Positions 1 to 64,000 of a DNA stretch of 64,000 nucleotides are shown here, in pieces. The notes under the pieces were generated by a model. The model searched no databases. It was not told where the DNA came from and saw only the letters and a list, made by a program, of their open reading frames with translations. The DNA comes from Nakamurella flava. Lineage in GTDB: Bacteria; Actinomycetota; Actinomycetes; Mycobacteriales; Nakamurellaceae. Numbering within the stretch: position 1 is the first letter of the stretch; each line of letters starts with the position of its first letter. The DNA lies in NCBI RefSeq assembly GCF_005298075.1, contig NZ_SZZH01000001.1, forward strand, positions 1,426,001 through 1,490,000. The letters run 5' to 3'. Position numbers and translations under genes: made by a program.

Positions 1-894
1 GACCGCGTCGTCGGCGGCGCGTGGCACATCGTGCTCATCGTCGTCGTCGCCCTGGTGCTGCGGTGGCTCGCGTACCGGGTGATCAACCGGGTGGCCGGAC
101 TCACCGCGCAGGGCACCCCGCCGGCGATGCTGCGTCCGCTCCGGCAGATGCCGCTCCGCAACCGGATCACCCGAGGGGTGTCGGCCGAACGCCGACGTCA
201 GCGGGCGCTGGCGGTGGGTTCGCTACTGAGGTCCGTCGTCTCCTTCCTCATCCTCGGCACCGCTTCGGTCCTGGTCCTCGCCGAGCTCGGCATCGACGTC
301 GCCCCGCTCCTGGCGTCGGCCGGGATCCTCGGGGTCGCCCTGGCCTTCGGCGCCCAGAACCTGGTCAAGGACTTCCTGTCCGGGCTGTTCCTGACCCTGG
401 AGGACCAGTTCGGGGTCGGCGACACCGTCGACCTGGGTGCCGCCACCGGCGTGGTCACCGAGGTCGGCCTGCGCACCACCACCGTGCGAGCCGGCGACGG
501 CACCATCTGGCACGTCCGCAACGGGGAGATCCTGCGGGTCGGCAACTCCAGCCAGGGCGAGGCGGTCGTCTCGGTGGATCTGGTGATGCCGTACGACGCG
601 GACGTCGCCAAGGCCACCGAGGTGGCGCAGCGGGAATCGGACCTGGTCGCCGATCAGGCCGACTGGGCCGAGAAGGTCGTCGAGCGGCCCGCCGTGGTCG
701 GGATCGCCGCCGTGGGCCCCGGGACGGTTACCCTGCGCGTCACCGCCACGGTGCGCAGCGGAGACCAGGATGCGTTCGCCCGCGCCCTCCGGGCCGCCAT
801 CCGGGTCGGTTTCGACGCCGCCCGGAACGAGAACCCGGCGTGGGACTTCCGGCCGCCGGCTCCGGCCGGCGAGCGCGGGACAATGGACCGGTGA
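1..894 (+). CDS. MscS-family mechanosensitive ion channel, 5'-truncated by the window edge
   Basis: This is a small-conductance mechanosensitive channel of the inner membrane, which opens under membrane tension to release solutes during osmotic downshock. The reading frame is already open at base 1, so the true start lies upstream. About 297 residues are present. The stretch [18 protein letters not shown] followed by [16 protein letters not shown] is the pore helix and start of the beta domain typical of MscS. Hydrophobic segments occur near the N-terminus and just before that motif. The stop codon overlaps the GTG start of the globin gene (GTGA), so the two are translationally coupled. Family is clear; subfamily and exact length are not. 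Confidence 0.88.
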
Positions 895-1328
895 GCGACT
901 CCCGTCCCCCCGCCCTCGGCCCCCTCACCCCGGCGTCCCCGCCGCCGGCGAGCCCCGGTTCGTTCTACGAGGAGGTCGGCGGCGCCGAGGTGTTCGCCGG
1001 CATCGTCCACCGGTTCTACGAGGTGGTCGCCGACGACCCGGTCCTGCGCCCGCTGTACCCGGAGGAGGATCTGGGTCCGGCCGAGGTGCGGCTCCGCCTG
1101 TTCCTCGAGCAGTACTGGGGTGGTCCACGCACCTACTCCGAGCAGCGCGGACATCCCCGGCTGCGGATGCGGCACGCCCCGTTCGCGATCGGGCACCGCG
1201 AGAAGGAGCACTGGCTGGCCGCCATGCGGGTCGGGGTCGACGGCGCGGGGCTCACCCCGCCGCAGTACGAGCGGCTGTGGGCGTACCTGGAGATGGCCGC
1301 CGAGAGCCTGGTCAACCGCCCGCACTGA
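891..1328 (+). CDS. glbO: Group II truncated hemoglobin (trHbO-like)
   Basis: This is a truncated globin, a cytoplasmic haem protein that binds O2 or related ligands. The proximal histidine is in RMRHAPFAI. The group II signature residues are visible: Tyr in RFYEVV (B10), Tyr in PLYPEEDL (CD1) and Trp in KEHWLAAM (G8). The GTG start at 891 overlaps the stop of the upstream channel gene. About 145 residues follow, including an unusually Pro-rich N-terminal tail of roughly 20 residues. The tail may be partly artefactual, but no better internal start is seen. In mycobacteria glbO lies close to the ettA/gdh/thioesterase block also present here. The gene converges on the next one with a 22-nt gap. 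Confidence 0.9.
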
Positions 1329-1350
1329 GCGGTGCGGGCGGCCGCGATGC

Positions 1351-1980
1351 TCAGAGCAGCAGCGGCAGGAGCGAGTGCCGTCGGCGGACCACCGCGCCGT
1401 ACCGGGCGTCGATCCGCGCCCAGGCATCGGTCGCGCTGATCCGCACCGTCTCCCCCGCGGCCGACGGCGCGAAACCCATGCCGGACAGGGCGAACAGCAT
1501 CCGCAGGCTGATCGGCACCCGCATCCCCTGACCGGTCACCGTCAGCACCTCGGTGTCCAGCAGTGCCGTGGACGCCGCACCCATGGGCCCGGGGCGGGCC
1601 TTGGCGCCGGTGGCCCCGTCGGCGGCGAGGTCGGCGAGCACGTCGGCCGGCACCTCGTCGACGACGACCCATCCCGAACGCGGCGGCAACTGTGACCGCC
1701 ACTGGGCGTCGACGCGCACCCCGGGGTCGACCCGTTCGGATCGGGCGACGGCCAGCCCGGCGAGCAGATTGCCGGCCAGCACGGTGATGTCGGTCGGGTC
1801 GACGGTGCCGCTGATCGCCCGCGTGACCAGGGCGTCGAACGGCGTCCCCGCCCAGATCCGGACCAGGTCACCGTCGGCGCGCAGCCGCACCGCGCCGGCC
1901 GGGTCCCAGCGGGCGACGCGGCCGACGAACGCCGTCGCATCGGACCGGTCGGCGTCCTGCGCCGGCAACAGGAACGTCAC
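1351..1980 (-). CDS. Conserved actinobacterial protein of unknown function
   Basis: This gene encodes about 209 residues with no transmembrane segment or signal peptide. I recognise no catalytic motif. The GTG start at 1980 overlaps the stop of the thioesterase gene by 4 nt (GTGA), so the two are translationally coupled. The same order (thioesterase followed by a protein of this type) occurs downstream of gdh in mycobacteria (Rv2476c-Rv2475c-Rv2474c, from memory), so it is probably the counterpart of the Rv2474c-type protein. Function cannot be assigned. The long open frame continuing upstream of 1980 is overlap with the thioesterase gene, not part of this protein. Confidence 0.75.
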   Translation of the reverse strand: MTFLLPAQDADRSDATAFVGRVARWDPAGAVRLRADGDLVRIWAGTPFDALVTRAISGTVDPTDITVLAGNLLAGLAVARSERVDPGVRVDAQWRSQLPPRSGWVVVDEVPADVLADLAADGATGAKARPGPMGAASTALLDTEVLTVTGQGMRVPISLRMLFALSGMGFAPSAAGETVRISATDAWARIDARYGAVVRRRHSLLPLLL

Positions 1981-2423
1981 GCCGAACCCGCCACACCCGC
2001 GTCGGGCTGCGGCGCGTCGGTGATGACGTGGCGAGCGAGGAACGCCCGTTCCCGATCGTCCAGCCGGCGCGGCCGGAACGTGGCCGGGTCGACCGGGACG
2101 AGGACGGTGCTGGCCGTGGCCACGGTGTCGCCCCCGACGGTGACCAGGTAGTCGATCGTGAAGGAGGCCGTTCCCAACCGGCTCAGGCCCATCGAGACGG
2201 TCACCGGCAGACCGAACCCGATGGCCCGCTTGTAGTCGATCTCCAGATGGGCCACGACGACACCCTCGGTCAGCCGATCGACCCCGTGCTCGGCGGCCTC
2301 GGTGAACAACCAGTCGACGCGGGCCTCCTCCAGCAGGGTCACGGTCCGCGCGTTGTTGACGTGACCGAACGCGTCCAGGTCCGACCACCGCACCCGGATC
2401 TGTGCGACGTACCGCTGTGCCAC
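1977..2423 (-). CDS. Hotdog-fold acyl-CoA thioesterase (4HBT type)
   Basis: The 148-residue product has the signature of the 4-hydroxybenzoyl-CoA thioesterase group: VRWSDLDAFGHVNNARTV near residue 10, with the catalytic Asp in SDLDAFGHVNN, then LLEEARVDWLF. It would hydrolyse acyl-CoA thioesters in the cytoplasm; the substrate is unknown. The GTG start at 2423 is preceded by a purine-rich GAGAGGGAGAG ribosome-binding site about 5 nt away. This rules out the much longer upstream open frame, which overlaps gdh. It lies about 130 nt downstream of gdh on the same strand and overlaps the next gene by 4 nt. Confidence 0.88.
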   Translation of the reverse strand: MAQRYVAQIRVRWSDLDAFGHVNNARTVTLLEEARVDWLFTEAAEHGVDRLTEGVVVAHLEIDYKRAIGFGLPVTVSMGLSRLGTASFTIDYLVTVGGDTVATASTVLVPVDPATFRPRRLDDRERAFLARHVITDAPQPDAGVAGSA

Positions 2424-2557
2424 CGTGCTCTCCCTCTCGCCGACCGGTCCGGCCCACCTCGATCGGCCGGAACCAGGCGGTCCCGGCCGACCGGCCGACG
2501 TCCGAGTCTGCCCCACCGCGACGCCGCCGCCCGCCCGGGCCCGGTGGGGTCCCGGGA

Positions 2558-5500
2558 TCAGCGGATGAGCGAGCGCATCTCCCGGGCGGCGACCGACAGC
2601 CCGGCCAGGTCTCCGGCGGCGCTGCGGGTCAGTTCGCCGAGGGTCCGACCGGCCCGGCCGATACGGGAGGCGTTCTCGGTCTCCCACTGGCGGATCTTGT
2701 CGTCGGCCGACTGCTCGGGCGATGTGGTGGAGAGCACGTCGGCGGTCAGCAGTCGCAGCGACCGGTACAGGTCGTCCCGCAGCGCCTGCCGGGCCAGGGC
2801 GCCCCACCGGTCCCCCCGCGGGAGCCCACTGACCGAGGTGAGCAGCCACTCGAACTCCAGGTGCGCGGACAGGGCGTAGTACAGCTCCGCGCACTCGGTC
2901 GCCGGGCGGCCGGTGTCGTGGGCGACGTCCACGATGTCCAGCAGGCCGAAGGCGAACAGCGACAGCGCCATCCGCCGGGCGATGGGCTCGGGTGCGCCGA
3001 GACCGCGCACCCGCTCGGTGTCCTGCTCGACCGTCCGCGCCTCCGGTCCGCGCAGCAGACCCGGCAGCAGCGGCAGCAGCTCGGCGACCGGTCCGGCGTA
3101 CCGGTCGATCTCGGACCGCACGTCCAGGGGCTGTGGCCGCCGGGTGAGCAACCACCGGGCCGACCGGTCGAGGAGCCGGCGGTACCAGAGCGTCAGGGTG
3201 TCCTGGCAGGACGCCGACACCTGGTGGTCCAGGGCGGCCACCGACGCCCACACGTCGGGCAGGTCGAAGACCTCACAGGTGATCGTGTAGGCCCGGATCG
3301 CGTCCACCGGCGGTGCGGACAGCTCCTCCTCCAGCCGGAAGGCATAGGTGGTGCCGGCGCGGTTGACCATCTCGTTGACGGTCTGCGTGGTGATGATCTG
3401 CCGGGCCAGCGGGTGCTCGAGGATGTCCCGGGCGTCCTGCTCGTCGACCAAGCCGTCGTTGTTGACGTCCTGCATCTGGTGCGGGAAGTACTGCAGCAGC
3501 CGACCTGAGTAGGCCGGATCGGACGGCAGGTCACTGTCGATCATGGCTGCCGACAGACCGGACTTGACGTAGGCGAGCAGCACACTGAGCTCGGGCGAGG
3601 TCAGGCCCTCGTCGTTGGCCAGTCGCTGGTTGATCTGCGTGTGGCTGGGCAGGAACTCCAGGGCCCGGTCCAGTCGACCGGACTCGACCAACGCCGAGAT
3701 GAGCCGCGCGTGCACGGACAGCATCGGGGCGGCATGCGAGCGGGCGACCCCGAGAACCCGGTTCTGGCCGATGTTGTCGGCCAGTACGAGATGGGCCACC
3801 TCGTCCGTCATCGACGACAGCAGCTCGCGTCGACCCTGCTCGTCGAGGTCGCCCCGGTCGGCCCGCATCTGCAGGGCGATCTTGATGTTCACCTCGTGGT
3901 CGGAGGTGTCCACCCCGGCCGAGTTGTCGATGGCGTCGGTGTTGATCCGGCCGCCGGCCCGGGCGAACTCGATGCGTCCGAGCTGCGTGACCCCCAGGTT
4001 GCCGCCCTCACCGACCACCTTGGCCCTCAGGTCGGCGCCGTCGACCCGCACCGGGTCGTTGGCCTTGTCCCCGACCTCGGAGTTGGCCTGGGTGCTGGCC
4101 TTGACGTACGTGCCGATGCCGCCGTTCCACAGCAGGTCGACCGGCGCGAGCAGGATGGCCCGCATCAGCTCCGGCGGGGCCAGCGAGCTGACGTCGTCCG
4201 CCAGCCCCAGGGCGGCGCGCATGGGGGCACTGATCGGGATGGACTTGGCGGTGCGCGGCCACACCCCACCCCCGGCCGAGATGAGGCTGGTGTCGTAGTC
4301 GGCCCACGACGAGCGGGGCAGCTCGAAGAGCCGCAGGCGCTCGACGAACGACGGCCCCGCGTCGGGATCGGGATCGACGAAGATGTGCCGGTGGTCGAAG
4401 GCGCCGACCAGTCGGATGTGCTGCGAGAGCAACATGCCGTTGCCGAAGACGTCGCCGGACATGTCGCCGACGCCCACGCAGGTGAAGTCCTCGGTCTGGG
4501 TGTCCACCCCCAGCTCGCGGAAGTGGTGCTTCACCGACTCCCAGGCACCGCGCGCGGTGATGCCCATCGCCTTGTGGTCGTACCCGACGCTGCCGCCGGA
4601 GGCGAAACCGTCGCCCAACCAGAACCCGTACTCCGCCGCGACGGCGTTGGCGATGTCGGAGAACGTCGCGGTGCCCTTGTCCGCCGCGACCACCAGGTAC
4701 GGATCGTCGCCGTCCCGACGGACGACACCCGGCGGCGGGACGACCGCGCCGTCGACCCGGTTGTCGGTCAGGTCGAGGAGCCCGGCGATGAACATCCGGT
4801 AGCAGGCGATCCCCTCGGCGGTCAGCCGCTCCCGGTCGGCGGCCGGGTCGCCGGTGATCGCCGGGGGCCGCCGTACGACGAACCCGCCCTTGGCCCCGAC
4901 CGGCACGATGACCGCGTTCTTGACCTCCTGCGCCTTGACCAGGCCGAGGACCTCGGTGCGGAAGTCCTCCGGGCGGTCCGACCAGCGCAGGCCCCCGCGG
5001 GCCACGTCGCCGAAGCGCAGGTGGACCCCCTCGACCCGCGGCGAGTACACCCAGATCTCATGCGCCGGAATCGGTTTGGGCATCCCCGGCACATCGCCGG
5101 GATCGATCTTGAAGGAGAGGAACTCCCGGCTGCGGCCCTGATCGTCGCGGCGGTAGCGGTTGGTGCGCCGGGTGGCCTGGATGACCCGCAGCAGTGAGCG
5201 CAGGATGCGGTCGGCGTCCAGGCTGGTGACCTCGTCCAGCGCCCGGGTGATGGTGTCGACGTGGCCGGCGACCTGGGTGGCCCGCTGCTCGGGACCACCG
5301 GTCCCCGGGTAGAGCTCGGGGTCGAATTGGGCCCGGAACAGGGCGGCCAGCTCGGCGGCGATCGCCGGGTGGGCGACCAGCACGCGTTCGACGTAGGCCT
5401 GCGTGTAGGGGGTCCCCACCTGCCGCAGGTAGTGCACGTAAGCACGCAGGACGGCGACCTCGGTCCAGTCCATCCCGGCGGCCAGGACCAGTTCGTTGAA

Positions 5501-7591
5501 CCCGTCCACCTCGCTGCGGCCGCTCCACGCCGCCGCGAACGCCTCGGTGAGCCGGGTCCGCAGCTGCGCCGACCCGGCGCCGGTGGCGGCCGCCGCGCTG
5601 GGGAACCGCAGGCCGAAGTCGTAGATCCGGGAGGTGGTCCCGGGACCGCGGCGCACCTCGAAGGGTCGTTCGTCGATGACCTCGGCGCCCAGACTCTGCA
5701 GCACGGGCAGCGCGCGGGAGAGGGTGACCGCCCCGCCGTTGACGTACAGCTTCAGACGCCAGTCGCCCTCGTCCTGATCGGCGGCGGGGTCGCCCACCCC
5801 CGCCGGCCGGGCCGCGATCATCCGTAGGGCCAGGTCGTCGTCGGAGTTGAGCTGGTCGAGCAGCCGGAGATCGGCGACCGCGTCCTCGGCGGTGTAATCC
5901 TGCTTGTACGCCTCGTCGAAGGCGTCGGCGTACCGGGCCAGCGCTCCCGCGGTGTCCAGGTGTTCCTCGGCGTCCGGGGCGTCGACCTCGGGGTCCGCAC
6001 CCCCGGCGCCGGTTCCGACGACGGCCTTGACCAGCCGGTCCTCCCAGCTGCGGATCGTGGCCCGCAACTGGCGGGTCAGCTCGGCCGGGTCGGGCTCACG
6101 CCGCCGGGCCGGGTCGGTCAGCACCGTGAAATGCACTGCCGCCAGCAGGGAGTCGCCCACCCGGGCGGTGTACTGGATGTCGGTGCCGTCGAAGGCGTCG
6201 AGCAGGATGCGCTGCATCGCCAGGCGGCACTTGGTCGTGTAGCGGTCCCGCGGCAGGTAGACCATCACCGAGACGAAGCGGCTGAACGGGTCCGGCTGCA
6301 GGAAGGCCCGCAACCGGCGACGGCTGGCCAGCTGCAGCACGCTGCCCACCACCTCGACGACCAGGTCCGGCGACGCCCAGAACAGCTCGGCCCGCGGGTA
6401 GGTGGCGAGCAGATCCATCGCCCGCTGACCGGTGTAGCTGTCGGGCGCGGACCCCAGCGCCGACAGCACGGCCTGCACCGTCAGTCGCAGCACCGGGGTC
6501 GTGGTGATCTCGGCGTTCAGGGCGCGGGGCGTCAACGCCCCCAGGAACCGGTGCTCGCCGGTCACCGCTCCGGCGCTGTCCAGCAGCCGCACCCGCACCT
6601 CGAACGGCGGCACGTCCCGGGTCAGCGCCGACGGCGCCGACGACCGGGTGATCAACAGGTGCGACTGCTCCCCCGGTGCCCACAGCTCGGCGTCCCACGA
6701 GGTGTGGGCACTGCCGCGCAGCACGCCGAGGCCGCTCCCCGGCACGATGTGCAGATCCGTGGCGTCCCCCACCGTCCCGTCCGTGGTCGCGGCGAGACGT
6801 TCGTACCGGCGGTAGCCGAGGAAGGTGAGATTGCCGGAGACCAGCCAGTAGAGGAAGTCGGCCGCCTCGGAGACCTCCTGGGCCGACCGGGGTGACACCG
6901 TCGCCCGCAACTCGGCGGCGGCGGCCGCGGCCGCACCGGTCAGCGCGGCCGCGTCGGCCACCACCGCCCGCACGTCGGCCAGGGCGTCGAGCAGGGCGGC
7001 TTCGATGGCCTCCGCGCGCTCGGCGTCGGACAGCCGATCGACGAGCACGTGCATCCAGGACTCCCGCACGGGGTGTCCCGCCGGCTCCGGCACGGCGCGC
7101 TCGGGGAACCGGACCGCCCCCGCGCTGGTGGTGCGGACCACGTCGGACAGCTCGCCCTCGTCGTCCCGGATGACCGTGAGGATGGGGTGCAGGACCCGAT
7201 GCACGGCCACCCCGTGCACCGACAGCACGCCGATGACGGACTCGACCAGGTACGGCATGTCGTCGTTGACGATGTCGATGACCGTCGTGGTGTCCGACCA
7301 GCCGGTGCCGTCCCCACTGCTGGTGGTGCGCGGGTTGAAGACGCGCAGCGCCGTCTCTCCCGGCTGCCGACGATGCCCGACCCGCCAGTGGGCGTCGACG
7401 ATGGCGAGCACGTCGTCGGCGGTGCGGGGTTGGTCCTCCGCGGGGACGTGGTCGAAGTACGCCGCCAGCAGATCGGCGCGATCGGGGCGGACCTGTGCGG
7501 CCCGGCCGACCGCACTGGCCGGGTCGGCCGTCGGATCGCTGGGGAGGGCCGCGACGCGGGGGGTGGTGCGTCGCGGGTGGGTCTGGGTCAT
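2558..7591 (-). CDS. gdh: NAD-specific glutamate dehydrogenase, large (about 180 kDa) type
   Basis: The gene encodes the very large GDH class found in actinobacteria and proteobacteria. It interconverts glutamate and 2-oxoglutarate plus ammonium using NAD. The 1677-residue length matches that class. The catalytic region around residues 860-1200 contains the GAKGGFV motif near residue 900, with the nucleotide-binding part following. The N-terminal 700 residues form the regulatory region. The ATG at 7591 has AGGACGG just upstream. In mycobacteria this enzyme is controlled by the GarA phosphoprotein; no GarA gene is present here. Downstream are a thioesterase and a conserved hypothetical, as in Mycobacterium. 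Confidence 0.95.
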   Translation of the reverse strand: MTQTHPRRTTPRVAALPSDPTADPASAVGRAAQVRPDRADLLAAYFDHVPAEDQPRTADDVLAIVDAHWRVGHRRQPGETALRVFNPRTTSSGDGTGWSDTTTVIDIVNDDMPYLVESVIGVLSVHGVAVHRVLHPILTVIRDDEGELSDVVRTTSAGAVRFPERAVPEPAGHPVRESWMHVLVDRLSDAERAEAIEAALLDALADVRAVVADAAALTGAAAAAAAELRATVSPRSAQEVSEAADFLYWLVSGNLTFLGYRRYERLAATTDGTVGDATDLHIVPGSGLGVLRGSAHTSWDAELWAPGEQSHLLITRSSAPSALTRDVPPFEVRVRLLDSAGAVTGEHRFLGALTPRALNAEITTTPVLRLTVQAVLSALGSAPDSYTGQRAMDLLATYPRAELFWASPDLVVEVVGSVLQLASRRRLRAFLQPDPFSRFVSVMVYLPRDRYTTKCRLAMQRILLDAFDGTDIQYTARVGDSLLAAVHFTVLTDPARRREPDPAELTRQLRATIRSWEDRLVKAVVGTGAGGADPEVDAPDAEEHLDTAGALARYADAFDEAYKQDYTAEDAVADLRLLDQLNSDDDLALRMIAARPAGVGDPAADQDEGDWRLKLYVNGGAVTLSRALPVLQSLGAEVIDERPFEVRRGPGTTSRIYDFGLRFPSAAAATGAGSAQLRTRLTEAFAAAWSGRSEVDGFNELVLAAGMDWTEVAVLRAYVHYLRQVGTPYTQAYVERVLVAHPAIAAELAALFRAQFDPELYPGTGGPEQRATQVAGHVDTITRALDEVTSLDADRILRSLLRVIQATRRTNRYRRDDQGRSREFLSFKIDPGDVPGMPKPIPAHEIWVYSPRVEGVHLRFGDVARGGLRWSDRPEDFRTEVLGLVKAQEVKNAVIVPVGAKGGFVVRRPPAITGDPAADRERLTAEGIACYRMFIAGLLDLTDNRVDGAVVPPPGVVRRDGDDPYLVVAADKGTATFSDIANAVAAEYGFWLGDGFASGGSVGYDHKAMGITARGAWESVKHHFRELGVDTQTEDFTCVGVGDMSGDVFGNGMLLSQHIRLVGAFDHRHIFVDPDPDAGPSFVERLRLFELPRSSWADYDTSLISAGGGVWPRTAKSIPISAPMRAALGLADDVSSLAPPELMRAILLAPVDLLWNGGIGTYVKASTQANSEVGDKANDPVRVDGADLRAKVVGEGGNLGVTQLGRIEFARAGGRINTDAIDNSAGVDTSDHEVNIKIALQMRADRGDLDEQGRRELLSSMTDEVAHLVLADNIGQNRVLGVARSHAAPMLSVHARLISALVESGRLDRALEFLPSHTQINQRLANDEGLTSPELSVLLAYVKSGLSAAMIDSDLPSDPAYSGRLLQYFPHQMQDVNNDGLVDEQDARDILEHPLARQIITTQTVNEMVNRAGTTYAFRLEEELSAPPVDAIRAYTITCEVFDLPDVWASVAALDHQVSASCQDTLTLWYRRLLDRSARWLLTRRPQPLDVRSEIDRYAGPVAELLPLLPGLLRGPEARTVEQDTERVRGLGAPEPIARRMALSLFAFGLLDIVDVAHDTGRPATECAELYYALSAHLEFEWLLTSVSGLPRGDRWGALARQALRDDLYRSLRLLTADVLSTTSPEQSADDKIRQWETENASRIGRAGRTLGELTRSAAGDLAGLSVAAREMRSLIR

Positions 7592-7967
7592 GGCCGTCCT
7601 GATTCTGTCGCGCTGCCTGATCCTGGGGGGCGCACGTCACCGTCCGGTCCGGTAGCGACGGTGCGACCAGAGCCCGAGGGTAGGCCCTTGATCGGTTCCG
7701 AGGACGGACCATCGGGTACTGGCGGTGAGACATCTCCCGCCGGGTCAACCCCGGAGCCCGTGGAGCGTCCTGGGGGGTTTTCCCGATCGTGTGAGGAATC
7801 ACCGAAAGAAGGGCCGGTGATCAACGGCGCGGCCGCTCGGGCGTCCCTCGGAGGACTGAGGGCCCCAGAGTCCGCCCCACCGTCATGACCTCCCGGCCCG
7901 GCTGCGCCCCGGGACCGCTCACCGCCCCACCACCGCCGTCCTGTCCGCACCACCGAACGGAGCCCCG
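7592..7967. other. Divergent intergenic region between gdh and the small zinc-ribbon gene
   Basis: This 376-nt stretch carries the 5' regions of gdh (minus strand) and of the small ORF at 7968 (plus strand). The clearest element is an inverted repeat, CACCGTC at 7638-7644 and GACGGTG at 7657-7663, about 50 nt upstream of gdh, which could be an operator or a leader hairpin. A weaker CCCTC/GAGGG repeat occurs near 7847-7865. No further gene is evident. Confidence 0.4.
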
Positions 7968-8147
7968 ATGACCCACTCCCGAACTGCAACCGCCCACCCG
8001 ACCGTCGGCGACGATTCCGCCGACGCCACCCAGCTGCTCTCCCTGGGCGCCCCGCTCGCCTGCCCGACCTGCGGGTCGTTCACCGAGCCGGCGGCAACGC
8101 CGACCGGATGGCGCTGCCTGGCCGAGACCTGCGTCTGGGCGGCCTGA
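7968..8147 (+). CDS. Small zinc-ribbon-like protein, 59 residues
   Basis: This short gene starts with ATG at 7968, preceded by GGAG five bases upstream, and ends at TGA 8145-8147. The second half carries two cysteine pairs: CPTC at residues 32-35 and CLAETC at residues 50-55. This spacing suggests a single zinc ribbon. It also has a Trp at residue 48 and a hydrophobic end (VWAA). The N-terminal 25 residues look disordered. A very strong hairpin terminator follows 24 nt after the stop. It lies between gdh and ettA; no function can be assigned. The RBS, coding-like composition, Cys pattern and terminator together make it a likely real gene. Confidence 0.7.
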   Translation: MTHSRTATAHPTVGDDSADATQLLSLGAPLACPTCGSFTEPAATPTGWRCLAETCVWAA

Positions 8148-8170
8148 ACCAGCAACGGCGCAAGAGCCGA

Positions 8171-8217
8171 AACGGCGACAGGGCCGGGATCATGACGATC
8201 CCGGCCCTGTCGCCGTT
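8171..8217. terminator. Bidirectional intrinsic terminator, 21-bp perfect stem
   Basis: Bases 8171-8191 and 8197-8217 form a perfect 21-bp inverted repeat with a 5-nt loop (ATGAC). It sits between the convergent ends of the small zinc-ribbon gene (plus) and ettA (minus) and could serve both directions. U-runs are short, as usual in this GC-rich sequence. Confidence 0.85.
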
Positions 8218-8234
8218 GTCCACCGGGCGATCGC

Positions 8235-9911
<1,677 letters not shown>

Positions 9912-10267
9912 GGCTTCGAGTCCCTCTTCTTCTTCTCTGCTGGGCCACCGAATGGTGGCGAACGGCGGTCACCATCGCGGTGGTGACGCCCCGGACGGCA
10001 CGGACTGGGGGCGACCCGACCCGGCCGTCGTCCTGCGTGGCCGGCCGGGAGGCCGCCTGACAGTCTGCCCGATCGCGACCCGGGAACCGACGGGATTCGC
10101 CCGACGGGCCCTTCGGGACCCACCACGGCCGACGGACGAATCCGGTGTCGCGCCGAAGGTCGATCGGCCGCCGGGCCGCCCAGCCGGGGGATCCCGCGCC
10201 GCCGGGACCTTCCGGCAGATGGGAACGGACCGGGTAAAGCCAAAGTAAAGGGCGGGGAGGTGGGCCG
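9912..10267. promoter_or_regulatory. Divergent promoter region between ettA and a hydrolase gene
   Basis: This 356-nt region separates two divergent genes and holds no further convincing gene. It contains two adjacent perfect inverted repeats: GCCACC/GGTGGC at 9944-9949 and 9954-9959, and GTCACCA/TGGTGAC at 9968-9974 and 9981-9987. The first lies about 33 nt upstream of the ettA start, so the repeats could be operators or leader hairpins. At the other end, GGGGAGGTGG just before 10268 is the ribosome-binding site of the hydrolase gene. Confidence 0.45.
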
Positions 10268-11638
10268 GTGTCCCTGCCCCTCTCTCCGCCCCCGTCATTG
10301 CCTGCGTCGTTGCCCCTGGCGCCGCCCGTGCCGGTGGCCGAGTACGACTCCCCCACCGACCGCGCCGCCCGGCGGCGGGAGCGGGCCGTCGGACGGACCC
10401 TGTCCCGATCGCGGTGGTGGTGGTGGCCAATGATCGTGGCCCTGGTCCTGATGGGGATGTGGGGGGTGCTGCGCGCCGACCAGTTCCTCAGCGGAGTCCT
10501 GGTCTGGCCCCGCCAGGGCGCACGGTTCGTCGAGGTGAGCGCATCGCTGCCCACCGGATCCGCCATGGAGGCCACCGGCGGCCCGATGACCGTCGTCATC
10601 AGCGGTCTGAACACCAAGAGCGGGACCGCGGTGGCGACGGCGCTGCTGCCGGCCCTGTCGGCAGACGGCGGCCGGGTGTTCAGCCTCGTCTACGGCAGCG
10701 GCATCGCCGACGAGGACCTGGTGACCAAGTACGACGCTCTGGTCGCCACGGTCCGGCCAGACGAGGTGACCTTCTTCGGCAGCAGCATGGGCGGCGACAT
10801 CGCCCTCAACCTCGCTGCCCACGCCCACAAGCTTCGGCAGCAGCAACTCGACGCCCGGGCGGCCGAGCGCCTCCGGGCCTCCGCCGGGCCCTTCGCCGAC
10901 GCGCCGGTCCTCGACGGCGCCGCCCTCCGCGCCCCGGCCACGGGCGGAGTCTCCCCGGGGGACGCAGCCCCCTCGACGGACCCGTCCGCCACCACGCAGG
11001 GCACCGCCGGCCCCGCACCGGCCCCCCGGGTCAGCACGGTCTACCTGGACTGCTCGCCGTTGGCCGCGGACGACGTCCGCGATCGCAGCCGGACGTCCGC
11101 CGACATCCTGACGACGTTGACCGAGGCCGCCGGGACCGACGGCGGCGCGGCGACCCGTGTGGTGGTCGAGGTGATGGCCCAGCGTCGGCAGTGGTCGTCG
11201 GGACTGCTGCCCGCGGTGTCGGTCCGCGGCGACGATCTGCTCTTCAAGTACCGGCAGGTGATGAGGGAGAAGATCAGCTCGCCCGGCATCTCGACCGCAC
11301 TGGTCAAGGACCAGTACGGGGTGATCCGGCGGATGGACGCCGAAGCCCGCTTCGCCGAGTTGGGGGCCGGTGCGGAGCCTGTCCGCATCGTCTACTTCCG
11401 ACCCGTCGTCGCGGCCGCGGACACGGTGGTGGCGGTCGAACGGGTCACGCGGGAGCTGGGGCGGTTGGCCGCGGCGCACGGGGTGGAGGTGCGCGCCGTC
11501 GGGGTTCCCGACGGTCATCACGCCAGCGCTCAGACGGTCCCGCAGGCCTACCTCGCTGCGCTCGCCACGCCGTTCCCCGGAGTCGAACTGATCGGGGAAC
11601 CCACCCAGGTCACGGTGCTGGCGGCCGGTCGTCGATGA
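10268..11638 (+). CDS. Membrane-anchored alpha/beta-hydrolase-like protein
   Basis: The 456-residue product has a Pro-rich cytoplasmic N-terminus, one transmembrane helix at about 50-68 beginning with a Trp cluster (WWWWPMIV), and an extracytoplasmic domain. That domain contains FFGSSMGGD near residues 170-177, a GxSxG nucleophile elbow, with HH in PDGHHASAQ near the C-terminus as a candidate catalytic histidine. A low-complexity Ala/Pro/Thr insertion occurs at about residues 215-255. The topology implies action outside the cell membrane; the substrate is unknown. The GTG start has a strong GGGGAGGTGG ribosome-binding site. No near neighbour indicates a pathway. Confidence 0.75.
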   Translation: MSLPLSPPPSLPASLPLAPPVPVAEYDSPTDRAARRRERAVGRTLSRSRWWWWPMIVALVLMGMWGVLRADQFLSGVLVWPRQGARFVEVSASLPTGSAMEATGGPMTVVISGLNTKSGTAVATALLPALSADGGRVFSLVYGSGIADEDLVTKYDALVATVRPDEVTFFGSSMGGDIALNLAAHAHKLRQQQLDARAAERLRASAGPFADAPVLDGAALRAPATGGVSPGDAAPSTDPSATTQGTAGPAPAPRVSTVYLDCSPLAADDVRDRSRTSADILTTLTEAAGTDGGAATRVVVEVMAQRRQWSSGLLPAVSVRGDDLLFKYRQVMREKISSPGISTALVKDQYGVIRRMDAEARFAELGAGAEPVRIVYFRPVVAAADTVVAVERVTRELGRLAAAHGVEVRAVGVPDGHHASAQTVPQAYLAALATPFPGVELIGEPTQVTVLAAGRR

Positions 11639-11848
11639 GTCCCGGGTAAGATGTGAATCGGACCCGTCGACGCCGACGGTCGTCCGAGGTCGTTTGCTGT
11701 GACGCCCAGCCTGTGGCGTCGTCTCCCTCTTGACCCCCCTCGTCCTGTTCGAGGTCTTCGAGTCGGCCAGCACCGCGGCCAGTCCGTCCGCCTTCGCTGC
11801 GCCTTCGCGCAGCTGCCTGCGGATTCCTCGACAGCGACAGGAACCACC
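11639..11848 (+). promoter_or_regulatory. Structured leader upstream of the DEAD-box helicase gene
   Basis: This 210-nt stretch precedes the helicase start. A TAAGAT hexamer at 11647-11652 is a candidate -10 element. The predicted leader contains a hairpin CCTCG/CGAGG around 11738-11753 and a perfect 7-bp stem GCTGCGC/GCGCAGC at 11796-11802 and 11807-11813 with a CTTC tetraloop. DEAD-box helicase genes in bacteria are often controlled through long leaders, for example in cold shock. An in-frame GTG at 11699 would extend the protein into the leader but lacks a ribosome-binding site. Confidence 0.45.
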
Positions 11849-13504
11849 ATGCCTGCACCCTTGTTCTCCGCCCCCGGCCAGACCGGCGCACCGTCCGCTG
11901 CCCGTGAGGACGGTCGCAGCGGCGACCGCCGCCGCCGGCCGTCCCGTTCCGGTGGCCAGGGCGCACCCGCCCGCCGGGAGGCCGACGGCGCTCGCCGCGA
12001 CCGCTCGGCCGCCGATCGCTTCGACACCACCGGCACCGACCGACGTCGCGGTGGGGACGCCGGCGGTCGTTCCCGCTCGGACCGTTCTTCCTCGACCGGG
12101 ACCTCCTCCCCTTCGCGGAACGCCCGATCGGGCGGCGAGCGCACCCCGGGGGCCGGGGCGCGGTCCGCTCCCGCCTCGGGCCGTTCCGGTCAGGACCGGA
12201 TGGACGACGGGTCGGCCCGCCGCCGGCCCCGTCGCCGACGCCCCGAGGGCGCCGTTCGCGGGGCCGCCCCGGCGGCCCGCACCGCGCCCGTCGATGCCGC
12301 GGACACGATGATCGCCGCTGCGGAGCCCGCCTTCGCTCCCATCACCGCCGTCACGTCCACGGAGTCGTTCGCCGAACTGGGCGTCCCCACCACCCTGCTG
12401 CCGGCGCTGACCGGGCTGGGTGCGGTGTCGCCGTTCCCGATCCAGGCCGCCACCCTCCCGGCCACCCTGGCCGGGCGGGACGTCCTGGGCCGCGGCCGCA
12501 CGGGTTCGGGGAAGACGATCGCGTTCGCCGTGCCGCTGGTCGCCCGCCTCGCCGGCCGGCGCAGCCGCCCCCACCAGCCCCGGGGACTGGTCCTGGTGCC
12601 CACGCGTGAGCTGGCAACCCAGGTCGCCCGCACCGTGGAGGCGCTGGCCACTCCGGCGGGCCTCAAGGTCGCCGTGGTGTTCGGTGGGGTGGGCTACGGC
12701 CCGCAGACCGACGCCCTGCGGCGCGGGGTGGACATCCTCGTGGCCTGCCCGGGTCGACTGTCCGATCTCGTCGAACAGGGCTCGGCGGATCTGGGTTCGG
12801 TCGAGATCACGGTGCTGGACGAGGCCGATCACATGGCCGATCTGGGCTTCCTGCCCGGCGTCCGCCGGCTGCTGCGCCGTACCCCGGCCGGGGGCCAGCG
12901 ACTGCTGTTCTCCGCGACCCTGGACAACGGCGTGTCCGTGCTGGTGGACGAGTTCCTGTCCGATCCGGTGCGTCATTCGGTCGACGAGGGCAGCACCCCG
13001 GCCGCGGCCATGACCCACCACGTCTTCGCCGTCACCCGCGACGACCGGGCCCAGGTGGTGCGCGAGATCGCCACCGGAACCGGCCGTCGGGTGCTCTTCA
13101 CCCGCACCAAGCACGCCGCCCGCAAGTGGGCGCGGCAGCTCACCACCAATGGCATCCCGGCCGTCGACCTGCACGGCAACCTGTCGCAGAACGCGCGCAC
13201 CCGCAACCTCGCGGCCTTCGCCGACGGGTCGGCACGCGTGCTGGTCGCCACCGACATCGCCGCCCGGGGCATCCATGTCGACGACGTGGAACTCGTCGTG
13301 CACATCGACCCGCCCGCCGAGCACAAGGCCTACCTGCACCGCTCAGGCCGGACCGCTCGGGCCGGGGCGGCCGGCACCGTGGTGACCATGATGCTGCCCG
13401 AGCAGTCCGACGAGCTGCGGATTCTCATGCGGCAGGCCGGGATCCGCCCGTCCACGACGACGATCACCCCGGGGCACCCGATGATCGCCCAGGTCACCGG
13501 CTGA
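11849..13504 (+). CDS. DEAD-box ATP-dependent RNA helicase
   Basis: This cytoplasmic RNA helicase unwinds RNA duplexes in ribosome assembly, RNA decay or cold adaptation. From the ATG at 11849 it is 551 residues. The first 150 are Arg/Ser/Gly-rich and probably disordered RNA-binding tail. The core has the Q-motif region PFPIQAATLP, Walker A GRGRTGSGKT near 213-222, DEAD at about 324-327, and SAT near 357. The second RecA domain has TDIAARGIHV and HRSGRTARAG. The basic tail is N-terminal here, whereas RhlE/DeaD proteins usually have it at the C-terminus. A 27-nt terminator-like hairpin follows the stop. Confidence 0.92.
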   Translation: MPAPLFSAPGQTGAPSAAREDGRSGDRRRRPSRSGGQGAPARREADGARRDRSAADRFDTTGTDRRRGGDAGGRSRSDRSSSTGTSSPSRNARSGGERTPGAGARSAPASGRSGQDRMDDGSARRRPRRRRPEGAVRGAAPAARTAPVDAADTMIAAAEPAFAPITAVTSTESFAELGVPTTLLPALTGLGAVSPFPIQAATLPATLAGRDVLGRGRTGSGKTIAFAVPLVARLAGRRSRPHQPRGLVLVPTRELATQVARTVEALATPAGLKVAVVFGGVGYGPQTDALRRGVDILVACPGRLSDLVEQGSADLGSVEITVLDEADHMADLGFLPGVRRLLRRTPAGGQRLLFSATLDNGVSVLVDEFLSDPVRHSVDEGSTPAAAMTHHVFAVTRDDRAQVVREIATGTGRRVLFTRTKHAARKWARQLTTNGIPAVDLHGNLSQNARTRNLAAFADGSARVLVATDIAARGIHVDDVELVVHIDPPAEHKAYLHRSGRTARAGAAGTVVTMMLPEQSDELRILMRQAGIRPSTTTITPGHPMIAQVTG

Positions 13505-13526
13505 CTCTCGATTCACCCGTGCCGAC

Positions 13527-13553
13527 CGGTCCTGGTGCGGGACACCAGGACCG
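13527..13553 (+). terminator. Hairpin terminator after the helicase gene
   Basis: An 11-bp perfect stem (13527-13537 with 13543-13553) encloses a 5-nt loop, 22 nt after the helicase stop codon. No long T-run follows, so it may attenuate rather than fully block transcription into the next gene, which starts 17 nt later on the same strand. Confidence 0.6.
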
Positions 13554-13570
13554 ACCGGCAGGATGAAGCC

Positions 13571-14461
13571 GTGGCACCCCGCGGATCGGCCGATCCCGAG
13601 CCGGCCCGCGGACCGGGTGAGCCGCCCGCCGGGGCGATGGCATCGGCGCAGCTGATCGGCCGCCTGCGGGCGGCCGGCTGCGTGTTCGCCGAAGAAGAGG
13701 CCCAGATCCTCGTTCGCGCCGCCCGGGATCGGGCCCAACTCGAGGCCTGGTGCACCCGACGGGTCGCCGGCGAACCCCTGGAACACGTCGTCGGTGAGGT
13801 CGCCTTCGCCGGCAGGACGTTCCTGGTGGGACCGGGGACCTTCGTTCCCCGGCGGCGATCGGAGTACCTGGTCGAACGGGTCCTTCGTGCGGCCGCCGCA
13901 CCGACCGGTGCTTCGCTCACCCTCGTCGAGATGTGTTGTGGGGTCGGTGCCATCGGCCTGTCGGCCGCACAAGAACTGCACCGCAGGGGTGTCCGGGTGG
14001 ACCTGCACCTGGCCGATGTCGATCCGGTCGCCCTGTACTGGGCCGAACGCAACGCGCATCGAGCGGGGCTCCCGGCCGTCCGTCTGCACCGGGGCGACCT
14101 GTGGTCGGCGCTGCCACCGGAGTTGCGGGGCGCCGTGGATGTGGTGATGGCGAATGCGCCCTACGTCCCGACCAGCGAGATTGTTCTGTTGCCCCCGGAG
14201 GCCCGGTTGCATGAACCCGTCGCTGCGCTCGACGGCGGGCCGGACGGCACCGATCTGCACCACCGTCTCGCCGACGACGCCCCACGATGGCTGCGACCGG
14301 GAGGCGTTCTCGTCATCGAGACCTCGGACGGGCAGGCTGCGGTCACCGCCGAGCTGATGGAAGCGGCCGGGTTGCGCGCTCGTATCGACCGCGCTCCCGC
14401 CCGCTGGGGCACCGCGGTCACCGGGCGGCAAGCCGGTCCGGGGAGCGGTAGGCCAGGATGA
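13571..14461 (+). CDS. PrmC/HemK-related protein (glutamine-N5) methyltransferase-like protein
   Basis: The 296-residue product is a class I SAM-dependent methyltransferase related to PrmC, which methylates the GGQ glutamine of release factors. The SAM-binding motif EMCCGVGAIGL is near residues 121-131. The catalytic NPPY motif is replaced by NAPYVP at residue 195, as in the group annotated as PrmC-related of unknown substrate. PRRRSEYLVE matches the helix that contacts the methyl acceptor in HemK. The GTG at 13571 has AGGA seven bases upstream; an ATG at 13638 is the alternative start. It lies 4 nt before the shikimate-dehydrogenase-like gene. The second N-terminal Pro substitution makes the true substrate uncertain. 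Confidence 0.82.
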   Translation: MAPRGSADPEPARGPGEPPAGAMASAQLIGRLRAAGCVFAEEEAQILVRAARDRAQLEAWCTRRVAGEPLEHVVGEVAFAGRTFLVGPGTFVPRRRSEYLVERVLRAAAAPTGASLTLVEMCCGVGAIGLSAAQELHRRGVRVDLHLADVDPVALYWAERNAHRAGLPAVRLHRGDLWSALPPELRGAVDVVMANAPYVPTSEIVLLPPEARLHEPVAALDGGPDGTDLHHRLADDAPRWLRPGGVLVIETSDGQAAVTAELMEAAGLRARIDRAPARWGTAVTGRQAGPGSGRPG

Positions 14462-14465
14462 ACCG

Positions 14466-15284
14466 ATGCGGATGATCACCAAGGACACCCAGTTGTGCAT
14501 CTCGCTGGCTGCCCGCCCGAGCAACATCGGTACCCGCTTCCACAACCGGCTCTACGAGGAGCTGGATCTCGACTTCGTCTACAAAGCCTTCGCCCCGGCA
14601 GATCTCGCCCAGGCCATCGCCGGCATCCGCGGTCTGCCCATCCGCGGGGCGGCTGTCTCCATGCCCTACAAGTCGGACTGCATGCCGCTGCTCGACGAGA
14701 TCGACCCCTCGGCCGCCGTCATCGAGTCGGTCAACACCATCGTGAACACCGACGGTCACCTCGTCGGCTACAACACCGACTACCTCGCTGTGGCCGCACT
14801 CCTGCAGACACACGGCGTCCCGGCCGACCGCGAAGTCGTCGTCCTGGGCAGCGGCGGGATGGCCAAGGCCGTCGTGGCCGCGCTGCGCGACCACGGGGTC
14901 GAACACGGCACGGTCGTCGCCCGGAACGCCACCACCGGCTCGCAGCTGGCCGACCAGTACGGCTGGCGGTGGGCGGCGGAACTGGCCGATCGGCGCCCGG
15001 CCGTCCTGGTCAACGCCACACCCACGGGCATGGCCGGCGGCCCCGACGCCGAGCGTTCGCCGGCACCGGAGCAGACCGTCGCGGCCGCGACGGTCGTCTT
15101 CGACGTCGTCGCCTTCCCGTCCGAGACCCCGTTGATCACCACCGCCCGGCGGAACGGAGTCGCCGTCGTCACCGGAGCCGAGGTGATCGCGCTGCAGGCC
15201 GCCGAACAGTTCGCGCTCTACACCGGTGTCCGACCCTCCGCGGAACAGGTGGCCGCCGCCTCCGCCTGGTCGCGTGAGACCTGA
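14466..15284 (+). CDS. Shikimate 5-dehydrogenase-like protein (AroE/YdiB family)
   Basis: The 272-residue protein has the two-domain AroE architecture. The N-terminal substrate-binding part includes GAAVSMPYK near residues 61-69, with the catalytic Lys of the family. NTDG and GYNTDY follow, and then the NADP-binding motif VLGSGGMAKAVV near 126. VNATPTGM is the conserved C-terminal signature. It would reduce 3-dehydroshikimate or a related quinate/shikimate compound. The usual SVTxPxK is AVSMPYK here, so this may be a paralogue rather than the pathway AroE. AGGA sits 7 nt before the ATG, overlapping the end of the methyltransferase gene. Confidence 0.82.
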   Translation: MRMITKDTQLCISLAARPSNIGTRFHNRLYEELDLDFVYKAFAPADLAQAIAGIRGLPIRGAAVSMPYKSDCMPLLDEIDPSAAVIESVNTIVNTDGHLVGYNTDYLAVAALLQTHGVPADREVVVLGSGGMAKAVVAALRDHGVEHGTVVARNATTGSQLADQYGWRWAAELADRRPAVLVNATPTGMAGGPDAERSPAPEQTVAAATVVFDVVAFPSETPLITTARRNGVAVVTGAEVIALQAAEQFALYTGVRPSAEQVAAASAWSRET

Positions 15285-15308
15285 CGGAACCGCAGTCGAC
15301 CTCTGCGA

Positions 15309-15863
15309 TCACCCGGTGACCACGGCCGGCTCCGGGCGGGCAGTGGCGATCAGCGCGTCCTCGTGGTCGCCGTCGTAGGAATCGGCGGGCGGTTCACCCG
15401 ACTCCAGTTGGTCGGCCCAGTCCTCGGATGATGGACCCCCGGAGTGGTCGGCCGTCCCGGTGTCGCCGGGAACCCGTTCGTCGCCGCCAGACCGCTCGGC
15501 GATCGGGCGGCGCATCCACCGTCCCGCGCCGCCCCGACCGAGGTCGAGAGCGACCGCATCGGCACGGATGTCGGTCCAGTAGTCGGTGCCGCCGGTCGAT
15601 CGCTCGAACTGTCGTGAGCTGATGCGCCCGATGACGATGACCGGGTCGCCCTTGCGGACCAGCCCGATGACCGACGTGGCCAATTGCCCCCAGCACACGA
15701 CGGTGACGCCGAACTGGTCGCCGTCCACCCACTCCCGGGTGTCCGGAACGAAACGGCGCTCGGTGGACAGGATCCGGAAGGTCACCCGGTCACCGCGCTC
15801 CCCCAGGCTGACCGTCGGATGAGCCGTCACCCGACCGGCCAGCCGAACCTCTGCCGCGTTCAT
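15309..15863 (-). CDS. ssb: Single-stranded DNA-binding protein
   Basis: This 184-residue protein has an N-terminal OB fold: a conserved NAAEVRLAGRV start, the central VVCWGQLA and GDPVIVIGRI segments, and a Trp in DYWTDIRADAV. An acidic and Gly/Ser-rich C-terminal tail follows. The tail ends PEPAVVTG rather than the usual DDDIPF-type tip that recruits SSB partners, so this is probably a paralogue of the main replicative SSB. Mycobacteria also carry an SSB-type gene (Rv2478c) beside ettA. The ATG at 15863 is preceded by GGAGAGGAC. The longer upstream open frame is not used. Confidence 0.85.
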   Translation of the reverse strand: MNAAEVRLAGRVTAHPTVSLGERGDRVTFRILSTERRFVPDTREWVDGDQFGVTVVCWGQLATSVIGLVRKGDPVIVIGRISSRQFERSTGGTDYWTDIRADAVALDLGRGGAGRWMRRPIAERSGGDERVPGDTGTADHSGGPSSEDWADQLESGEPPADSYDGDHEDALIATARPEPAVVTG

Positions 15864-16077
15864 GTCAGTCCTCTCCGCCGACGGTCGCACACCGCCGCGC
15901 TGGCCACCACGGTCGCGGTCGGACGGTGAAGCCGGTAGAGCGGGAAAACAGATGTGGACAGATGTACGAGATGTGGATCGATCGCGCGGTGATGGCCCCT
16001 CGCCGGGACGGCCGTCGGAGCCGGAGGGCATCATCGACCCACCACGCCCCACCGTCGGGGCCAGGAGGAGGCAACCG
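15864..16077. promoter_or_regulatory. Divergent promoter region between ssb and acetoacetyl-CoA synthetase
   Basis: This 214-nt region separates the two divergent starts. AGATGT occurs three times at 15950-15955, 15960-15965 and 15969-15974, spaced 10 and 9 nt, which is close to one helical turn. AGGAGGAGG at 16063-16071 is the strong ribosome-binding site of the plus-strand gene. Confidence 0.35.
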
Positions 16078-18045
16078 ATGCAGCAGCAGGACCCGACCGT
16101 GCTCTGGTCTCCCACCGATGCGCAGCGGGCCGGCGCCGCCATCACCGACTTCGCCGCCGTGGCCGGCGATCGTTCGGGGCAGGACCTGTCCGATTACGCC
16201 GATCTGTGGCGGTGGTCGACCGAGGACCTCGAGGGGTTCTGGGGGACCCTGGCCGAGTACGTGGACCTCATCTGGCACGACCGTCCGACGGCGGTCCTGC
16301 CCGAGGCGGTCATGCCCGGCGCGCACTGGTTCCCCGGCGGCACGCTGAACTACGCCGAGCACGCGCTGCGGGACACCGGACCGGCGGACACGGTGGTGGT
16401 CATCGCGGTGGCCGAGGACGGCTCCGAGGTGACCCTGACCCGTTCGCAGCTGCGCGCCCGGGTGGGGGCGGCCCAGGCCGGTCTCGCCCGACTGGGCGTC
16501 GGCGCGGGCGACCGGGTGGTCGCCCTGGTACCCAACTCGATCGAAGCGGTCGTCGGTTTCCTGGCGACCGCGGCCCTGGGTGGCGTGTGGTCGTCGTGTT
16601 CACCGGACTTCGGCGCCCACGCCGTCCTCGACCGCTTCACCCAGATCGAGCCCACCGTGCTGCTCGCGGTCGACGGATACCGCTACGGGGGCCGCGAGTT
16701 CGCCGTCGACGCGACAGTCGCCGCGCTCCGCGAGCGGCTGCCGTCCCTCGCCGGGGCCGTGCACATCCCCACCCTCGGCTCGGACACCCCGGACGGGATG
16801 GTGCCATGGTCGGAGTTGACCGCCCAGGCCGCGGAACCGACGTTCACACCGGTGCCGTTCGAGGCACCCCTGTGGGTGCTCTACTCGTCCGGCACGACCG
16901 GACTGCCCAAGCCCATCGTGCAGTCCGTCGGCGGCATCCTCGTCGAGCACTACAAATCCCTGCGGCTGCAGTGGGACATCGGACCCGGTGACCGGTTCCT
17001 GTGGTTCACCACCACGGGCTGGATGATGTGGAACTTTCTCGTCGGTGGTCTGCTGGTCGGGGCGGGCGTCGTCCTGTACGACGGCAGCCCCGGCCACCCG
17101 GACCTGATGACGCTGTGGCGGGTGGTCGAACGACACCGGGTGAACGTCTTCGGAATGTCGGCGGCGTTCGTCGGGGCCTGCGCCAAGGCAGGCGTGACGC
17201 CGGGCCGGGACGCCGACCTGTCGTCGGTCCGGGTGCTGGGCTCCACCGGTTCTCCGCTGGACGACAACGGGTTCCGCTGGCTGGCCGACAATCTCGGACC
17301 CGATGTCCCCATCGTCTCGTTCTCGGGCGGCACCGACATCTGCACCGGCATCGTCGGTGGGGCCCCGACCGTTCCCGTCTGGCTCGGCGAGATCTCCTGC
17401 CGGGCGCTCGGCGCGAAGGTGGAAGCGTTCTCCCCCGAGGGCACACCACTCATCGGCGAGGTCGGCGAACTGGTCATGACGGCCCCATTGCCGTCCATGC
17501 CGGTTGCCCTCTGGGGTGACACCGATGGCTCCCGCCTGCGGGAGGCCTATTACGACGACTTCCCCGGGGTCTGGCGGCACGGTGACTGGATCCGCATCAC
17601 CGGTCGCGGGTCCTGTGTCATCGAAGGCCGGTCCGACGCCACGCTGAACCGGGGCGGCGTGCGCATGGGCACCGCCGAGTTCTACCGGGTGACCGAGGGG
17701 GTGGCCGAGGTCCGCGATTCACTGGTGGTCGACACCTCAGGACCGCATGGCGAGGGCGATCTGATCCTCTTCGTGGTCCTCGACGGCGCCGGCGACGAGG
17801 AACAGGTGCGGCAACGTCTGCGCGCCGAGATCAAGCGGGAGCTGTCCCCCCGGCACGTGCCCGGCCGGATCATCCCGGTGCCGGCGATCCCCCGCACCCT
17901 CAACGGCAAGAAGTGCGAGGTACCGGTCAAGCGCATCCTCGCCGGCACGCCCGTGGAGTCGGCGATCTCCCGGGACGTGCTGTCGGACCCGGAGGGTTTC
18001 GACGCGTTCCTCGCGGCGGCCTCGTCGGCGTTGAACGGGAGCTGA
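16078..18045 (+). CDS. aacS: Acetoacetyl-CoA synthetase (acetoacetate-CoA ligase)
   Basis: This enzyme activates acetoacetate to acetoacetyl-CoA using ATP and CoA, in ketone-body or polyhydroxyalkanoate metabolism. The 655-residue length and the N-terminal HWFPGGTLNYAEH region are typical of acetoacetyl-CoA synthetases within the acyl-adenylate family. The AMP-binding motif YSSGTTGLPKP is near residues 268-278. GDWIRITGRGS and GRSDATLNRGGVRMG are near the hinge. The catalytic Lys is in LNGKKCE near residue 610. The ATG at 16078 has an AGGAGGAGG ribosome-binding site 6 nt upstream. It is monocistronic and converges on the GNAT gene. Confidence 0.93.
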   Translation: MQQQDPTVLWSPTDAQRAGAAITDFAAVAGDRSGQDLSDYADLWRWSTEDLEGFWGTLAEYVDLIWHDRPTAVLPEAVMPGAHWFPGGTLNYAEHALRDTGPADTVVVIAVAEDGSEVTLTRSQLRARVGAAQAGLARLGVGAGDRVVALVPNSIEAVVGFLATAALGGVWSSCSPDFGAHAVLDRFTQIEPTVLLAVDGYRYGGREFAVDATVAALRERLPSLAGAVHIPTLGSDTPDGMVPWSELTAQAAEPTFTPVPFEAPLWVLYSSGTTGLPKPIVQSVGGILVEHYKSLRLQWDIGPGDRFLWFTTTGWMMWNFLVGGLLVGAGVVLYDGSPGHPDLMTLWRVVERHRVNVFGMSAAFVGACAKAGVTPGRDADLSSVRVLGSTGSPLDDNGFRWLADNLGPDVPIVSFSGGTDICTGIVGGAPTVPVWLGEISCRALGAKVEAFSPEGTPLIGEVGELVMTAPLPSMPVALWGDTDGSRLREAYYDDFPGVWRHGDWIRITGRGSCVIEGRSDATLNRGGVRMGTAEFYRVTEGVAEVRDSLVVDTSGPHGEGDLILFVVLDGAGDEEQVRQRLRAEIKRELSPRHVPGRIIPVPAIPRTLNGKKCEVPVKRILAGTPVESAISRDVLSDPEGFDAFLAAASSALNGS

Positions 18046-18150
18046 ACCGTTCCGCCCGCCGCGCGGCCCGCGGACCCGAGCGACGGGCGGACCGGAGCAA
18101 CGGTTTGGCCGTCGGGGCTCGCCGCGCGCCGAGGCTCCCGCCGCCCCCTC

Positions 18151-18170
18151 CCGCCCGGGTGCCCGGGCGG
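18151..18170. terminator. Hairpin between convergent genes
   Basis: CCGCCCGGG at 18151-18159 and CCCGGGCGG at 18162-18170 form a perfect 9-bp inverted repeat with 2 nt between the arms (effectively an 8-bp stem). It lies in the 146-nt gap between the convergent acetoacetyl-CoA synthetase and GNAT genes. Confidence 0.55.
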
Positions 18171-18191
18171 CGCGCCACACTCCGGCGTCGG

Positions 18192-18818
18192 TCAGAGATC
18201 GTCGAACGGTGGGGCGTACCGGTACCGGCCGACCATGGTCGGTACGTGACTGCCCAGCGTGCGGACCTGGAAAGCGTCCCCCCAGCCGTCGTCGGGCGCG
18301 AGGATGCCGGCAGGGGCTGCGGGCTCGAAGCCGAACCGCGCGTAGAAGTCCGGCTCGCCCAGTAGCACCAGAGCCGGTTCGTCCAAAGCCTCCGCGGCAC
18401 CGATGACCGCGTGAAGCAGCGCGGACCCGACGCCCCGCCGCTGGAACCCGGGGTCCACCGCCAGCGGCCCCAGCCCGACCAGGGGGAGGTCCGGGGCGCC
18501 GTGCGGACTGACCAACGCGCCCCGGCTGGCGGTCAGCTGGCCGACCACGACCCCGTCGACCTCGGCCACCAGAGTCAGTCGCGCCTCGAAGGCGGGGTCG
18601 GCCCGCAGCGCGTCGACCAGGATCGCCTCTGCGGCGAGCTCGTCCTCGGCGATCTGCTCGACTTCCCCCTCCTGCACGCCGACGTACTCGATGTCCAGGA
18701 CGTCCGCGTCGGGCTCACGGTGCGAACCCGCCGGCGGAAGGGCGCGAAAGGCGGCGTCCATCAGGTCCCGGACGACGTCGACGTCGGCGGCCGCCTCGCG
18801 GCGCAGACGCAGGATCAC
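18192..18818 (-). CDS. GNAT-family N-acetyltransferase
   Basis: The 208-residue protein is an acetyl-CoA-dependent GNAT acetyltransferase similar to YhbS. The acetyl-CoA loop is LAVDPGFQRRGVGSALL, with a Q-R-R-G-V-G signature. LGPLAV precedes it, and LGEPDFYARFGF follows, as in the YhbS group. The substrate is unknown. The GTG start at 18818 overlaps the stop of the CopD-CtaG gene (GTGA), so it is translationally coupled to that gene. The upstream in-frame extension belongs to the overlap and is not coding. Confidence 0.85.
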   Translation of the reverse strand: MILRLRREAAADVDVVRDLMDAAFRALPPAGSHREPDADVLDIEYVGVQEGEVEQIAEDELAAEAILVDALRADPAFEARLTLVAEVDGVVVGQLTASRGALVSPHGAPDLPLVGLGPLAVDPGFQRRGVGSALLHAVIGAAEALDEPALVLLGEPDFYARFGFEPAAPAGILAPDDGWGDAFQVRTLGSHVPTMVGRYRYAPPFDDL

Positions 18819-21019
18819 GGCTCCACCCGGCGGTCCGGACGATCGTGGTCGCGTACGGCCAGCTCGGCCAGCATCCGGTTGTAGGCGTTCAGTTCGGCGT
18901 CGGAATCCCGGTCGGCCTGCCGATCGGTCCGGTCGGCCTCCCGCTGATCGCTGCGGGCCCACTGCGCGACCAGCGCGATCAGGACGATGAGCAGGGGAAT
19001 CTCGGTCGCCCCCCACGCGATGGCGCCGCCCAGGCGTTGGTCACCGACGAGGTCGGTCACCCACGGCAGTCCCAGCCGGTTGTAGTGGTCGGCGGCCAGC
19101 GCGTTGCGCCCGTTCATCAGGGCCAACCCGAAGAAGGCGTGGAACGGCAGGGCACCGATCAGCAGGGCCAGTTTCGCGTAGGGCGGTACCCGCCGCGGTG
19201 TCGGATCGACGCCGATGATCACCCAGTAGTAGAGGTACCCGGTGATCAGGAAGTGCACCTTCATGAGCAGGTGCCCGAGGTGGGCCTCCATCAGCGTGCC
19301 GAACAGCGGGCTGAAGTACACCGCGTAGAACGACCCGATGAACAGGACGAACACCACCAGCGGATGGGTGATGAACCGGGAGAAGCGGGAGTGCAGGGCG
19401 CTGACAATGCCCTCCCGCAAGCCCGGCGGCTGGCCCCGCCCGGCCGCCGGAAGAGCACGCAGGGCCAGGCTGACCGGTCCGCCGAGCACCAGCAGGATGG
19501 GCGCCACCATGCCCAGACCCATGTGCTCGATCATGTGGATCGAGAACTGCGCCGCGGAGTAACGGCCCAGACCGGACGAGGTGGCCACCAGCAGGGCGGC
19601 ACAGCCCAGCAGCCAGGCGACGGTCCGGCCGACGGGCCAGCTGTCCCCCCGCTGACGGAGGCGACGCACCGCCACCAGGTAGAGCGCGGCACCGACGAGC
19701 GCGGCGGTGCCGAGCACCCAGTCGAACCGCCACTGGGTCAGCAGCGACCAGAACGTCGGCGGACCGTCGAGGTCGTATCCCAGGGTCAGGGCGATGTCGC
19801 TCGGCGCCGCCCCGCTGGGCGGCGGCGTGGCGGTCCGACCCAGGGTGGCGGCCACCCCGATGGTCGCGGCCATCACGAGCACCTCACCGGTGGCCCAACG
19901 GATCAGCGGTCCACGCTCGCCGGAGGACACGGCCGGCAGGGTGCGACGGCGGTGCCACCATCCGACGGCGCCCAGCCCGACCAGCAGCACGAACTTGGCC
20001 AGGACCAGCCGCCCGTAGGGGGTGGTCCACAGGTCGGACAGGTAGGCGATCCGGATCCAGGCGTTGGCGACCCCGGAGACCGCCACGACGACGAACGCCA
20101 CCAGGGCGATCGCCGAGTACCGCCGGGCCACGACGTCCAGATGCTTCACCCGTTGACGCGCCAGCCCGAGGAACGCGATCAGGCCACCGACCCAGACCGT
20201 CACCCCGATGAGGTGGTAGATCATCGAGTCGACGGCGACGTCATGATCGCCCGACTGGGACGAGTGGCCGGTGTCGGCCAACGCGAGCATGGCTGCGGCC
20301 GCCCCGGCGAGCAGCACGGCGGCCCACCCCGGGGCCAGCACGATGCGGGCCAGCACCGCGATCAGGGCGGCGACGACGGCGACGATCAGGTAGGCGCGCA
20401 GCGACCCGAGGACGGACAGTCCGCGCAGGATCCACTCCGGCGTCATCGCGACGTCCAGGGACCGCCCCATCGTGTCGGACAACGTCAACGGGATGAGCGC
20501 GAGCGCGGCGGCCGCCCAGACGGCGGCCGCGGTGGACGCCGCCCGCACCGCACGGTATCCCCCGACGTCCAACACCCCGCTGCGTTGCGGCGGCACGAGG
20601 AACGCCGCCGCCAGCAACCACCCGACGGTCGCAGCAGCGGCCAGATCGAAGAGGGCCTTCACCGCGGGCAGACCCACCGCGGTCAGTTGCCCGGCACTGG
20701 GCAGTCCCGGGATCTCGGTGCGGGCGGGAACGAGGGCGGACAGCCCCATCGCCAGGCAGAACGCGGTGACCCCGGCCGTGACGACCACCGTCGCCACCGA
20801 CCAGGCTCCGGCTGGACTGTCGGTGGTGACGGAGCCGGACGGCTGCTTGCCCGGGGCGCCGGTGGCGGGCATCGGCGGCGCCGCGGAGCCGGGAGCGAGC
20901 GAGGCCGATGATGCTGCCCCGGCCTCGAGCCCACCAGGCTGCGCCGACGGTTCGGCGGGGATCGAGGGGAACGAAGAGGTGTCCCCGGAGGACCTGCGCA
21001 CACTCACTCTGGGGCACAT
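18815..21019 (-). CDS. CopD-CtaG fusion membrane protein (copper import / cytochrome oxidase assembly)
   Basis: The 734-residue polytopic membrane protein joins two families. Residues about 75-420 resemble CopD, with HDVAVDSMIYHLIGVTVWVGG providing metal-binding histidines. Residues about 440-700 resemble the CtaG/caa3 oxidase assembly family, with FSIHMIEHMGLGMVAP and ITGYLYYWVIIGVDP. About 14 hydrophobic helices are evident. It probably delivers copper to cytochrome c oxidase. The N-terminal 70 residues are Ser/Pro/Ala-rich. The ATG at 21019 is the farthest start; a later start is possible because no clear ribosome-binding site is seen. Its stop overlaps the GNAT start. Confidence 0.85.
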   Translation of the reverse strand: MCPRVSVRRSSGDTSSFPSIPAEPSAQPGGLEAGAASSASLAPGSAAPPMPATGAPGKQPSGSVTTDSPAGAWSVATVVVTAGVTAFCLAMGLSALVPARTEIPGLPSAGQLTAVGLPAVKALFDLAAAATVGWLLAAAFLVPPQRSGVLDVGGYRAVRAASTAAAVWAAAALALIPLTLSDTMGRSLDVAMTPEWILRGLSVLGSLRAYLIVAVVAALIAVLARIVLAPGWAAVLLAGAAAAMLALADTGHSSQSGDHDVAVDSMIYHLIGVTVWVGGLIAFLGLARQRVKHLDVVARRYSAIALVAFVVVAVSGVANAWIRIAYLSDLWTTPYGRLVLAKFVLLVGLGAVGWWHRRRTLPAVSSGERGPLIRWATGEVLVMAATIGVAATLGRTATPPPSGAAPSDIALTLGYDLDGPPTFWSLLTQWRFDWVLGTAALVGAALYLVAVRRLRQRGDSWPVGRTVAWLLGCAALLVATSSGLGRYSAAQFSIHMIEHMGLGMVAPILLVLGGPVSLALRALPAAGRGQPPGLREGIVSALHSRFSRFITHPLVVFVLFIGSFYAVYFSPLFGTLMEAHLGHLLMKVHFLITGYLYYWVIIGVDPTPRRVPPYAKLALLIGALPFHAFFGLALMNGRNALAADHYNRLGLPWVTDLVGDQRLGGAIAWGATEIPLLIVLIALVAQWARSDQREADRTDRQADRDSDAELNAYNRMLAELAVRDHDRPDRRVEP

Positions 21020-21112
21020 CCCCGCACGTCGGACATGTCGGCCACGATACTGCGGCGCCAGAGATGCGCGGCCGCCGCGAAGCGGGCACCACGTTCCCAG
21101 ACCTGCTCAGAG

Positions 21113-21186
21113 CGCGCCCGGCAGGATTCGAACCTGCGACCGGGAGATTAGAAGTCTCCTGCTCTATCCAGCTGAGCTACGAGCGC
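21113..21186 (-). tRNA. tRNA-Arg (anticodon TCT)
   Basis: The minus strand folds into a standard cloverleaf. The acceptor stem is GCGCTCG with CGGGCGC (one G-U pair), the anticodon loop is CTTCTAA, and the T-arm is GCAGG-TTCGAAT-CCTGC. The discriminator base is G, and CCA is not encoded. It reads AGA codons, which are rare in this GC-rich genome. Confidence 0.95.
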
Positions 21187-21243
21187 CTGACCGCCGCGAG
21201 CCTAGCGAATCCGCAGCGCGACTCCGCCCGTCGCCACGAACGG

Positions 21244-21723
21244 TCAACGAGAGGGTCCGTCCGCCGACCCCTCTTGTTGCCGCGCCGCGGCCTGCTCGTC
21301 CAGGCGGCGCAACGCCGCGGCGACGGCCGGGTTGGTCCACGCAGCAACGGACGGCGTGCGCCGTCGACCCGGTGTCGACAGCGATCCCTGGCCGGCGGGC
21401 GATGCGGTACCGGCGGGTGTGCCCGGGCCCGGCCCACGGCGCAGGCGTCGACCCAGAGCCCGGATGCCGGTGAGCGCACCGCCGTCCCAGCGGTACTCGG
21501 TCGGGCCGGTCGGCACCCGTGGGCGTTCGGTGACGACCAGCCCGGCCGCGACCAGACGGTCCAGTTGCCCCTGCACCTGCGGCTCGGTCAGGTCCAGGTA
21601 GGCGGCCAGCGATGGCGCGGTGGTCGGCCGGGACCGCAGTCCTTCCAGGACGCGGCGGGCGGTCGGGTCGGCCAGGACTACGACCGCGTCATCGGGCGCC
21701 TCGTCGTCAGAAGTCGAACCCAC
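21244..21723 (-). CDS. Winged-helix DNA-binding protein (ArsR-like)
   Basis: The 159-residue protein has an ArsR/MarR-like winged helix at residues about 15-70 (VVLADPTARRVLEGL through VQGQLDRLVAAGLVVTE). A basic, Arg-rich and probably disordered C-terminus follows. The GTG start at 21723 lies inside the 3' end of the upstream gene, a 17-bp overlap, with a GGAGGAG ribosome-binding site within the upstream coding sequence. It is therefore translationally coupled to that membrane protein and may regulate or accompany it. No metal-binding cysteines are present, so a metal sensor of the classical ArsR type is unlikely. Confidence 0.7.
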   Translation of the reverse strand: MGSTSDDEAPDDAVVVLADPTARRVLEGLRSRPTTAPSLAAYLDLTEPQVQGQLDRLVAAGLVVTERPRVPTGPTEYRWDGGALTGIRALGRRLRRGPGPGTPAGTASPAGQGSLSTPGRRRTPSVAAWTNPAVAAALRRLDEQAAARQQEGSADGPSR

Positions 21724-22507
21724 CGCCGAAATCTCCTCCGCCGTCGAAGCCACCACCGTCGAAGCCGCCACCGTCGTAGCCGCCCGGGTCGTAGCCCGGG
21801 TCGTAGCCCCCGCCGTCGGCGGCATAGTCGCCGCCGTCGGCCCCGCCGGCGTCGGCCATGCCGGCCTCGTAGCCGGCGTCGTAGCCGCCGTCCCAGTTCA
21901 TCCCGGCCATCCCGCTGAACAGCGTGGACGCGACCAGGTAGGTGCCGACACCCCACGCGCCGGCGACCAGCGCCGGCTTCCACCACGGCTCGGAGTACCA
22001 GCCCCGCGGCACGGGCTTGCCGGCGACCATGCCACCCGGGTAGTAGTGCCGGGTCCGGTCACCGGGCTGCGGGGACGCCTCGTACTGGTGCCCCTCGACG
22101 TCGACCCGCCGGTCCTCGGTGACGGCACCGGCCTGCTGTTGGCCGGGCATGGCCGGGATCTCCGGACCGGGATCCAGACCGAGCGAGGTCCGGGCGGCCC
22201 GCACGTAGTACAGCCCCTCGTAGGCGGTCTGCTGGGCGAGCCGGTACTGCTGCACCGACTTGGCCTGTTCCACCTGGGAGCCGGCAGCGGTGTAACGCTC
22301 GGAGGCATCGGCGATCGCCTGCTTGGCCGCCGGGTCGTCGCGCGGGTCCAGGGCGTACACCTGGCCGCCCAGGCGTTCGACCCACCGTCGGGCCTCGGCC
22401 GCGGCGTCGTCGAGATCGGTGGACGATGACTTCCCGCGTTGCTGGCTCCACCACACCGCGGCGCCGATCAGCGCCACGACGATCACGATCCACAACAGCG
22501 TGCTCAC
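21707..22507 (-). CDS. Membrane-anchored protein with a Gly/Asp/Tyr-rich C-terminal tail
   Basis: The 266-residue protein begins with a single transmembrane helix at residues 4-21 (LLWIVIVVALIGAAVWW), which may be a signal anchor. A helical middle domain follows (about residues 30-130; YGL and tyrosines in AYEGLYYVRAA). A second hydrophobic segment lies near 180-200. The last 60 residues are a low-complexity tail of short GGGFDGGG and GYDPGYDPGGYDGG units. I do not recognise a catalytic motif, and the family is uncertain. It overlaps the winged-helix gene by 17 bp. The Gly/Asp/Tyr tail recalls surface proteins, but this is inference. Confidence 0.7.
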   Translation of the reverse strand: MSTLLWIVIVVALIGAAVWWSQQRGKSSSTDLDDAAAEARRWVERLGGQVYALDPRDDPAAKQAIADASERYTAAGSQVEQAKSVQQYRLAQQTAYEGLYYVRAARTSLGLDPGPEIPAMPGQQQAGAVTEDRRVDVEGHQYEASPQPGDRTRHYYPGGMVAGKPVPRGWYSEPWWKPALVAGAWGVGTYLVASTLFSGMAGMNWDGGYDAGYEAGMADAGGADGGDYAADGGGYDPGYDPGGYDGGGFDGGGFDGGGDFGGGFDF

Positions 22508-22656
22508 GACGCCCTCCGATCTTCCGTGCGCGGGTGCAACGGCCCCGCTTCGTCGAATGGTGAACGACCCGCCCGCCGCGATCGTTCCACCCGGCGGCTC
22601 TGGAAGCCGCTTCTCGCCGGGGCCGGCGACCCCGCGGACGCGCTACCCGCCGGGCG

Positions 22657-24444
22657 TCAACGCCGTCGGCGGGTCGGCTTGCTACGGGTACCGAAGATCG
22701 AGCGCCCCAGGGCGCCGCCGGCCGCCGTACCGAGCGAGCGGAAGAACGACGTCACCATCGGGCTCTCCAGGACATCGGAGATCGTGGACCGCGGCTGTGG
22801 CTCCGGGTAGTCGGCCGGGGCGGGCCGACGGGTCTTGGCGGTACTGCGCGACCGGGTCCGGACCGGCGGTTGGGGGTCGAGAGTCGGGTAGGTCATGGCG
22901 ATGCCCGGATCGAGCGTCGGCCAGCCGTCGGCCCCCAGTGACGGCGCGGACGGTACCCGGGCCGGGGCCGCCGGCCCGGTGGAGACGGGCCCGGTCCACG
23001 GCGCGGTCGGTGGCAGCGGCACGGTGGGGACGGAATTCGGCGCCTCCTCGGGCGTGGTGACCCGGGCGGCGAGGATCTCGTAGGCCGACTCGCGGTCGAC
23101 CGCCGTGCCGTACTTGGCGGTCAGCGCGGAGGCGGCGACGGCCTGCGTGAGGAGTTCCGCCGGGGCGGGGGCCATCAGGGATCGGGGCGCGCGCACCCGG
23201 GTCCAGGCCACCGGGGTGGGCGCACCGCGCTCGGACAGCACCGTCACGATCGCCTCACCGGTCCCCAGGCCGGTCAATGCCGTGGACAGGTCGTAGTCGT
23301 CGGTGAACGGGTAGGTCTTGACCGTCGCCGAGAGGGCCTTCTGGTCCTCGGGGGTGAACGCGCGCAGGGCGTGCTGGATCCGGGCACCAAGCTGGGAGAG
23401 GACCGGCCCGGGCACGTCGGTCGGCATTTGGGTGCAGAAGAAGACGCCGACGCCCTTGGAGCGGATCAGCTTCACGGTCTGCTGAACCGCCTGCAGGAAC
23501 GCCTTCGAGGCGTCCGCGAACAGCAGATGGGCCTCGTCGAACAGGAACACCAATTTGGGCGCGTCGACGTCACCGACCTCGGGCAGGGCCTCGAACAGTT
23601 CGGCGAGCAACCACATGAGGAACGTCGAGAACAGCACCGGTTTGGTCTGCAGCGCGGCGCACTCGAGCAGGGTGATGACCCCGCGACCGTCCGGCGCCTG
23701 CCGGAGCAGGTCGGCGATGTCCAGCTCTGGTTCGCCGAAGAACTGGTCCCCGCCCTGGGCGTCGAGGTTGGTGACATTGCGCAGGATCACCCCGGCGGTG
23801 GCCTTGGACACCCCGCCCAGTTCCTTGAGGTCGGACTTCCCCTCGTCGCTGGTCAGATACATGATCACGGCCCGCAGGTCCTTCAGGTCCAGCAGCGGCA
23901 ACTGCCGGGCGTCGGCCCAGTGGAAGATCAGGCCGAGGGTCGACTCCTGGGTCTCGTTGAGCCCCAGCACCTTGGACAGCAGGATGGGTCCGAACGAGTC
24001 GACGGTCGCCCGGACCGGGACCTCCGCTCCCTGGCCGGCCAGGGTCAGGAACTCCACCGGGTAGCCGGTACCGACCCAGTCGTCACCGGTCTCGGCGGCG
24101 CGCTGCTCGATCCGGGTGTTCGGAGACCCGGGGAGGGCCAACCCGGTGAGGTCGCCCTTGACGTCGGGGAGGAACACCGGCACCCCAGCCGCGGACAGCT
24201 GCTCGGCGATCACCTGCAGGGTCTTGGTCTTGCCGGTCCCGGTGGCCCCGGCGACCAGCCCGTGCCGGTTGAACATCGACAACGGCATCTGCACCAGCGC
24301 CGTGGGGTCGACCGTTCCGGCGTCGCTGGTCCCGGAACCGGTGACCACCGAGCCCAGGACGACCGACGCCGAGGTCGTGGCGTACCCGGCGGCGATGCGC
24401 TGGGCGGCGGTCGGCCCGGTTCCGGAACCCGTCGGTGTCGTCAT
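22657..24444 (-). CDS. HerA-like ATPase (helicase HerA central-domain protein, DUF853 type)
   Basis: The 595-residue protein belongs to the HerA/FtsK superfamily. Walker A GATGTGKT is at residues 66-73 and Walker [11 protein letters not shown] is near 300. [14 protein letters not shown] and [12 protein letters not shown] are typical family motifs. HerA proteins translocate DNA, and their partner in archaea is a NurA nuclease. No nuclease gene is nearby, so this is the stand-alone bacterial type, whose role is not settled. The C-terminal 130 residues are Pro/Thr/Arg-rich. The ATG at 24444 follows a GGAGACGG ribosome-binding site. It is divergent from orn. Confidence 0.85.
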
Positions 24445-24718
24445 CTGCCGTCTCCTGCTCGGTGTCCGCCGCGTGCTGCGGGGGCGCTGGCTGACCTGTC
24501 GCCCGGTCGCCGGGCGAGCGCCGGTCCCGGTTCTCACTCCGGGCGGGCCGGTCGCCCGGAGCGTAGCGACCACCGACCGGATCCGTCGGGAGGGGCACCG
24601 TCCGGTCCCCTTATCGGGTCCCCCGCCCCCGATCGGCGGGCCGCCCCTCGCCCGCGGGTCGTGCGGACATCGGAACCGGGGCGCGCACGGCATTTCGGGC
24701 ACTGTCGGACCCCGCGGC

Positions 24719-24724
24719 TATGGT
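24719..24724 (+). promoter_or_regulatory. Candidate -10 element for leaderless orn transcript
   Basis: TATGGT at 24719-24724 lies 7 nt upstream of the GTG at 24732. This places the expected transcription start at or next to the start codon and argues for leaderless translation. No Shine-Dalgarno sequence precedes the GTG. Confidence 0.55.
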
Positions 24725-24731
24725 CGGACCC

Positions 24732-25346
24732 GTGAGCGACAGACTGGTATGGATCGACTGCGAGATGACGGGCCTGAACCTGGGTTCGGATGCCCTCATC
24801 GAGATCGCGGCCCTGGTGACCGACAGCGACCTGAACATCCTGGGAGACGGCGTCGACGTCGTCATCCACGCGGACGAGGACGCCCTGACCGGCATGCCGG
24901 ACGTGGTGAGCGTGATGCACGCCAAGTCCGGGCTGACCGAGGCGGTCCGGCAGTCGACCGTCACGCTGGCCGAGGCAGAGCAGTTGGTGCTGGCCTACGT
25001 CAAGGAGCACGTCCCCGACCCGCGGTCGGCGCCGCTGTGCGGCAACTCGATCGCCACCGACCGCGGCTTTCTCACCCGGGACATGCCCGCCCTGGACGGC
25101 TATTTGCACTACCGGATGATCGACGTGTCCAGCATCAAGGAACTGTCCCGCCGCTGGTATCCCCGCGTCTACTTCGCCCAGCCCCAGAAGGGCATGGCGC
25201 ACCGGGCGCTGGCCGACATCAAGGAATCGATCCGGGAACTGGCCTACTACCGGCGGACGGTGTTCGTGCCCCTGCCCGGTCCGACCACCGATCAGGCCGT
25301 GGCCGCCGCGGCCGAGGTCTCCGCCGAAACCCCCGCCGGGAATTGA
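24732..25346 (+). CDS. orn: Oligoribonuclease
   Basis: This DEDDh-family exonuclease degrades the shortest RNA oligomers left by other RNases. The 204-residue form from the GTG at 24732 begins with [12 protein letters not shown], giving the catalytic Asp9 and Glu11. [10 protein letters not shown] near the C-terminus supplies the general-base His and the last Asp. The family length is about 180-210 residues. An alternative ATG at 24720 would extend it by four residues, but that ATG overlaps the likely -10 hexamer TATGGT. The gene is followed by a strong terminator and tRNA-His on the other strand. Confidence 0.93.
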
Positions 25347-25360
25347 TCGAGCGGAACGAC

Positions 25361-25395
25361 GAAGGCCCGGCCCTGGAATCCAGGGCCGGGCCTTC
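25361..25395 (+). terminator. Intrinsic terminator after orn, 16-bp perfect stem
   Basis: Bases 25361-25376 and 25380-25395 form a perfect 16-bp stem with a 3-nt loop, 14 nt after the orn stop. It also lies just beyond the 3' end of tRNA-His on the minus strand and could terminate that transcript. Confidence 0.8.
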
Positions 25396-25402
25396 GCACC
25401 GG

Positions 25403-25476
25403 GGTGAGCGACGGGACTCGAACCCGCGACAGCCGGCACCACAAGCCGGGGCTCTACCAACTGAGCTACGCCCACC
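25403..25476 (-). tRNA. tRNA-His (anticodon GTG)
   Basis: The minus strand folds into a cloverleaf. The acceptor stem is GTGGGCG with CGCTCAC. The extra G at position -1 (25476) pairs with C73, the hallmark of tRNA-His. The anticodon loop is TTGTGGT, and the T-arm is GCGGG-TTCGAGT-CCCGT. CCA is not encoded. Confidence 0.95.
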
Positions 25477-25581
25477 ATTGCCGCGTTCGGAAGCCGGGGC
25501 TCCGCGATCAGGGCTGTGGAAGTCTATCCGATCCCGGAGAGTGCTCGTGCACCAGTCCGGACCGGTCGGGTGGGTGAGCCG

Positions 25582-26649
25582 TCACACCACCGGCGACAGG
25601 TAGTCCATTCCCATGGCGGCCCGCACCCGGTCGAGTACCCCGGTCACCTGCTCGGTGGCGGCCGCGATGCCGTCGACCAGGACCGCGTCCAGGTAGGACG
25701 GATCGGCCAGCAGCTCCGCGCGGCGGGCCCGGATCGGGGCGAGCGCCGAGTTCACCACCTCGGTGGTCACCTGCTTGAGCCGGGCCGCTCCCCCGTCGCC
25801 GATCTCCGCGGCCACGTCCCGCGGGTCGCGATCGCTCAGGGCGCCCACGATGGTCAACAGGTTCCCGACCTGCGGCCGTCGCGCCGGGTCGAAGGTGATG
25901 TGTCGCTCGGAGTCGGTGCGGGCCGCTCGGATGACGGCGGCGGTCTCGTCGGCACCGGCCCCGAGGGCGATGCTGTTGTGCCGTGACTTGGACATCTTGG
26001 CGCCGTCGGTACCCAGGACGACCGGCGCACTGGACAGCAGCGCCGCGGGCGGGGTGAAGAGCGTCTCCCCGCCCGCGTACCGGTCGTTGAACCGGCGGGC
26101 GATGAGCCGGGCGACTTCCAGATGCGGGAGCTGGTCCTTGCCCACCGGGATGAGAGTGCCTCCGCAGCCGAGGATGTCGGCAGCCTGATGGACCGGGTAG
26201 GTCAGGAGCAGACCACTCGTGGAGTTCTGACGGGAGGCCATCGCCTCGGCTTTCACCGTCGGGTTGCGGCGCAGCTCGCCGTCACTGACCAGCGAGAGGA
26301 ACGGCACGAGCAGCTGGTTGAGGGCCGGTACGGCGGAGTGCGGGAAGATCACCGTGCGCTCGGGGTCCAGACCGACGGCCAGGTACTCCGCGACGAGCGT
26401 GCGGACGCGGTCGCGCAGCGGGCCGATGTCGTCGCGATCGGTGATGACCTGATAGTCGGCGATGATCACCGTCACGGGGATTCCGAGATCCTGGAGGCGG
26501 ACCCGGTTCTGGAGGGTGCCGACGTAGTGGCCGAGGTGCAGGCCGCCGGTGGGGCGGTCGCCGGTGGCGACCCGCTCGGCCGGCCCGAGGGTGGTCTCGC
26601 CGGTCAGGGTCGGGGCGAGCTCGGTGCCGAGGGTGAGAGTTGCGGTCAT
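25582..26649 (-). CDS. trpS: Tryptophanyl-tRNA synthetase
   Basis: This class I synthetase charges tRNA-Trp. The 355-residue length is normal. The HIGH-type motif is GLHLGHYVG at residues 36-44 and KMSKS is at 218-222. GKDQLPHLE contributes to the active site. The sequence start ATGDRPTGGLHLGHYVGTLQNRV resembles the second, auxiliary TrpRS of actinomycetes, some of which are indolmycin-resistant. Whether another trpS exists elsewhere cannot be seen. The ATG at 26649 has a GGAG ribosome-binding site only 6-9 nt upstream, and this GGAG can be paired in a hairpin. A leader peptide with two Trp codons precedes the gene, so expression is probably controlled by tryptophan supply. Confidence 0.93.
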   Translation of the reverse strand: MTATLTLGTELAPTLTGETTLGPAERVATGDRPTGGLHLGHYVGTLQNRVRLQDLGIPVTVIIADYQVITDRDDIGPLRDRVRTLVAEYLAVGLDPERTVIFPHSAVPALNQLLVPFLSLVSDGELRRNPTVKAEAMASRQNSTSGLLLTYPVHQAADILGCGGTLIPVGKDQLPHLEVARLIARRFNDRYAGGETLFTPPAALLSSAPVVLGTDGAKMSKSRHNSIALGAGADETAAVIRAARTDSERHITFDPARRPQVGNLLTIVGALSDRDPRDVAAEIGDGGAARLKQVTTEVVNSALAPIRARRAELLADPSYLDAVLVDGIAAATEQVTGVLDRVRAAMGMDYLSPVV

Positions 26650-26652
26650 GGT

Positions 26653-26688
26653 CAGCTCCAGGGGGCAGTGGTCACCGCGGAGGAGCTG
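26653..26688 (-). promoter_or_regulatory. Anti-Shine-Dalgarno hairpin at the trpS start
   Basis: On the minus strand, CAGCTCC (26688-26682) and GGAGCTG (26659-26653) form a 7-bp perfect inverted repeat that ends 3 nt before the trpS ATG. The GGAG of the ribosome-binding site is the 3' arm, so this fold would occlude initiation. It lies downstream of the Trp leader peptide and of two other GC-rich hairpins (26725-26746 and 26692-26713). Confidence 0.6.
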
Positions 26689-26691
26689 GGT

Positions 26692-26746
26692 CGGGCGCCG
26701 TCAGGCAAGCCCGGAGGGAACGACCCGGCCGCTGCGCGGCGGCCGG
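26692..26746 (-). promoter_or_regulatory. Two leader hairpins between the Trp peptide and trpS
   Basis: On the minus strand a perfect 8-bp hairpin CCGGCCGC/GCGGCCGG spans 26746-26725. A second stem, CGGGC-tt-GCC with GGC-GCCCG, spans 26713-26692. CGACCC (26688-26693, read on minus) can alternatively pair with GGGTCG inside the first hairpin, which gives mutually exclusive folds. Confidence 0.5.
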
Positions 26747-26771
26747 AGGTCGAGGACATCACGGAACGCCG

Positions 26772-26810
26772 TCAGGCGGTCCGCCACCAGGACAGGTGCA
26801 AGGACGTCAT
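26772..26810 (-). CDS. Tryptophan leader peptide upstream of trpS
   Basis: This 12-residue ORF (MTSLHLSWWRTA) has tandem TGG codons at positions 8 and 9, occupying 26784-26789. It starts at ATG 26810, and TACGCT ends 6 nt upstream, so it is probably translated from a leaderless transcript. It stops 122 nt before the trpS ATG. Trp-rich leader peptides followed by alternative RNA folds are the classical arrangement of ribosome-mediated attenuation, which is known for auxiliary TrpRS genes in Streptomyces. Stalling at the Trp codons would change folding of the downstream hairpins. Confidence 0.7.
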   Translation of the reverse strand: MTSLHLSWWRTA

Positions 26811-26816
26811 GGGTCC

Positions 26817-26822
26817 AGCGTA
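26817..26822 (-). promoter_or_regulatory. Candidate -10 element for the trpS leader
   Basis: TACGCT on the minus strand (26822-26817) ends 6 nt before the leader peptide ATG at 26810. No clear -35 sequence is seen. Confidence 0.5.
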
Positions 26823-26978
26823 ACAACCTCGTCCGGACGGACGGACGTCCGCCGCGAACCCGGTCCGGTGAATCTGACCGGTGAACCTCCGGGGGCTCGG
26901 AGCGCGCTCTGATACTCGACGTGCGGGCGACGGCCGAGCCGTCCATCTCACGCCTGCTCAGCGGATTCGGGGGGATCC

Positions 26979-27425
26979 ATGTCGACGGCGTCCACACCGT
27001 GGTCGGCCCAACGGGCCGCCGCAGAATCGGTACGGCCCGCGTCGGTTCTGGTGTGGCCGTGGTTCGCCGCGCTCGCCCTGTTCCTGATGGGCATCGGCGC
27101 GACCCTCGGGGGCATCGGGGGCGCCGCTGAAGGGTCGAAGCGTCCGGCGGCGGTGGTGGACGCCGCCGCGCAACAGCAGGCGCGGTCGTTGTCGGGCCCG
27201 TTGACGGCGATCGAGCCGGGCCTGGCCGGACTCAGCGCCGAACGCCTCTCCGCGTCGGCGGCCCTGACGTGCGCCGATCTGCAGGCCGGGTTGGCGTCCC
27301 AGGATCTGACGTCACGGACGATGGCCCGGTTCGGTGGGAGCGGGTACCTGCTGACCGAGCAACAGGCCGGGCGGATCATCGCGACCGTGCGGGCCGAGTC
27401 CTGCGGGTCGCCCGCCTACGGGTGA
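26979..27425 (+). CDS. Small membrane-anchored extracytoplasmic protein, unknown function
   Basis: The 148-residue protein has one hydrophobic segment at residues 22-48 (SVLVWPWFAALALFLMGIGATLGGIGG), preceded by basic residues, so it is a signal anchor. The outside part of about 95 residues has two cysteines, Cys98 and Cys142, which could form a disulfide. The C-terminus has a helical stretch TEQQAGRIIATVRAE. I do not recognise the family. The ATG at 26979 is preceded by GGGGGGA. It is divergent from trpS and ends with a very strong terminator before tRNA-Lys. Confidence 0.65.
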   Translation: MSTASTPWSAQRAAAESVRPASVLVWPWFAALALFLMGIGATLGGIGGAAEGSKRPAAVVDAAAQQQARSLSGPLTAIEPGLAGLSAERLSASAALTCADLQAGLASQDLTSRTMARFGGSGYLLTEQQAGRIIATVRAESCGSPAYG

Positions 27426-27450
27426 CGGTCAGCACAGACCGGGCCAACGA

Positions 27451-27483
27451 CAAGACCCCCACCGGGATCCGGTGGGGGTCTTG
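27451..27483. terminator. Bidirectional terminator, perfect 33-nt palindrome
   Basis: A 15-bp perfect stem (27451-27465 with 27469-27483) has a 3-nt loop GAT. It separates the small membrane protein gene (plus) and tRNA-Lys (minus) and could terminate both. Confidence 0.8.
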
Positions 27484-27490
27484 ATCTGTG

Positions 27491-27563
<73 letters not shown>

Positions 27564-27776
27564 CCGGCCCGACTTCCCGGGCCGCAGAGAACTTTACATG
27601 GCGCCAGCACGGAAACTGAAATCGGCAGCTCAGAGGCCTACGGCACACCACCTGGCCTGGTCCCGACCCGCTCCCGTGCACCGTCGTCTCGCACGCACAC
27701 AGCCCCGGTTCGCTTGCGTCCAGCTGTCATCATCGGCGGACACGGCAACGACGCCGATCACGTGGAGGTAAGACCG

Positions 27777-29426
27777 ATGGCCCGCGACGAGGGCGACGAG
27801 GTGACGGTCCGACCGGAGATCCGACAGTCCTGGCGACGGTCCGAACTCCACGGCGTCGGCCAGGACTCCGTGGTCTCGGTCGTCGTCCGAGACGTCAACC
27901 GGGGTAGCCGGCTGATGGCGGCCGCGCAGCCCGTCCTCGACCACCTGATGACAGAGATCGGCTCCGAACCCGTGTCGCTGATGCTGGCCGACCGGGAATG
28001 CCGCGTGGTCTACCAGCGTTCCGGCGCGCGGTTCCTCGGCGCGTCGTTGGAGTCGAACGGTGTCCTGCCGGGGGCCACCCTCGACGAGGGCGTGGCCGGG
28101 ACCAACGGCCTCGGCACCCCGTTCGAACTCGGCCGCAGCGTGGCCATCAATGGGGACGAGCACTACCTCAACGCGCTGAAGGGCTTCTCCTGTTTTGGCC
28201 ACCCCATCCGTCACCCGTTGACCGGACGGATCGAAGGTGTGCTCGACCTGACCTTCGTCGCGGCTCGGCCCGGCGACACTCATGGCCTGGGCCCGCTGGT
28301 CGCGCCATTGGTCGCCCACGCCGCGCACGACATCGAGACGCGACTGTTGGAGGGGTCGCGGGCCGCCGAGCGCCGCATGTTCCTCGCCTTTCAGTCCGCG
28401 GTCCGCAAACGGTCCGCCCCGGTGGCGGTCCTGGGCGGTGACGTCGTGCTCGCGAACCGTTCCTGCCTCGACCGGCTCGGTTCGCAGAGTCCGACGGTGT
28501 TGCGTGTCCTGCTGGCCGACCTCGGCACCCGGTCACGGATGACCCAGCAACTCGACCTGGGATCGGCGGGCCGGTTCTGGGTGGATACCGAGCGCATCGA
28601 CGGAACCCCCGACGGCGTGCTGTTCCGCCTCGACGAAAGCGTCGAGACCCCCGGTGGCCGACCCCGCGCGTCGACGCCGGTCCGCTCCCGCGGCCCGTTC
28701 GTCGTCGCCGGCGAACCCGGCACGGGTCGTACCCACGAGGCGGACCGGCTGGTCGGGTCGGCGTCGGCCGATCGCTTCGACACCCTCGACGCCGTCGTCG
28801 GGGATGCCGGCGAGTGGCTGTCCCGGGTGGTCGCCGCGGCCGCCCGGCCGGGGGGCTTGATCGTCGAGAACGTCGAGGCGCTCGACGACACGTCGTGCGC
28901 GGTGCTGCGGCGGGCCCTGGCGACGTCACCGCGGATACCGATCGTGCTGACGTCGGCTCCGCTGGCCGAGTTGTCCGTCGCCGTCTCGGCTCTCGTCTCG
29001 GCGTGTACCGACCGTATCGAACTGGTGCCGGTGCGCGAGCGACTCCCCGAGTTGCCAGCGTTGATCGCCGCGCTGGCCTCGGAGGGTGACGCAGGCCCCG
29101 CGTTCACCGTCAGCGCCCAGGCTCTGGAGGTGCTGGCCGGCCAGCCCTGGAGCGGCAACATGGCCGAACTGGCCCAGCTGGTCGGCGAGCTCCGAGCCCG
29201 GCCACTGGCCGGCCGGGTCGGTGTCGACGACCTACCGAGCCGGTACCGCCAGCGGACCCGAAGTGGGCTGTCCGGACGGCAACGGGCCGAGCGGGGGGCC
29301 ATCGTCGCCGCTCTGCGCGAGGCCGGCGGCAACAAGCGGGACGCGGCGCAAGAACTCGGGATGAGCCGAACAACCCTCTACCGCAAGATGCGCGAGTTCG
29401 ACATCCCGGGCACCTCTCGGGGGTAG
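27777..29426 (+). CDS. GAF-domain transcriptional regulator with Fis-type HTH (AcoR-like, without sigma54 motif)
   Basis: The 549-residue regulator resembles AcoR-type activators. It has a GAF-type sensor near residues 55-185, with LPGATLDEGVAGTNGLGTP and CFGHPIRHPLTGRIEGVLDLT. A degenerate ATPase-like part has GEPGTGRTHEADRL near 312-325. The C-terminal Fis-type helix-turn-helix is GNKRDAAQELGMSRTTLYRKMREF. The GAFTGA motif required for sigma54 contact is absent, so it probably works with ordinary RNA polymerase, as is known for some actinobacterial relatives. The ATG at 27777 follows GGAGGTAAGA. It lies 192 nt before an aldehyde dehydrogenase gene, its likely target. Confidence 0.85.
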   Translation: MARDEGDEVTVRPEIRQSWRRSELHGVGQDSVVSVVVRDVNRGSRLMAAAQPVLDHLMTEIGSEPVSLMLADRECRVVYQRSGARFLGASLESNGVLPGATLDEGVAGTNGLGTPFELGRSVAINGDEHYLNALKGFSCFGHPIRHPLTGRIEGVLDLTFVAARPGDTHGLGPLVAPLVAHAAHDIETRLLEGSRAAERRMFLAFQSAVRKRSAPVAVLGGDVVLANRSCLDRLGSQSPTVLRVLLADLGTRSRMTQQLDLGSAGRFWVDTERIDGTPDGVLFRLDESVETPGGRPRASTPVRSRGPFVVAGEPGTGRTHEADRLVGSASADRFDTLDAVVGDAGEWLSRVVAAAARPGGLIVENVEALDDTSCAVLRRALATSPRIPIVLTSAPLAELSVAVSALVSACTDRIELVPVRERLPELPALIAALASEGDAGPAFTVSAQALEVLAGQPWSGNMAELAQLVGELRARPLAGRVGVDDLPSRYRQRTRSGLSGRQRAERGAIVAALREAGGNKRDAAQELGMSRTTLYRKMREFDIPGTSRG

Positions 29427-29464
29427 CGCGGCTGCCGCGTCGACCGGTGTGAACCAGACCCCAG

Positions 29465-29483
29465 GTGTCCAGAAACGGAACAC
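29465..29483. promoter_or_regulatory. Candidate operator between regulator and aldehyde dehydrogenase
   Basis: GTGTCC (29465-29470) and GGAACAC (29477-29483) form an imperfect inverted repeat with a 6-nt spacer AGAAAC. It lies about 136-154 nt upstream of the aldehyde dehydrogenase start and is a plausible binding site for the Fis-type regulator encoded just upstream. Confidence 0.35.
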
Positions 29484-29618
29484 GCACCACGCACGCACGG
29501 GACGACCCTGACTGTCGTTGACGCCGGGGCGCCCGCCCCGACCTCTGCATTCCGGATCCGGGATCGCCTGCGTCCCTGGGTGACCCGGATGACCCGAGCG
29601 TGTGGAAAGGAATCACGG

Positions 29619-31100
29619 ATGCCGCACTACCAGCTGTTGATCGGCGGGGATTTCGTCGACACCGCCGAGCATTACGACGTGGTCAGCCCGGCTGACTCCG
29701 AGGTCATTGCCACGCTGGCCAAGGGCACGGTCGAGCACGTCGATCTGGCGGTCGCCGCCGCCGAGAAGGCTTTCAAGGAAAGCGGGTGGCGGGAGACGCC
29801 CGCCCACGTCCGCGCCGAGGTGGTCGCCAAGGCCGCCGATTTGATCATGGCTCGTGCCGCGGAGGTCAGCGGGTTGGCGTCCCGCGAGAACGGCACCCCC
29901 ATTCGGCTCGCCGCCGGGCTGTCGGTCGGCTTCCCCGTCATGCACATGCAGTACTTCGCCGGGCTGGCCCGCGCCTTCGTGGCCGACCGTCCCGCCTACG
30001 TCAACGGTTCCGTCAGCAGCGTCATCCGTCGCGAACCCATCGGCGTGGTCGCCGGCATCATCCCGTGGAACTTTGCGCTGCTGCTCGCGGTGTGGAAGGC
30101 CGTGCCGGCGATCCTGGCCGGTAACAGCATCGTGCTCAAGGTGGACGAGAAGACCCCGTCGACGGCGTTCGTGCTGGCCGAGGTCCTGACCGAGTGTGGC
30201 CTGCCGCCTGGCGTTCTCAACATCATCACCGGTGACGGCGAAACCGTCGGCGGGTACCTGACGGCCCACCCCCGGGTCCGCAAGATCTCCTTCACCGGGT
30301 CGACCGCGACCGGCCGGACGGTCATGCGCAACGCGGCCGCCAACGTCAAGCAGGTGACTCTCGAATTGGGCGGCAAGGGCGCCAACATCGTGCTCGCGGA
30401 CGCCGACCTCGAGCTGGCCGTCGACGGCACGCTGTGGGGTTTCCTGATGCACGCCGGACAGGCGTGCGAGTCCGGTACCCGGCTGTTCGTCCACGACTCG
30501 ATCTACGCCCAGTTCATCGAGCGGCTCGTGAACCGAGCCGCCGAGCTGACCGTGGGCGACCCCGCGAACGCGGCCACCGACGTCGGTCCCGTCATGAACG
30601 CCGCACAGAAGGCCCGCATCGAGTCGTTCATCGACAGCGCGGTGGCCGAGGGTGCCAAGCTCGAGTACCAGGGCAAGGTCTCCGAAACCGCCCATGAGAA
30701 GGGACATTTCGTCCCGCCGACCATCTTCACGAACGTCACCCCCGAGATGCGGGTGACCGTCAACGAGGTGTTCGGTCCGGTGCTGGCCGTCATGCGGTTC
30801 AACGATGTCGACGCGGTCGTCGACGAGGCCAACAACTCCGAGTTCGGCCTCTCCGCCGGCGTGTGGACCCGGGATCTCGCCACGGCCAACGACATCGCCG
30901 GACGCCTGGAATCCGGCACCGTCTGGATCAACGACTGGCACGCCCTGCCGGGCCCGCTGCCCTTCGGTGGTTACAAGCAGAGCGGCTTCGGGCGGGAGAT
31001 GGGTCCGAACGCCATCCTGGCGTACACCAACGAGAAGGTCATCAGCGTCGACCATTCCGGCCGGAGCGCCCGAGCCGCATGGGGCCTGGTCCTGCCCTAG
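29619..31100 (+). CDS. NAD(P)-dependent aldehyde dehydrogenase
   Basis: This enzyme oxidises an aldehyde to a carboxylic acid, substrate unknown. The 493 residues are a complete ALDH. PWNFALLLAVWKAVPAILAGN is the cofactor site, ELGGKGANIV carries the general-base Glu249, and GQACESGTRLF carries the catalytic Cys283. The C-terminus has NEVFGPVLAVMRF and FGGYKQSGFGREMG. The ATG at 29619 has AAAGGAATC upstream. The gene follows the GAF/Fis regulator on the same strand and ends in a good terminator. Regulation by that regulator is inferred from position only. Confidence 0.93.
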   Translation: MPHYQLLIGGDFVDTAEHYDVVSPADSEVIATLAKGTVEHVDLAVAAAEKAFKESGWRETPAHVRAEVVAKAADLIMARAAEVSGLASRENGTPIRLAAGLSVGFPVMHMQYFAGLARAFVADRPAYVNGSVSSVIRREPIGVVAGIIPWNFALLLAVWKAVPAILAGNSIVLKVDEKTPSTAFVLAEVLTECGLPPGVLNIITGDGETVGGYLTAHPRVRKISFTGSTATGRTVMRNAAANVKQVTLELGGKGANIVLADADLELAVDGTLWGFLMHAGQACESGTRLFVHDSIYAQFIERLVNRAAELTVGDPANAATDVGPVMNAAQKARIESFIDSAVAEGAKLEYQGKVSETAHEKGHFVPPTIFTNVTPEMRVTVNEVFGPVLAVMRFNDVDAVVDEANNSEFGLSAGVWTRDLATANDIAGRLESGTVWINDWHALPGPLPFGGYKQSGFGREMGPNAILAYTNEKVISVDHSGRSARAAWGLVLP

Positions 31101-31118
31101 CCCCTCGCCCACGAACGT

Positions 31119-31153
31119 GATGCCCGGTACTCGCTCCGCGGGTGCCGGGCATC
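31119..31153 (+). terminator. Terminator after aldehyde dehydrogenase
   Basis: A 12-bp stem with one wobble pair (31119-31130 with 31142-31153) and an 11-nt loop follows the stop by 18 nt. Confidence 0.7.
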
Positions 31154-31202
31154 GCACTGTCGACGGTCCCACTGCGCATCCGCCAAGGACCAAAGACCAT
31201 CG

Positions 31203-31240
31203 AGTACTTTCAGTAGTACTGCCGCATGTCCTGCAGTACT
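31203..31240. promoter_or_regulatory. AGTACTGC inverted-repeat operator upstream of acyl-CoA dehydrogenase
   Basis: AGTACTGC (31215-31222) and GCAGTACT (31233-31240) are perfect 8-bp half-sites separated by 10 nt. A third AGTACT lies at 31203-31208. This is a typical arrangement for a dimeric repressor, about 112 nt before the gene start. No regulator is encoded directly adjacent on the plus strand other than the GAF/Fis protein 1.8 kb upstream. The AT-rich half-site stands out in GC-rich sequence. Confidence 0.65.
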
Positions 31241-31351
31241 GTTGATCATCTCAGGACCGGTCCGGCGCCCAGCCTCCGGTTCTGCCCGACAGATCCGCTC
31301 GGCCCGTGTGAGACGCCGGCCGGTCCCCGCGACGACGATGGAGATGCCGCG

Positions 31352-32596
31352 ATGTCCGTATTGGACCAGTCGACTGCGATACCCGCCCCGGCCGACCAAT
31401 CGCCGTCGTCCGCCGACCCCGTCGCCGACCGACCCACCCAGCAGACCCACTACGTGAGCGAATTGCTGGGTGTGGAGAACCTGCTCGACGCATCGGACCG
31501 CGCGGTGCTGGACCGGGTACGTCGCTATTGCGAGGAGCGCATCAGGCCCGTGGCGGATGCATTCTGGTTGCGGGGCGAGTTCCCCCGGGAAGTCTTCACC
31601 GGTCTGCATGAGCTGGGCATCGTCGGGTTGGGATCCCGAGGGCAGCACCTGCTCGCCGGCCTGGTCACCATCGAGCTGGCGCGGGCCGACCTCTCTCTGA
31701 GCACCGCCTTCGGTGTCCACGACGGGCTGCACGTCGGCGCCATCAGCCGGTACGGATCGGCCGACCAGAAGGAAAGATTCCTGCCGGACGCGCAGGCGCT
31801 CCGCACATTGGGCGCGTTCGCCCTGACCGAACCCGACTCGGGATCGGACATCTCGCGCTCCATGACGACCACGGCACGACGCAACGGCGACCAGTGGGTC
31901 CTCAACGGCCGCAAACACTGGATCGGTAACGGCACCATCGCCGACAACCTCGTCGTCTGGGCGGCCGTCGAGGGTGAGAAGGCCGTGCACGGCTTCATCG
32001 TGCCGAGCGACGCGCCGGGGTACTCGGCGGTCGCCATCGACGACAAGATCTCGGCGCGCATCATCCAGAACGCGGAGATCGAGCTGACCGACGTCCGGGT
32101 CGGTGAGGACCGTCGACTCCCGGGCGTGATGACCTTCCGCGACGTCAACACCCTGCTCCTGCACTCCCGCATCTGGGTCGGCTGGCAGACCGTCGGTCTG
32201 CAGTTCGCGGCACTGGACACGGCGATCGCCCGGGCCCGCACCCGCAGCCAGTTCGGGCGACCCATCGGGTCGTTCCAGCTGACCCAGGAGAAACTCGCCC
32301 GCATGATCGGGAACGCCTCGTCGTCGTTGTCGCTCATGATCCAGCTCGCCCGGGCGCAATCCGACGGCACGGCCACCATCGAGCTCGCGGCGGTGGCCAA
32401 GTCGTCACTGAGCCTGCGGGCCCGCGAGACGGCTGCGCTCGGGCGCGAGATCAGCGGCGGGGACGGCATCCGGGTGCGGTCGGGGGCGGCCAAGGTCTTC
32501 GCCGACACCGAGGCGGTCTACACCTACGAAGGCAGTTACGACATGAACTGCCTCATCGTCGGGCGCCACGTCACCGGGCATTCCGCTTTCGAGTGA
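31352..32596 (+). CDS. Acyl-CoA dehydrogenase
   Basis: This flavoprotein dehydrogenates an acyl-CoA thioester. The 414 residues match the family. FAD-binding and substrate motifs include AFALTEPDSGSDIS and WVLNGRKHWIGNG. The catalytic base is Glu393 in YEGSYDMN, the position used in glutaryl-CoA dehydrogenase-like members. The ATG at 31352 has GGAG 8 nt upstream. The N-terminal 35 residues are variable and Ser/Pro-rich. Substrate is unknown. It is preceded by an inverted-repeat operator and the regulator remains unidentified. Confidence 0.88.
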   Translation: MSVLDQSTAIPAPADQSPSSADPVADRPTQQTHYVSELLGVENLLDASDRAVLDRVRRYCEERIRPVADAFWLRGEFPREVFTGLHELGIVGLGSRGQHLLAGLVTIELARADLSLSTAFGVHDGLHVGAISRYGSADQKERFLPDAQALRTLGAFALTEPDSGSDISRSMTTTARRNGDQWVLNGRKHWIGNGTIADNLVVWAAVEGEKAVHGFIVPSDAPGYSAVAIDDKISARIIQNAEIELTDVRVGEDRRLPGVMTFRDVNTLLLHSRIWVGWQTVGLQFAALDTAIARARTRSQFGRPIGSFQLTQEKLARMIGNASSSLSLMIQLARAQSDGTATIELAAVAKSSLSLRARETAALGREISGGDGIRVRSGAAKVFADTEAVYTYEGSYDMNCLIVGRHVTGHSAFE

Positions 32597-32661
32597 CGGC
32601 AGGGCCGGCCGGCGGGTCGCCCCACGGATTATCCGGCCGGCCGACGGGGCATTCTCATGTC

Positions 32662-33168
32662 ATGACTGCATCGACGGGGACCCAGCAATCGAAGGCGTCC
32701 CGCATCGCCTGGGAGATCGCCGGGTGGGTGCTGGTGGTCGCCGGCATCGCGGCCCTCATCCTGCCCGGTCCCGGCCTGCTGCTGCTGGCGCTGGGCCTGT
32801 GGGCGCTGGCCAAGAACTACGCGTGGGCCGACCGTCTGCTCGACCCGGTCAAGCGTGCCGCGTACAAGGGGGCCGCAGAGGGGGTCCGCACCTGGCCGCG
32901 CATCATCATGTCGACGGTCCTGGCTCTGGTGCTCATCGGCCTCGGCATCCTCTGGGGCATCCGGCCGGCGGCGCCCGGGTGGTGGCCGCTGGCCGAGAAG
33001 TGGTGGCTGTTCGGCGGGTGGGGCACCGGCGTGTTCCTGATCTTCTCCGGTCTGCTGGCCCTCGGTCTGCTGGGGTGGAGCATGAAGAACTTCCGCTACG
33101 GCGACATGACGCTCGACCAGCTGTACGAGAAGCAGGATCTGCGATCCCGGCCAGGCGCGGGCCGCTGA
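32662..33168 (+). CDS. PGPGW-family transmembrane protein
   Basis: The 168-residue protein belongs to the PGPGW family of small actinobacterial membrane proteins. The signature LILPGPGLLLLALGLWALA occupies about residues 32-50. Three to four hydrophobic helices are present, with a basic connecting loop RLLDPVKRAA. Function is unknown. The ATG at 32662 has no clear ribosome-binding site, so leaderless initiation is possible. It ends 20 nt before a strong bidirectional terminator. Confidence 0.8.
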   Translation: MTASTGTQQSKASRIAWEIAGWVLVVAGIAALILPGPGLLLLALGLWALAKNYAWADRLLDPVKRAAYKGAAEGVRTWPRIIMSTVLALVLIGLGILWGIRPAAPGWWPLAEKWWLFGGWGTGVFLIFSGLLALGLLGWSMKNFRYGDMTLDQLYEKQDLRSRPGAGR

Positions 33169-33188
33169 CCCTCACCGCACCGACGAAT

Positions 33189-33227
33189 GATGGGCGGGCC
33201 CCCGATCGATCCGGGGGCCCGCCCATC
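33189..33227. terminator. Bidirectional terminator, 16-bp perfect stem
   Basis: Bases 33189-33204 and 33212-33227 form a perfect 16-bp stem with a 7-nt loop ATCGATC. It lies between the convergent PGPGW and glycerol dehydrogenase genes. Confidence 0.8.
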
Positions 33228-33258
33228 TCCGTCTGCGCGGACGGTGTACCGCGGTCGA

Positions 33259-34410
33259 TCAGTGGTGGTCGGCCGCCACGTACGGCCGCGGGGCCGGCAG
33301 ACCCGCCCGTTCCCGGATGCCCGCGGACATCCGCTCGATGGACGCGAGGGCGCTGGCCACGTCGCCGGCCGACACCTCGAACGGCATGGAGTGGATCGTC
33401 TCCCCCGGCACCGTGGCCGCCTCGGCAATGATCGCGAGTGACGCCGCGTCATCGGCCCGCAGCCCGACCTCGGACAAGGTGTTGGGCAGGCCCACCCGGG
33501 TGGTGAACTCCACGAAGTCGCGGATGTCGCTGGACGGCGCGCCCTCCAGGACCAGTTGGGTCACCGAGCCGATGTTGACCTTCTGCCCGTGGGCCAGACC
33601 ATGGGTCTGCGGCACGGCGGTCAGGCCGTTGTGGATGGCATGCGCGGCGGCGAGGCCACCCGACTCGAAGCCGAGGCCCGAGAGCAGCGTATTGGCCTCG
33701 ATGACCTTCTCCACCGCCGGGGTCACCTGCTTGTCCTTGACCGCGTCGACCGCCTCGATGGCGTTCTCCCACAACACCTCCCAACTGAGCTTGGCCAGGG
33801 CGGTACCGGTGACCGTCGGCACACCGCCGGCCATCGTCTTGGAGTTCGACCGGGAGGTGGCCCGGGCCTCCAGCCAGGTGGCCAGCGCGTCGCCGACTCC
33901 GGCGATCAGCAGGCCGACCGGCGCATTGGCCACGACCTGGGAATCGACGAGCACCAGGTCGGGGTTGCGCGGGAAGAAGCGGTACTCCTCGAACTCACCG
34001 GTCTCGGTGTAGATCACCGACAGCGCACTGCAGGGCGCGTCGGTCGAGGCGACGGTCGGGCAATTGGCCCACCGAATGTCGGCGAGGAACCCGGCCGCCT
34101 TGACCGCGTCGATGGTGCTGCCGCCGCCGACGGCGATGGCGACATCGCTCCCGGTCTCCTTGATGACACCGACCAGGCGGTCGATCTCCTTGGCGCTGGG
34201 GATGCCGTTGAACTTCTCCCGGCGCACCGGCAGACCGGCGGCCTTGAGGGAGGCCTCGATGTCGTGGCCGACGAACCCCCACACCAGGTCGTCGGCGACG
34301 ATCAGCGGTGCGTTGCCCAGCTGCTTGGCGTAGGTGCCCAGCTCCCGGATCGCCCCCTTGCCCTGCACGTAGCGGCCGGGACTGATCATGGTGCGCACGG
34401 CAGGGGTCAC
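33259..34410 (-). CDS. gldA: Glycerol dehydrogenase (iron/zinc-type alcohol dehydrogenase family)
   Basis: This metal-dependent dehydrogenase oxidises glycerol to dihydroxyacetone with NAD. The 383-residue form has VGGGSTIDAVKA (NAD site) and STDAPCSALSVIY. Metal ligands are expected in GVGDALATW, AHAIHNGL and THGLAHG. The GTG start at 34410 is chosen because AGGAG lies 7 nt upstream; the internal ATG at 34389 (MISPGRY) would give a length closer to the family and cannot be excluded. It is convergent with the PGPGW gene. Confidence 0.9.
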   Translation of the reverse strand: MTPAVRTMISPGRYVQGKGAIRELGTYAKQLGNAPLIVADDLVWGFVGHDIEASLKAAGLPVRREKFNGIPSAKEIDRLVGVIKETGSDVAIAVGGGSTIDAVKAAGFLADIRWANCPTVASTDAPCSALSVIYTETGEFEEYRFFPRNPDLVLVDSQVVANAPVGLLIAGVGDALATWLEARATSRSNSKTMAGGVPTVTGTALAKLSWEVLWENAIEAVDAVKDKQVTPAVEKVIEANTLLSGLGFESGGLAAAHAIHNGLTAVPQTHGLAHGQKVNIGSVTQLVLEGAPSSDIRDFVEFTTRVGLPNTLSEVGLRADDAASLAIIAEAATVPGETIHSMPFEVSAGDVASALASIERMSAGIRERAGLPAPRPYVAADHH

Positions 34411-34555
34411 GAAAGCTCTCCTCGGTGACGGTGGACCTCGATGTCCGGTCGTCGGTGCCCTGGTCGGCGCCGACAGGGTCGACCTTCCCAAGATCGAAAG
34501 CTGCGCGGCCAGCGCCGTTGTCATCTGGTGAGAACACGGCGGCTGTGGCATCGAT

Positions 34556-35482
34556 TCAGCGCCGCCGGGTCAGCCCCACCCCGACCAGACAGACCACTCC
34601 CCCGACGACGGCCAGCACCGGCGGCCATTCCTGCAGGACGAGAGCGGACAGCACGATGGTGATCGGCGGGACCAGGTAGGTGGTCACGCCGAGCCGACCG
34701 GCGTCCATCCGGGCCAAGGCGTAGGCCCACGTCACGAACGCGAAAGCCATCGGCACGACGCCCAGGTAGACGAGCCCGGCGATGGCTCCGGGATGGGCGG
34801 TGCGCAGGTCGTGGACGAGGGTCCCGGCGAACGGCAGACAGGCGGTGGCTCCGATGGCGCAGGCCAGGAACGTGACCTGCAGGGCGGGCAGTCGGCGGAG
34901 CGTCGGCTTCTGGGCGAGCACGCCGACGGCGTACGTCAGCGCGGCCGCGAGGGCGAGGGCGACCCCCCACAGGTCGGTCGAATCGGCGGTGCGGGTGCCC
35001 AGTCCGACGAGGACCGCGCCGGCGAAGGCCACCGCCGCCCCGACGATCAGCCACCGGGGAAAGCCCTCGCCCAGGAGGACCCCGGCCAGCAGGGCGATCA
35101 ACACCGGGCCCACCCCGACGAGCAGGGCCGTGGTGCCGGCGTCCAGGCGCTGTTCGGCGGCGTTGAGCACGACGTTGTACGTCGCGAACCAGGCCAGACC
35201 GCAGAGGGCGATCAGCATCCACTCGCGGCGGGTCGGGCGGATCCACGTGCGGCGAATCGCCAGGAACGTCCCGAGCACGAGTGTTCCGATGCCCAGGCGG
35301 CCCAGGGCCAGCGCGCCCGGTGAGAGGTCGGTGCCGACCGCCCGGATGGCCACGAAGGCCGACGCCCAGGCCAACACGGTGAAGACGACGGCGCCGAGGG
35401 TCAGTCCCGCGCCACGGCCGACGGCGGGCGAGGCCGTCACAACGGCCGGAACGGGAGGGCGGGACAAGGACGGTTCGCTCAC
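34556..35482 (-). CDS. EamA/DMT-family transporter
   Basis: The 308-residue protein is a ten-helix drug/metabolite transporter of the inner membrane, containing two EamA repeats. Typical residues include ALALGRLGIGTLVLG in the first repeat and VYLGVVPMAFAFVTWAYAL in the second. A basic C-terminus (GLTRRR) follows. The substrate is unknown, though family members export amino acids or metabolites. The GTG at 35482 is the only sensible start. Downstream of it (gap about 145 nt) is the glycerol dehydrogenase gene on the same strand, with no sign of shared transcription. Confidence 0.85.
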   Translation of the reverse strand: MSEPSLSRPPVPAVVTASPAVGRGAGLTLGAVVFTVLAWASAFVAIRAVGTDLSPGALALGRLGIGTLVLGTFLAIRRTWIRPTRREWMLIALCGLAWFATYNVVLNAAEQRLDAGTTALLVGVGPVLIALLAGVLLGEGFPRWLIVGAAVAFAGAVLVGLGTRTADSTDLWGVALALAAALTYAVGVLAQKPTLRRLPALQVTFLACAIGATACLPFAGTLVHDLRTAHPGAIAGLVYLGVVPMAFAFVTWAYALARMDAGRLGVTTYLVPPITIVLSALVLQEWPPVLAVVGGVVCLVGVGLTRRR

Positions 35483-35536
35483 CCGCCCACCCTGTCACCC
35501 GCCGCAGCGGGAACGGGCGCGGTGGGCGGCCGAGCC

Positions 35537-35914
35537 TCAGTCCTCGTCGGGGCGGGGACGGCCGATGGCCGTGGCGGTCGCGCCGAGCACCATCCGGCGG
35601 CTGGTGTCCAGGACCGACTGCCAGAAGTCGAAGTACTGCGCGGCCAACACCAGCGGATCGAGCCAGCCGCCCGCCGACCAGGGCGTGGGACCGGGGCTCA
35701 TCGTTCCGGCTCCGGGGGCCGGGCTACCGGCGTCGAGCATGACCCGCGGGGCCGGCGGCTTCCCCGGCCGGCCCGGGGCGGACGTCGGAGGCTCGGCGGC
35801 CGGGTCGGCGTGGTCGGAGACCGCGCGCAACCGGGCCGCGGCGGACGGACGGTCCGTCGCCGGCCCGTCGCCACCGAAGAGCGCCCCGAGCTGGGGCCGC
35901 TTGCGTGTCGCCAT
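35537..35914 (-). CDS. Hypothetical protein with a conserved C-terminal Trp/Phe-rich segment
   Basis: The 125-residue protein has a Pro/Ala-rich disordered half. The C-terminal segment WSAGGWLDPLVLAAQYFDFWQSVLDTSRR is amphipathic. I do not recognise the family. The ATG at 35914 is preferred because GGGAG is 8 nt upstream; an ATG two codons earlier has the purine tract too close. It lies about 70 nt upstream in coordinates (downstream in transcription) from the ParA-like gene on the same strand, so the two may be co-transcribed and functionally linked. Confidence 0.6.
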   Translation of the reverse strand: MATRKRPQLGALFGGDGPATDRPSAAARLRAVSDHADPAAEPPTSAPGRPGKPPAPRVMLDAGSPAPGAGTMSPGPTPWSAGGWLDPLVLAAQYFDFWQSVLDTSRRMVLGATATAIGRPRPDED

Positions 35915-35985
35915 GTCCATCACTCCCGGGTCGCGCCGTCCCTGATCACGTCCACCGTCGGTCCGGTGGATGGTCGCCTCCACTG

Positions 35986-36906
35986 TCACACGGCGATGCC
36001 GGAACGCCGCGCGCGCTTGCCGGAGGTCCGGCCGATGGCGGCGGTGACCTCGTCCGCCAGGGCGGCGTAGTCCGCGGCCAACCCGATCACGGACGACTCC
36101 CGGGACAGCAGGGCCTGACCGTCGTCGGTGCTCGCGCCCGAACGCAGCCGGCCGATCCGGTCGGCGGTGTCACCCTGGTGGGCAGCTGCCAGCTCGTCGG
36201 GCAGCAGACCACGGCTGCGCATGTCGACCGCCGCGCTCTCCAGGTACCGGATGCTGGTGTCGAAGACCGGAGCGACGCCGCCGAGTGTCTCGTCCAGGGC
36301 GGCGCGGACCCGGCCGTGCAGGCGGGTGCTCCCCGGCCGCACCCCGAACAGGGCGACGCCCAGCAGGGTCAGACCGGGATTGACCCGGCGGGCGGCGGCG
36401 AACCGTTCGGCGACCACCACCAGACCGTCCAGGCTGGCATCGTCCGATCGCGTCGGGATGATGAGGTGGTCGGCGGCGGCGAAGACGAGGTCCTGGAGAA
36501 CCGGTTCACCGGGCGGGGTGTCGACCAGGACGATGTCGTAGTCGCCCCGGCCGCGCGGTGACGCGGTGCCGAGCGCAGCACCCAGACCGGGCAGCGTCTG
36601 GCCGCGAGCCCCCCGCGCGGTGAAGGCGGCGCCGACGTCCCACAGGGCGGGGCCGCCGGGGACGACATCCAGCCGCTCGCGGACATCGCGCACCACGGTC
36701 AACGGCATCCCGTGGGTGATGGCCAGGGCCAGGGAGGTGCCGTCCTCGGACTCGTAACCGAGGTCGCGGGCCAGGTTGCCCTGCGGGTCGGTGTCGACGA
36801 CGAGCACCCGGGATCCGGCGGCGGCCAGCCGGCCGGCCAGCGACGCGGTGAGCGTCGTCTTGCCCACGCCGCCCTTGCCGTTGGCGATCGCGATGACCCG
36901 TCGCAT
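35986..36906 (-). CDS. ParA-like ATPase (orphan Soj/MinD family)
   Basis: The 306-residue protein has the deviant Walker A KGGVGKTT at residues 11-18, DTDPQGN (the Walker A' region), and a Walker B-like IVLVDTPPG. These are the ParA/MinD features; ParA proteins position DNA or protein cargo by ATP-dependent dimerisation. No ParB gene is adjacent, so this is an orphan ParA of unknown cargo. The ATG at 36906 follows GGGAGGTACTCC. The adjacent downstream gene may be co-transcribed. A C-terminal basic tail (SGKRARRSGIAV) could bind DNA or membrane. Confidence 0.88.
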   Translation of the reverse strand: MRRVIAIANGKGGVGKTTLTASLAGRLAAAGSRVLVVDTDPQGNLARDLGYESEDGTSLALAITHGMPLTVVRDVRERLDVVPGGPALWDVGAAFTARGARGQTLPGLGAALGTASPRGRGDYDIVLVDTPPGEPVLQDLVFAAADHLIIPTRSDDASLDGLVVVAERFAAARRVNPGLTLLGVALFGVRPGSTRLHGRVRAALDETLGGVAPVFDTSIRYLESAAVDMRSRGLLPDELAAAHQGDTADRIGRLRSGASTDDGQALLSRESSVIGLAADYAALADEVTAAIGRTSGKRARRSGIAV

Positions 36907-37057
36907 GGAGTACCTCCCGTTCGGCCCCCACGCCGACCACCGGCGGTGGCGGTCAGGGCGTGGCTGTGCGTGCCCATCGTCCCGGGTGGGACGCTCGAAC
37001 GGGTGGTGCCACGCCGCTCCCGGCCCGCCCACCTGCGCCGATCGGGGCCAGGAACGA

Positions 37058-37096
37058 CCGAGAGACCCGTCGATGGCGGTTCGACGGGTCTCTCGG
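37058..37096 (-). terminator. Terminator after katA, 16-bp perfect stem
   Basis: Bases 37058-37073 and 37081-37096 form a perfect 16-bp stem with a 7-nt loop, 58 nt beyond the catalase stop on the minus strand. The 247-nt gap to the ParA-like start also holds that gene's 5' region; nothing else is evident. Confidence 0.75.
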
Positions 37097-37153
37097 ATGG
37101 TGCGGCGGGGAAGGTCACGCCGCCCGCAGGGGCGCGGACGGCTCAGCGGACGA

Positions 37154-38677
37154 TCAGGCCTTGGCCTGCATGCTGGACCGGGCCGGGTTGGCCTGCTCGG
37201 CCGCCTTCGGGTCCTTCTCGTCCTGCTTGGCGCGCACGCCCTGCTCGATACGGTCGCCGATGTTCTTGTCGACGTTGCGCCAGTAGTCGAACGCCCGGAG
37301 CAGAATCGGCTCCTTCACACCGTTCAGCAGGTGCCCGACGACATTGTCGACCAGGCGGTCCCGCTGGGCGTCGTCGAACACCTCCCGGACGAGAGTGCCG
37401 GCCTGGCCCCAGTCGTCGTCCTCGGCCCGCAGGGTGTAAGCGGTGCGGACCATCTCACCGTCGGCGTGCCAGGTGCCGCCGTCGTCAGTGCGACTCGGGT
37501 CGGCCTGCGGCCCGCCGTAGGAGTTGGGCGCGTAGACCGGGTCGGACACCGGGGTGATCCGCATGGCGCCGTCCTTGGAATAGCTGTGGACGGGCGACTT
37601 CGGCGCGTTGACCGGAATCTGCTTGTAGTTGACCCCGAGCCGGGCGCGGTGCGCGTCGGCGTAGGAGAACCCGCGGGCCAGCAGCATCTTGTCCGGCGAC
37701 AGCCCGGTGCCGGGGACGGCGTTGTTGGGTTCGAACGCGGCCTGCTCGATCTGGCTGTGATAGTCGGTCGCGTTGCGGTTCAACGTGAGTCGTCCGACCT
37801 CCTGCAGCGGGTAGTCGCTGTGCGGCCACACCTTGGTCAGGTCGAACGGGTTGAACCGGTAGGTCTTCGCGTCCTCGAACGGCATGATCTGCATGTGCAG
37901 CGTCCAGCTGGGGAACTCCCCGGCCTCGATGTGCTCCCACAGATCCCGCTGGTGGTAATCGGTGTCGACCGCGGCCATCTGGTCGGCCTCGTCCTGGGTG
38001 AAGCACTCGATGCCCTGGTCGGTCTTGAAATGGTATTTCACCCAGTACTTGACGCCTTCAGCGTTGATCCACATATAGGTGTGGCTGCCGTAGCCGTTCA
38101 TGTGCCGCCAGGTGCGCGGGATGCCGCGGTCGCCCATCAGCCAGGTGACCTGGTGGGCGGACTCGGGGACGAGGGTCCAGAAGTCCCACTGCATGTCGTG
38201 ATCACGCAGGTTGTTGGAGGCACGCCGCTTCTGGGACCGGATGAAGTGCTGGAACTTCATCGGGTCGCGCAGGAAGAACACCGGGGTGTTGTTGCCGACG
38301 AGGTCGAGGTTGCCCTCCTCGGTGTACAGCTTGAGCGAGAAGCCGCGCGGATCGCGCCAGGTGTCGGGCGATCCCCGCTCCCCGGCGACGGTCGAGAAGC
38401 GGATCAGCGCCTCAGTTTTCACGCCGGGCTGGAAGACCGCGGCCCGGGTGAAGGCGCTGACGTCCTGCGTCACCTCGAAGTGCCCGAAGGCGCCGCCACC
38501 CTTGGCGTGCGGCTGGCGCTCGACGATGCGCTCACGGTTGAAGTTGGCCATCTGCTCGAGCAGGTAGTGGTCCTGCAGCAGCAGCGGACCGTCGGGTCCG
38601 AGGGACAGCGAATGCTGGTCGCTGGCGACCGGGATGCCGGCGTCGGTGGTGGTGGCGGGTCGTTCGGTGGCGGTCAA
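37154..38677 (-). CDS. katA: Catalase (monofunctional haem catalase)
   Basis: This small-subunit catalase breaks down hydrogen peroxide. The 507-residue length is normal. The catalytic His57 is in [16 protein letters not shown], the conserved Asn is in GNNTPVFF, and the proximal haem Tyr is in [14 protein letters not shown] near 340. The likely start is TTG at 38677, with AGGAGGG 8 nt upstream; no ATG or GTG with a ribosome-binding site is available. It follows furA by 116 nt on the same strand and is probably repressed by FurA, an arrangement like mycobacterial furA-katG but with a different catalase type. Confidence 0.93.
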
Positions 38678-38793
38678 GTGCGTTGCCCTCCTGGTGGTGC
38701 GGTAGTTGGCGTCCGGTCGGCGGAACTGGCACAACCGCGGCACGGACGCCGATGTCGCGGTTCGGGTACGCCCTCGGCATCGAGGGCGGGGCT

Positions 38794-39333
38794 TCAGGGA
38801 GACGGGTCGGTGGCGGTTCGGGGAGCGGCGCAAGCGGCGCAGCGACCCCAGAACACGATCTCGGCCTCCTCGACGAGGAAGCCGTCCGATCCGACCGTCT
38901 CCCGGTCCTGGTCGGCCGGGTGCAGGCACGGCGCGGCGCCGATGGCGCAGTCGACGTCCGCGGTGTGCCCGCAGATCCGGCAGATGAGGTGGTGGTGGTT
39001 GTCGCCCGTGCGGGTCTCGTACCGGGCCGGCGAACCGGCCGGCTCGATGCGGCGGAGCAGACCAGCGGTCACCCCGGCGCTGAGGACGTCGTAAACGGCC
39101 TGCCGCGAGATGCGCGCCCCGGGAGCGGTCGGCTCGGCCACCGCCGTCCGGCCCGGCGCCACCAGGTCCAGCACCTGATCGGCGGTGCTGTGCGGATGGT
39201 CGGCCACGACTCGCAGGACGGCGAGCCGCTGACTGGTGACCCGCAGTCCGGCCCGGCGCAGGCGGTCCGCGAGATCCGGCATGGCCGTCTCCCGCACACC
39301 GTCGGTGCCGAAGGTCTGACTGTGGGCTGTCAT
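38794..39333 (-). CDS. furA: Fur-family metal/peroxide-responsive repressor
   Basis: This 179-residue repressor has an N-terminal winged helix ([21 protein letters not shown]) and the metal-binding segment [11 protein letters not shown], with a second CAAC near the C-terminus. Fur family members of this type sense iron or peroxide and repress the neighbouring catalase gene. The ATG at 39333 is chosen because a TTGACT -35 and AT-rich operator lie just upstream in a leaderless arrangement, as in mycobacterial furA. An internal ATG at 39282 with GGGAG upstream would remove 17 residues. It precedes katA by 116 nt. Confidence 0.9.
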
Positions 39334-39350
39334 CGAGACCAGCTGACCAT

Positions 39351-39375
39351 CTTTTCTGGACTGAGTCAAGAAAAG
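39351..39375 (-). promoter_or_regulatory. FurA-box candidate and -35 element of furA
   Basis: CTTTTCT (39351-39357) and AGAAAAG (39369-39375) form a perfect 7-bp AT-rich inverted repeat with an 11-nt spacer. The minus-strand TTGACT at 39369-39364 is inside it and is a good -35 hexamer. The candidate -10, TCAGCT, ends 7 nt before the furA ATG. Repressor binding here would block furA and, through read-through, katA. Confidence 0.65.
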
Positions 39376-39394
39376 CGCCGGACGCTCATCGAAC

Positions 39395-41380
39395 TCACCG
39401 GGCGGGCAGGTGCCGCCCCCACCAGTCGAGGATGACCTCGAACCGCTGCCGTCGGTGGCGGGGTCGGCCGCTGCGCGAGAGTTCGTGTCCCTCACCGGGG
39501 AACAGCACCATCTCCACCGGTACGCCCCGTCGCCGCAGCGACACGAACAGCCGCTGGGCCTGCTCCACCGGGCACCGCCAGTCGTGCTCGGAGTGCACGA
39601 TCAACAGTGGCCGGTCGATCGCGTCCGCCGCGGCCAGGGGCGATGCCGCCCACTGGGTGTCACGCTCGGCCCCCACGTAGGTGTCGGTGAAGTACCACCC
39701 GATGTCGCTGCTGCCGGCGAACGAGTCCCACGCGTTCACCGCCCGCTCGCTGATGCCGGCGACGAACCGATCGGCGGCGTGCCCGAGCAGCCAGCTGGTC
39801 ATGAAGCCGCCGTAGGAGCCGCCCATCACCCCGACCCGATCCGCCGCACAGTCGGGCCGCGCCCGCACGACGTCGAGCAGCGCGAGCAGATCATCGGCGT
39901 CGACAGTCCCCAGCCGGTGCAGCACGGCGCGGGCGTGCGCCTGCCCGTATCCGGCCGAGCCCCGGGGGTTGCCCAGCACCACCGCGTACCCGGCGGACGC
40001 GTAGACCTGGGCCTCGTCGAAGAAGGCGGCCGAGTACGCGGCGTGCGGCCCACCGTGGACGACCACCAGCACCGGGTGCGGGCCCGGACCGGGGGGAAGG
40101 ACCAGGAAACCGTGCACCGGGTACCCGTCGGGCGCGGTGGCCTCGATCTCCTGCAGCGGGCACACACCGCGCCGGTCGCGTAACTCGGCCCCGAAGTCGG
40201 TCAGCACCGCCTCCCGGCCGTCGGTACCGACCAGGACCACCTCGCCCGTCGACGACGGGTCGGCGACGACCACGGCCAGGGCGCCGTCCCGAGCCGCGAA
40301 GGAGCGCACCAACCGGCCCCGACCGGCGATCTCAGCCAGATCGTCCATTGTGCGGGCAATGTCGGGATCGAACGGCACGGCCCGCACCGACACCGTCCCC
40401 CGGTGCAGGGCGGCGACCAGCACGCGGTCACCGACCGGGACGGCCATTCCGGCAGCCGGGTCCAGGTCCACCGTCTCCTCGTCGGTCAGTCGTCGCACCA
40501 CCCGACCGTCGACCGGATCGGCCCCGACGGCGGCCCACCAGAGCCCGGTGGTCCGGGCGGCCGCATCGTTGCGGGTGAAAGCGGCGCCGTAGTAGAGGAT
40601 CCCGCCCGCGTGCGGAACCGGCCGGGCCGCCGAGCCCGCCGCCCGGACGACCGGTCTCCCGACCCCCGGGGCCGCATCGACCGTGATCGTCGCGATCTCG
40701 TCGGTCAGCTCGTCGAGCCCGGTCGGGCGCACGTAGAAGACGGTGCTGGAGTCGGGGCCGACCACCGGATCGCGCACCCCGAGGGGCTCGTCCGTGAGCT
40801 GCCGTACCGGTGCCCCCGGCGACTCCTCATCCAGCTCGACGACGAACAGTTGCGGCAGGCGGTCCAGCACGAAACCGGTGCCGTCCGCGCGGTAGGTGAA
40901 CCGGTCGATCCGCCGACCGGGTTCGGCGTCGGCACCGACGTCCGGATCGGTGCCGTACCGGCCGGGCTCCGGAACGGCCGCCGGGTACACGAAACGGCGA
41001 CCGTCCGGCGAGAAGACGGGGACTCCCGCACCGAGCGGATGGTCGGTCAGCCGGCGCGCCTCGCCGCCGTCGAGCGGCAGGGCGTGCAGCTGTGGGTGGC
41101 CGTCCGCGCCGCTCGCTCCCGGGTCCACCGTCCGTCGGAAGATCAGCAGGCGACCGTCCGGGGACGTCACCGGGTCGGTGTCCACCGGGCCGTCGGTGAG
41201 GGCGACGGCGCGACCGGTGGACCGGGCGGGCGGACCGTCACCCGGCCGCAGCCGCACGATGCGGGAGGTGTTCCGGTCGGCCGTCAGGTCCGGGACGGAC
41301 AGCGCGACCAGGACGGCGCCGTCCACGGTCAGGGCCGGCGGGCCGGGGGTGCGGAGCAGGTCGAGATCGTCGGGTTCCAC
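39395..41380 (-). CDS. S9 family prolyl oligopeptidase-type serine peptidase
   Basis: The 661-residue cytoplasmic peptidase has an N-terminal beta-propeller (about 1-390) and a C-terminal alpha/beta-hydrolase domain. The catalytic residues are Ser522 in MGGSYGGFM, Asp near 600 in HSEHDWRCP, and His near 632 in GEGHELS. It cleaves short peptides, typically after Pro or another preferred residue; here the preference is unknown. The GTG start at 41380 has no Shine-Dalgarno. TACCGT ends 7 nt upstream, so it may be leaderless. The UbiB-like gene lies upstream with a 33-nt gap. Confidence 0.9.
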
Positions 41381-41413
41381 TGCACCGACGGTAACCGCGG
41401 CCCGGACCCGCGG

Positions 41414-43393
41414 TCAGCCGGACCGGCGGAAAGTCGTTCCCAGACCACCCAGACCCTCCAGTTCGCCGTCCCGGCGCAGGATCTGGGCGACCACCCGCAT
41501 CAGCATCACGCCGGAGAACACCAGGCCGAGCCAGCCGACCACCCGCAGCGCGTCGAGCCCGATGTTGTCCTGCGCGGGGTCCGCGGCGATCGCCGCGCCG
41601 ACCAGCAGCACCGACGACGCCACCAGCCCGAGGCCGGCGATGACGGTGAAGAGCGCCTGGTCGATCCACCGGGTGACCTGGCTCTGGGTCCGCCCGGCGA
41701 CCGGGTCCAGCTGGACGTGCAACCGGCCGGACCGGACCTGCAGGCCGATGTCCTCCACCAGCGCCGGCAGGGCCCGCAGCGACGGCAGAGCCCGCAGGAA
41801 CTCGGCCTGGGCGACCGCGCGCACGTCTCCCTGGGACTTCATCGCGGTGCCCAGTTGCTTGGACGCGGCCGCCGCGGTGTCCAGGCCGGGGTCCAGGGTG
41901 CGCAGGGTGCCCTCGAGCGTGAGCAGCGCCCTGGCGAGGACGGTGAAGGTGGCGGGAACCGGCAGCTCGTGCCGGCGCATGACGTCGATGATCTCCTGCA
42001 GGCCCTTGGGGTCGAACCCGCCGGCGCGGAGCCGCTCACTGAGCACGACGCTGATCTCGGCCTCGAGGGCCTGCGGGTCCAGACCGTCGGCCGCGGAACC
42101 GGCCAGCACCCGTAGCGCCCGGGCCAGCAGGGCCGGTTCCCGCGTCATCAGGCCCGCGCCCATCAGACGGAGCGCGTCCATGCTGACCGGGTCGACCAGC
42201 CCGACCGCGCCGAAGTCGATGAGCCACAGACCGCCGTCCGGGTCGATGAGGATGTTTCCCGGGTGCGGGTCGGCGTGATACACACCCGCGTTCATCAGCT
42301 GCTCGAGGAAGGTGCCGAGCAGATCGGCCGCCAGGACCGCGCGGTCGACTCCGGTGGCGTCCACCGCAGCGGCGTCCGAGACCGGCCGGCCGTTCACCCG
42401 CTGCATGACCAGCAGCCCATCGGTGGAGTACTCGGAGTAGACCGCCGGGATCTTCACCCGACCGGCCGGAGTCGCCCCGGCCAGGGTCCGGGAGTTGCCC
42501 GCCTCGTGGATGTAGGACAGCTCCTGCTGCACGGAGCGGATGAGCTCCTCGGAGATCCCCTTCAGGCCGATCGAGCGCGCCGCCTCCGAGCGGCGCAGCA
42601 GCGCCCGGGTGCCCCACCGCAGCACGGCCGAGTCGCGGGCCACACCCACCTCGACGTCCGGGCGGCGGACCTTGACGACCACCTGACGGCCGTCGACCAG
42701 CTCGGCCAGGTGGGTCTGCCCGATGGAAGCGGCGGCCAGCGGCTGGTTGGAGAACGAGGCGAAGGTCCGTTCCAGTGGCCCGTCCAGTTCGTCGTCCAGG
42801 ATGCGGCGGACGGCCTCCCACGACACCGGGGCGACGTTGGCCTGCAGCTCGCTGAGCGCGTCGACCAGGGGCGCGGGCAGGACGTCGCTGCGGGTCGAGG
42901 CGATCTGCCCGAACTTGATGAACATGCCCCCGCAGTCCTGCAGGAACATCTTGACCCGCAGCGCGTTCTCCGGGTTGGCCAGGGCCGACCGGTTGGTGAC
43001 CCGGGTGCCGACCCCGTTGCGCCGCGCGATCCGCGCCACGTCGAACAACCGGCCGCCGACGGTGAAGAACGTGCGGACGCGGGTGCGCAGGCGGGGCCGG
43101 GGCCCGGTGCGGCGCGGTCGCAGCAGCACGTCCAGCACGATGCTCAGGACCATCGTGACGAGCAGCGAGAACCCGAAGCCGACGGTGAGCAGATCGGTCG
43201 CGTCGATGGGCCTTTCACCCTGCAGGATCAGCACGCCCAGGGCGAGGCCGACGAGGCTGCCAATCAGTCCGGCGATGGTGGCCCGTAACCACCCGCGCCG
43301 CACGCCGAGGATGCGGCCGGAGACCACCCCGACCAACAGGACGTAGACGATCGCCCAGAACACTTCCCACACGGAGTCGAATTCGATGACCAC
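41414..43393 (-). CDS. UbiB/AarF-like (ABC1) atypical kinase, membrane anchored
   Basis: The 659-residue protein has an ABC1/UbiB kinase-like core. The KxGQ motif is FIKFGQIASTR, the nucleotide-binding lysine is in VVVKVRRPDV, and HADPHPGNILI and LIDFGAVG are the catalytic and metal loops. There are two N-terminal helices (about 5-70) and two C-terminal transmembrane helices. UbiB proteins support isoprenoid quinone synthesis, but actinobacteria use menaquinone, so the substrate here is unknown. The GTG at 43393 lacks a ribosome-binding site, so the start is uncertain. It precedes the S9 peptidase gene by 33 nt. Confidence 0.85.
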   Translation of the reverse strand: MVIEFDSVWEVFWAIVYVLLVGVVSGRILGVRRGWLRATIAGLIGSLVGLALGVLILQGERPIDATDLLTVGFGFSLLVTMVLSIVLDVLLRPRRTGPRPRLRTRVRTFFTVGGRLFDVARIARRNGVGTRVTNRSALANPENALRVKMFLQDCGGMFIKFGQIASTRSDVLPAPLVDALSELQANVAPVSWEAVRRILDDELDGPLERTFASFSNQPLAAASIGQTHLAELVDGRQVVVKVRRPDVEVGVARDSAVLRWGTRALLRRSEAARSIGLKGISEELIRSVQQELSYIHEAGNSRTLAGATPAGRVKIPAVYSEYSTDGLLVMQRVNGRPVSDAAAVDATGVDRAVLAADLLGTFLEQLMNAGVYHADPHPGNILIDPDGGLWLIDFGAVGLVDPVSMDALRLMGAGLMTREPALLARALRVLAGSAADGLDPQALEAEISVVLSERLRAGGFDPKGLQEIIDVMRRHELPVPATFTVLARALLTLEGTLRTLDPGLDTAAAASKQLGTAMKSQGDVRAVAQAEFLRALPSLRALPALVEDIGLQVRSGRLHVQLDPVAGRTQSQVTRWIDQALFTVIAGLGLVASSVLLVGAAIAADPAQDNIGLDALRVVGWLGLVFSGVMLMRVVAQILRRDGELEGLGGLGTTFRRSG

Positions 43394-43538
43394 CCGGTCA
43401 GCGTCGCTGCCCGTACGGGCGCTGTCCACCGACCCGGGTCCACTCTCATCCGGGCGTGTTACGTGATCCGGTTCGCGGCGACGTCCAGCGATCTGCGTGC
43501 CAAGCTGCACGGCAGGATCGAGCGAGCGGAGCGGACGG

Positions 43539-44405
43539 ATGTCCTCATCGGAACGGGAACGCGAGCAGGCGGCGGCTGCGGAACCGGTCGCCGGGGGCGA
43601 CCTTCCCAAGCTGTCGAAGAAGGCCTACGAGAAGGAGGTCCAGCGACTGCAGGCCGACCTCGTCTCCATGCAGCAGTGGATCAAGGAGACCGGCTTCCGC
43701 CTGGTGGTGATCTTCGAGGGACGCGACGCGGCCGGCAAGGGCTCGGCCATCAAACGCATCACCGAGTACCTCAACCCCCGGACCGCCCGGATCGTCGCGC
43801 TGCCCGCCCCGACCGAACGACAGAAGACGCAGTGGTACTTCCAGCGGTACGTCGAGCATCTGCCCGCGGCCGGGGAGATCGTCCTGATGGACCGCAGCTG
43901 GTACAACCGCGCCGGGGTCGAACGGGTCATGGGTTTCTGTACCACCGCCGAGTACCGCCGCTTCCTGCAGCAGGCGCCCATCTTCGAACGGCTGCTGGTG
44001 CAGGACGGCATCCTGCTGGTCAAGTACTGGTTCTCGGTGTCCGATGTCGAGCAGGAGAAGCGGTTCCGCTCCCGGCAGACCGACCCGATGCGTCGCTGGA
44101 AACTCTCCCCGATGGACGTCCAGTCCATCTCCCGCTGGGCCGACTACTCCCGGGCCAAGGACGAGATGTTCATCCACACCGACATCGCCGAGGCGCCCTG
44201 GTACACCGTGGAGAGCGAGGACAAGAAGCGTTCCCGGATCAACGTGATGTCGCACCTGCTCTCGATCGTGCCGTGGGAACCCCGGGAACCCCCGGTCGTC
44301 GACATCCCGCACCGGCCGGAGAGTGTCGAGTACCAACGCCCGCCGCGCTCGGAGTTCACCTACGTGCCGGACGTCGCCTCTCGGCTGGTCAGGGACGGCA
44401 AGTAG
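43539..44405 (+). CDS. ppk2: Polyphosphate kinase 2
   Basis: This PPK2-family enzyme transfers phosphate between polyphosphate and nucleotides. The 288 residues have Walker A GRDAAGKG at 61-68, Walker B-like LMDRSWYNRAG, and the lid motif KRFRSRQTDPMRRWKLSPMD. The Walker A sequence and single-domain length match class I PPK2. The ATG at 43539 follows GGAGCGGACGG. It is divergent from the UbiB-like gene. The next gene, a DUF389 protein, starts 33 nt after its stop on the same strand. Confidence 0.92.
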   Translation: MSSSEREREQAAAAEPVAGGDLPKLSKKAYEKEVQRLQADLVSMQQWIKETGFRLVVIFEGRDAAGKGSAIKRITEYLNPRTARIVALPAPTERQKTQWYFQRYVEHLPAAGEIVLMDRSWYNRAGVERVMGFCTTAEYRRFLQQAPIFERLLVQDGILLVKYWFSVSDVEQEKRFRSRQTDPMRRWKLSPMDVQSISRWADYSRAKDEMFIHTDIAEAPWYTVESEDKKRSRINVMSHLLSIVPWEPREPPVVDIPHRPESVEYQRPPRSEFTYVPDVASRLVRDGK

Positions 44406-44438
44406 GACCCCGGACCGCCGGCACGGTAGGAACGGCGT

Positions 44439-45395
44439 GTGCTCCTGCATCTGCGCGTGACCTGCCCGACCGACCGCAGCGACGAGGTGCGGGCACTGTT
44501 CGAGGCCGATCCCGGCACCGCCCACCTCGCGGTGGTGCCCGGCGGTTCGGTGGTGCCGCCGGGCGACCTGTTCCTCGCCGACGTGGCCCGGGAAGCGGCC
44601 GACGGCCTCGTCCGCCGGTTGCGGGACCTGCACGTCGACCGGGACGGCGGCATCGCCCTGGAGTCGGTGGACACCGCGGTGTCCCGCAGCGCCGAGGTCG
44701 CCGAGGACCGTGCCCCCGGGGACGGCGCCGATGCCGTGGTCTGGGAACAGGTGGTGCGCACCACGGCCTCCGACAGCACGCTGTCGGTGGCTTACGTCGC
44801 CTTCCTGACCATCGCCACGCTGCTGGCGGCGGTGGCCATCGTCAACGACTCGGCGATCCTGGTCATCGGCGCGATGGTGCTCGGACCGGAGTTCGCTCCG
44901 ATCGCGGCGCTCGCCGTGGCGGTGGTCGGCGGCCGCCGGTCGATCGCCCGGCAGGCGCTGGTGACGCTGGTGGCGGGCTTCGCCATCGCCATCGGCGTCA
45001 CCGCGCTCGTGGCGCTGCTCGGGCGGGTCGCCGGCTGGTACGGCAGCGACCTACTGGCGGCCGACCGGCCGGCCACCGGGTTCATCACCCAGCCCGACCG
45101 CTGGTCGGTGGTGGTCGCCGTACTGGCCGGCATCGCCGGCGTGCTGTCGTTGACCTCGGCCAAGTCGGGCGCGCTGGTCGGGGTGTTCATCTCGGTGACC
45201 ACGGTGCCGGCCGCCGGCGACATCGCCCTGTCGTTGGCCCTCGGCGACGGTCGCGAGGTGGGCGAGGCGGCCGCGCAGCTGGGGATCAACCTGGTCGGCA
45301 TCCTGCTGGCCGCGTTGGCGACCCTGGCCGTCCAGCGCGCGGTCTGGCGCCGGGTGCCCCGGGTCGTGCCGGACGTCCCCCGTCCCCGGCGGTGA
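44439..45395 (+). CDS. DUF389-family membrane protein
   Basis: The 318-residue protein belongs to the uncharacterised hydrophobic DUF389 family. The first 115 residues are soluble. Then comes a membrane domain of about six or seven helices, with the family signature NDSAILVIGAMVLGPEFAPIAALA and a later SGALVGVFISVTTVPAAGDIAL. Function is unknown. The GTG at 44439 follows AGGA. It is probably transcribed with ppk2 (33 nt gap) and converges on urtE with a 13-nt gap. Confidence 0.82.
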   Translation: MLLHLRVTCPTDRSDEVRALFEADPGTAHLAVVPGGSVVPPGDLFLADVAREAADGLVRRLRDLHVDRDGGIALESVDTAVSRSAEVAEDRAPGDGADAVVWEQVVRTTASDSTLSVAYVAFLTIATLLAAVAIVNDSAILVIGAMVLGPEFAPIAALAVAVVGGRRSIARQALVTLVAGFAIAIGVTALVALLGRVAGWYGSDLLAADRPATGFITQPDRWSVVVAVLAGIAGVLSLTSAKSGALVGVFISVTTVPAAGDIALSLALGDGREVGEAAAQLGINLVGILLAALATLAVQRAVWRRVPRVVPDVPRPRR

Positions 45396-45408
45396 CGGAC
45401 CCGACCGG

Positions 45409-46101
45409 TCAGATGGCCATCGCGGACAGCACGTCGACCGCGGCGCCCGCCCCACCGGCACCGGACGAGGAGATCCGCCCGGACGCCAGGACGCAGTACA
45501 CCGACGCGGCGCCGAGCGCGAACCCGACGTGCTGCTCGACCAGCAGCACCGACAGCCCCCCACGGCTGGTGAGATCCAGGATGGTCTGCTCGATCTCGGC
45601 GACCACCGACGGTTGGATGCCCTCGGTCGGCTCGTCCAGGATGAGCATGCGCGGCTCGGTGATGAGTGCCCGGGCGATGGCCAGCTGCTGACGCTGACCG
45701 CCGGAGAGCAGGCCGGCCTTGCGGGACAGCAGCCCCTTCAGGGCCGGGAACAGATCCAGCGCCTCGCCGATGAGCTCTGTGCCGCGGGCCCGGCCGTCGG
45801 CGACCAGTTGCAGGTTCTCGGCCGTGGTCAGCTGGCCGAACGACTGCTGGCCCTGCGGCACGTAGGCCAGACCGCGGGCGACCCGCTGATTGGGGGCGAG
45901 CCTGGTGACGTCCTCGCCGTCCAGCAGCACCCGCCCGGACCGCACCTTCAGCAGCCCAACCGCGGCCCGCAGCAGGGTCGTCTTGCCGGCCCCGTTGTGG
46001 CCCATCACCGCGGCCACCCCGTCCTTCGGGACGGTCAGGCTGACCCCGTGGATGACGTCGGTGCGGCCGTAGCCGACGTGCACGTCCTGCAGTTCCAGCA
46101 T
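45409..46101 (-). CDS. urtE: Urea ABC transporter, ATP-binding protein UrtE
   Basis: This LivF-type ATPase powers urea uptake. The 230 residues have Walker A GHNGAGKTT at 34-42, signature LLSGGQRQQL and Walker B LILDEPTEGI, with the C-terminal EQHVGFAL of the LivF group. QQSFGQLTTAENL is characteristic of UrtE. The ATG at 46101 overlaps the stop of urtD (TGATG). It is the last gene of the urt operon; the C-terminal tail ends GAAVDVLSAMAI. Confidence 0.9.
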   Translation of the reverse strand: MLELQDVHVGYGRTDVIHGVSLTVPKDGVAAVMGHNGAGKTTLLRAAVGLLKVRSGRVLLDGEDVTRLAPNQRVARGLAYVPQGQQSFGQLTTAENLQLVADGRARGTELIGEALDLFPALKGLLSRKAGLLSGGQRQQLAIARALITEPRMLILDEPTEGIQPSVVAEIEQTILDLTSRGGLSVLLVEQHVGFALGAASVYCVLASGRISSSGAGGAGAAVDVLSAMAI

Positions 46102-46976
46102 CAGCCGGTCCCCTCGCTCCGGCCGACCCCGGCGGACGCCTGCGCGCCGGCACCGTGGTCGGTGACCTCGACCAGTTCCTCGACCTGCGCGGCCTGCGCG
46201 GCGATCAGCGCCGCGGCGTCCTCGGTGGGCGCACCCGCGGCGTGGGCCGCGGTGCCCAGGTAGACCTCCTGCACCTTCGGGTCGGCCTGGACCTGCGCGA
46301 CGGTGCCCTCGGACAGCACCTTGCCGGCCGCCAGCACGGTCACCGACTTGGCGAACGCGCGCATGAAGTCCATGTCGTGTTCGACGATGACGACGGTCCG
46401 CTCCTGCGCGATGCGCTGCAGCAGCCGACCGGTCTGGTCGCGTTCGTCGGCGCTCATGCCGGCGACCGGCTCGTCGAGCAACAGCAGCTGAGCGTTCTGG
46501 ACCAGCAGCATCCCGATCTCCAGCCACTGCTTCTGGCCGTGCGCGAGGATGCCGGCCGGGGTGTCGGCCAGCTCGGTCAGGCCGATGGTCTCCAGCGCCT
46601 CGGCGACGGTCGGGGGTACCCCGCGGCGGCGACGCAGCAGCGACAGGGGCCCCCGGCCGGCGCCGGCGGCGATGTCGAGGTTCTGGACGACAGTGAGTTT
46701 CTCGAACACGGTGGCGGTCTGGAAGGTGCGGCCCACGCCCATCCGGGCGATGCGGTGCACCTTCCGGCCGGACAGCTGCTGTCCGGCGAACTCGACGTAG
46801 CCGGTCGACGGGACCAGCCCACTGACCGCGTCGACCAGCGTGGTCTTGCCCGCGCCGTTCGGGCCGATGAGAAAGCGCAGGTCGCCCTTCAGGACGGTCA
46901 GATTGACCTTGTCGACGGCCACGAATCCGTCGAAAGTGACCGTCACATCGGTGATCTGGAGATAATCGGTGGCCAT
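46101..46976 (-). CDS. urtD: Urea ABC transporter, ATP-binding protein UrtD
   Basis: This LivG-type ATPase is the partner of UrtE. The 291 residues have Walker A GPNGAGKTT at 38-46, a signature region ILAHGQKQWLEIGM in place of the usual LSGGQ (typical of UrtD), and Walker B LLLLDEPVAGM. The C-terminal 45 residues (APTEDAAALIAAQ onward) are an Ala/Glu-rich extension not usual in the family. The stop overlaps the urtE start, and its start ATG at 46976 overlaps the stop of urtC, so the cassette is tightly coupled. Confidence 0.92.
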   Translation of the reverse strand: MATDYLQITDVTVTFDGFVAVDKVNLTVLKGDLRFLIGPNGAGKTTLVDAVSGLVPSTGYVEFAGQQLSGRKVHRIARMGVGRTFQTATVFEKLTVVQNLDIAAGAGRGPLSLLRRRRGVPPTVAEALETIGLTELADTPAGILAHGQKQWLEIGMLLVQNAQLLLLDEPVAGMSADERDQTGRLLQRIAQERTVVIVEHDMDFMRAFAKSVTVLAAGKVLSEGTVAQVQADPKVQEVYLGTAAHAAGAPTEDAAALIAAQAAQVEELVEVTDHGAGAQASAGVGRSEGTG

Positions 46977-48121
46977 CAGGCGGGTCCCTTCACCATCGCG
47001 GCGTCACTCACGCCGGGGGCGTCGGCCGCGACCGGGCCGCCGGGATCAGGCGGGCCGGAGCGGTGGCGGCCGGCCAGCCGGTCCCGCAGGCCCGTCAGGC
47101 CACCGCCCAGCGAGGCCAGCCCACCGGGCAGGAACGCGACGACGAGCATGAACAACGCACCCTGGAAATAGACCCAGAACGACGGGAAGCTCTCGGACAG
47201 ACTGGTTTCCAGCCAGGCGACCGCGATCGTGCCGAGCACCGGCCCGAACAGGGTGGTGCGGCCGCCGATGGCGACGCCGATGAGCATGCCGATCGACGGG
47301 ACGATGCCGACGTCGGCCGGCGAGATGATGCCGACGATCACCGTGAACAGCGCGCCGGCGATCCCGGCCATCACCGCGGCGATGACGTAGGCGACCGTCT
47401 TGACGTTCGCCGGGTCGTAGCCCAGGAAGCGGACGCGTTCCTCACTGTCGCGGCAGGCGACCAGCAGCTCGCCGTACCGGCTGGTCATGAGCTGCCAGGT
47501 GAGCGCCATCATCACGAGCAGGACGATGGCGATGAGGAAGTAGACCATCTGCCGGTTGGCCGGGTCACTCAGGTCGTAGCCGAAGAACGACCGGAACCCG
47601 TTGAGCCCGTTGGTGCCTCCCGTGGTGGCCTGGTTGCCGATCAGCAGGATGGCGAACGCGGCCGCCAGCGCCTGCGACAGGATCGCGAAGTAGGCGCCGC
47701 GGACCTTGCGCTTGAAGGTGGCCAGGCCCAGCACAACGGCGAGCACGGCCGGGACGAGCGGGATCGCGAGCAGCGTCACGACGCCGCTGCGGAACGGCTC
47801 CCACCAGCCCGGCACCTGACCGGACCCGTAGAGCTGCAGGAAGTCCGGGACGCCGGACGGGCCGGCGTCGTCCAGCTTCATGTGCATCGCCATCACGTAA
47901 CCACCGAGACCGAAGAAGACACCCTGGCCGAGGGTGAGCATGCCGCCCCGCCCCCAGGCCAGGCCGATCCCGACGGCGACGATCGCGAAGCACAGGTACT
48001 TGCCGAGCAGGCCGAGCCGGAAGTCGCTGAGCAGCGCGGGGGCGACCCCGAGCAGCAGGACGGCCAGCACGGCCAGCCCGATCCACACCCGGGTGGAGGA
48101 CGAGGTCAGCAGCTTAATCAC
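46976..48121 (-). CDS. urtC: Urea ABC transporter, permease UrtC
   Basis: This LivM-type membrane permease forms the urea pore with UrtB. The 381 residues have about ten hydrophobic helices; GRGGMLTLGQGVFFGLGGYVMAMHM is the conserved LivM/UrtC segment, and GLNGFRSFFGYDLSD is typical of UrtC. The C-terminus has a hydrophilic tail of about 25 residues. The GTG at 48121 overlaps the urtB stop (GTGA), and its own stop overlaps the urtD start. Confidence 0.92.
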   Translation of the reverse strand: MIKLLTSSSTRVWIGLAVLAVLLLGVAPALLSDFRLGLLGKYLCFAIVAVGIGLAWGRGGMLTLGQGVFFGLGGYVMAMHMKLDDAGPSGVPDFLQLYGSGQVPGWWEPFRSGVVTLLAIPLVPAVLAVVLGLATFKRKVRGAYFAILSQALAAAFAILLIGNQATTGGTNGLNGFRSFFGYDLSDPANRQMVYFLIAIVLLVMMALTWQLMTSRYGELLVACRDSEERVRFLGYDPANVKTVAYVIAAVMAGIAGALFTVIVGIISPADVGIVPSIGMLIGVAIGGRTTLFGPVLGTIAVAWLETSLSESFPSFWVYFQGALFMLVVAFLPGGLASLGGGLTGLRDRLAGRHRSGPPDPGGPVAADAPGVSDAAMVKGPA

Positions 48122-49002
48122 GCCAGGCTCCGGGTCCGCACGTTGACGATGCCCTGCGGCCGTACCTGCAGGAAGATCACGATGGCGACGAACACGAGCA
48201 CCTTGGCGATCGACGCCGACGTCTCGTACTCGAACCCGGCCCGCAGCAGGCCGAGCGCGAAGGCGGCGATGACGGCGCCCTTGATCTGGCCGATGCCGCC
48301 GACCACGACGACCAGGAAGGCGTCGATGACGTAGTTGGTGCCCAGGGTGGGGCCGATCGAGCCGACCTGGGAGAGCGCGACACCGGCGATCCCGGCCAGG
48401 CCGGAGCCCAGGAAGAAGGTCATCCGGTCGGTGGATCGGGTGGAGATGCCCGAGGTCTCGGCCAGTGGGCGGTTCTGCACGGTGGCCCGGATGCGCCGGC
48501 CGAGCGACGTGCGGACCAGCACCAGGGTCAGCCCGATCACCGCGGCCAGCGACAGCGCCAGGATGAACAACCGGGACAGCGGCAGCGCGACTCCGAAGAA
48601 ACTGACCGAGCCGGACAGGAACGACGGTGCCGGCACGTCCACGTTGGGCGCCCCGAACACGTCCCGCGCGACCTGCTGCAGGATCAGGGCGACACCCCAG
48701 GTGACCAGCAGGGTGTCGAGCGGCCGGTCGTACATCCGGCGCAGCAGGGTGGCCTCCAGCACGACGCCCAGCAGGCCGGCCAGCGCGAACGCGACCGGCA
48801 GCGAGATCAGCAGCGAGACACCGGGATTGGTGAAGACGAACTGCATCACGTAGGCGGTGTAGGCGCCGGCCATGATGAACTCGCCCTGCGCCATGTTGAT
48901 CACCCCCATCTGACCGAACGTCAGCACGAGACCAAGGGCGATCAGCAGCAGGATCGAGCCGACCGACAGGCCGGCGAACACCTGGGAGATCAGCGTCTCC
49001 AT
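48118..49002 (-). CDS. urtB: Urea ABC transporter, permease UrtB
   Basis: This LivH-type permease is the partner of UrtC. The 294 residues have about eight helices. GQMGVINMAQGEFIMAGAYTAYV and DRMTFFLGSGLAGIAGVALS are conserved segments; RPLDTLLVTWGVALILQQVARD follows the urea-specific pattern. The ATG at 49002 has AGGAC upstream. The gap to urtA, 102 nt, contains a hairpin that probably reduces read-through, and its stop overlaps the urtC start. Confidence 0.92.
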   Translation of the reverse strand: METLISQVFAGLSVGSILLLIALGLVLTFGQMGVINMAQGEFIMAGAYTAYVMQFVFTNPGVSLLISLPVAFALAGLLGVVLEATLLRRMYDRPLDTLLVTWGVALILQQVARDVFGAPNVDVPAPSFLSGSVSFFGVALPLSRLFILALSLAAVIGLTLVLVRTSLGRRIRATVQNRPLAETSGISTRSTDRMTFFLGSGLAGIAGVALSQVGSIGPTLGTNYVIDAFLVVVVGGIGQIKGAVIAAFALGLLRAGFEYETSASIAKVLVFVAIVIFLQVRPQGIVNVRTRSLA

Positions 49003-49061
49003 GCGGGTGTCCTTTCTCCAGGGGGCAGGGCGCGAACAGGGGCGAGGCGCACCGGCGCCGG

Positions 49062-49088
49062 GCCGCCCACCGTCATCGGGTGGGCGGC
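49062..49088 (-). terminator. Intercistronic hairpin between urtA and urtB
   Basis: A perfect 9-bp stem (49062-49070 with 49080-49088) with a 9-nt loop lies between the urtA stop and the urtB start. A partial terminator here would leave more urtA than permease mRNA, which is common for ABC binding proteins. Confidence 0.55.
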
Positions 49089-49104
49089 ACGACGCCGGGA
49101 CGGC

Positions 49105-50442
49105 TCAGTTGCTGGCCAGGCCCTGGGCCCACGGGTAGCCGGTGAGGAACGGGTCGGGCTCGATCGGCTGCCCCGAGCTCCACTCGGTGTAGAGCAGCCC
49201 GTCGGGGCCGATCTTGCCGATCAGCGCCGTCTTGGAGATGTGGTGGTTCTCCCCGTCGACCGTGACGGTGCCCTCCGGGGCGTCGAAGGTGACTCCGTCG
49301 GCCGCACCCTGGATCGAGGCGGTGTCGAACGCCTTGGCCTTCTCGGCCATCGCCTTCCACAGGTACAGCGAGGTGTAGGCGGCCTCCATCGGATCGGAGG
49401 TCACCCGGTCCTGGCCGTACTTGGCCTTGAACGCCTCGACGAACTTCTTGTTGGTCGGGGTGTCGATCGTCTCGAAGTAGTTCCAGGCGGCGAGCTGGCC
49501 CTGGACGTTGTCCAGACCGATGCCGCCGACCTCCTCCTCGGCGATCGAAACGCTCACCACGGGCATGGATTCCGGGGTCAGGCCGACGCTCTTGTACTGC
49601 TTGAAGAACGCCACGTTGGAGTCGCCGTTGAGGGTGTTGAAGACCGCGTCGGCGTCAGCGGACTGCACCTTGTTGACGATGGTGGAGAACTCGGTGTCGC
49701 CGAGCGGGGTGTACTCCTCACCCTTGATCTCCATGCCGTTGGCGGCGGCGTAGGCCTTGATGATCTTGTTCGCGGTCCGCGGGAACACGTAGTCGCTGCC
49801 CACCAGGAACAGGCTCTTGACGCCCATCTCCTTGAGGTAGTCCAGCGCGGGGACGATCTGCTGGTTGGTGGTGGCCCCGGTGTAGAAGATGTTCTTGCTG
49901 GCCTCCAGCCCCTCGTACTGGACCGGGTAGAACAGCAGCGAATTGTTGCCCTCGAAGACCGGCAGCATGGCCTTGCGCGAGGCCGAGGTCCAGCCGCCGA
50001 AGACGGCGGCGACACAGTCGGCCTGGATGAGCTTCTGGGCCTTCTCGGCGAACGTGGTCGGCTCGGAGGCGCCGTCCTCGCTGATGACGTCGAGCTGCTT
50101 GCCGTTGACCCCGCCGGCCGCGTTGATCTCGTCCGCGGCCATCTGCAGGGAGTCGTGCACGGTCTTCTCGCTGATGGCCATCGTCCCGGACAGCGAGTTC
50201 AGGAACCCGATCTTCACCGTGCTGCCCGAGGTGTCGACGCAGGACTTCCCGGCCGAGGTGGCGGCCACGGTGGCGCCGGCCGACCCACTGGACGCGGATT
50301 CGCCGACCTTGGACCCGCAGGCGGTCAGGGCCAGACCGGCGGTGAGCAGGGTGGCGACGGCCACGCCGCGGCGGCGGGTGGACCCGGTCCGTCCGGGACG
50401 GAGGAGGGCGGCCAGTCGACCACCGGTGGACTCGATTCCCAC
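49105..50442 (-). CDS. urtA: Urea ABC transporter, substrate-binding lipoprotein UrtA
   Basis: This lipoprotein captures urea outside the cell membrane and delivers it to UrtBC. The 445 residues have a signal peptide with lipobox LALTAC, giving a lipidated Cys42. The mature protein starts with [35 protein letters not shown], the UrtA hallmark. GTG 50442 has GGGAAG upstream. It is the first gene of urtABCDE, which together makes a complete high-affinity urea uptake system; no urease is in the window. Confidence 0.94.
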
Positions 50443-50847
50443 GGCGACTTCCCTTTCGTCCGGGGGGCCGCGGCGCGTTCACGGCGCGGGCCCGGGAGGT
50501 CATGTCAGCCACCCTCGTACGAGGGGGCCGGCGAAGTGTTGACGCTGGAGTGCCGGTGCGGGACACCGGCGCGGAGCGGACTGTGGCACGGACGACGCAC
50601 GGCTCCGTCGCCGCACGGACGAGCGGCAGCAACCGGCGGCTGACTGCGACATGCTCGGTGGGACAGCCGGTCTCACAGTTCGGACGACCAGGCTCAGGCG
50701 CGACGACCGGGTGGTGACCGGAACCGCCGCTCGGGCAGGACAGTAGGCACGCTGTGTTTCCGTCGGCACCCTGACGAGTTACGAGGGCATTGCCGCAAAG
50801 TCGCGAAAGCGTCACGGACCGTCACGCAACGCCCCGCCGCGGCCGGG
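50443..50847 (-). promoter_or_regulatory. Upstream region of urtA with GlnR-like half-sites
   Basis: This 405-nt region holds no gene. On the minus strand GTAAC-N6-GGGTG-N6-GAAAC spans 50782-50756, and GTGAC, GTGAC and GCGAC repeats lie at 50825-50800. This spacing of AC-containing half-sites about 11 nt apart resembles GlnR boxes, and GlnR controls urea uptake in other actinobacteria. The match is partial, so the assignment is tentative. The rest of the region shows no clear pattern. Confidence 0.4.
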
Positions 50848-52182
50848 TCAGGAGCGTCGATCGTCCCGCTCGGGGTGGGAGGTCGCCCGGAGCCGGTCCA
50901 CCCGGTGGGCGGCATCGGCGCGGACGGCGGCCTCGTCGAGCGTGGTCAGGCGGCCCGCCCGCAGCAGCCCGCGCCCCGCGACGAACAGATCGGTCACCGC
51001 CGCGCCGGTGGTCGCGAAGGCCAGCAGGGCCACCGGGTCACCGAGCGGGACGCCCGCGGCCCGGTCCGTGCCCACCATCACCAGATCGGCCGGCTCGCCG
51101 ACGGCCAGCCGGCCGGACAGCTCCGGGTGCAGCGCCGCCGCCCCACCGGCGGTCGCCATCCGCCAGGACGTCGCCCCCGACACCGCCGCCGGGTCCAGCG
51201 TGGTGCCGCGCGGCAACAGGGCGGCGAGCTTGAGTTCCTCGAACAGGTCCAGCGAGTTGTTGGACGCGGCCGAATCGGTGCCCAGACCCACCCGGACACC
51301 GCCGGACAGATACTCGGCGAGCGGGGCGATCCCGGCCCCCAGCTTGAGGTTGGACACCGGGTTGTGGGCGACGGTCACCCCGGCCCGGGCCAACAGCCCG
51401 ACGTCGTCGCCGACCGGGTGGACGGCGTGCGCGACCAGCAGCCGCCCGTCGGTCAACCCGGCGTCCACGGCCCGGCCGATCGGTGACCGCCCGGTGTCGG
51501 CCACCGAGGCCCGCACCTCCGCCCGGGTCTCGGACAGATGGATGTGCACGTCCAGCCCGTCGCGGGACGACCGTCTGGCGACCTTGGCGATCAGCTCGTC
51601 ACCGGCCGTGTAGAAGGCGTGCGGCCCGTACGACACCCGCACGGTCCGCTCACCGCGGAACGCGGCGGCCAGAGCCGCCGTGCGGTGCAGGACGTCCGCG
51701 CCGGTCTCCGTCGTGGCCGCCGGATAGCCCACCGCATCCGCACCGAAGATGGCGGTGGCGGCGTTCACCCGCAACCCGGCGGACACCACGTCACCGAGCA
51801 GCGTCTCGTCCCACAGGTACATGTCGCAGAAACCGACGGTGCCGCTGCGGATCATCTCCGCCATGGCCAGGGCCAGACCGGCCCGGACGTCGGCGTGGGT
51901 CATGCCCACCTCGAGCCCACGGACCGCGGCCAGCCAGCTCGGAAAATCGGCGTCGTCGCTCGCGCCGCGCAGCAGGGACATCGCCGCGTGCCCGTGGGTG
52001 TTCACCAGGCCGGGCGCGACGATGCGGTCGCGCCCGTCGATGCTGTCGACCCGACCCGGTCGCGTCGGCCCCAGATAGGTCACGCGACCGCTGCCGGCGT
52101 CGAACGCGATCTCGGCATCGGTCACCACCGTGTCGGCATCGACCACCACGGTGGTGCCGACGATCCGGGTCTGCTGCGCCAT
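50848..52182 (-). CDS. Amidohydrolase of the MTA/SAH deaminase (TRZ/ATZ) family
   Basis: This metal-dependent deaminase acts on a purine-like or nucleoside compound. The 444-residue protein has NTHGHAAM (metal ligands), PHAFYTAG, HIHLSET, a later AHAV and NPVSNLKLGAG, followed by GTDSAASNNSLD. These are the conserved metal and active-site motifs of the 5-methylthioadenosine/S-adenosylhomocysteine deaminase group. Substrate is not certain from the sequence. ATG 52182 is only 22 nt from the stop of the L,D-transpeptidase gene, so the two may be co-transcribed. Confidence 0.85.
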   Translation of the reverse strand: MAQQTRIVGTTVVVDADTVVTDAEIAFDAGSGRVTYLGPTRPGRVDSIDGRDRIVAPGLVNTHGHAAMSLLRGASDDADFPSWLAAVRGLEVGMTHADVRAGLALAMAEMIRSGTVGFCDMYLWDETLLGDVVSAGLRVNAATAIFGADAVGYPAATTETGADVLHRTAALAAAFRGERTVRVSYGPHAFYTAGDELIAKVARRSSRDGLDVHIHLSETRAEVRASVADTGRSPIGRAVDAGLTDGRLLVAHAVHPVGDDVGLLARAGVTVAHNPVSNLKLGAGIAPLAEYLSGGVRVGLGTDSAASNNSLDLFEELKLAALLPRGTTLDPAAVSGATSWRMATAGGAAALHPELSGRLAVGEPADLVMVGTDRAAGVPLGDPVALLAFATTGAAVTDLFVAGRGLLRAGRLTTLDEAAVRADAAHRVDRLRATSHPERDDRRS

Positions 52183-52204
52183 CAGGCGTCCCTGGACCCT
52201 CGGG

Positions 52205-53497
52205 TCAGGCGGTCGGGACCGACATGGCCTTCCACTGGTCCCACGGCATGGCCCACAGGTACCAGTCGCCGTCCTCCGGACCGAGCTGCACGTCGGTGCC
52301 GCTGATCTCGACCGGGTCGCCGTAGAGCGCGGTATTGAAGTACTTCTCGCCGTTCTCCAGCGAGAGGTTGATGCAGCCGTGGGTGACGTTGGTGTTGCCC
52401 TGGGCGTCGACGCTGTTGGGGTTGGAGTGGATGAACTCGCCGTTGTTGCTGATGCGGACGGCCCACTTCTGCAGGCTGTTGGTGTAGCCGTACCGCGGGT
52501 TGTTCATCAGGTATTCGGCGTCCTTGCTCATCACGACGTGCGTGCCCGAGCGGGTGATCAGGTTCGGGTCGGGCTGGCCGTCCGGGCCGACACCGCGACC
52601 GTAGGAGGCGGGGTAGGTCGCCACCACGTTGCCGTCCTGCTTGACGATCATCTCCTTGGAGTTCACGTCGGCGACGACCACCTGGTTGCGGCCGATGGTG
52701 AAGTCACTGGTGATGTCGGAAGCGCCGTAGGCGTCGTCGGTCAGCTTGGCGCCGTAGAGCTTGGCCTCCACGTGCACCTTGGTGCCGGCCGGCCAGTAGT
52801 CCTTGGTGCGATAGACCATCGCCCAGCGGCCGTCGTCCAGCTTCAGCCAGGCCCACGCGCCCTCGACCGCGGGCTCGGTGGTGATGCTGACGAGCTTCTG
52901 GATGGCCGCCCGGTCCTGCGGCTCGGCGCCGAAGCTGATGGAGATGGGAACCGCCACACCGACCTGCTCGTCGTCGGACGGGCGGATGGTGTTGCGGACC
53001 TGGGTGTCGGTGCCCACGGTGGTGTACGTGCCGGAGATCGGCACCTGACGCCCGTCGGCACCGGTGGCCATACCGGCGACCGTGTACACCTTGCCGAAGC
53101 CGAGCGGCTCGCCGACCGACCAGGACGCGCCGTCCGCGGCGATCGCGCCGGCCACCACCTTGCCGTCCGGATTGGTCATGGTCAGGTCGGTGATCTTGCC
53201 GTCGGTCACCGACACGGTGATGGGTTCCGCCGGGGAGACCCCGGTGGAACCGAAGGCCGGGGTGGAGGCGATCTGGGCGGCCGGCTGGGCCGACGAGGAC
53301 GTGATCGGTGCGGCCGAGGACGATGCGTCGGCCGACGTGGGCGGCTGACCAGCGGTGCTGGTGACCGTCACGTCGCCACCGAGGGAACCGGAGCTGCACC
53401 CGGCGACCAGGGTGACGGCCAGCAGCAGCGACGCCGCGCCCGCCAGCAGCGACCGGCGCCGCGACGCGACCCGACGACGTGTCGAAAGCAGATGCAT
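52205..53497 (-). CDS. L,D-transpeptidase lipoprotein (peptidoglycan crosslinking)
   Basis: This secreted enzyme makes 3-3 crosslinks in the cell wall. The 430 residues have a lipoprotein signal peptide with lipobox LVAGC (Cys34), a Ser/Thr/Ala-rich linker, two Ig-like domains (about 85-290), and a C-terminal YkuD domain. The catalytic motif is NVTHGCINLS, with Cys near 375. The domain order resembles mycobacterial LdtB-type proteins. ATG 53497 is used; a longer in-frame start adds only a poor N-terminus. Its stop is 22 nt upstream of the amidohydrolase start. Confidence 0.92.
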   Translation of the reverse strand: MHLLSTRRRVASRRRSLLAGAASLLLAVTLVAGCSSGSLGGDVTVTSTAGQPPTSADASSSAAPITSSSAQPAAQIASTPAFGSTGVSPAEPITVSVTDGKITDLTMTNPDGKVVAGAIAADGASWSVGEPLGFGKVYTVAGMATGADGRQVPISGTYTTVGTDTQVRNTIRPSDDEQVGVAVPISISFGAEPQDRAAIQKLVSITTEPAVEGAWAWLKLDDGRWAMVYRTKDYWPAGTKVHVEAKLYGAKLTDDAYGASDITSDFTIGRNQVVVADVNSKEMIVKQDGNVVATYPASYGRGVGPDGQPDPNLITRSGTHVVMSKDAEYLMNNPRYGYTNSLQKWAVRISNNGEFIHSNPNSVDAQGNTNVTHGCINLSLENGEKYFNTALYGDPVEISGTDVQLGPEDGDWYLWAMPWDQWKAMSVPTA

Positions 53498-53630
53498 GGT
53501 GTTCCCAGCCCCCGAGTTCCCGGCGCGCACGGTTGTGACCGCCCGGTTCAGGGTAACGGCGCGCGACCGGTAGGCCGGGGAACCGCGAACCCCACGCGCG
53601 CCCGGCGGCTCGACCGGGCGCGCCGGGGGG

Positions 53631-53852
53631 TCAGCGGAAGAGGCGACGGATGGTCAGCAGGCCGATCAGCACGCCCACCGCGACGAGGGAGTACTTCACC
53701 TTCGGCTCGGCGAAGGTCGCGGTCAGGCTCTGCTTGCCCTGTTCGACGACCCGCGCCGGGTTCGCCCGGTTGGTCAACTCGTCGACCGCGCTGGCGAGCG
53801 AGTCACGTGCCCGCTCGATCTCGGCCTGAATGGTTTCCGCGTCGCGGGCCAC
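53631..53852 (-). CDS. DUF3618-family small membrane protein
   Basis: The 73-residue protein has the DUF3618 pattern: RDAETIQAEIERARDSLASAVDEL, a linker, and a C-terminal hydrophobic helix (YSLVAVGVLIGLLTI) ending in RRLFR. Function is unknown; members are single-pass membrane proteins. The GTG at 53852 has GGAGG upstream. A GTG at 53888 would add 12 residues but lacks a ribosome-binding site. In mycobacteria a similar gene is near bcp, as here. Confidence 0.75.
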   Translation of the reverse strand: MARDAETIQAEIERARDSLASAVDELTNRANPARVVEQGKQSLTATFAEPKVKYSLVAVGVLIGLLTIRRLFR

Positions 53853-54004
53853 CGCGCCTCCCAAGTACTCGCTCTTCGCCGGTCGCACGGACGGCGGTGA
53901 TCTGGACAGTCCACGGGTGAGACGGCTCGTCAGTACCCGGAACCCGGGATCCCAGCGGACCGGTTCCGATCCGACTGGATCGTCCGGTGAGCCACCCGCC
54001 GCAC

Positions 54005-54010
54005 TACCCT
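54005..54010 (+). promoter_or_regulatory. Candidate -10 element for leaderless bcp
   Basis: TACCCT at 54005-54010 lies 7 nt before the bcp ATG, and no Shine-Dalgarno is present. This fits a leaderless start. Confidence 0.5.
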
Positions 54011-54017
54011 AGCCGCC

Positions 54018-54503
54018 ATGACGACCACCGATGTCGGTGGTGTGGCCATCGGCGACACCGCTCCCGCCTTCACCCTGCCCGACGCCGACGGCACCGACGT
54101 GTCGCTGTCCGACTTTGCCGGACGGCGGGTGATCGTGTACTTCTACCCGGCCGCCATGACCCCCGGCTGCACCACCGAGGCCTGTGAGTTCTCCGGAGCG
54201 CGGGAGTCCCTCGACACCGCCGGTTATGCGGTAATCGGCATCTCGCCGGACGCACCCGGCAAGCTGGCGACCTTCCGGACCAAGGAGGACCTGCAGATCA
54301 CCCTGCTGTCCGATCCGGACCGGGATGTGCTGCGCGCCTACGGGGCGTTCGGCGAGAAGAAGCAGTACGGCAAGACCGTTCAGGGAGTCATCCGATCGAC
54401 CTTCGTCATCGGGCCCGACGGCCGCATCGAGCAGGCGTGGCGCAACGTCAAGGCGACCGGACACGTCGGCCGGGTGCTGCGGGAGCTGGGCATCTCCGCC
54501 TGA
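54018..54503 (+). CDS. bcp: Thioredoxin-dependent peroxiredoxin (Bcp/PrxQ type)
   Basis: This peroxiredoxin reduces peroxides using thioredoxin. The 161-residue protein has the PrxQ motif MTPGCTTEACEF, with peroxidatic Cys51 and resolving Cys56 five residues apart. The N-terminal GDTAPAFTLPDADG and the later GISPDAPGKLATF match the family. It lies next to the DUF3618 gene (divergent) and upstream of a tRNA gene. Confidence 0.94.
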   Translation: MTTTDVGGVAIGDTAPAFTLPDADGTDVSLSDFAGRRVIVYFYPAAMTPGCTTEACEFSGARESLDTAGYAVIGISPDAPGKLATFRTKEDLQITLLSDPDRDVLRAYGAFGEKKQYGKTVQGVIRSTFVIGPDGRIEQAWRNVKATGHVGRVLRELGISA

Positions 54504-54602
54504 TCGGTCCCCGGTCCGGCCGGGACCCGCTGGGGGCCACGCGCCGGGCGGTCGCCGCTAAGCTGCGGTGATCGCGCGGCGCGTCCCCTCTCGCCACGCA
54601 GC

Positions 54603-54676
54603 GGGGCCGTAGCCCAATTGGCAGAGGCACACGGTTTAGGTCCGTGCCAGTGTGGGTTCGAGTCCCACCGGCCCCA
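54603..54676 (+). tRNA. tRNA-Leu (anticodon TAG) with an unusually short variable arm
   Basis: The acceptor GGGGCCG pairs with CGGCCCC, discriminator A. The anticodon stem CACGG/CCGTG surrounds the loop TTTAGGT, giving TAG for CUA codons. The D-arm has the 3-bp stem GCC/GGC with an 11-nt loop, as in Leu tRNAs. The T-arm is GTGGG-TTCGAGT-CCCAC. The variable region is only 5 nt (CCAGT), whereas tRNA-Leu normally has a long extra arm. CCA is not encoded. Confidence 0.88.
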
Positions 54677-54743
54677 CCCCGCCCTCGACACCTCCTGGTG
54701 ACGCAACGGCACCACGCGCTGACCGAGTGTTACGTTCCGGCGC

Positions 54744-55364
54744 GTGCGACTGACCCGGGCCCACCTGTTCTCGGTCTGCGACATCGCCGCCACCGGCCTG
54801 TTCGCGGTCGAGGGCGCGATGGTCGCCGCCCGCGCCGGCCTGGATCTCTTCGGCATCCTCGTCATCGCCTTCGTGAGTTCGCTGGTCGGCGGGATCACCC
54901 GTGATCTGCTGCTCGGGGACACCCCGCCGGCCTCGCTGCGCCGGGCCACGTACCCCATCCTGGCGCTGGTCGCCGCGGTGACCGTGGCCATCGGATTCCA
55001 CGTCATCGAGTCCGTGCCCCGGCTCGTCCTGGTCGTCCCGGACGCGGCCGGTCTCGGTCTCTTCGCTGTTCTCGGCGTGACGAAAGCCCTCGACTTCAAG
55101 GTCATCCCGGTGGCGGCCGTTCTGCTGGGTACCGTCTCGGCCGTCGGCGGCGGAGTCGTGCGGGATGTCCTGCTCGACCAGGTTCCGGGCATCCTGCGCG
55201 AAGACATCTACGCTCTCGCCGCCGCCGCTGGAGCGATCACCACCGTGCTGGCCCTGCGAGCCGGCGCGCCCCGCGGGTGGGCCATGACCATGGGGTTCGC
55301 CGTCTGCTTCGCGTTGCGCCTGGCCTCCGTGCTGCTCGGGTGGCAGCTGCCCCGCCTGCAGTAG
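54744..55364 (+). CDS. TRIC-family (UPF0126) cation channel protein
   Basis: The 206-residue protein has two repeats of three helices plus one extra helix, the TRIC channel pattern. Each repeat has its signature: VGGITRDLLLGDTPP in the first and AVGGGVVRDVLLDQVPGIL in the second. TRIC proteins conduct monovalent cations, though prokaryotic physiology is unclear. The GTG at 54744 has no ribosome-binding site; TACGTT ends 7 nt upstream, so it may be leaderless. Confidence 0.88.
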   Translation: MRLTRAHLFSVCDIAATGLFAVEGAMVAARAGLDLFGILVIAFVSSLVGGITRDLLLGDTPPASLRRATYPILALVAAVTVAIGFHVIESVPRLVLVVPDAAGLGLFAVLGVTKALDFKVIPVAAVLLGTVSAVGGGVVRDVLLDQVPGILREDIYALAAAAGAITTVLALRAGAPRGWAMTMGFAVCFALRLASVLLGWQLPRLQ

Positions 55365-55483
55365 GAGATGGCATCCACCCCCGACACGCCGTCACCGCTG
55401 CGAGTCGGACGGTGACCGGCAGCCGACGATGGACACCACGCACGGCAGCCGTCCCGCTGCCCCGGTTCCTCGGAGGGCTTCCC

Positions 55484-56194
55484 ATGACCACCTCGGACAC
55501 CTCCCGGACCTCCAGCGGCTCCGGCACGGACCACTCGACCTCCTTCCCGTCCCATCTCTCAGGCGAGGGGTCGGCCGACGACACCCGCACGTCAGCCTGG
55601 TCGGGAAGCCCGTACGAGCCGCTGCCCGCGGATTCCACCTACGCCGACTACAGCTCGAGCGGCTCCACCGACACGGCCTACTCGCCGAGCGTCTACGTCC
55701 CCCCACCCGCCGACGCCGAGACGCCCACCCCCACCGGCGGCCGGCGGACCAGGGCCCGCTTTGTCGCCGCCCTCGTCGGCGGGGTCGCCGGTCTGCTGCT
55801 CGTCGCCGGCGGGCTGTACCTGATCGGCCGGTTCGGTCTCCAGGTGCACGACGCCATGGTCACCAGCCGCGGAGCCACCGACCCCTGGGACGTCACCCTG
55901 ACCATCCTCGGCGGCGGCCTCATCCTGCTGGCCACCCTGCTCAACGGCTGGACGCCGTGGGCGACCCTCGTCCCGGGACTCGTCCTCACCGGGGCCGGCG
56001 TGTGGTCGCTGGTCACCTACGACGGCGCCGACCGGGTGGCCACCACCATCGACACCGTCTTCGCCCGCCCCGAGATCGTCCTGTGGGGCGTCAACGGGTG
56101 GGTCCTCGGTCTGGGCGCCGTGCTGCTCGCTTCTTCCGGGGCCGCGATCATCGCGCGGGCGGCCGGTCGTCGCCGAGGTCGCCCCGGGCAGTGA
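55484..56194 (+). CDS. Membrane protein with a Ser/Thr/Pro-rich N-terminus, unknown function
   Basis: The 236-residue protein has an N-terminal low-complexity tail of 85 residues rich in Ser, Thr, Pro and Tyr. Four hydrophobic helices (about 92-115, 135-155, 162-180 and 205-228) follow. I recognise no family. The ATG at 55484 has CGGAGGG upstream. A GC-rich terminator follows its stop. It is in a gene-poor context with no pathway link. Confidence 0.65.
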   Translation: MTTSDTSRTSSGSGTDHSTSFPSHLSGEGSADDTRTSAWSGSPYEPLPADSTYADYSSSGSTDTAYSPSVYVPPPADAETPTPTGGRRTRARFVAALVGGVAGLLLVAGGLYLIGRFGLQVHDAMVTSRGATDPWDVTLTILGGGLILLATLLNGWTPWATLVPGLVLTGAGVWSLVTYDGADRVATTIDTVFARPEIVLWGVNGWVLGLGAVLLASSGAAIIARAAGRRRGRPGQ

Positions 56195-56219
56195 CCCTCG
56201 GCATAGCACACGACAAAGG

Positions 56220-56245
56220 AGCGGCCCCGGGTGACCGGGGCCGCT
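56220..56245. terminator. Bidirectional terminator
   Basis: An 11-bp perfect stem (56220-56230 with 56235-56245) with a GTGA loop is followed by TTCTC on the plus strand. It lies between the convergent membrane-protein and rdgB genes. Confidence 0.75.
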
Positions 56246-56256
56246 TTCTCGTTCCG

Positions 56257-56871
56257 TCAGGACAGCAGCGCGACCCGCAGCTGCGGCAACAGCGCCCGGA
56301 TGGCCCGACCCCGGTGCGACAGGCGGTCCTTCTCGGCCGGGTCCAGTTCCGCCGACGTCCGGCCGTCGCCGGCCTCGTCGCTCTCGGTGGGGACGAACAA
56401 CGGGTCGTAGCCGAAACCGTTCACGCCGGTCGCCGAACGGACGATCCGGCCCCGCCACTCGCCCCGCACCACCACGGGCTTGCGCCCGGGGACGGCCAGC
56501 GCCAGCGCGGACACGAACCCGGCACCCCGGCGTTCGTCGGGGACGTCGGCCAGCTGGGCCAGCAACAGGGCATTGTTGGCCTCGTCGGCGCCGTGGGTGC
56601 CAGACCATCGGGCCGACAGCACCCCGGGCATCCCGTTGAGCGCATCGACCTCGAGACCGGAATCGTCGGCCAACGAGATCTCGCCGGTCTCCCGGGCCGT
56701 CTGCACGGCCTTGATCAGCGCGTTCTCCTCGAAGGTCGCCCCGTCCTCCGGGAGCTCGGGGAAGTCCGGCACGTCGGCCAGGCCGAGCACAGTGACCTCC
56801 GCGCCCACGATGCGCTGCAGCTCCCGCAGTTTCTTGGCGTTCCGGGTGGCCAACAGAACCCGACCGGTCAT
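56257..56871 (-). CDS. rdgB: Non-canonical purine NTP pyrophosphatase (RdgB/HAM1 family)
   Basis: This enzyme removes ITP and XTP from the nucleotide pool. The 204 residues have the N-terminal [30 protein letters not shown] with the metal-binding Asp, and [11 protein letters not shown]. The ATG at 56871 overlaps the stop of rph (ATGA), so it is translationally coupled. The murI-rph-rdgB order is found in mycobacteria. Confidence 0.95.
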
Positions 56872-57647
56872 CGGGCCGACCCGCCCTTCACCACGTCCGC
56901 AGCGACGATGCTCAAATTGCCGAGCGGCTCGGCGAGCGCCGCGCGCTGCAGCTCCGTGAGGCGTTCGATGCCGGCCAGCGCCAGATCCACCATCGTGTCG
57001 AGGGTCGAGCGTGCGAACGTCGCCCCCTCCCCCGTGCCCTGCACCTCGACCAGGGTCCCGGCATCCGTGGCCACCACGTTCATGTCGACCTCGGCCCGGG
57101 CATCCTCCTCGTAGGGCAGGTCCAGCCGGACCCGGCCCCCGACGACGCCGACCGAGATGGCGGCGATCTGGCAGGACAGCGGCTGCGGGTCGGACAGCAG
57201 CTTGCGCTCCCGCAGCAGGGTCACCGCGTCGGCCAGGGCGACGTACGCGCCGGTAATCGCTGCGGTGCGCGTGCCGCCGTCGGCCTGCAGGACATCGCAG
57301 TCCACCGCGATCGTGTTCTCCCCGAGCGCCTTCAGGTCCACGCACGCCCGCAGCGACCGGCCGATGAGCCGAGAGATCTCGTGGGTGCGACCGCCGACCC
57401 GGCCCTTGACCGACTCCCGGTCGCTGCGCTCGTTGGTCGCCGACGGCAGCATCGCGTACTCGGCGGTCAGCCACCCCAGGCCCGAACCCTTCCGCCAGCG
57501 CGGGACCCCCGGGGTCACCGACGCCGCGCACAACACCTTGGTGTCGCCGAACTCGACCAGCACCGACCCCGCCGGGTGCTTCTGGAACGCCCGGGTGAAA
57601 CGCACCGGGCGCAGTTCGTCGTCCGCTCGACCGTCCGCTCTCGTCAT
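56868..57647 (-). CDS. rph: Ribonuclease PH
   Basis: This phosphorolytic exonuclease trims the 3' ends of tRNA precursors. The 259 residues have the family motifs [30 protein letters not shown], and [14 protein letters not shown]. The ATG at 57647 has no Shine-Dalgarno, and TAGCCT ends 7 nt upstream, so it is probably leaderless. It overlaps rdgB and follows murI by 58 nt. Confidence 0.95.
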
Positions 57648-57654
57648 GATCTGC

Positions 57655-57660
57655 AGGCTA
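57655..57660 (-). promoter_or_regulatory. Candidate -10 element for leaderless rph
   Basis: TAGCCT on the minus strand (57660-57655) lies 7 nt upstream of the rph ATG. The same hexamer and spacing occur before the rhomboid gene at 63893-63898. Confidence 0.55.
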
Positions 57661-57705
57661 GTGCCCGGGACCGACAGCACCGGTCGGACCCAGGCCGGGG
57701 AGGGG

Positions 57706-58518
57706 TCAGACCCGGGCACCCAGCCCGGCGACGGTCCCGATCTCCGGTCCGAGGAACCGCCGGCCCAGCCGGGTGAACGGCTCGGGGTCGCCGGTGGCCA
57801 GGAACTCGTGGGGCCCGTTCGGTGTGGCGCCGTCGGCCAGCAGGTCGAGCTCGGTCAACTTCCGGTACACGTCCTTGGCGGTCTCTTCGGCACTCGACAC
57901 GAGCGTCACGCCCTCGCCCAACACCAGCGACAGCGCGCCGGTCAGCAGCGGGTAGTGGGTGCACCCGAGCACCACCGTGTCGACCGCCGCGCCCTGCAGC
58001 GGAGCCAGGTAGGCCTGGGCCAGCCCGATGACCTGCCGACCCGAGGTGATGCCACGTTCCACGAAGTCCACGAACGACGGACAGGCCAGGGCGTGCACGC
58101 GGACCGGGCTGGCGTCGAACGCGTCCTGGTAGGCCCCCGAAGCGATGGTCGCGGACGTGCCGAGCACCCCGACCTCGCCGGAGCGGGTGACCGCGACGGC
58201 CCGTCGCACGGCCGGCCGGATCACCTCGATGACGGGGACGTCGTACCGTTCGCGGGCGTCGGCCAGGCACGCGGCCGACGCGGTGTTGCAGGCGATCACC
58301 AGGGCCTTGACGCCGCTCTCGACCAGCTCGTCGGCCACCGCCAGGGCGTGCCGGCGGACCTGCGCGATCGGCAGCGGACCGTAGGGGCCGTTGGCGGTGT
58401 CGCCGACGTAGCGGACCCGCTCGGCCGGCAGCTGGTCGATGATGGCCCGGGCGACGGTCAGTCCGCCCACCCCCGAGTCGAAGACCCCGATGGGCGCCTG
58501 CTGACGCGCGCTGCTCAC
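57706..58518 (-). CDS. murI: Glutamate racemase
   Basis: This cytoplasmic racemase makes D-glutamate for peptidoglycan. The 270-residue protein has [12 protein letters not shown] (residues 11-22), the catalytic cysteines in [10 protein letters not shown] and [10 protein letters not shown], and the GDTANGPYG loop. The GTG at 58518 has no Shine-Dalgarno; TACCGT ends 8 nt upstream, suggesting a leaderless start. It is followed by rph and rdgB on the same strand. Confidence 0.94.
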
Positions 58519-58547
58519 GGTGATCGACGGTACCCGGCGGCGGACCG

Positions 58548-59171
58548 TCAGCCGGGTTGCCGCCGGCGGTAGCGGACGTGGGTCGTCAACGGCGAGTGCA
58601 GGACCTCCACCGGTTCGAAATCGAAGTCGCGCACCCCGTCGAAGAGGCTCTCGCCGCCGCCCAGCAGCACGGGGGCGATGTCCAGGGTGAGTTCGTCGAC
58701 CACGCCGGCGTTCAGGGCCTGCCGGACGGTCGAGGCACCGCCGGCGATGTCGACCCCGCCGTCCCCACCACCGGCCGCCGCCGCCTCCCTCGCCTGGGCG
58801 TAGGCGGCGTCGAACCCGTCGGTGACGAAGTGGAAGGTCGTGCCGCCCTGCATCTCGATCGGCTCCCGCTCGTGGTGGGTGAGGACGAAGACCGGTGCGT
58901 GATAGGGCGGCTCGGGTCCCCACCAGCCGTCCCAGGGCTCGTCCCACCCGCCGCGGATCGGCCCGAACATATTGCGGCCCATGACGTACGCGCCGCGGGG
59001 GCGCATCAGCCAACTGGTGGCGGTGCGGTCGGCCTCGGTGGCCCGGGGGTCCCCGATGTGCCAGCCGTGCAGCTCGTGCCCCCGCACACCCAGCGGGTGG
59101 TCACGACTCTGGTGGGGACCGGCACAGAACCCGTCCAGCGAGATCGACATGTGGCAGGTGGTGTCCGACAT
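58548..59171 (-). CDS. Dihydrofolate reductase-like (RibD C-terminal family) protein
   Basis: The 207-residue protein matches the RibD C-terminal/DHFR-like family: [11 protein letters not shown] at the start, [14 protein letters not shown] with the NADPH-binding pattern, [16 protein letters not shown], and [18 protein letters not shown]. It is a probable NADPH-dependent reductase of unknown substrate rather than a true DHFR. The ATG at 59171 follows GGGAG. It lies 29 nt from murI and may be transcribed with it. Confidence 0.82.
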
Positions 59172-59235
59172 CGGCTGCTCCCGTGGGTGGTCGTCGGGCC
59201 ATCCTGGCAGTGCCCACCGACAACCGGTATCCGCG

Positions 59236-60755
59236 CTACTCGAACTCCGATCCGTCCGTGACGGCGAGCCGGTCCCGGAACGCCTCCACCGTGCCCGGCC
59301 ACAGCAGCGTCAGCCGACCGGAACGCCGGTCGACGTACCAGTTCTCGCAGCCCCCACGGACCCACGGCGTGTCCGCCGCGGCCGCGTCGATCTCGGCGGT
59401 CCAGGTCCGCTCGGCCTCCGGGCGGACCCGCAGCACCCCGTCCGCGCCCCGACGGTCCAGACAGCGCACGAGGTACCCGGCCTGCTCCTCCAGCATGAGT
59501 ACCGACGAGTTGTGACCGAGCGAGGCGTTCGGCCCGTTGAGCACGAACAGGTTCGGGAAGCCGCTGACCACGGTGGACGCGAACGCGGTCATCCCGGTCG
59601 ACCAGTGCTGGGCCAGCGTCTCGCCGCCTTCGCCGGTCACCAGCTCGGCATAGGGCTGACGGCTGGAGGCGAAACCGGTGGCCAGCACCAGGACATCGGC
59701 CCGGTGCCGGCGCCCGCTGTCGGCCACCAGGGTGTCCCCCGCCACCCGCACCAGCGCCGACGGCTCCAGCCGGACGGAGCCGTCGGCGAGCACCGGGTAG
59801 AAGTCGTCGGACAGCAGGACCCGTTTGCAGCCGAACGCATAGTCCGGGGTCAGCGCGGCCCGCAGAGCCGGGTCGGCGACCTGCGCGGCCAGGTGGGCCT
59901 GCGCGACCGCCTGGGCCCGGGCGGCGGCGGCCGGGTCGCCCGAGCGGGACGCGAACCGGTCCTCGCCCTCGGCGTAGAGCTCGGCGCGCAGGGCGGCGAG
60001 AGCCTGCGGATCGTCGTCGAAACGGTGCCGTTCGTCGTCGGTGTAGGGGCGGGCGCCGCGCGGCACGATCCAGGCGGGGGTCCGCTGGAACAGCGTGACC
60101 CGCCCGCCGGACGCGGCGGCGGCCCGGGCCAGTGGCGGCACCAGCTGCACCGCGCTGGCCCCGGTCCCGACGACCGCGACCCGGGCGCCGGCCAGGTCGA
60201 CCGCGTGGTCCCAGCGGGCCGAGTGGAACGACGGCCCGGCAAAGCCGTCCAGGCCGGGGACGTCCGGGACGGTGGGCTCGGTCAGCCGCCCGCAGGCCAG
60301 CACCAGCACCGCGGCCCGGACCACCCGGGGACGGGCCCCGCCGACGGTGAGCCGCCAGTGCCGCTCGCTCCCGTCCCAGACCGCCGACCACAGGGGTGAG
60401 TCCAGTGCGGGGCGAATGCCCTCGGCCCGGGCGACATCCTCCAGATAGGAACGGATCTCGTCACCGGGCGCGTACACCGCCGACCAGTCCGGGTTGGGGT
60501 GCGCACGGAACCCGTACAGGTGGCTCGGCACGTCGCAGGCGATCCCGGGATAGGTGTTGTCCCGCCAGGTACCTCCCACGGCCCTCGCCCGCTCTAGCAC
60601 CAGGACGTCGTCGTGGCCGGCCCGGCGCAGCGCCATCGCGGCGGCCAGGCCGGCGAAACCCGCACCCACCACCACGATCTCGGCCCGGTCGACCGAATCC
60701 GGCGGCGCGAGTCCAGCTTGGCCGGCCACACCCGCACAGGGGTCGCAGATCGCCG

Positions 60756-60759
<4 letters not shown>
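59236..60759 (-). CDS. Flavin-dependent Baeyer-Villiger-type monooxygenase
   Basis: The 507-residue flavoprotein has two nucleotide-binding motifs: GAGFAG at 32-37 for FAD and GTGASA at 198-203 for NADPH. Between them is FAGPSFHSARWD at 173-184, which fits the Baeyer-Villiger fingerprint FxGxxxHxxxW(P/D). VLATGFASS and NGPNASLGH follow. Such enzymes insert oxygen into ketones to make esters or lactones; the substrate is unknown. The GTG at 60759 overlaps the FO synthase stop (GTGA). Confidence 0.85.
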
Positions 60760-63107
<2,348 letters not shown>

Positions 63108-63141
63108 ACCCCGACGATAGGCCGCTCGGCGACCGGCCCGA

Positions 63142-63885
63142 TCAGACGGCGATGGCCTTGCGTCGCGCCCGGTCCGCCCCGCTGACCAGGAAGGCGGCCA
63201 GCACGCCGGCCAACGCCCCACAGAGGTGGGCCTGCCAGGAGATCGTGACGACCGAGGTGAGGTCGGCCGCGGCCGGCCGGACGATGCCCGTCCAGAACAG
63301 GCTGCCCCACACGGCGAGAAGCACGATGCCGAGCAGGATGTGCTTCCAGGACCGGGTGAATACCCCACGAGCGATGAGGAACGCCAGCCACCCGAAGACG
63401 ACACCGGACGCGCCGACGGTCACCGAGTTGGACGGCGAGATCAGCCAGACCCCGAGCCCGGACAGCAACCACACCAGCACGGTGACGGCGACGAACTGCT
63501 TCATGCCGCCGACCGAGATGAGCACGCCCAGGATGATCAGCGGCACGATATTGGCCAGCAGGTGCTGCCAGTTGTAGTGCACCAGTGGTGCGGTGAGAAT
63601 GCTCCACAAGTCGCTGAGCGAGCGCGGCTCGATCCCCCAACTCGTGGCGAGCCGGCCGCCCATCGCCCAGTTGACGATCTGGATGACCACCATCGCCAGG
63701 GCCAGCACGCCGACGGTGATCGCGGCGGCGCGCAGGTTCTCCGGCAGCAGCCCGGGCTTCTTCGCCGGGGCGGTGGACCCCGTCGGCACGACCGGTGCCG
63801 AGAAACCACCGGGCGGACCGGCCGAGTAGCTCCCGGGCGTGGACCCGTACGAATCGGCGGGCGGGAAACCGGGCGACGAGGTCAT
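63142..63885 (-). CDS. Rhomboid-family intramembrane serine protease
   Basis: This membrane protease cleaves transmembrane substrates within the bilayer. The 247 residues have a disordered Pro/Ser-rich N-terminus and about six helices. The Ser-His dyad is Ser160 in VGASGVVFG and His220 in WQAHLCGALAG; HYNWQHLLANI holds His108 and Asn112, the oxyanion-hole region. The ATG at 63885 has no properly spaced Shine-Dalgarno: TAGCCT lies 7 nt upstream, so it is probably leaderless. The substrate is unknown. Confidence 0.9.
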   Translation of the reverse strand: MTSSPGFPPADSYGSTPGSYSAGPPGGFSAPVVPTGSTAPAKKPGLLPENLRAAAITVGVLALAMVVIQIVNWAMGGRLATSWGIEPRSLSDLWSILTAPLVHYNWQHLLANIVPLIILGVLISVGGMKQFVAVTVLVWLLSGLGVWLISPSNSVTVGASGVVFGWLAFLIARGVFTRSWKHILLGIVLLAVWGSLFWTGIVRPAAADLTSVVTISWQAHLCGALAGVLAAFLVSGADRARRKAIAV

Positions 63886-63892
63886 ACCTCCC

Positions 63893-63898
63893 AGGCTA
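63893..63898 (-). promoter_or_regulatory. Candidate -10 element for leaderless rhomboid gene
   Basis: TAGCCT (63898-63893 on the minus strand) is 7 nt from the ATG. GGGAGG lies between them but is too close to the ATG to act as a Shine-Dalgarno. The remaining bases to 64000 show no further gene. Confidence 0.5.
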
Positions 63899-64000
63899 CC
63901 GACGCAGCGTGGACCGGGGATCAGGGACAACCCTGAACGGGCGACCCCCGTCCGGAACGCCGCAGAGCCGGTCGTTCGCGCCGCTCCGTGGCCTCAGGCC

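Follow-up and report, generated by a model that had tools for sequence, protein, structure and literature searches.

A Trp-Trp leader, alternative hairpins, and a Shine-Dalgarno-sequestering helix upstream of an auxiliary trpS gene of Nakamurella flava

The auxiliary tryptophanyl-tRNA synthetase (TrpRS) gene trpS of Nakamurella flava is likely controlled by a tryptophan-responsive, ribosome-mediated transcription attenuator like those known for Streptomyces trpS genes, a reading that is given a probability of roughly 0.8. The gene lies in the window, which is the whole stretch of 64,000 nt that was analyzed, and it is preceded by a short open reading frame (ORF) with two adjacent Trp codons, by four RNA segments (1-4) that can pair in alternative ways, and by a hairpin that covers its Shine-Dalgarno (SD) sequence. 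In the proposed mechanism, transcription would probably start at the leader ATG, and the 12-codon leader would be translated as a leaderless ORF. When Trp-tRNA is sufficient, the ribosome would reach the stop codon and mask segment 2, upon which hairpin 3:4 would form and transcription would end. When Trp-tRNA is short, because the cell is starved of Trp or because the housekeeping TrpRS fails or is inhibited, the ribosome would stall at the Trp codons and mask segment 1. Segments 2 and 3 would then pair before segment 4 has been transcribed, leading to read-through and production of the backup TrpRS. A separate hairpin over the trpS SD should hold translation low.

The leader ORF and its recurrence ahead of trpS genes

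The trpS gene (25582..26649, (-) strand, start codon ATG at 26649-26647) encodes a protein of 355 aa that matches TIGR00233 with 218 bits against a cut-off of 177 bits. Since the genome encodes a second TrpRS (at C3) with 37% identity to the window enzyme, the window trpS is taken as the auxiliary gene that stands alongside a housekeeping TrpRS. The closest solved structures by sequence are 1yi8 and 2a4m; the latter was deposited as tryptophanyl-tRNA synthetase II and is presumably the Deinococcus radiodurans enzyme.

A sequence-only reading of this DNA had described a 12-codon ORF with two adjacent TGG codons upstream of trpS, and this ORF is found at 26772..26810 (-). It encodes MTSLHLSWWRTA followed by a stop codon, begins 161 nt upstream of the trpS start, and reads ATG ACG TCC TTG CAC CTG TCC TGG TGG CGG ACC GCC TGA, with the Trp codons TGGTGG at 26789-26784. 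The recurrence of such short ORFs with tandem Trp codons was followed upstream of 172 genes for this type of TrpRS (49-71% identity, query excluded), with regions taken from an order survey (397 genomes), a class survey (394 genomes), and the best 80 loci of a named-genome scan. The strict scan accepted a small ORF if Trp-Trp or Trp-x-Trp fell in its last eleven codons and if 70-420 nt separated its stop codon from the conserved core downstream. A strict leader is present in 92 of the 172 regions and absent from 80, compared to a mean of 2.8 (maximum 7) in 20 dinucleotide-shuffled sets and to three on the opposite strand. By source, the strict leader precedes 37/48 order loci, 38/45 class loci, and 17/79 named loci (among the best 80).

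Within the genus, a trpS of this type occurs in nine of 17 genomes, and eight of these nine genes carry a strict leader, with the endings SWWRTA, SWWRNA, SWWLTA, SWWLPA, SWWRTA, NWWRTA, NWWRAA, and NWWRLPLAAV. The Trp codons are therefore conserved among relatives, as the sequence-only reading required, and the leader is widespread in Actinobacteria. A curated set of 90 leaders was assembled from the 92 strict-match loci by removing three doubtful ones (L012, L017, and L083) and adding L094 by hand; L091, L093, and L101 each offered two candidate ORFs, one of which was selected. The Trp motif in these 90 leaders is WW in 76, WWW in ten, WSW in two, and WRW in two. The WSW and WRW leaders keep the Trp codons, but not the DNA word TGGTGG. 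For the 69-member non-redundant set used below, L131 and L158 were removed beforehand, and L016 is too short for the scan. In the hand-added L094, upstream of an auxiliary trpS from the same genus, promoter spacing, hairpins, and TGGTGG are all present, yet an in-frame TAG lies directly before the Trp codons; this leader is decayed or altered, or it contains a sequence error.

The leader ORF of the window is most likely translated without a 5′ untranslated region, as judged from the DNA in front of it. The -10-like hexamer TACGCT (26817..26822, (-)) ends 6 nt before the leader ATG and would serve as the promoter for leaderless transcription. Of the 90 curated leaders, 83 have a TANNNT hexamer whose end lies 5-9 nt ahead of an in-frame start codon (6 nt in 53, 7 nt in 28), which compares with a mean of 3.8 and a maximum of 8 in shuffled upstream DNA and makes it probable that the leader is leaderless. 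An SD-like motif before the leader start is missing in 78 of these 83 leaders. An excerpt of a transcriptome study on Streptomyces lividans likewise describes a TAnnnT -10 motif, a share of 17% of transcripts without a 5′ untranslated region, and a number of leader peptides that are themselves leaderless, including one before a trpS (PMC8079986). The elements of the leader are located where the sequence-only reading placed them, but its length changes. Position 26822, taken as the beginning of a 174-nt leader, is the first base of the TACGCT box, and transcription therefore probably begins directly at the leader ATG (26810) or close to it, which shortens the 5′ leader to about 161 nt. A WhiB7-like box (GAAAWY) was found upstream of two of the 90 leaders and is not present at this locus.

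The leader tends to accompany genes with a backup function. In 50 named genomes, drawn from the best 80 loci of the scan, it is present in 8/12 genomes with a second TrpRS and in 4/38 genomes with only this TrpRS type. The latter number refers to curated leaders and rises to seven if the three doubtful matches are counted (Fisher 3e-4 and 3e-3, respectively). The leader thus accompanies backup enzymes, though it is not confined to them. The four exceptions (L005, L024, L035, and L043) carry Trp-Trp leaders although this TrpRS type is the only one found in the genome, which suggests self-regulation of an essential TrpRS. Among 41 housekeeping-type TrpRS loci, a hand-picked and non-random sample, a similar leader is present in two (L187 and L201; trpS 36-41% identical to P0001). 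A TACGGT and a TACGAT box lie 6 nt ahead of their leaders MHTRIVLWWAADRRP and MRTRIAMWWAADRRP, respectively; Trp-Trp leaders hence also precede a different type of TrpRS, in two genomes that belong to one genus.

Alternating segments and the proposed termination switch

Downstream of the Trp codons, the sequence-only reading had seen two GC-rich hairpins able to re-pair with each other, and folding bears this out. Segment 1 (GUGGCGGACCGCC, 26775..26787, (-)) overlaps both the Trp codons and the final codons of the leader. Segment 2 (GGCGUUCCGUGAU, 26758..26770, (-)) can take segment 1 or segment 3 as its partner. Segments 3 (26739..26752, (-)) and 4 (26721..26732, (-)) form the 5′ and 3′ arm of a terminator-like hairpin. 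Hairpin 1:2 (26787-26758) has a helix energy of -15.9 kcal/mol, hairpin 3:4 (26752-26721) one of -21.3 kcal/mol, and the competing 2:3 duplex one of -17.7 kcal/mol. A 183-nt stretch of the locus folds with -82.1 kcal/mol, which is better than 200/200 dinucleotide shuffles (z -3.1).

A common layout is shared by the 69 non-redundant leaders, its segment order being partly imposed by the search windows. Segment 1 overlaps the Trp codons or comes shortly after them, segment 2 is located near the end of the ORF or right past its stop, and a compact GC hairpin 3:4 follows downstream. In 50 of the 69 leaders, segment 2 pairs more stably with the segment 3 of its own leader than with that of other leaders (p 5e-6). 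Helices 1:2 and 3:4 had been chosen for good pairing, which makes own-partner tests on them circular, so that only the 2:3 result counts.

The pairings 1:2, 2:3, and 3:4 are mutually exclusive, and the ribosome position would decide between them only kinetically. For transcripts that stop short of segment 4, upstream pairing takes up a share of 0.83 of segment 3 when the ribosome is at the first Trp codon, 0.82 at the second, and 0.31 at the stop codon (69 leaders), a preference that is partly built into the model because a stalled ribosome leaves more upstream RNA free. The upstream pairing of segment 3 is greater at the stall by >0.2 in 62/69 leaders and the reverse holds in none; at the window locus the respective values are 0.78, 0.78, and 0.22. 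A stall would therefore favor 2:3 before segment 4 exists. When the full-length RNA is folded to equilibrium, 3:4 dominates in most leaders regardless of the ribosome (0.92/0.87/0.93 at the window locus). The minimum-energy fold of the window locus contains 2:3 with the ribosome at the first Trp codon, but 3:4 with the ribosome at the second. Given the dominance of 3:4 at equilibrium, the decision between 2:3 and 3:4 must be kinetic, as it is in the classical trp attenuator.

An 11-nt direct repeat, GCCTGACGGCG, had also been pointed out. Both copies exist 71 nt apart, the first over the leader stop codon (26777-26767) and the second at 26706-26696 (-), inside a small third hairpin (26692..26713, (-)) that is probably incidental. 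As a functional element the repeat was rejected: the second copy is missing in the eight same-genus relatives with the gene and is probably incidental, and the first copy is part of helix 1:2.

Hairpin 3:4 is followed by a U-rich tail more often than expected. At least four U in the 9 nt after the hairpin are present in 28/69 leaders, compared to 2.8 in shuffled spacers (maximum 7), and CGGCCCUUUUUCGU is a common tail form. The tail of the window locus, UUCCCUCCG, is weak with 3 U of 9, and the case for termination here is consequently made by the family data together with the stable hairpin. In the same genus, the tails of L086, L087, L089, L091, and L094 contain 4 or 5 U, and those of L085 and L088 only 2 U. 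The 12 leaders of a Streptomyces-like group, labeled after its MKSLVLVWWLPS-type leaders, have at most 2 U of 9. These weak tails, along with an SD hairpin that pairing does not couple to the attenuator (see below), would suit a different main signal acting on a conserved leader and SD hairpin, either Rho-dependent termination governed by translation of the leader or binding of TrpRS to its own mRNA at the SD hairpin. Such a signal is nevertheless judged quite improbable, as the 3:4 hairpin is conserved at a fixed place and the U-tails of the family have to be accounted for. The family data favor termination as the main switch.

The SD-sequestering hairpin

The SD of trpS is sequestered in the default state. 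The 7-bp stem with the trpS GGAG in its 3′ arm, which the sequence-only reading had proposed, is formed by the anti-SD arm CAGCUCC (26682..26688, (-)) and the SD arm GGAGCUG (26653..26659, (-)), the latter including the SD GGAG itself (26659-26656). Opening the SD costs 10.7 kcal/mol, which is more than in 40/40 shuffles (mean 5.1 kcal/mol). A 7-bp SD helix alone is not rare in such GC-rich DNA, since an equal helix score is reached by 8% of 60 shuffles. GC-rich DNA folds easily, and a short ORF with two TGG codons could arise in it by chance and appear to be regulatory; the leader, the promoter spacing, and the alternative pairing all recur, however, and this explanation carries next to no weight.

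Across the family, the opening cost was computed for RNA that begins where segment 4 ends, and similar leaders were collapsed to reduce kinship, with the statistics ignoring the remaining relatedness. In 65 non-redundant leaders, SD opening costs 7.15 kcal/mol versus 4.32 kcal/mol in shuffles, and 54% reach p<0.1. In the 37 genes for this type of TrpRS that lack a strict leader, the cost is 2.96 versus 3.07 (11% with p<0.1), and in 239 other long ORFs from the same loci it is 3.89 versus 3.48 (6% with p<0.1). The leader-bearing trpS genes differ from the no-leader genes with a Mann-Whitney value of 1.7e-7 and from the other ORFs with 9e-11. Relative to its surroundings, the SD of leader-bearing trpS is locked at the 82nd percentile, compared to the 58th in 153 other ORFs. 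Cruder measures (pairing probability and longest helix), for which near-identical leaders were not collapsed, point in the same direction with smaller effects. The start codon itself is not additionally locked (2.14 versus 2.28). No enrichment was found in housekeeping-type TrpRS genes, for which an SD is present in 17 of the 41 hand-picked loci (3.81 versus 3.64).

The sequence of the lock varies by family, e.g., CAGCUCC/GGAGCUG in the window and L118, GCUCUC/GAGAGC in the Streptomyces-like group, GGUCCUCU/AGAGGACC in L120, and GCUCCU/AGGAGC in L155. The lock seems to be conserved as pairing and not as sequence. A uniform lock within the genus was rejected, as only three of eight testable members (the window locus, L094, and L113) reach p<0.1 by opening energy. 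The earlier suggestion of translational control by an anti-SD hairpin therefore holds in part: the hairpin exists, and trpS genes with a leader show an excess of SD sequestration, but the genus does not share it throughout and the family data point to termination.

The enrichment in leader-bearing trpS, which is seen neither in no-leader nor in housekeeping-type trpS, speaks for a translational attenuator, in which the SD hairpin would be the default OFF state and stalling would open the SD, e.g., by letting freed segment 4 capture the anti-SD strand, while transcription would not be the controlled step. Besides the weak U-tail, the window locus offers a possible duplex of segment 4 with the anti-SD stretch (-16.5 kcal/mol) that would link both locks. 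The sequence-only reading had accordingly proposed that a ribosome stalled at the Trp codons frees the trpS start, and this proposal finds no support at the window locus in silico. In equilibrium folding, the SD is paired with 1.00/1.00/1.00 across three modeled ribosome states, and when segment 4 is freed, SD opening costs 9.3 kcal/mol with the native segment and 9.6 kcal/mol with a shuffled one, so that the native segment 4 performs no better than its shuffled control.

In the family, the signal is slightly stronger. Among 85 leaders folded to equilibrium, the SD opens by >0.2 on stalling in only six and closes in one. Freeing segment 4 in 84 leaders lowers the opening cost by >1 kcal/mol in 33 and raises it in seven, a comparison that is biased because the added upstream sequence adds competitors, and for which shuffled and foreign segments 4 serve as controls. 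The opening cost is 7.13 with segment 4 locked, 5.82 with the native segment freed, 6.55 with a shuffled one (p 0.003), and 6.17 with a foreign one (p 0.08); the effect is small. The anti-SD strand has no significant own-partner preference for any of segments 1-4 (p 0.06-0.85, 55 leaders). Judged by the three-state folding, the segment 4 controls, and the own-partner preference together, SD release on stalling is unsupported at the window locus and weakly supported in the family. As the U-rich tails of the family far exceed chance, a translational attenuator is considered unlikely, and transcription attenuation is preferred.

Alongside transcription attenuation, the SD hairpin is most aptly viewed as a second lock that is separate from the modeled stalling response, and the simplest reading of its role would be that it keeps basal translation low. 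SD sequestration does not act as compensation for missing U-tails, as no correlation between the two was found across leaders. Tentatively, Trp-attenuated trpS genes of Actinobacteria might be regarded as two-lock devices, in which the leaderless Trp-Trp leader would set transcription and a separately evolving SD hairpin would set translation. Another signal may open the second lock; TrpRS itself is one candidate, and in certain lineages the attenuator strand, once freed, might take this part.

Relation to known systems and genomic context

The window locus joins a known kind, the attenuated auxiliary trpS. One such system, reportedly trpRS1/SCO3334 of Streptomyces coelicolor, is reported to be alike in its auxiliary TrpRS gene, its Trp-codon leader peptide, and attenuation by ribosome position. 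The window locus differs from it in belonging to another genus, in its weak U-tail, and possibly in its SD-sequestering hairpin. Ribosome-mediated transcriptional attenuation of an auxiliary, antibiotic-resistant TrpRS gene is the subject named in the title of Vecchione and Sello 2010, which is cited in PMC4787780. For trpS2 of Streptomyces avermitilis, Seliverstov et al. 2005 predicted a candidate attenuator of the classical type upstream of the gene (PMC1262725); this is a one-species prediction, and the retrieved part of that paper mentions no SD hairpin for it. TrpL2 of S. lividans, according to the excerpt of PMC8079986, is a leaderless leader peptide before trpS with two hairpins and no U-rich stretch, and it differs from the window leader in having a single Trp codon (MMTRTCTQLWRAA).

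Tandem Trp codons and four alternating segments are shared with the leaders of trp biosynthesis operons, with the distinction that the window leader controls a tRNA synthetase and not biosynthesis. The E. coli type trp operon leader is the classical attenuator of this design. Trp leaders of trp biosynthesis operons are also described for Streptomyces and Corynebacterium in sections of PMC1262725. In the genome of the window locus, the best trpE match (below the family cut-off) lies at L177, whose first 2000 bases lack TGGTGG and thus give no sign of the same control ahead of this match. The translational T-box of actinobacterial ileS resembles the window locus in combining an aminoacyl-tRNA synthetase gene with an SD-sequestering hairpin, but it senses tRNA directly, as outlined in the same sections of PMC1262725, whereas the window locus has a leader ORF instead. 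A search of Rfam, covering T-boxes and other families, returned nothing above threshold for the window, and ten related loci were likewise without a match.

The curated set supplies 90 leaders for a type of element for which Rfam holds no family matching the window or the ten relatives. The data suggest that attenuation of a backup tRNA synthetase extends well beyond Streptomyces and is linked to carrying a second TrpRS. A Streptomyces TrpRS1 is reported to resist indolmycin (PMC9437257), and trpS SCO3334 is reported to be WblC-activated (PMC7157823). The unexpected part is the specific sequestration of the trpS SD in leader-bearing genes, a candidate second, translational layer that is testable with a few point mutations. 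An SD lock in trpS leaders is not named in the titles and abstract openings searched, which lie largely outside subscription papers, so that its absence from print is not implied. Elsewhere in the window, an ORF at 27714-29426 (+) encodes a regulator whose top NCBIfam match is DhaR (95 bits against a cut-off of 551), mostly through its C-terminal part.
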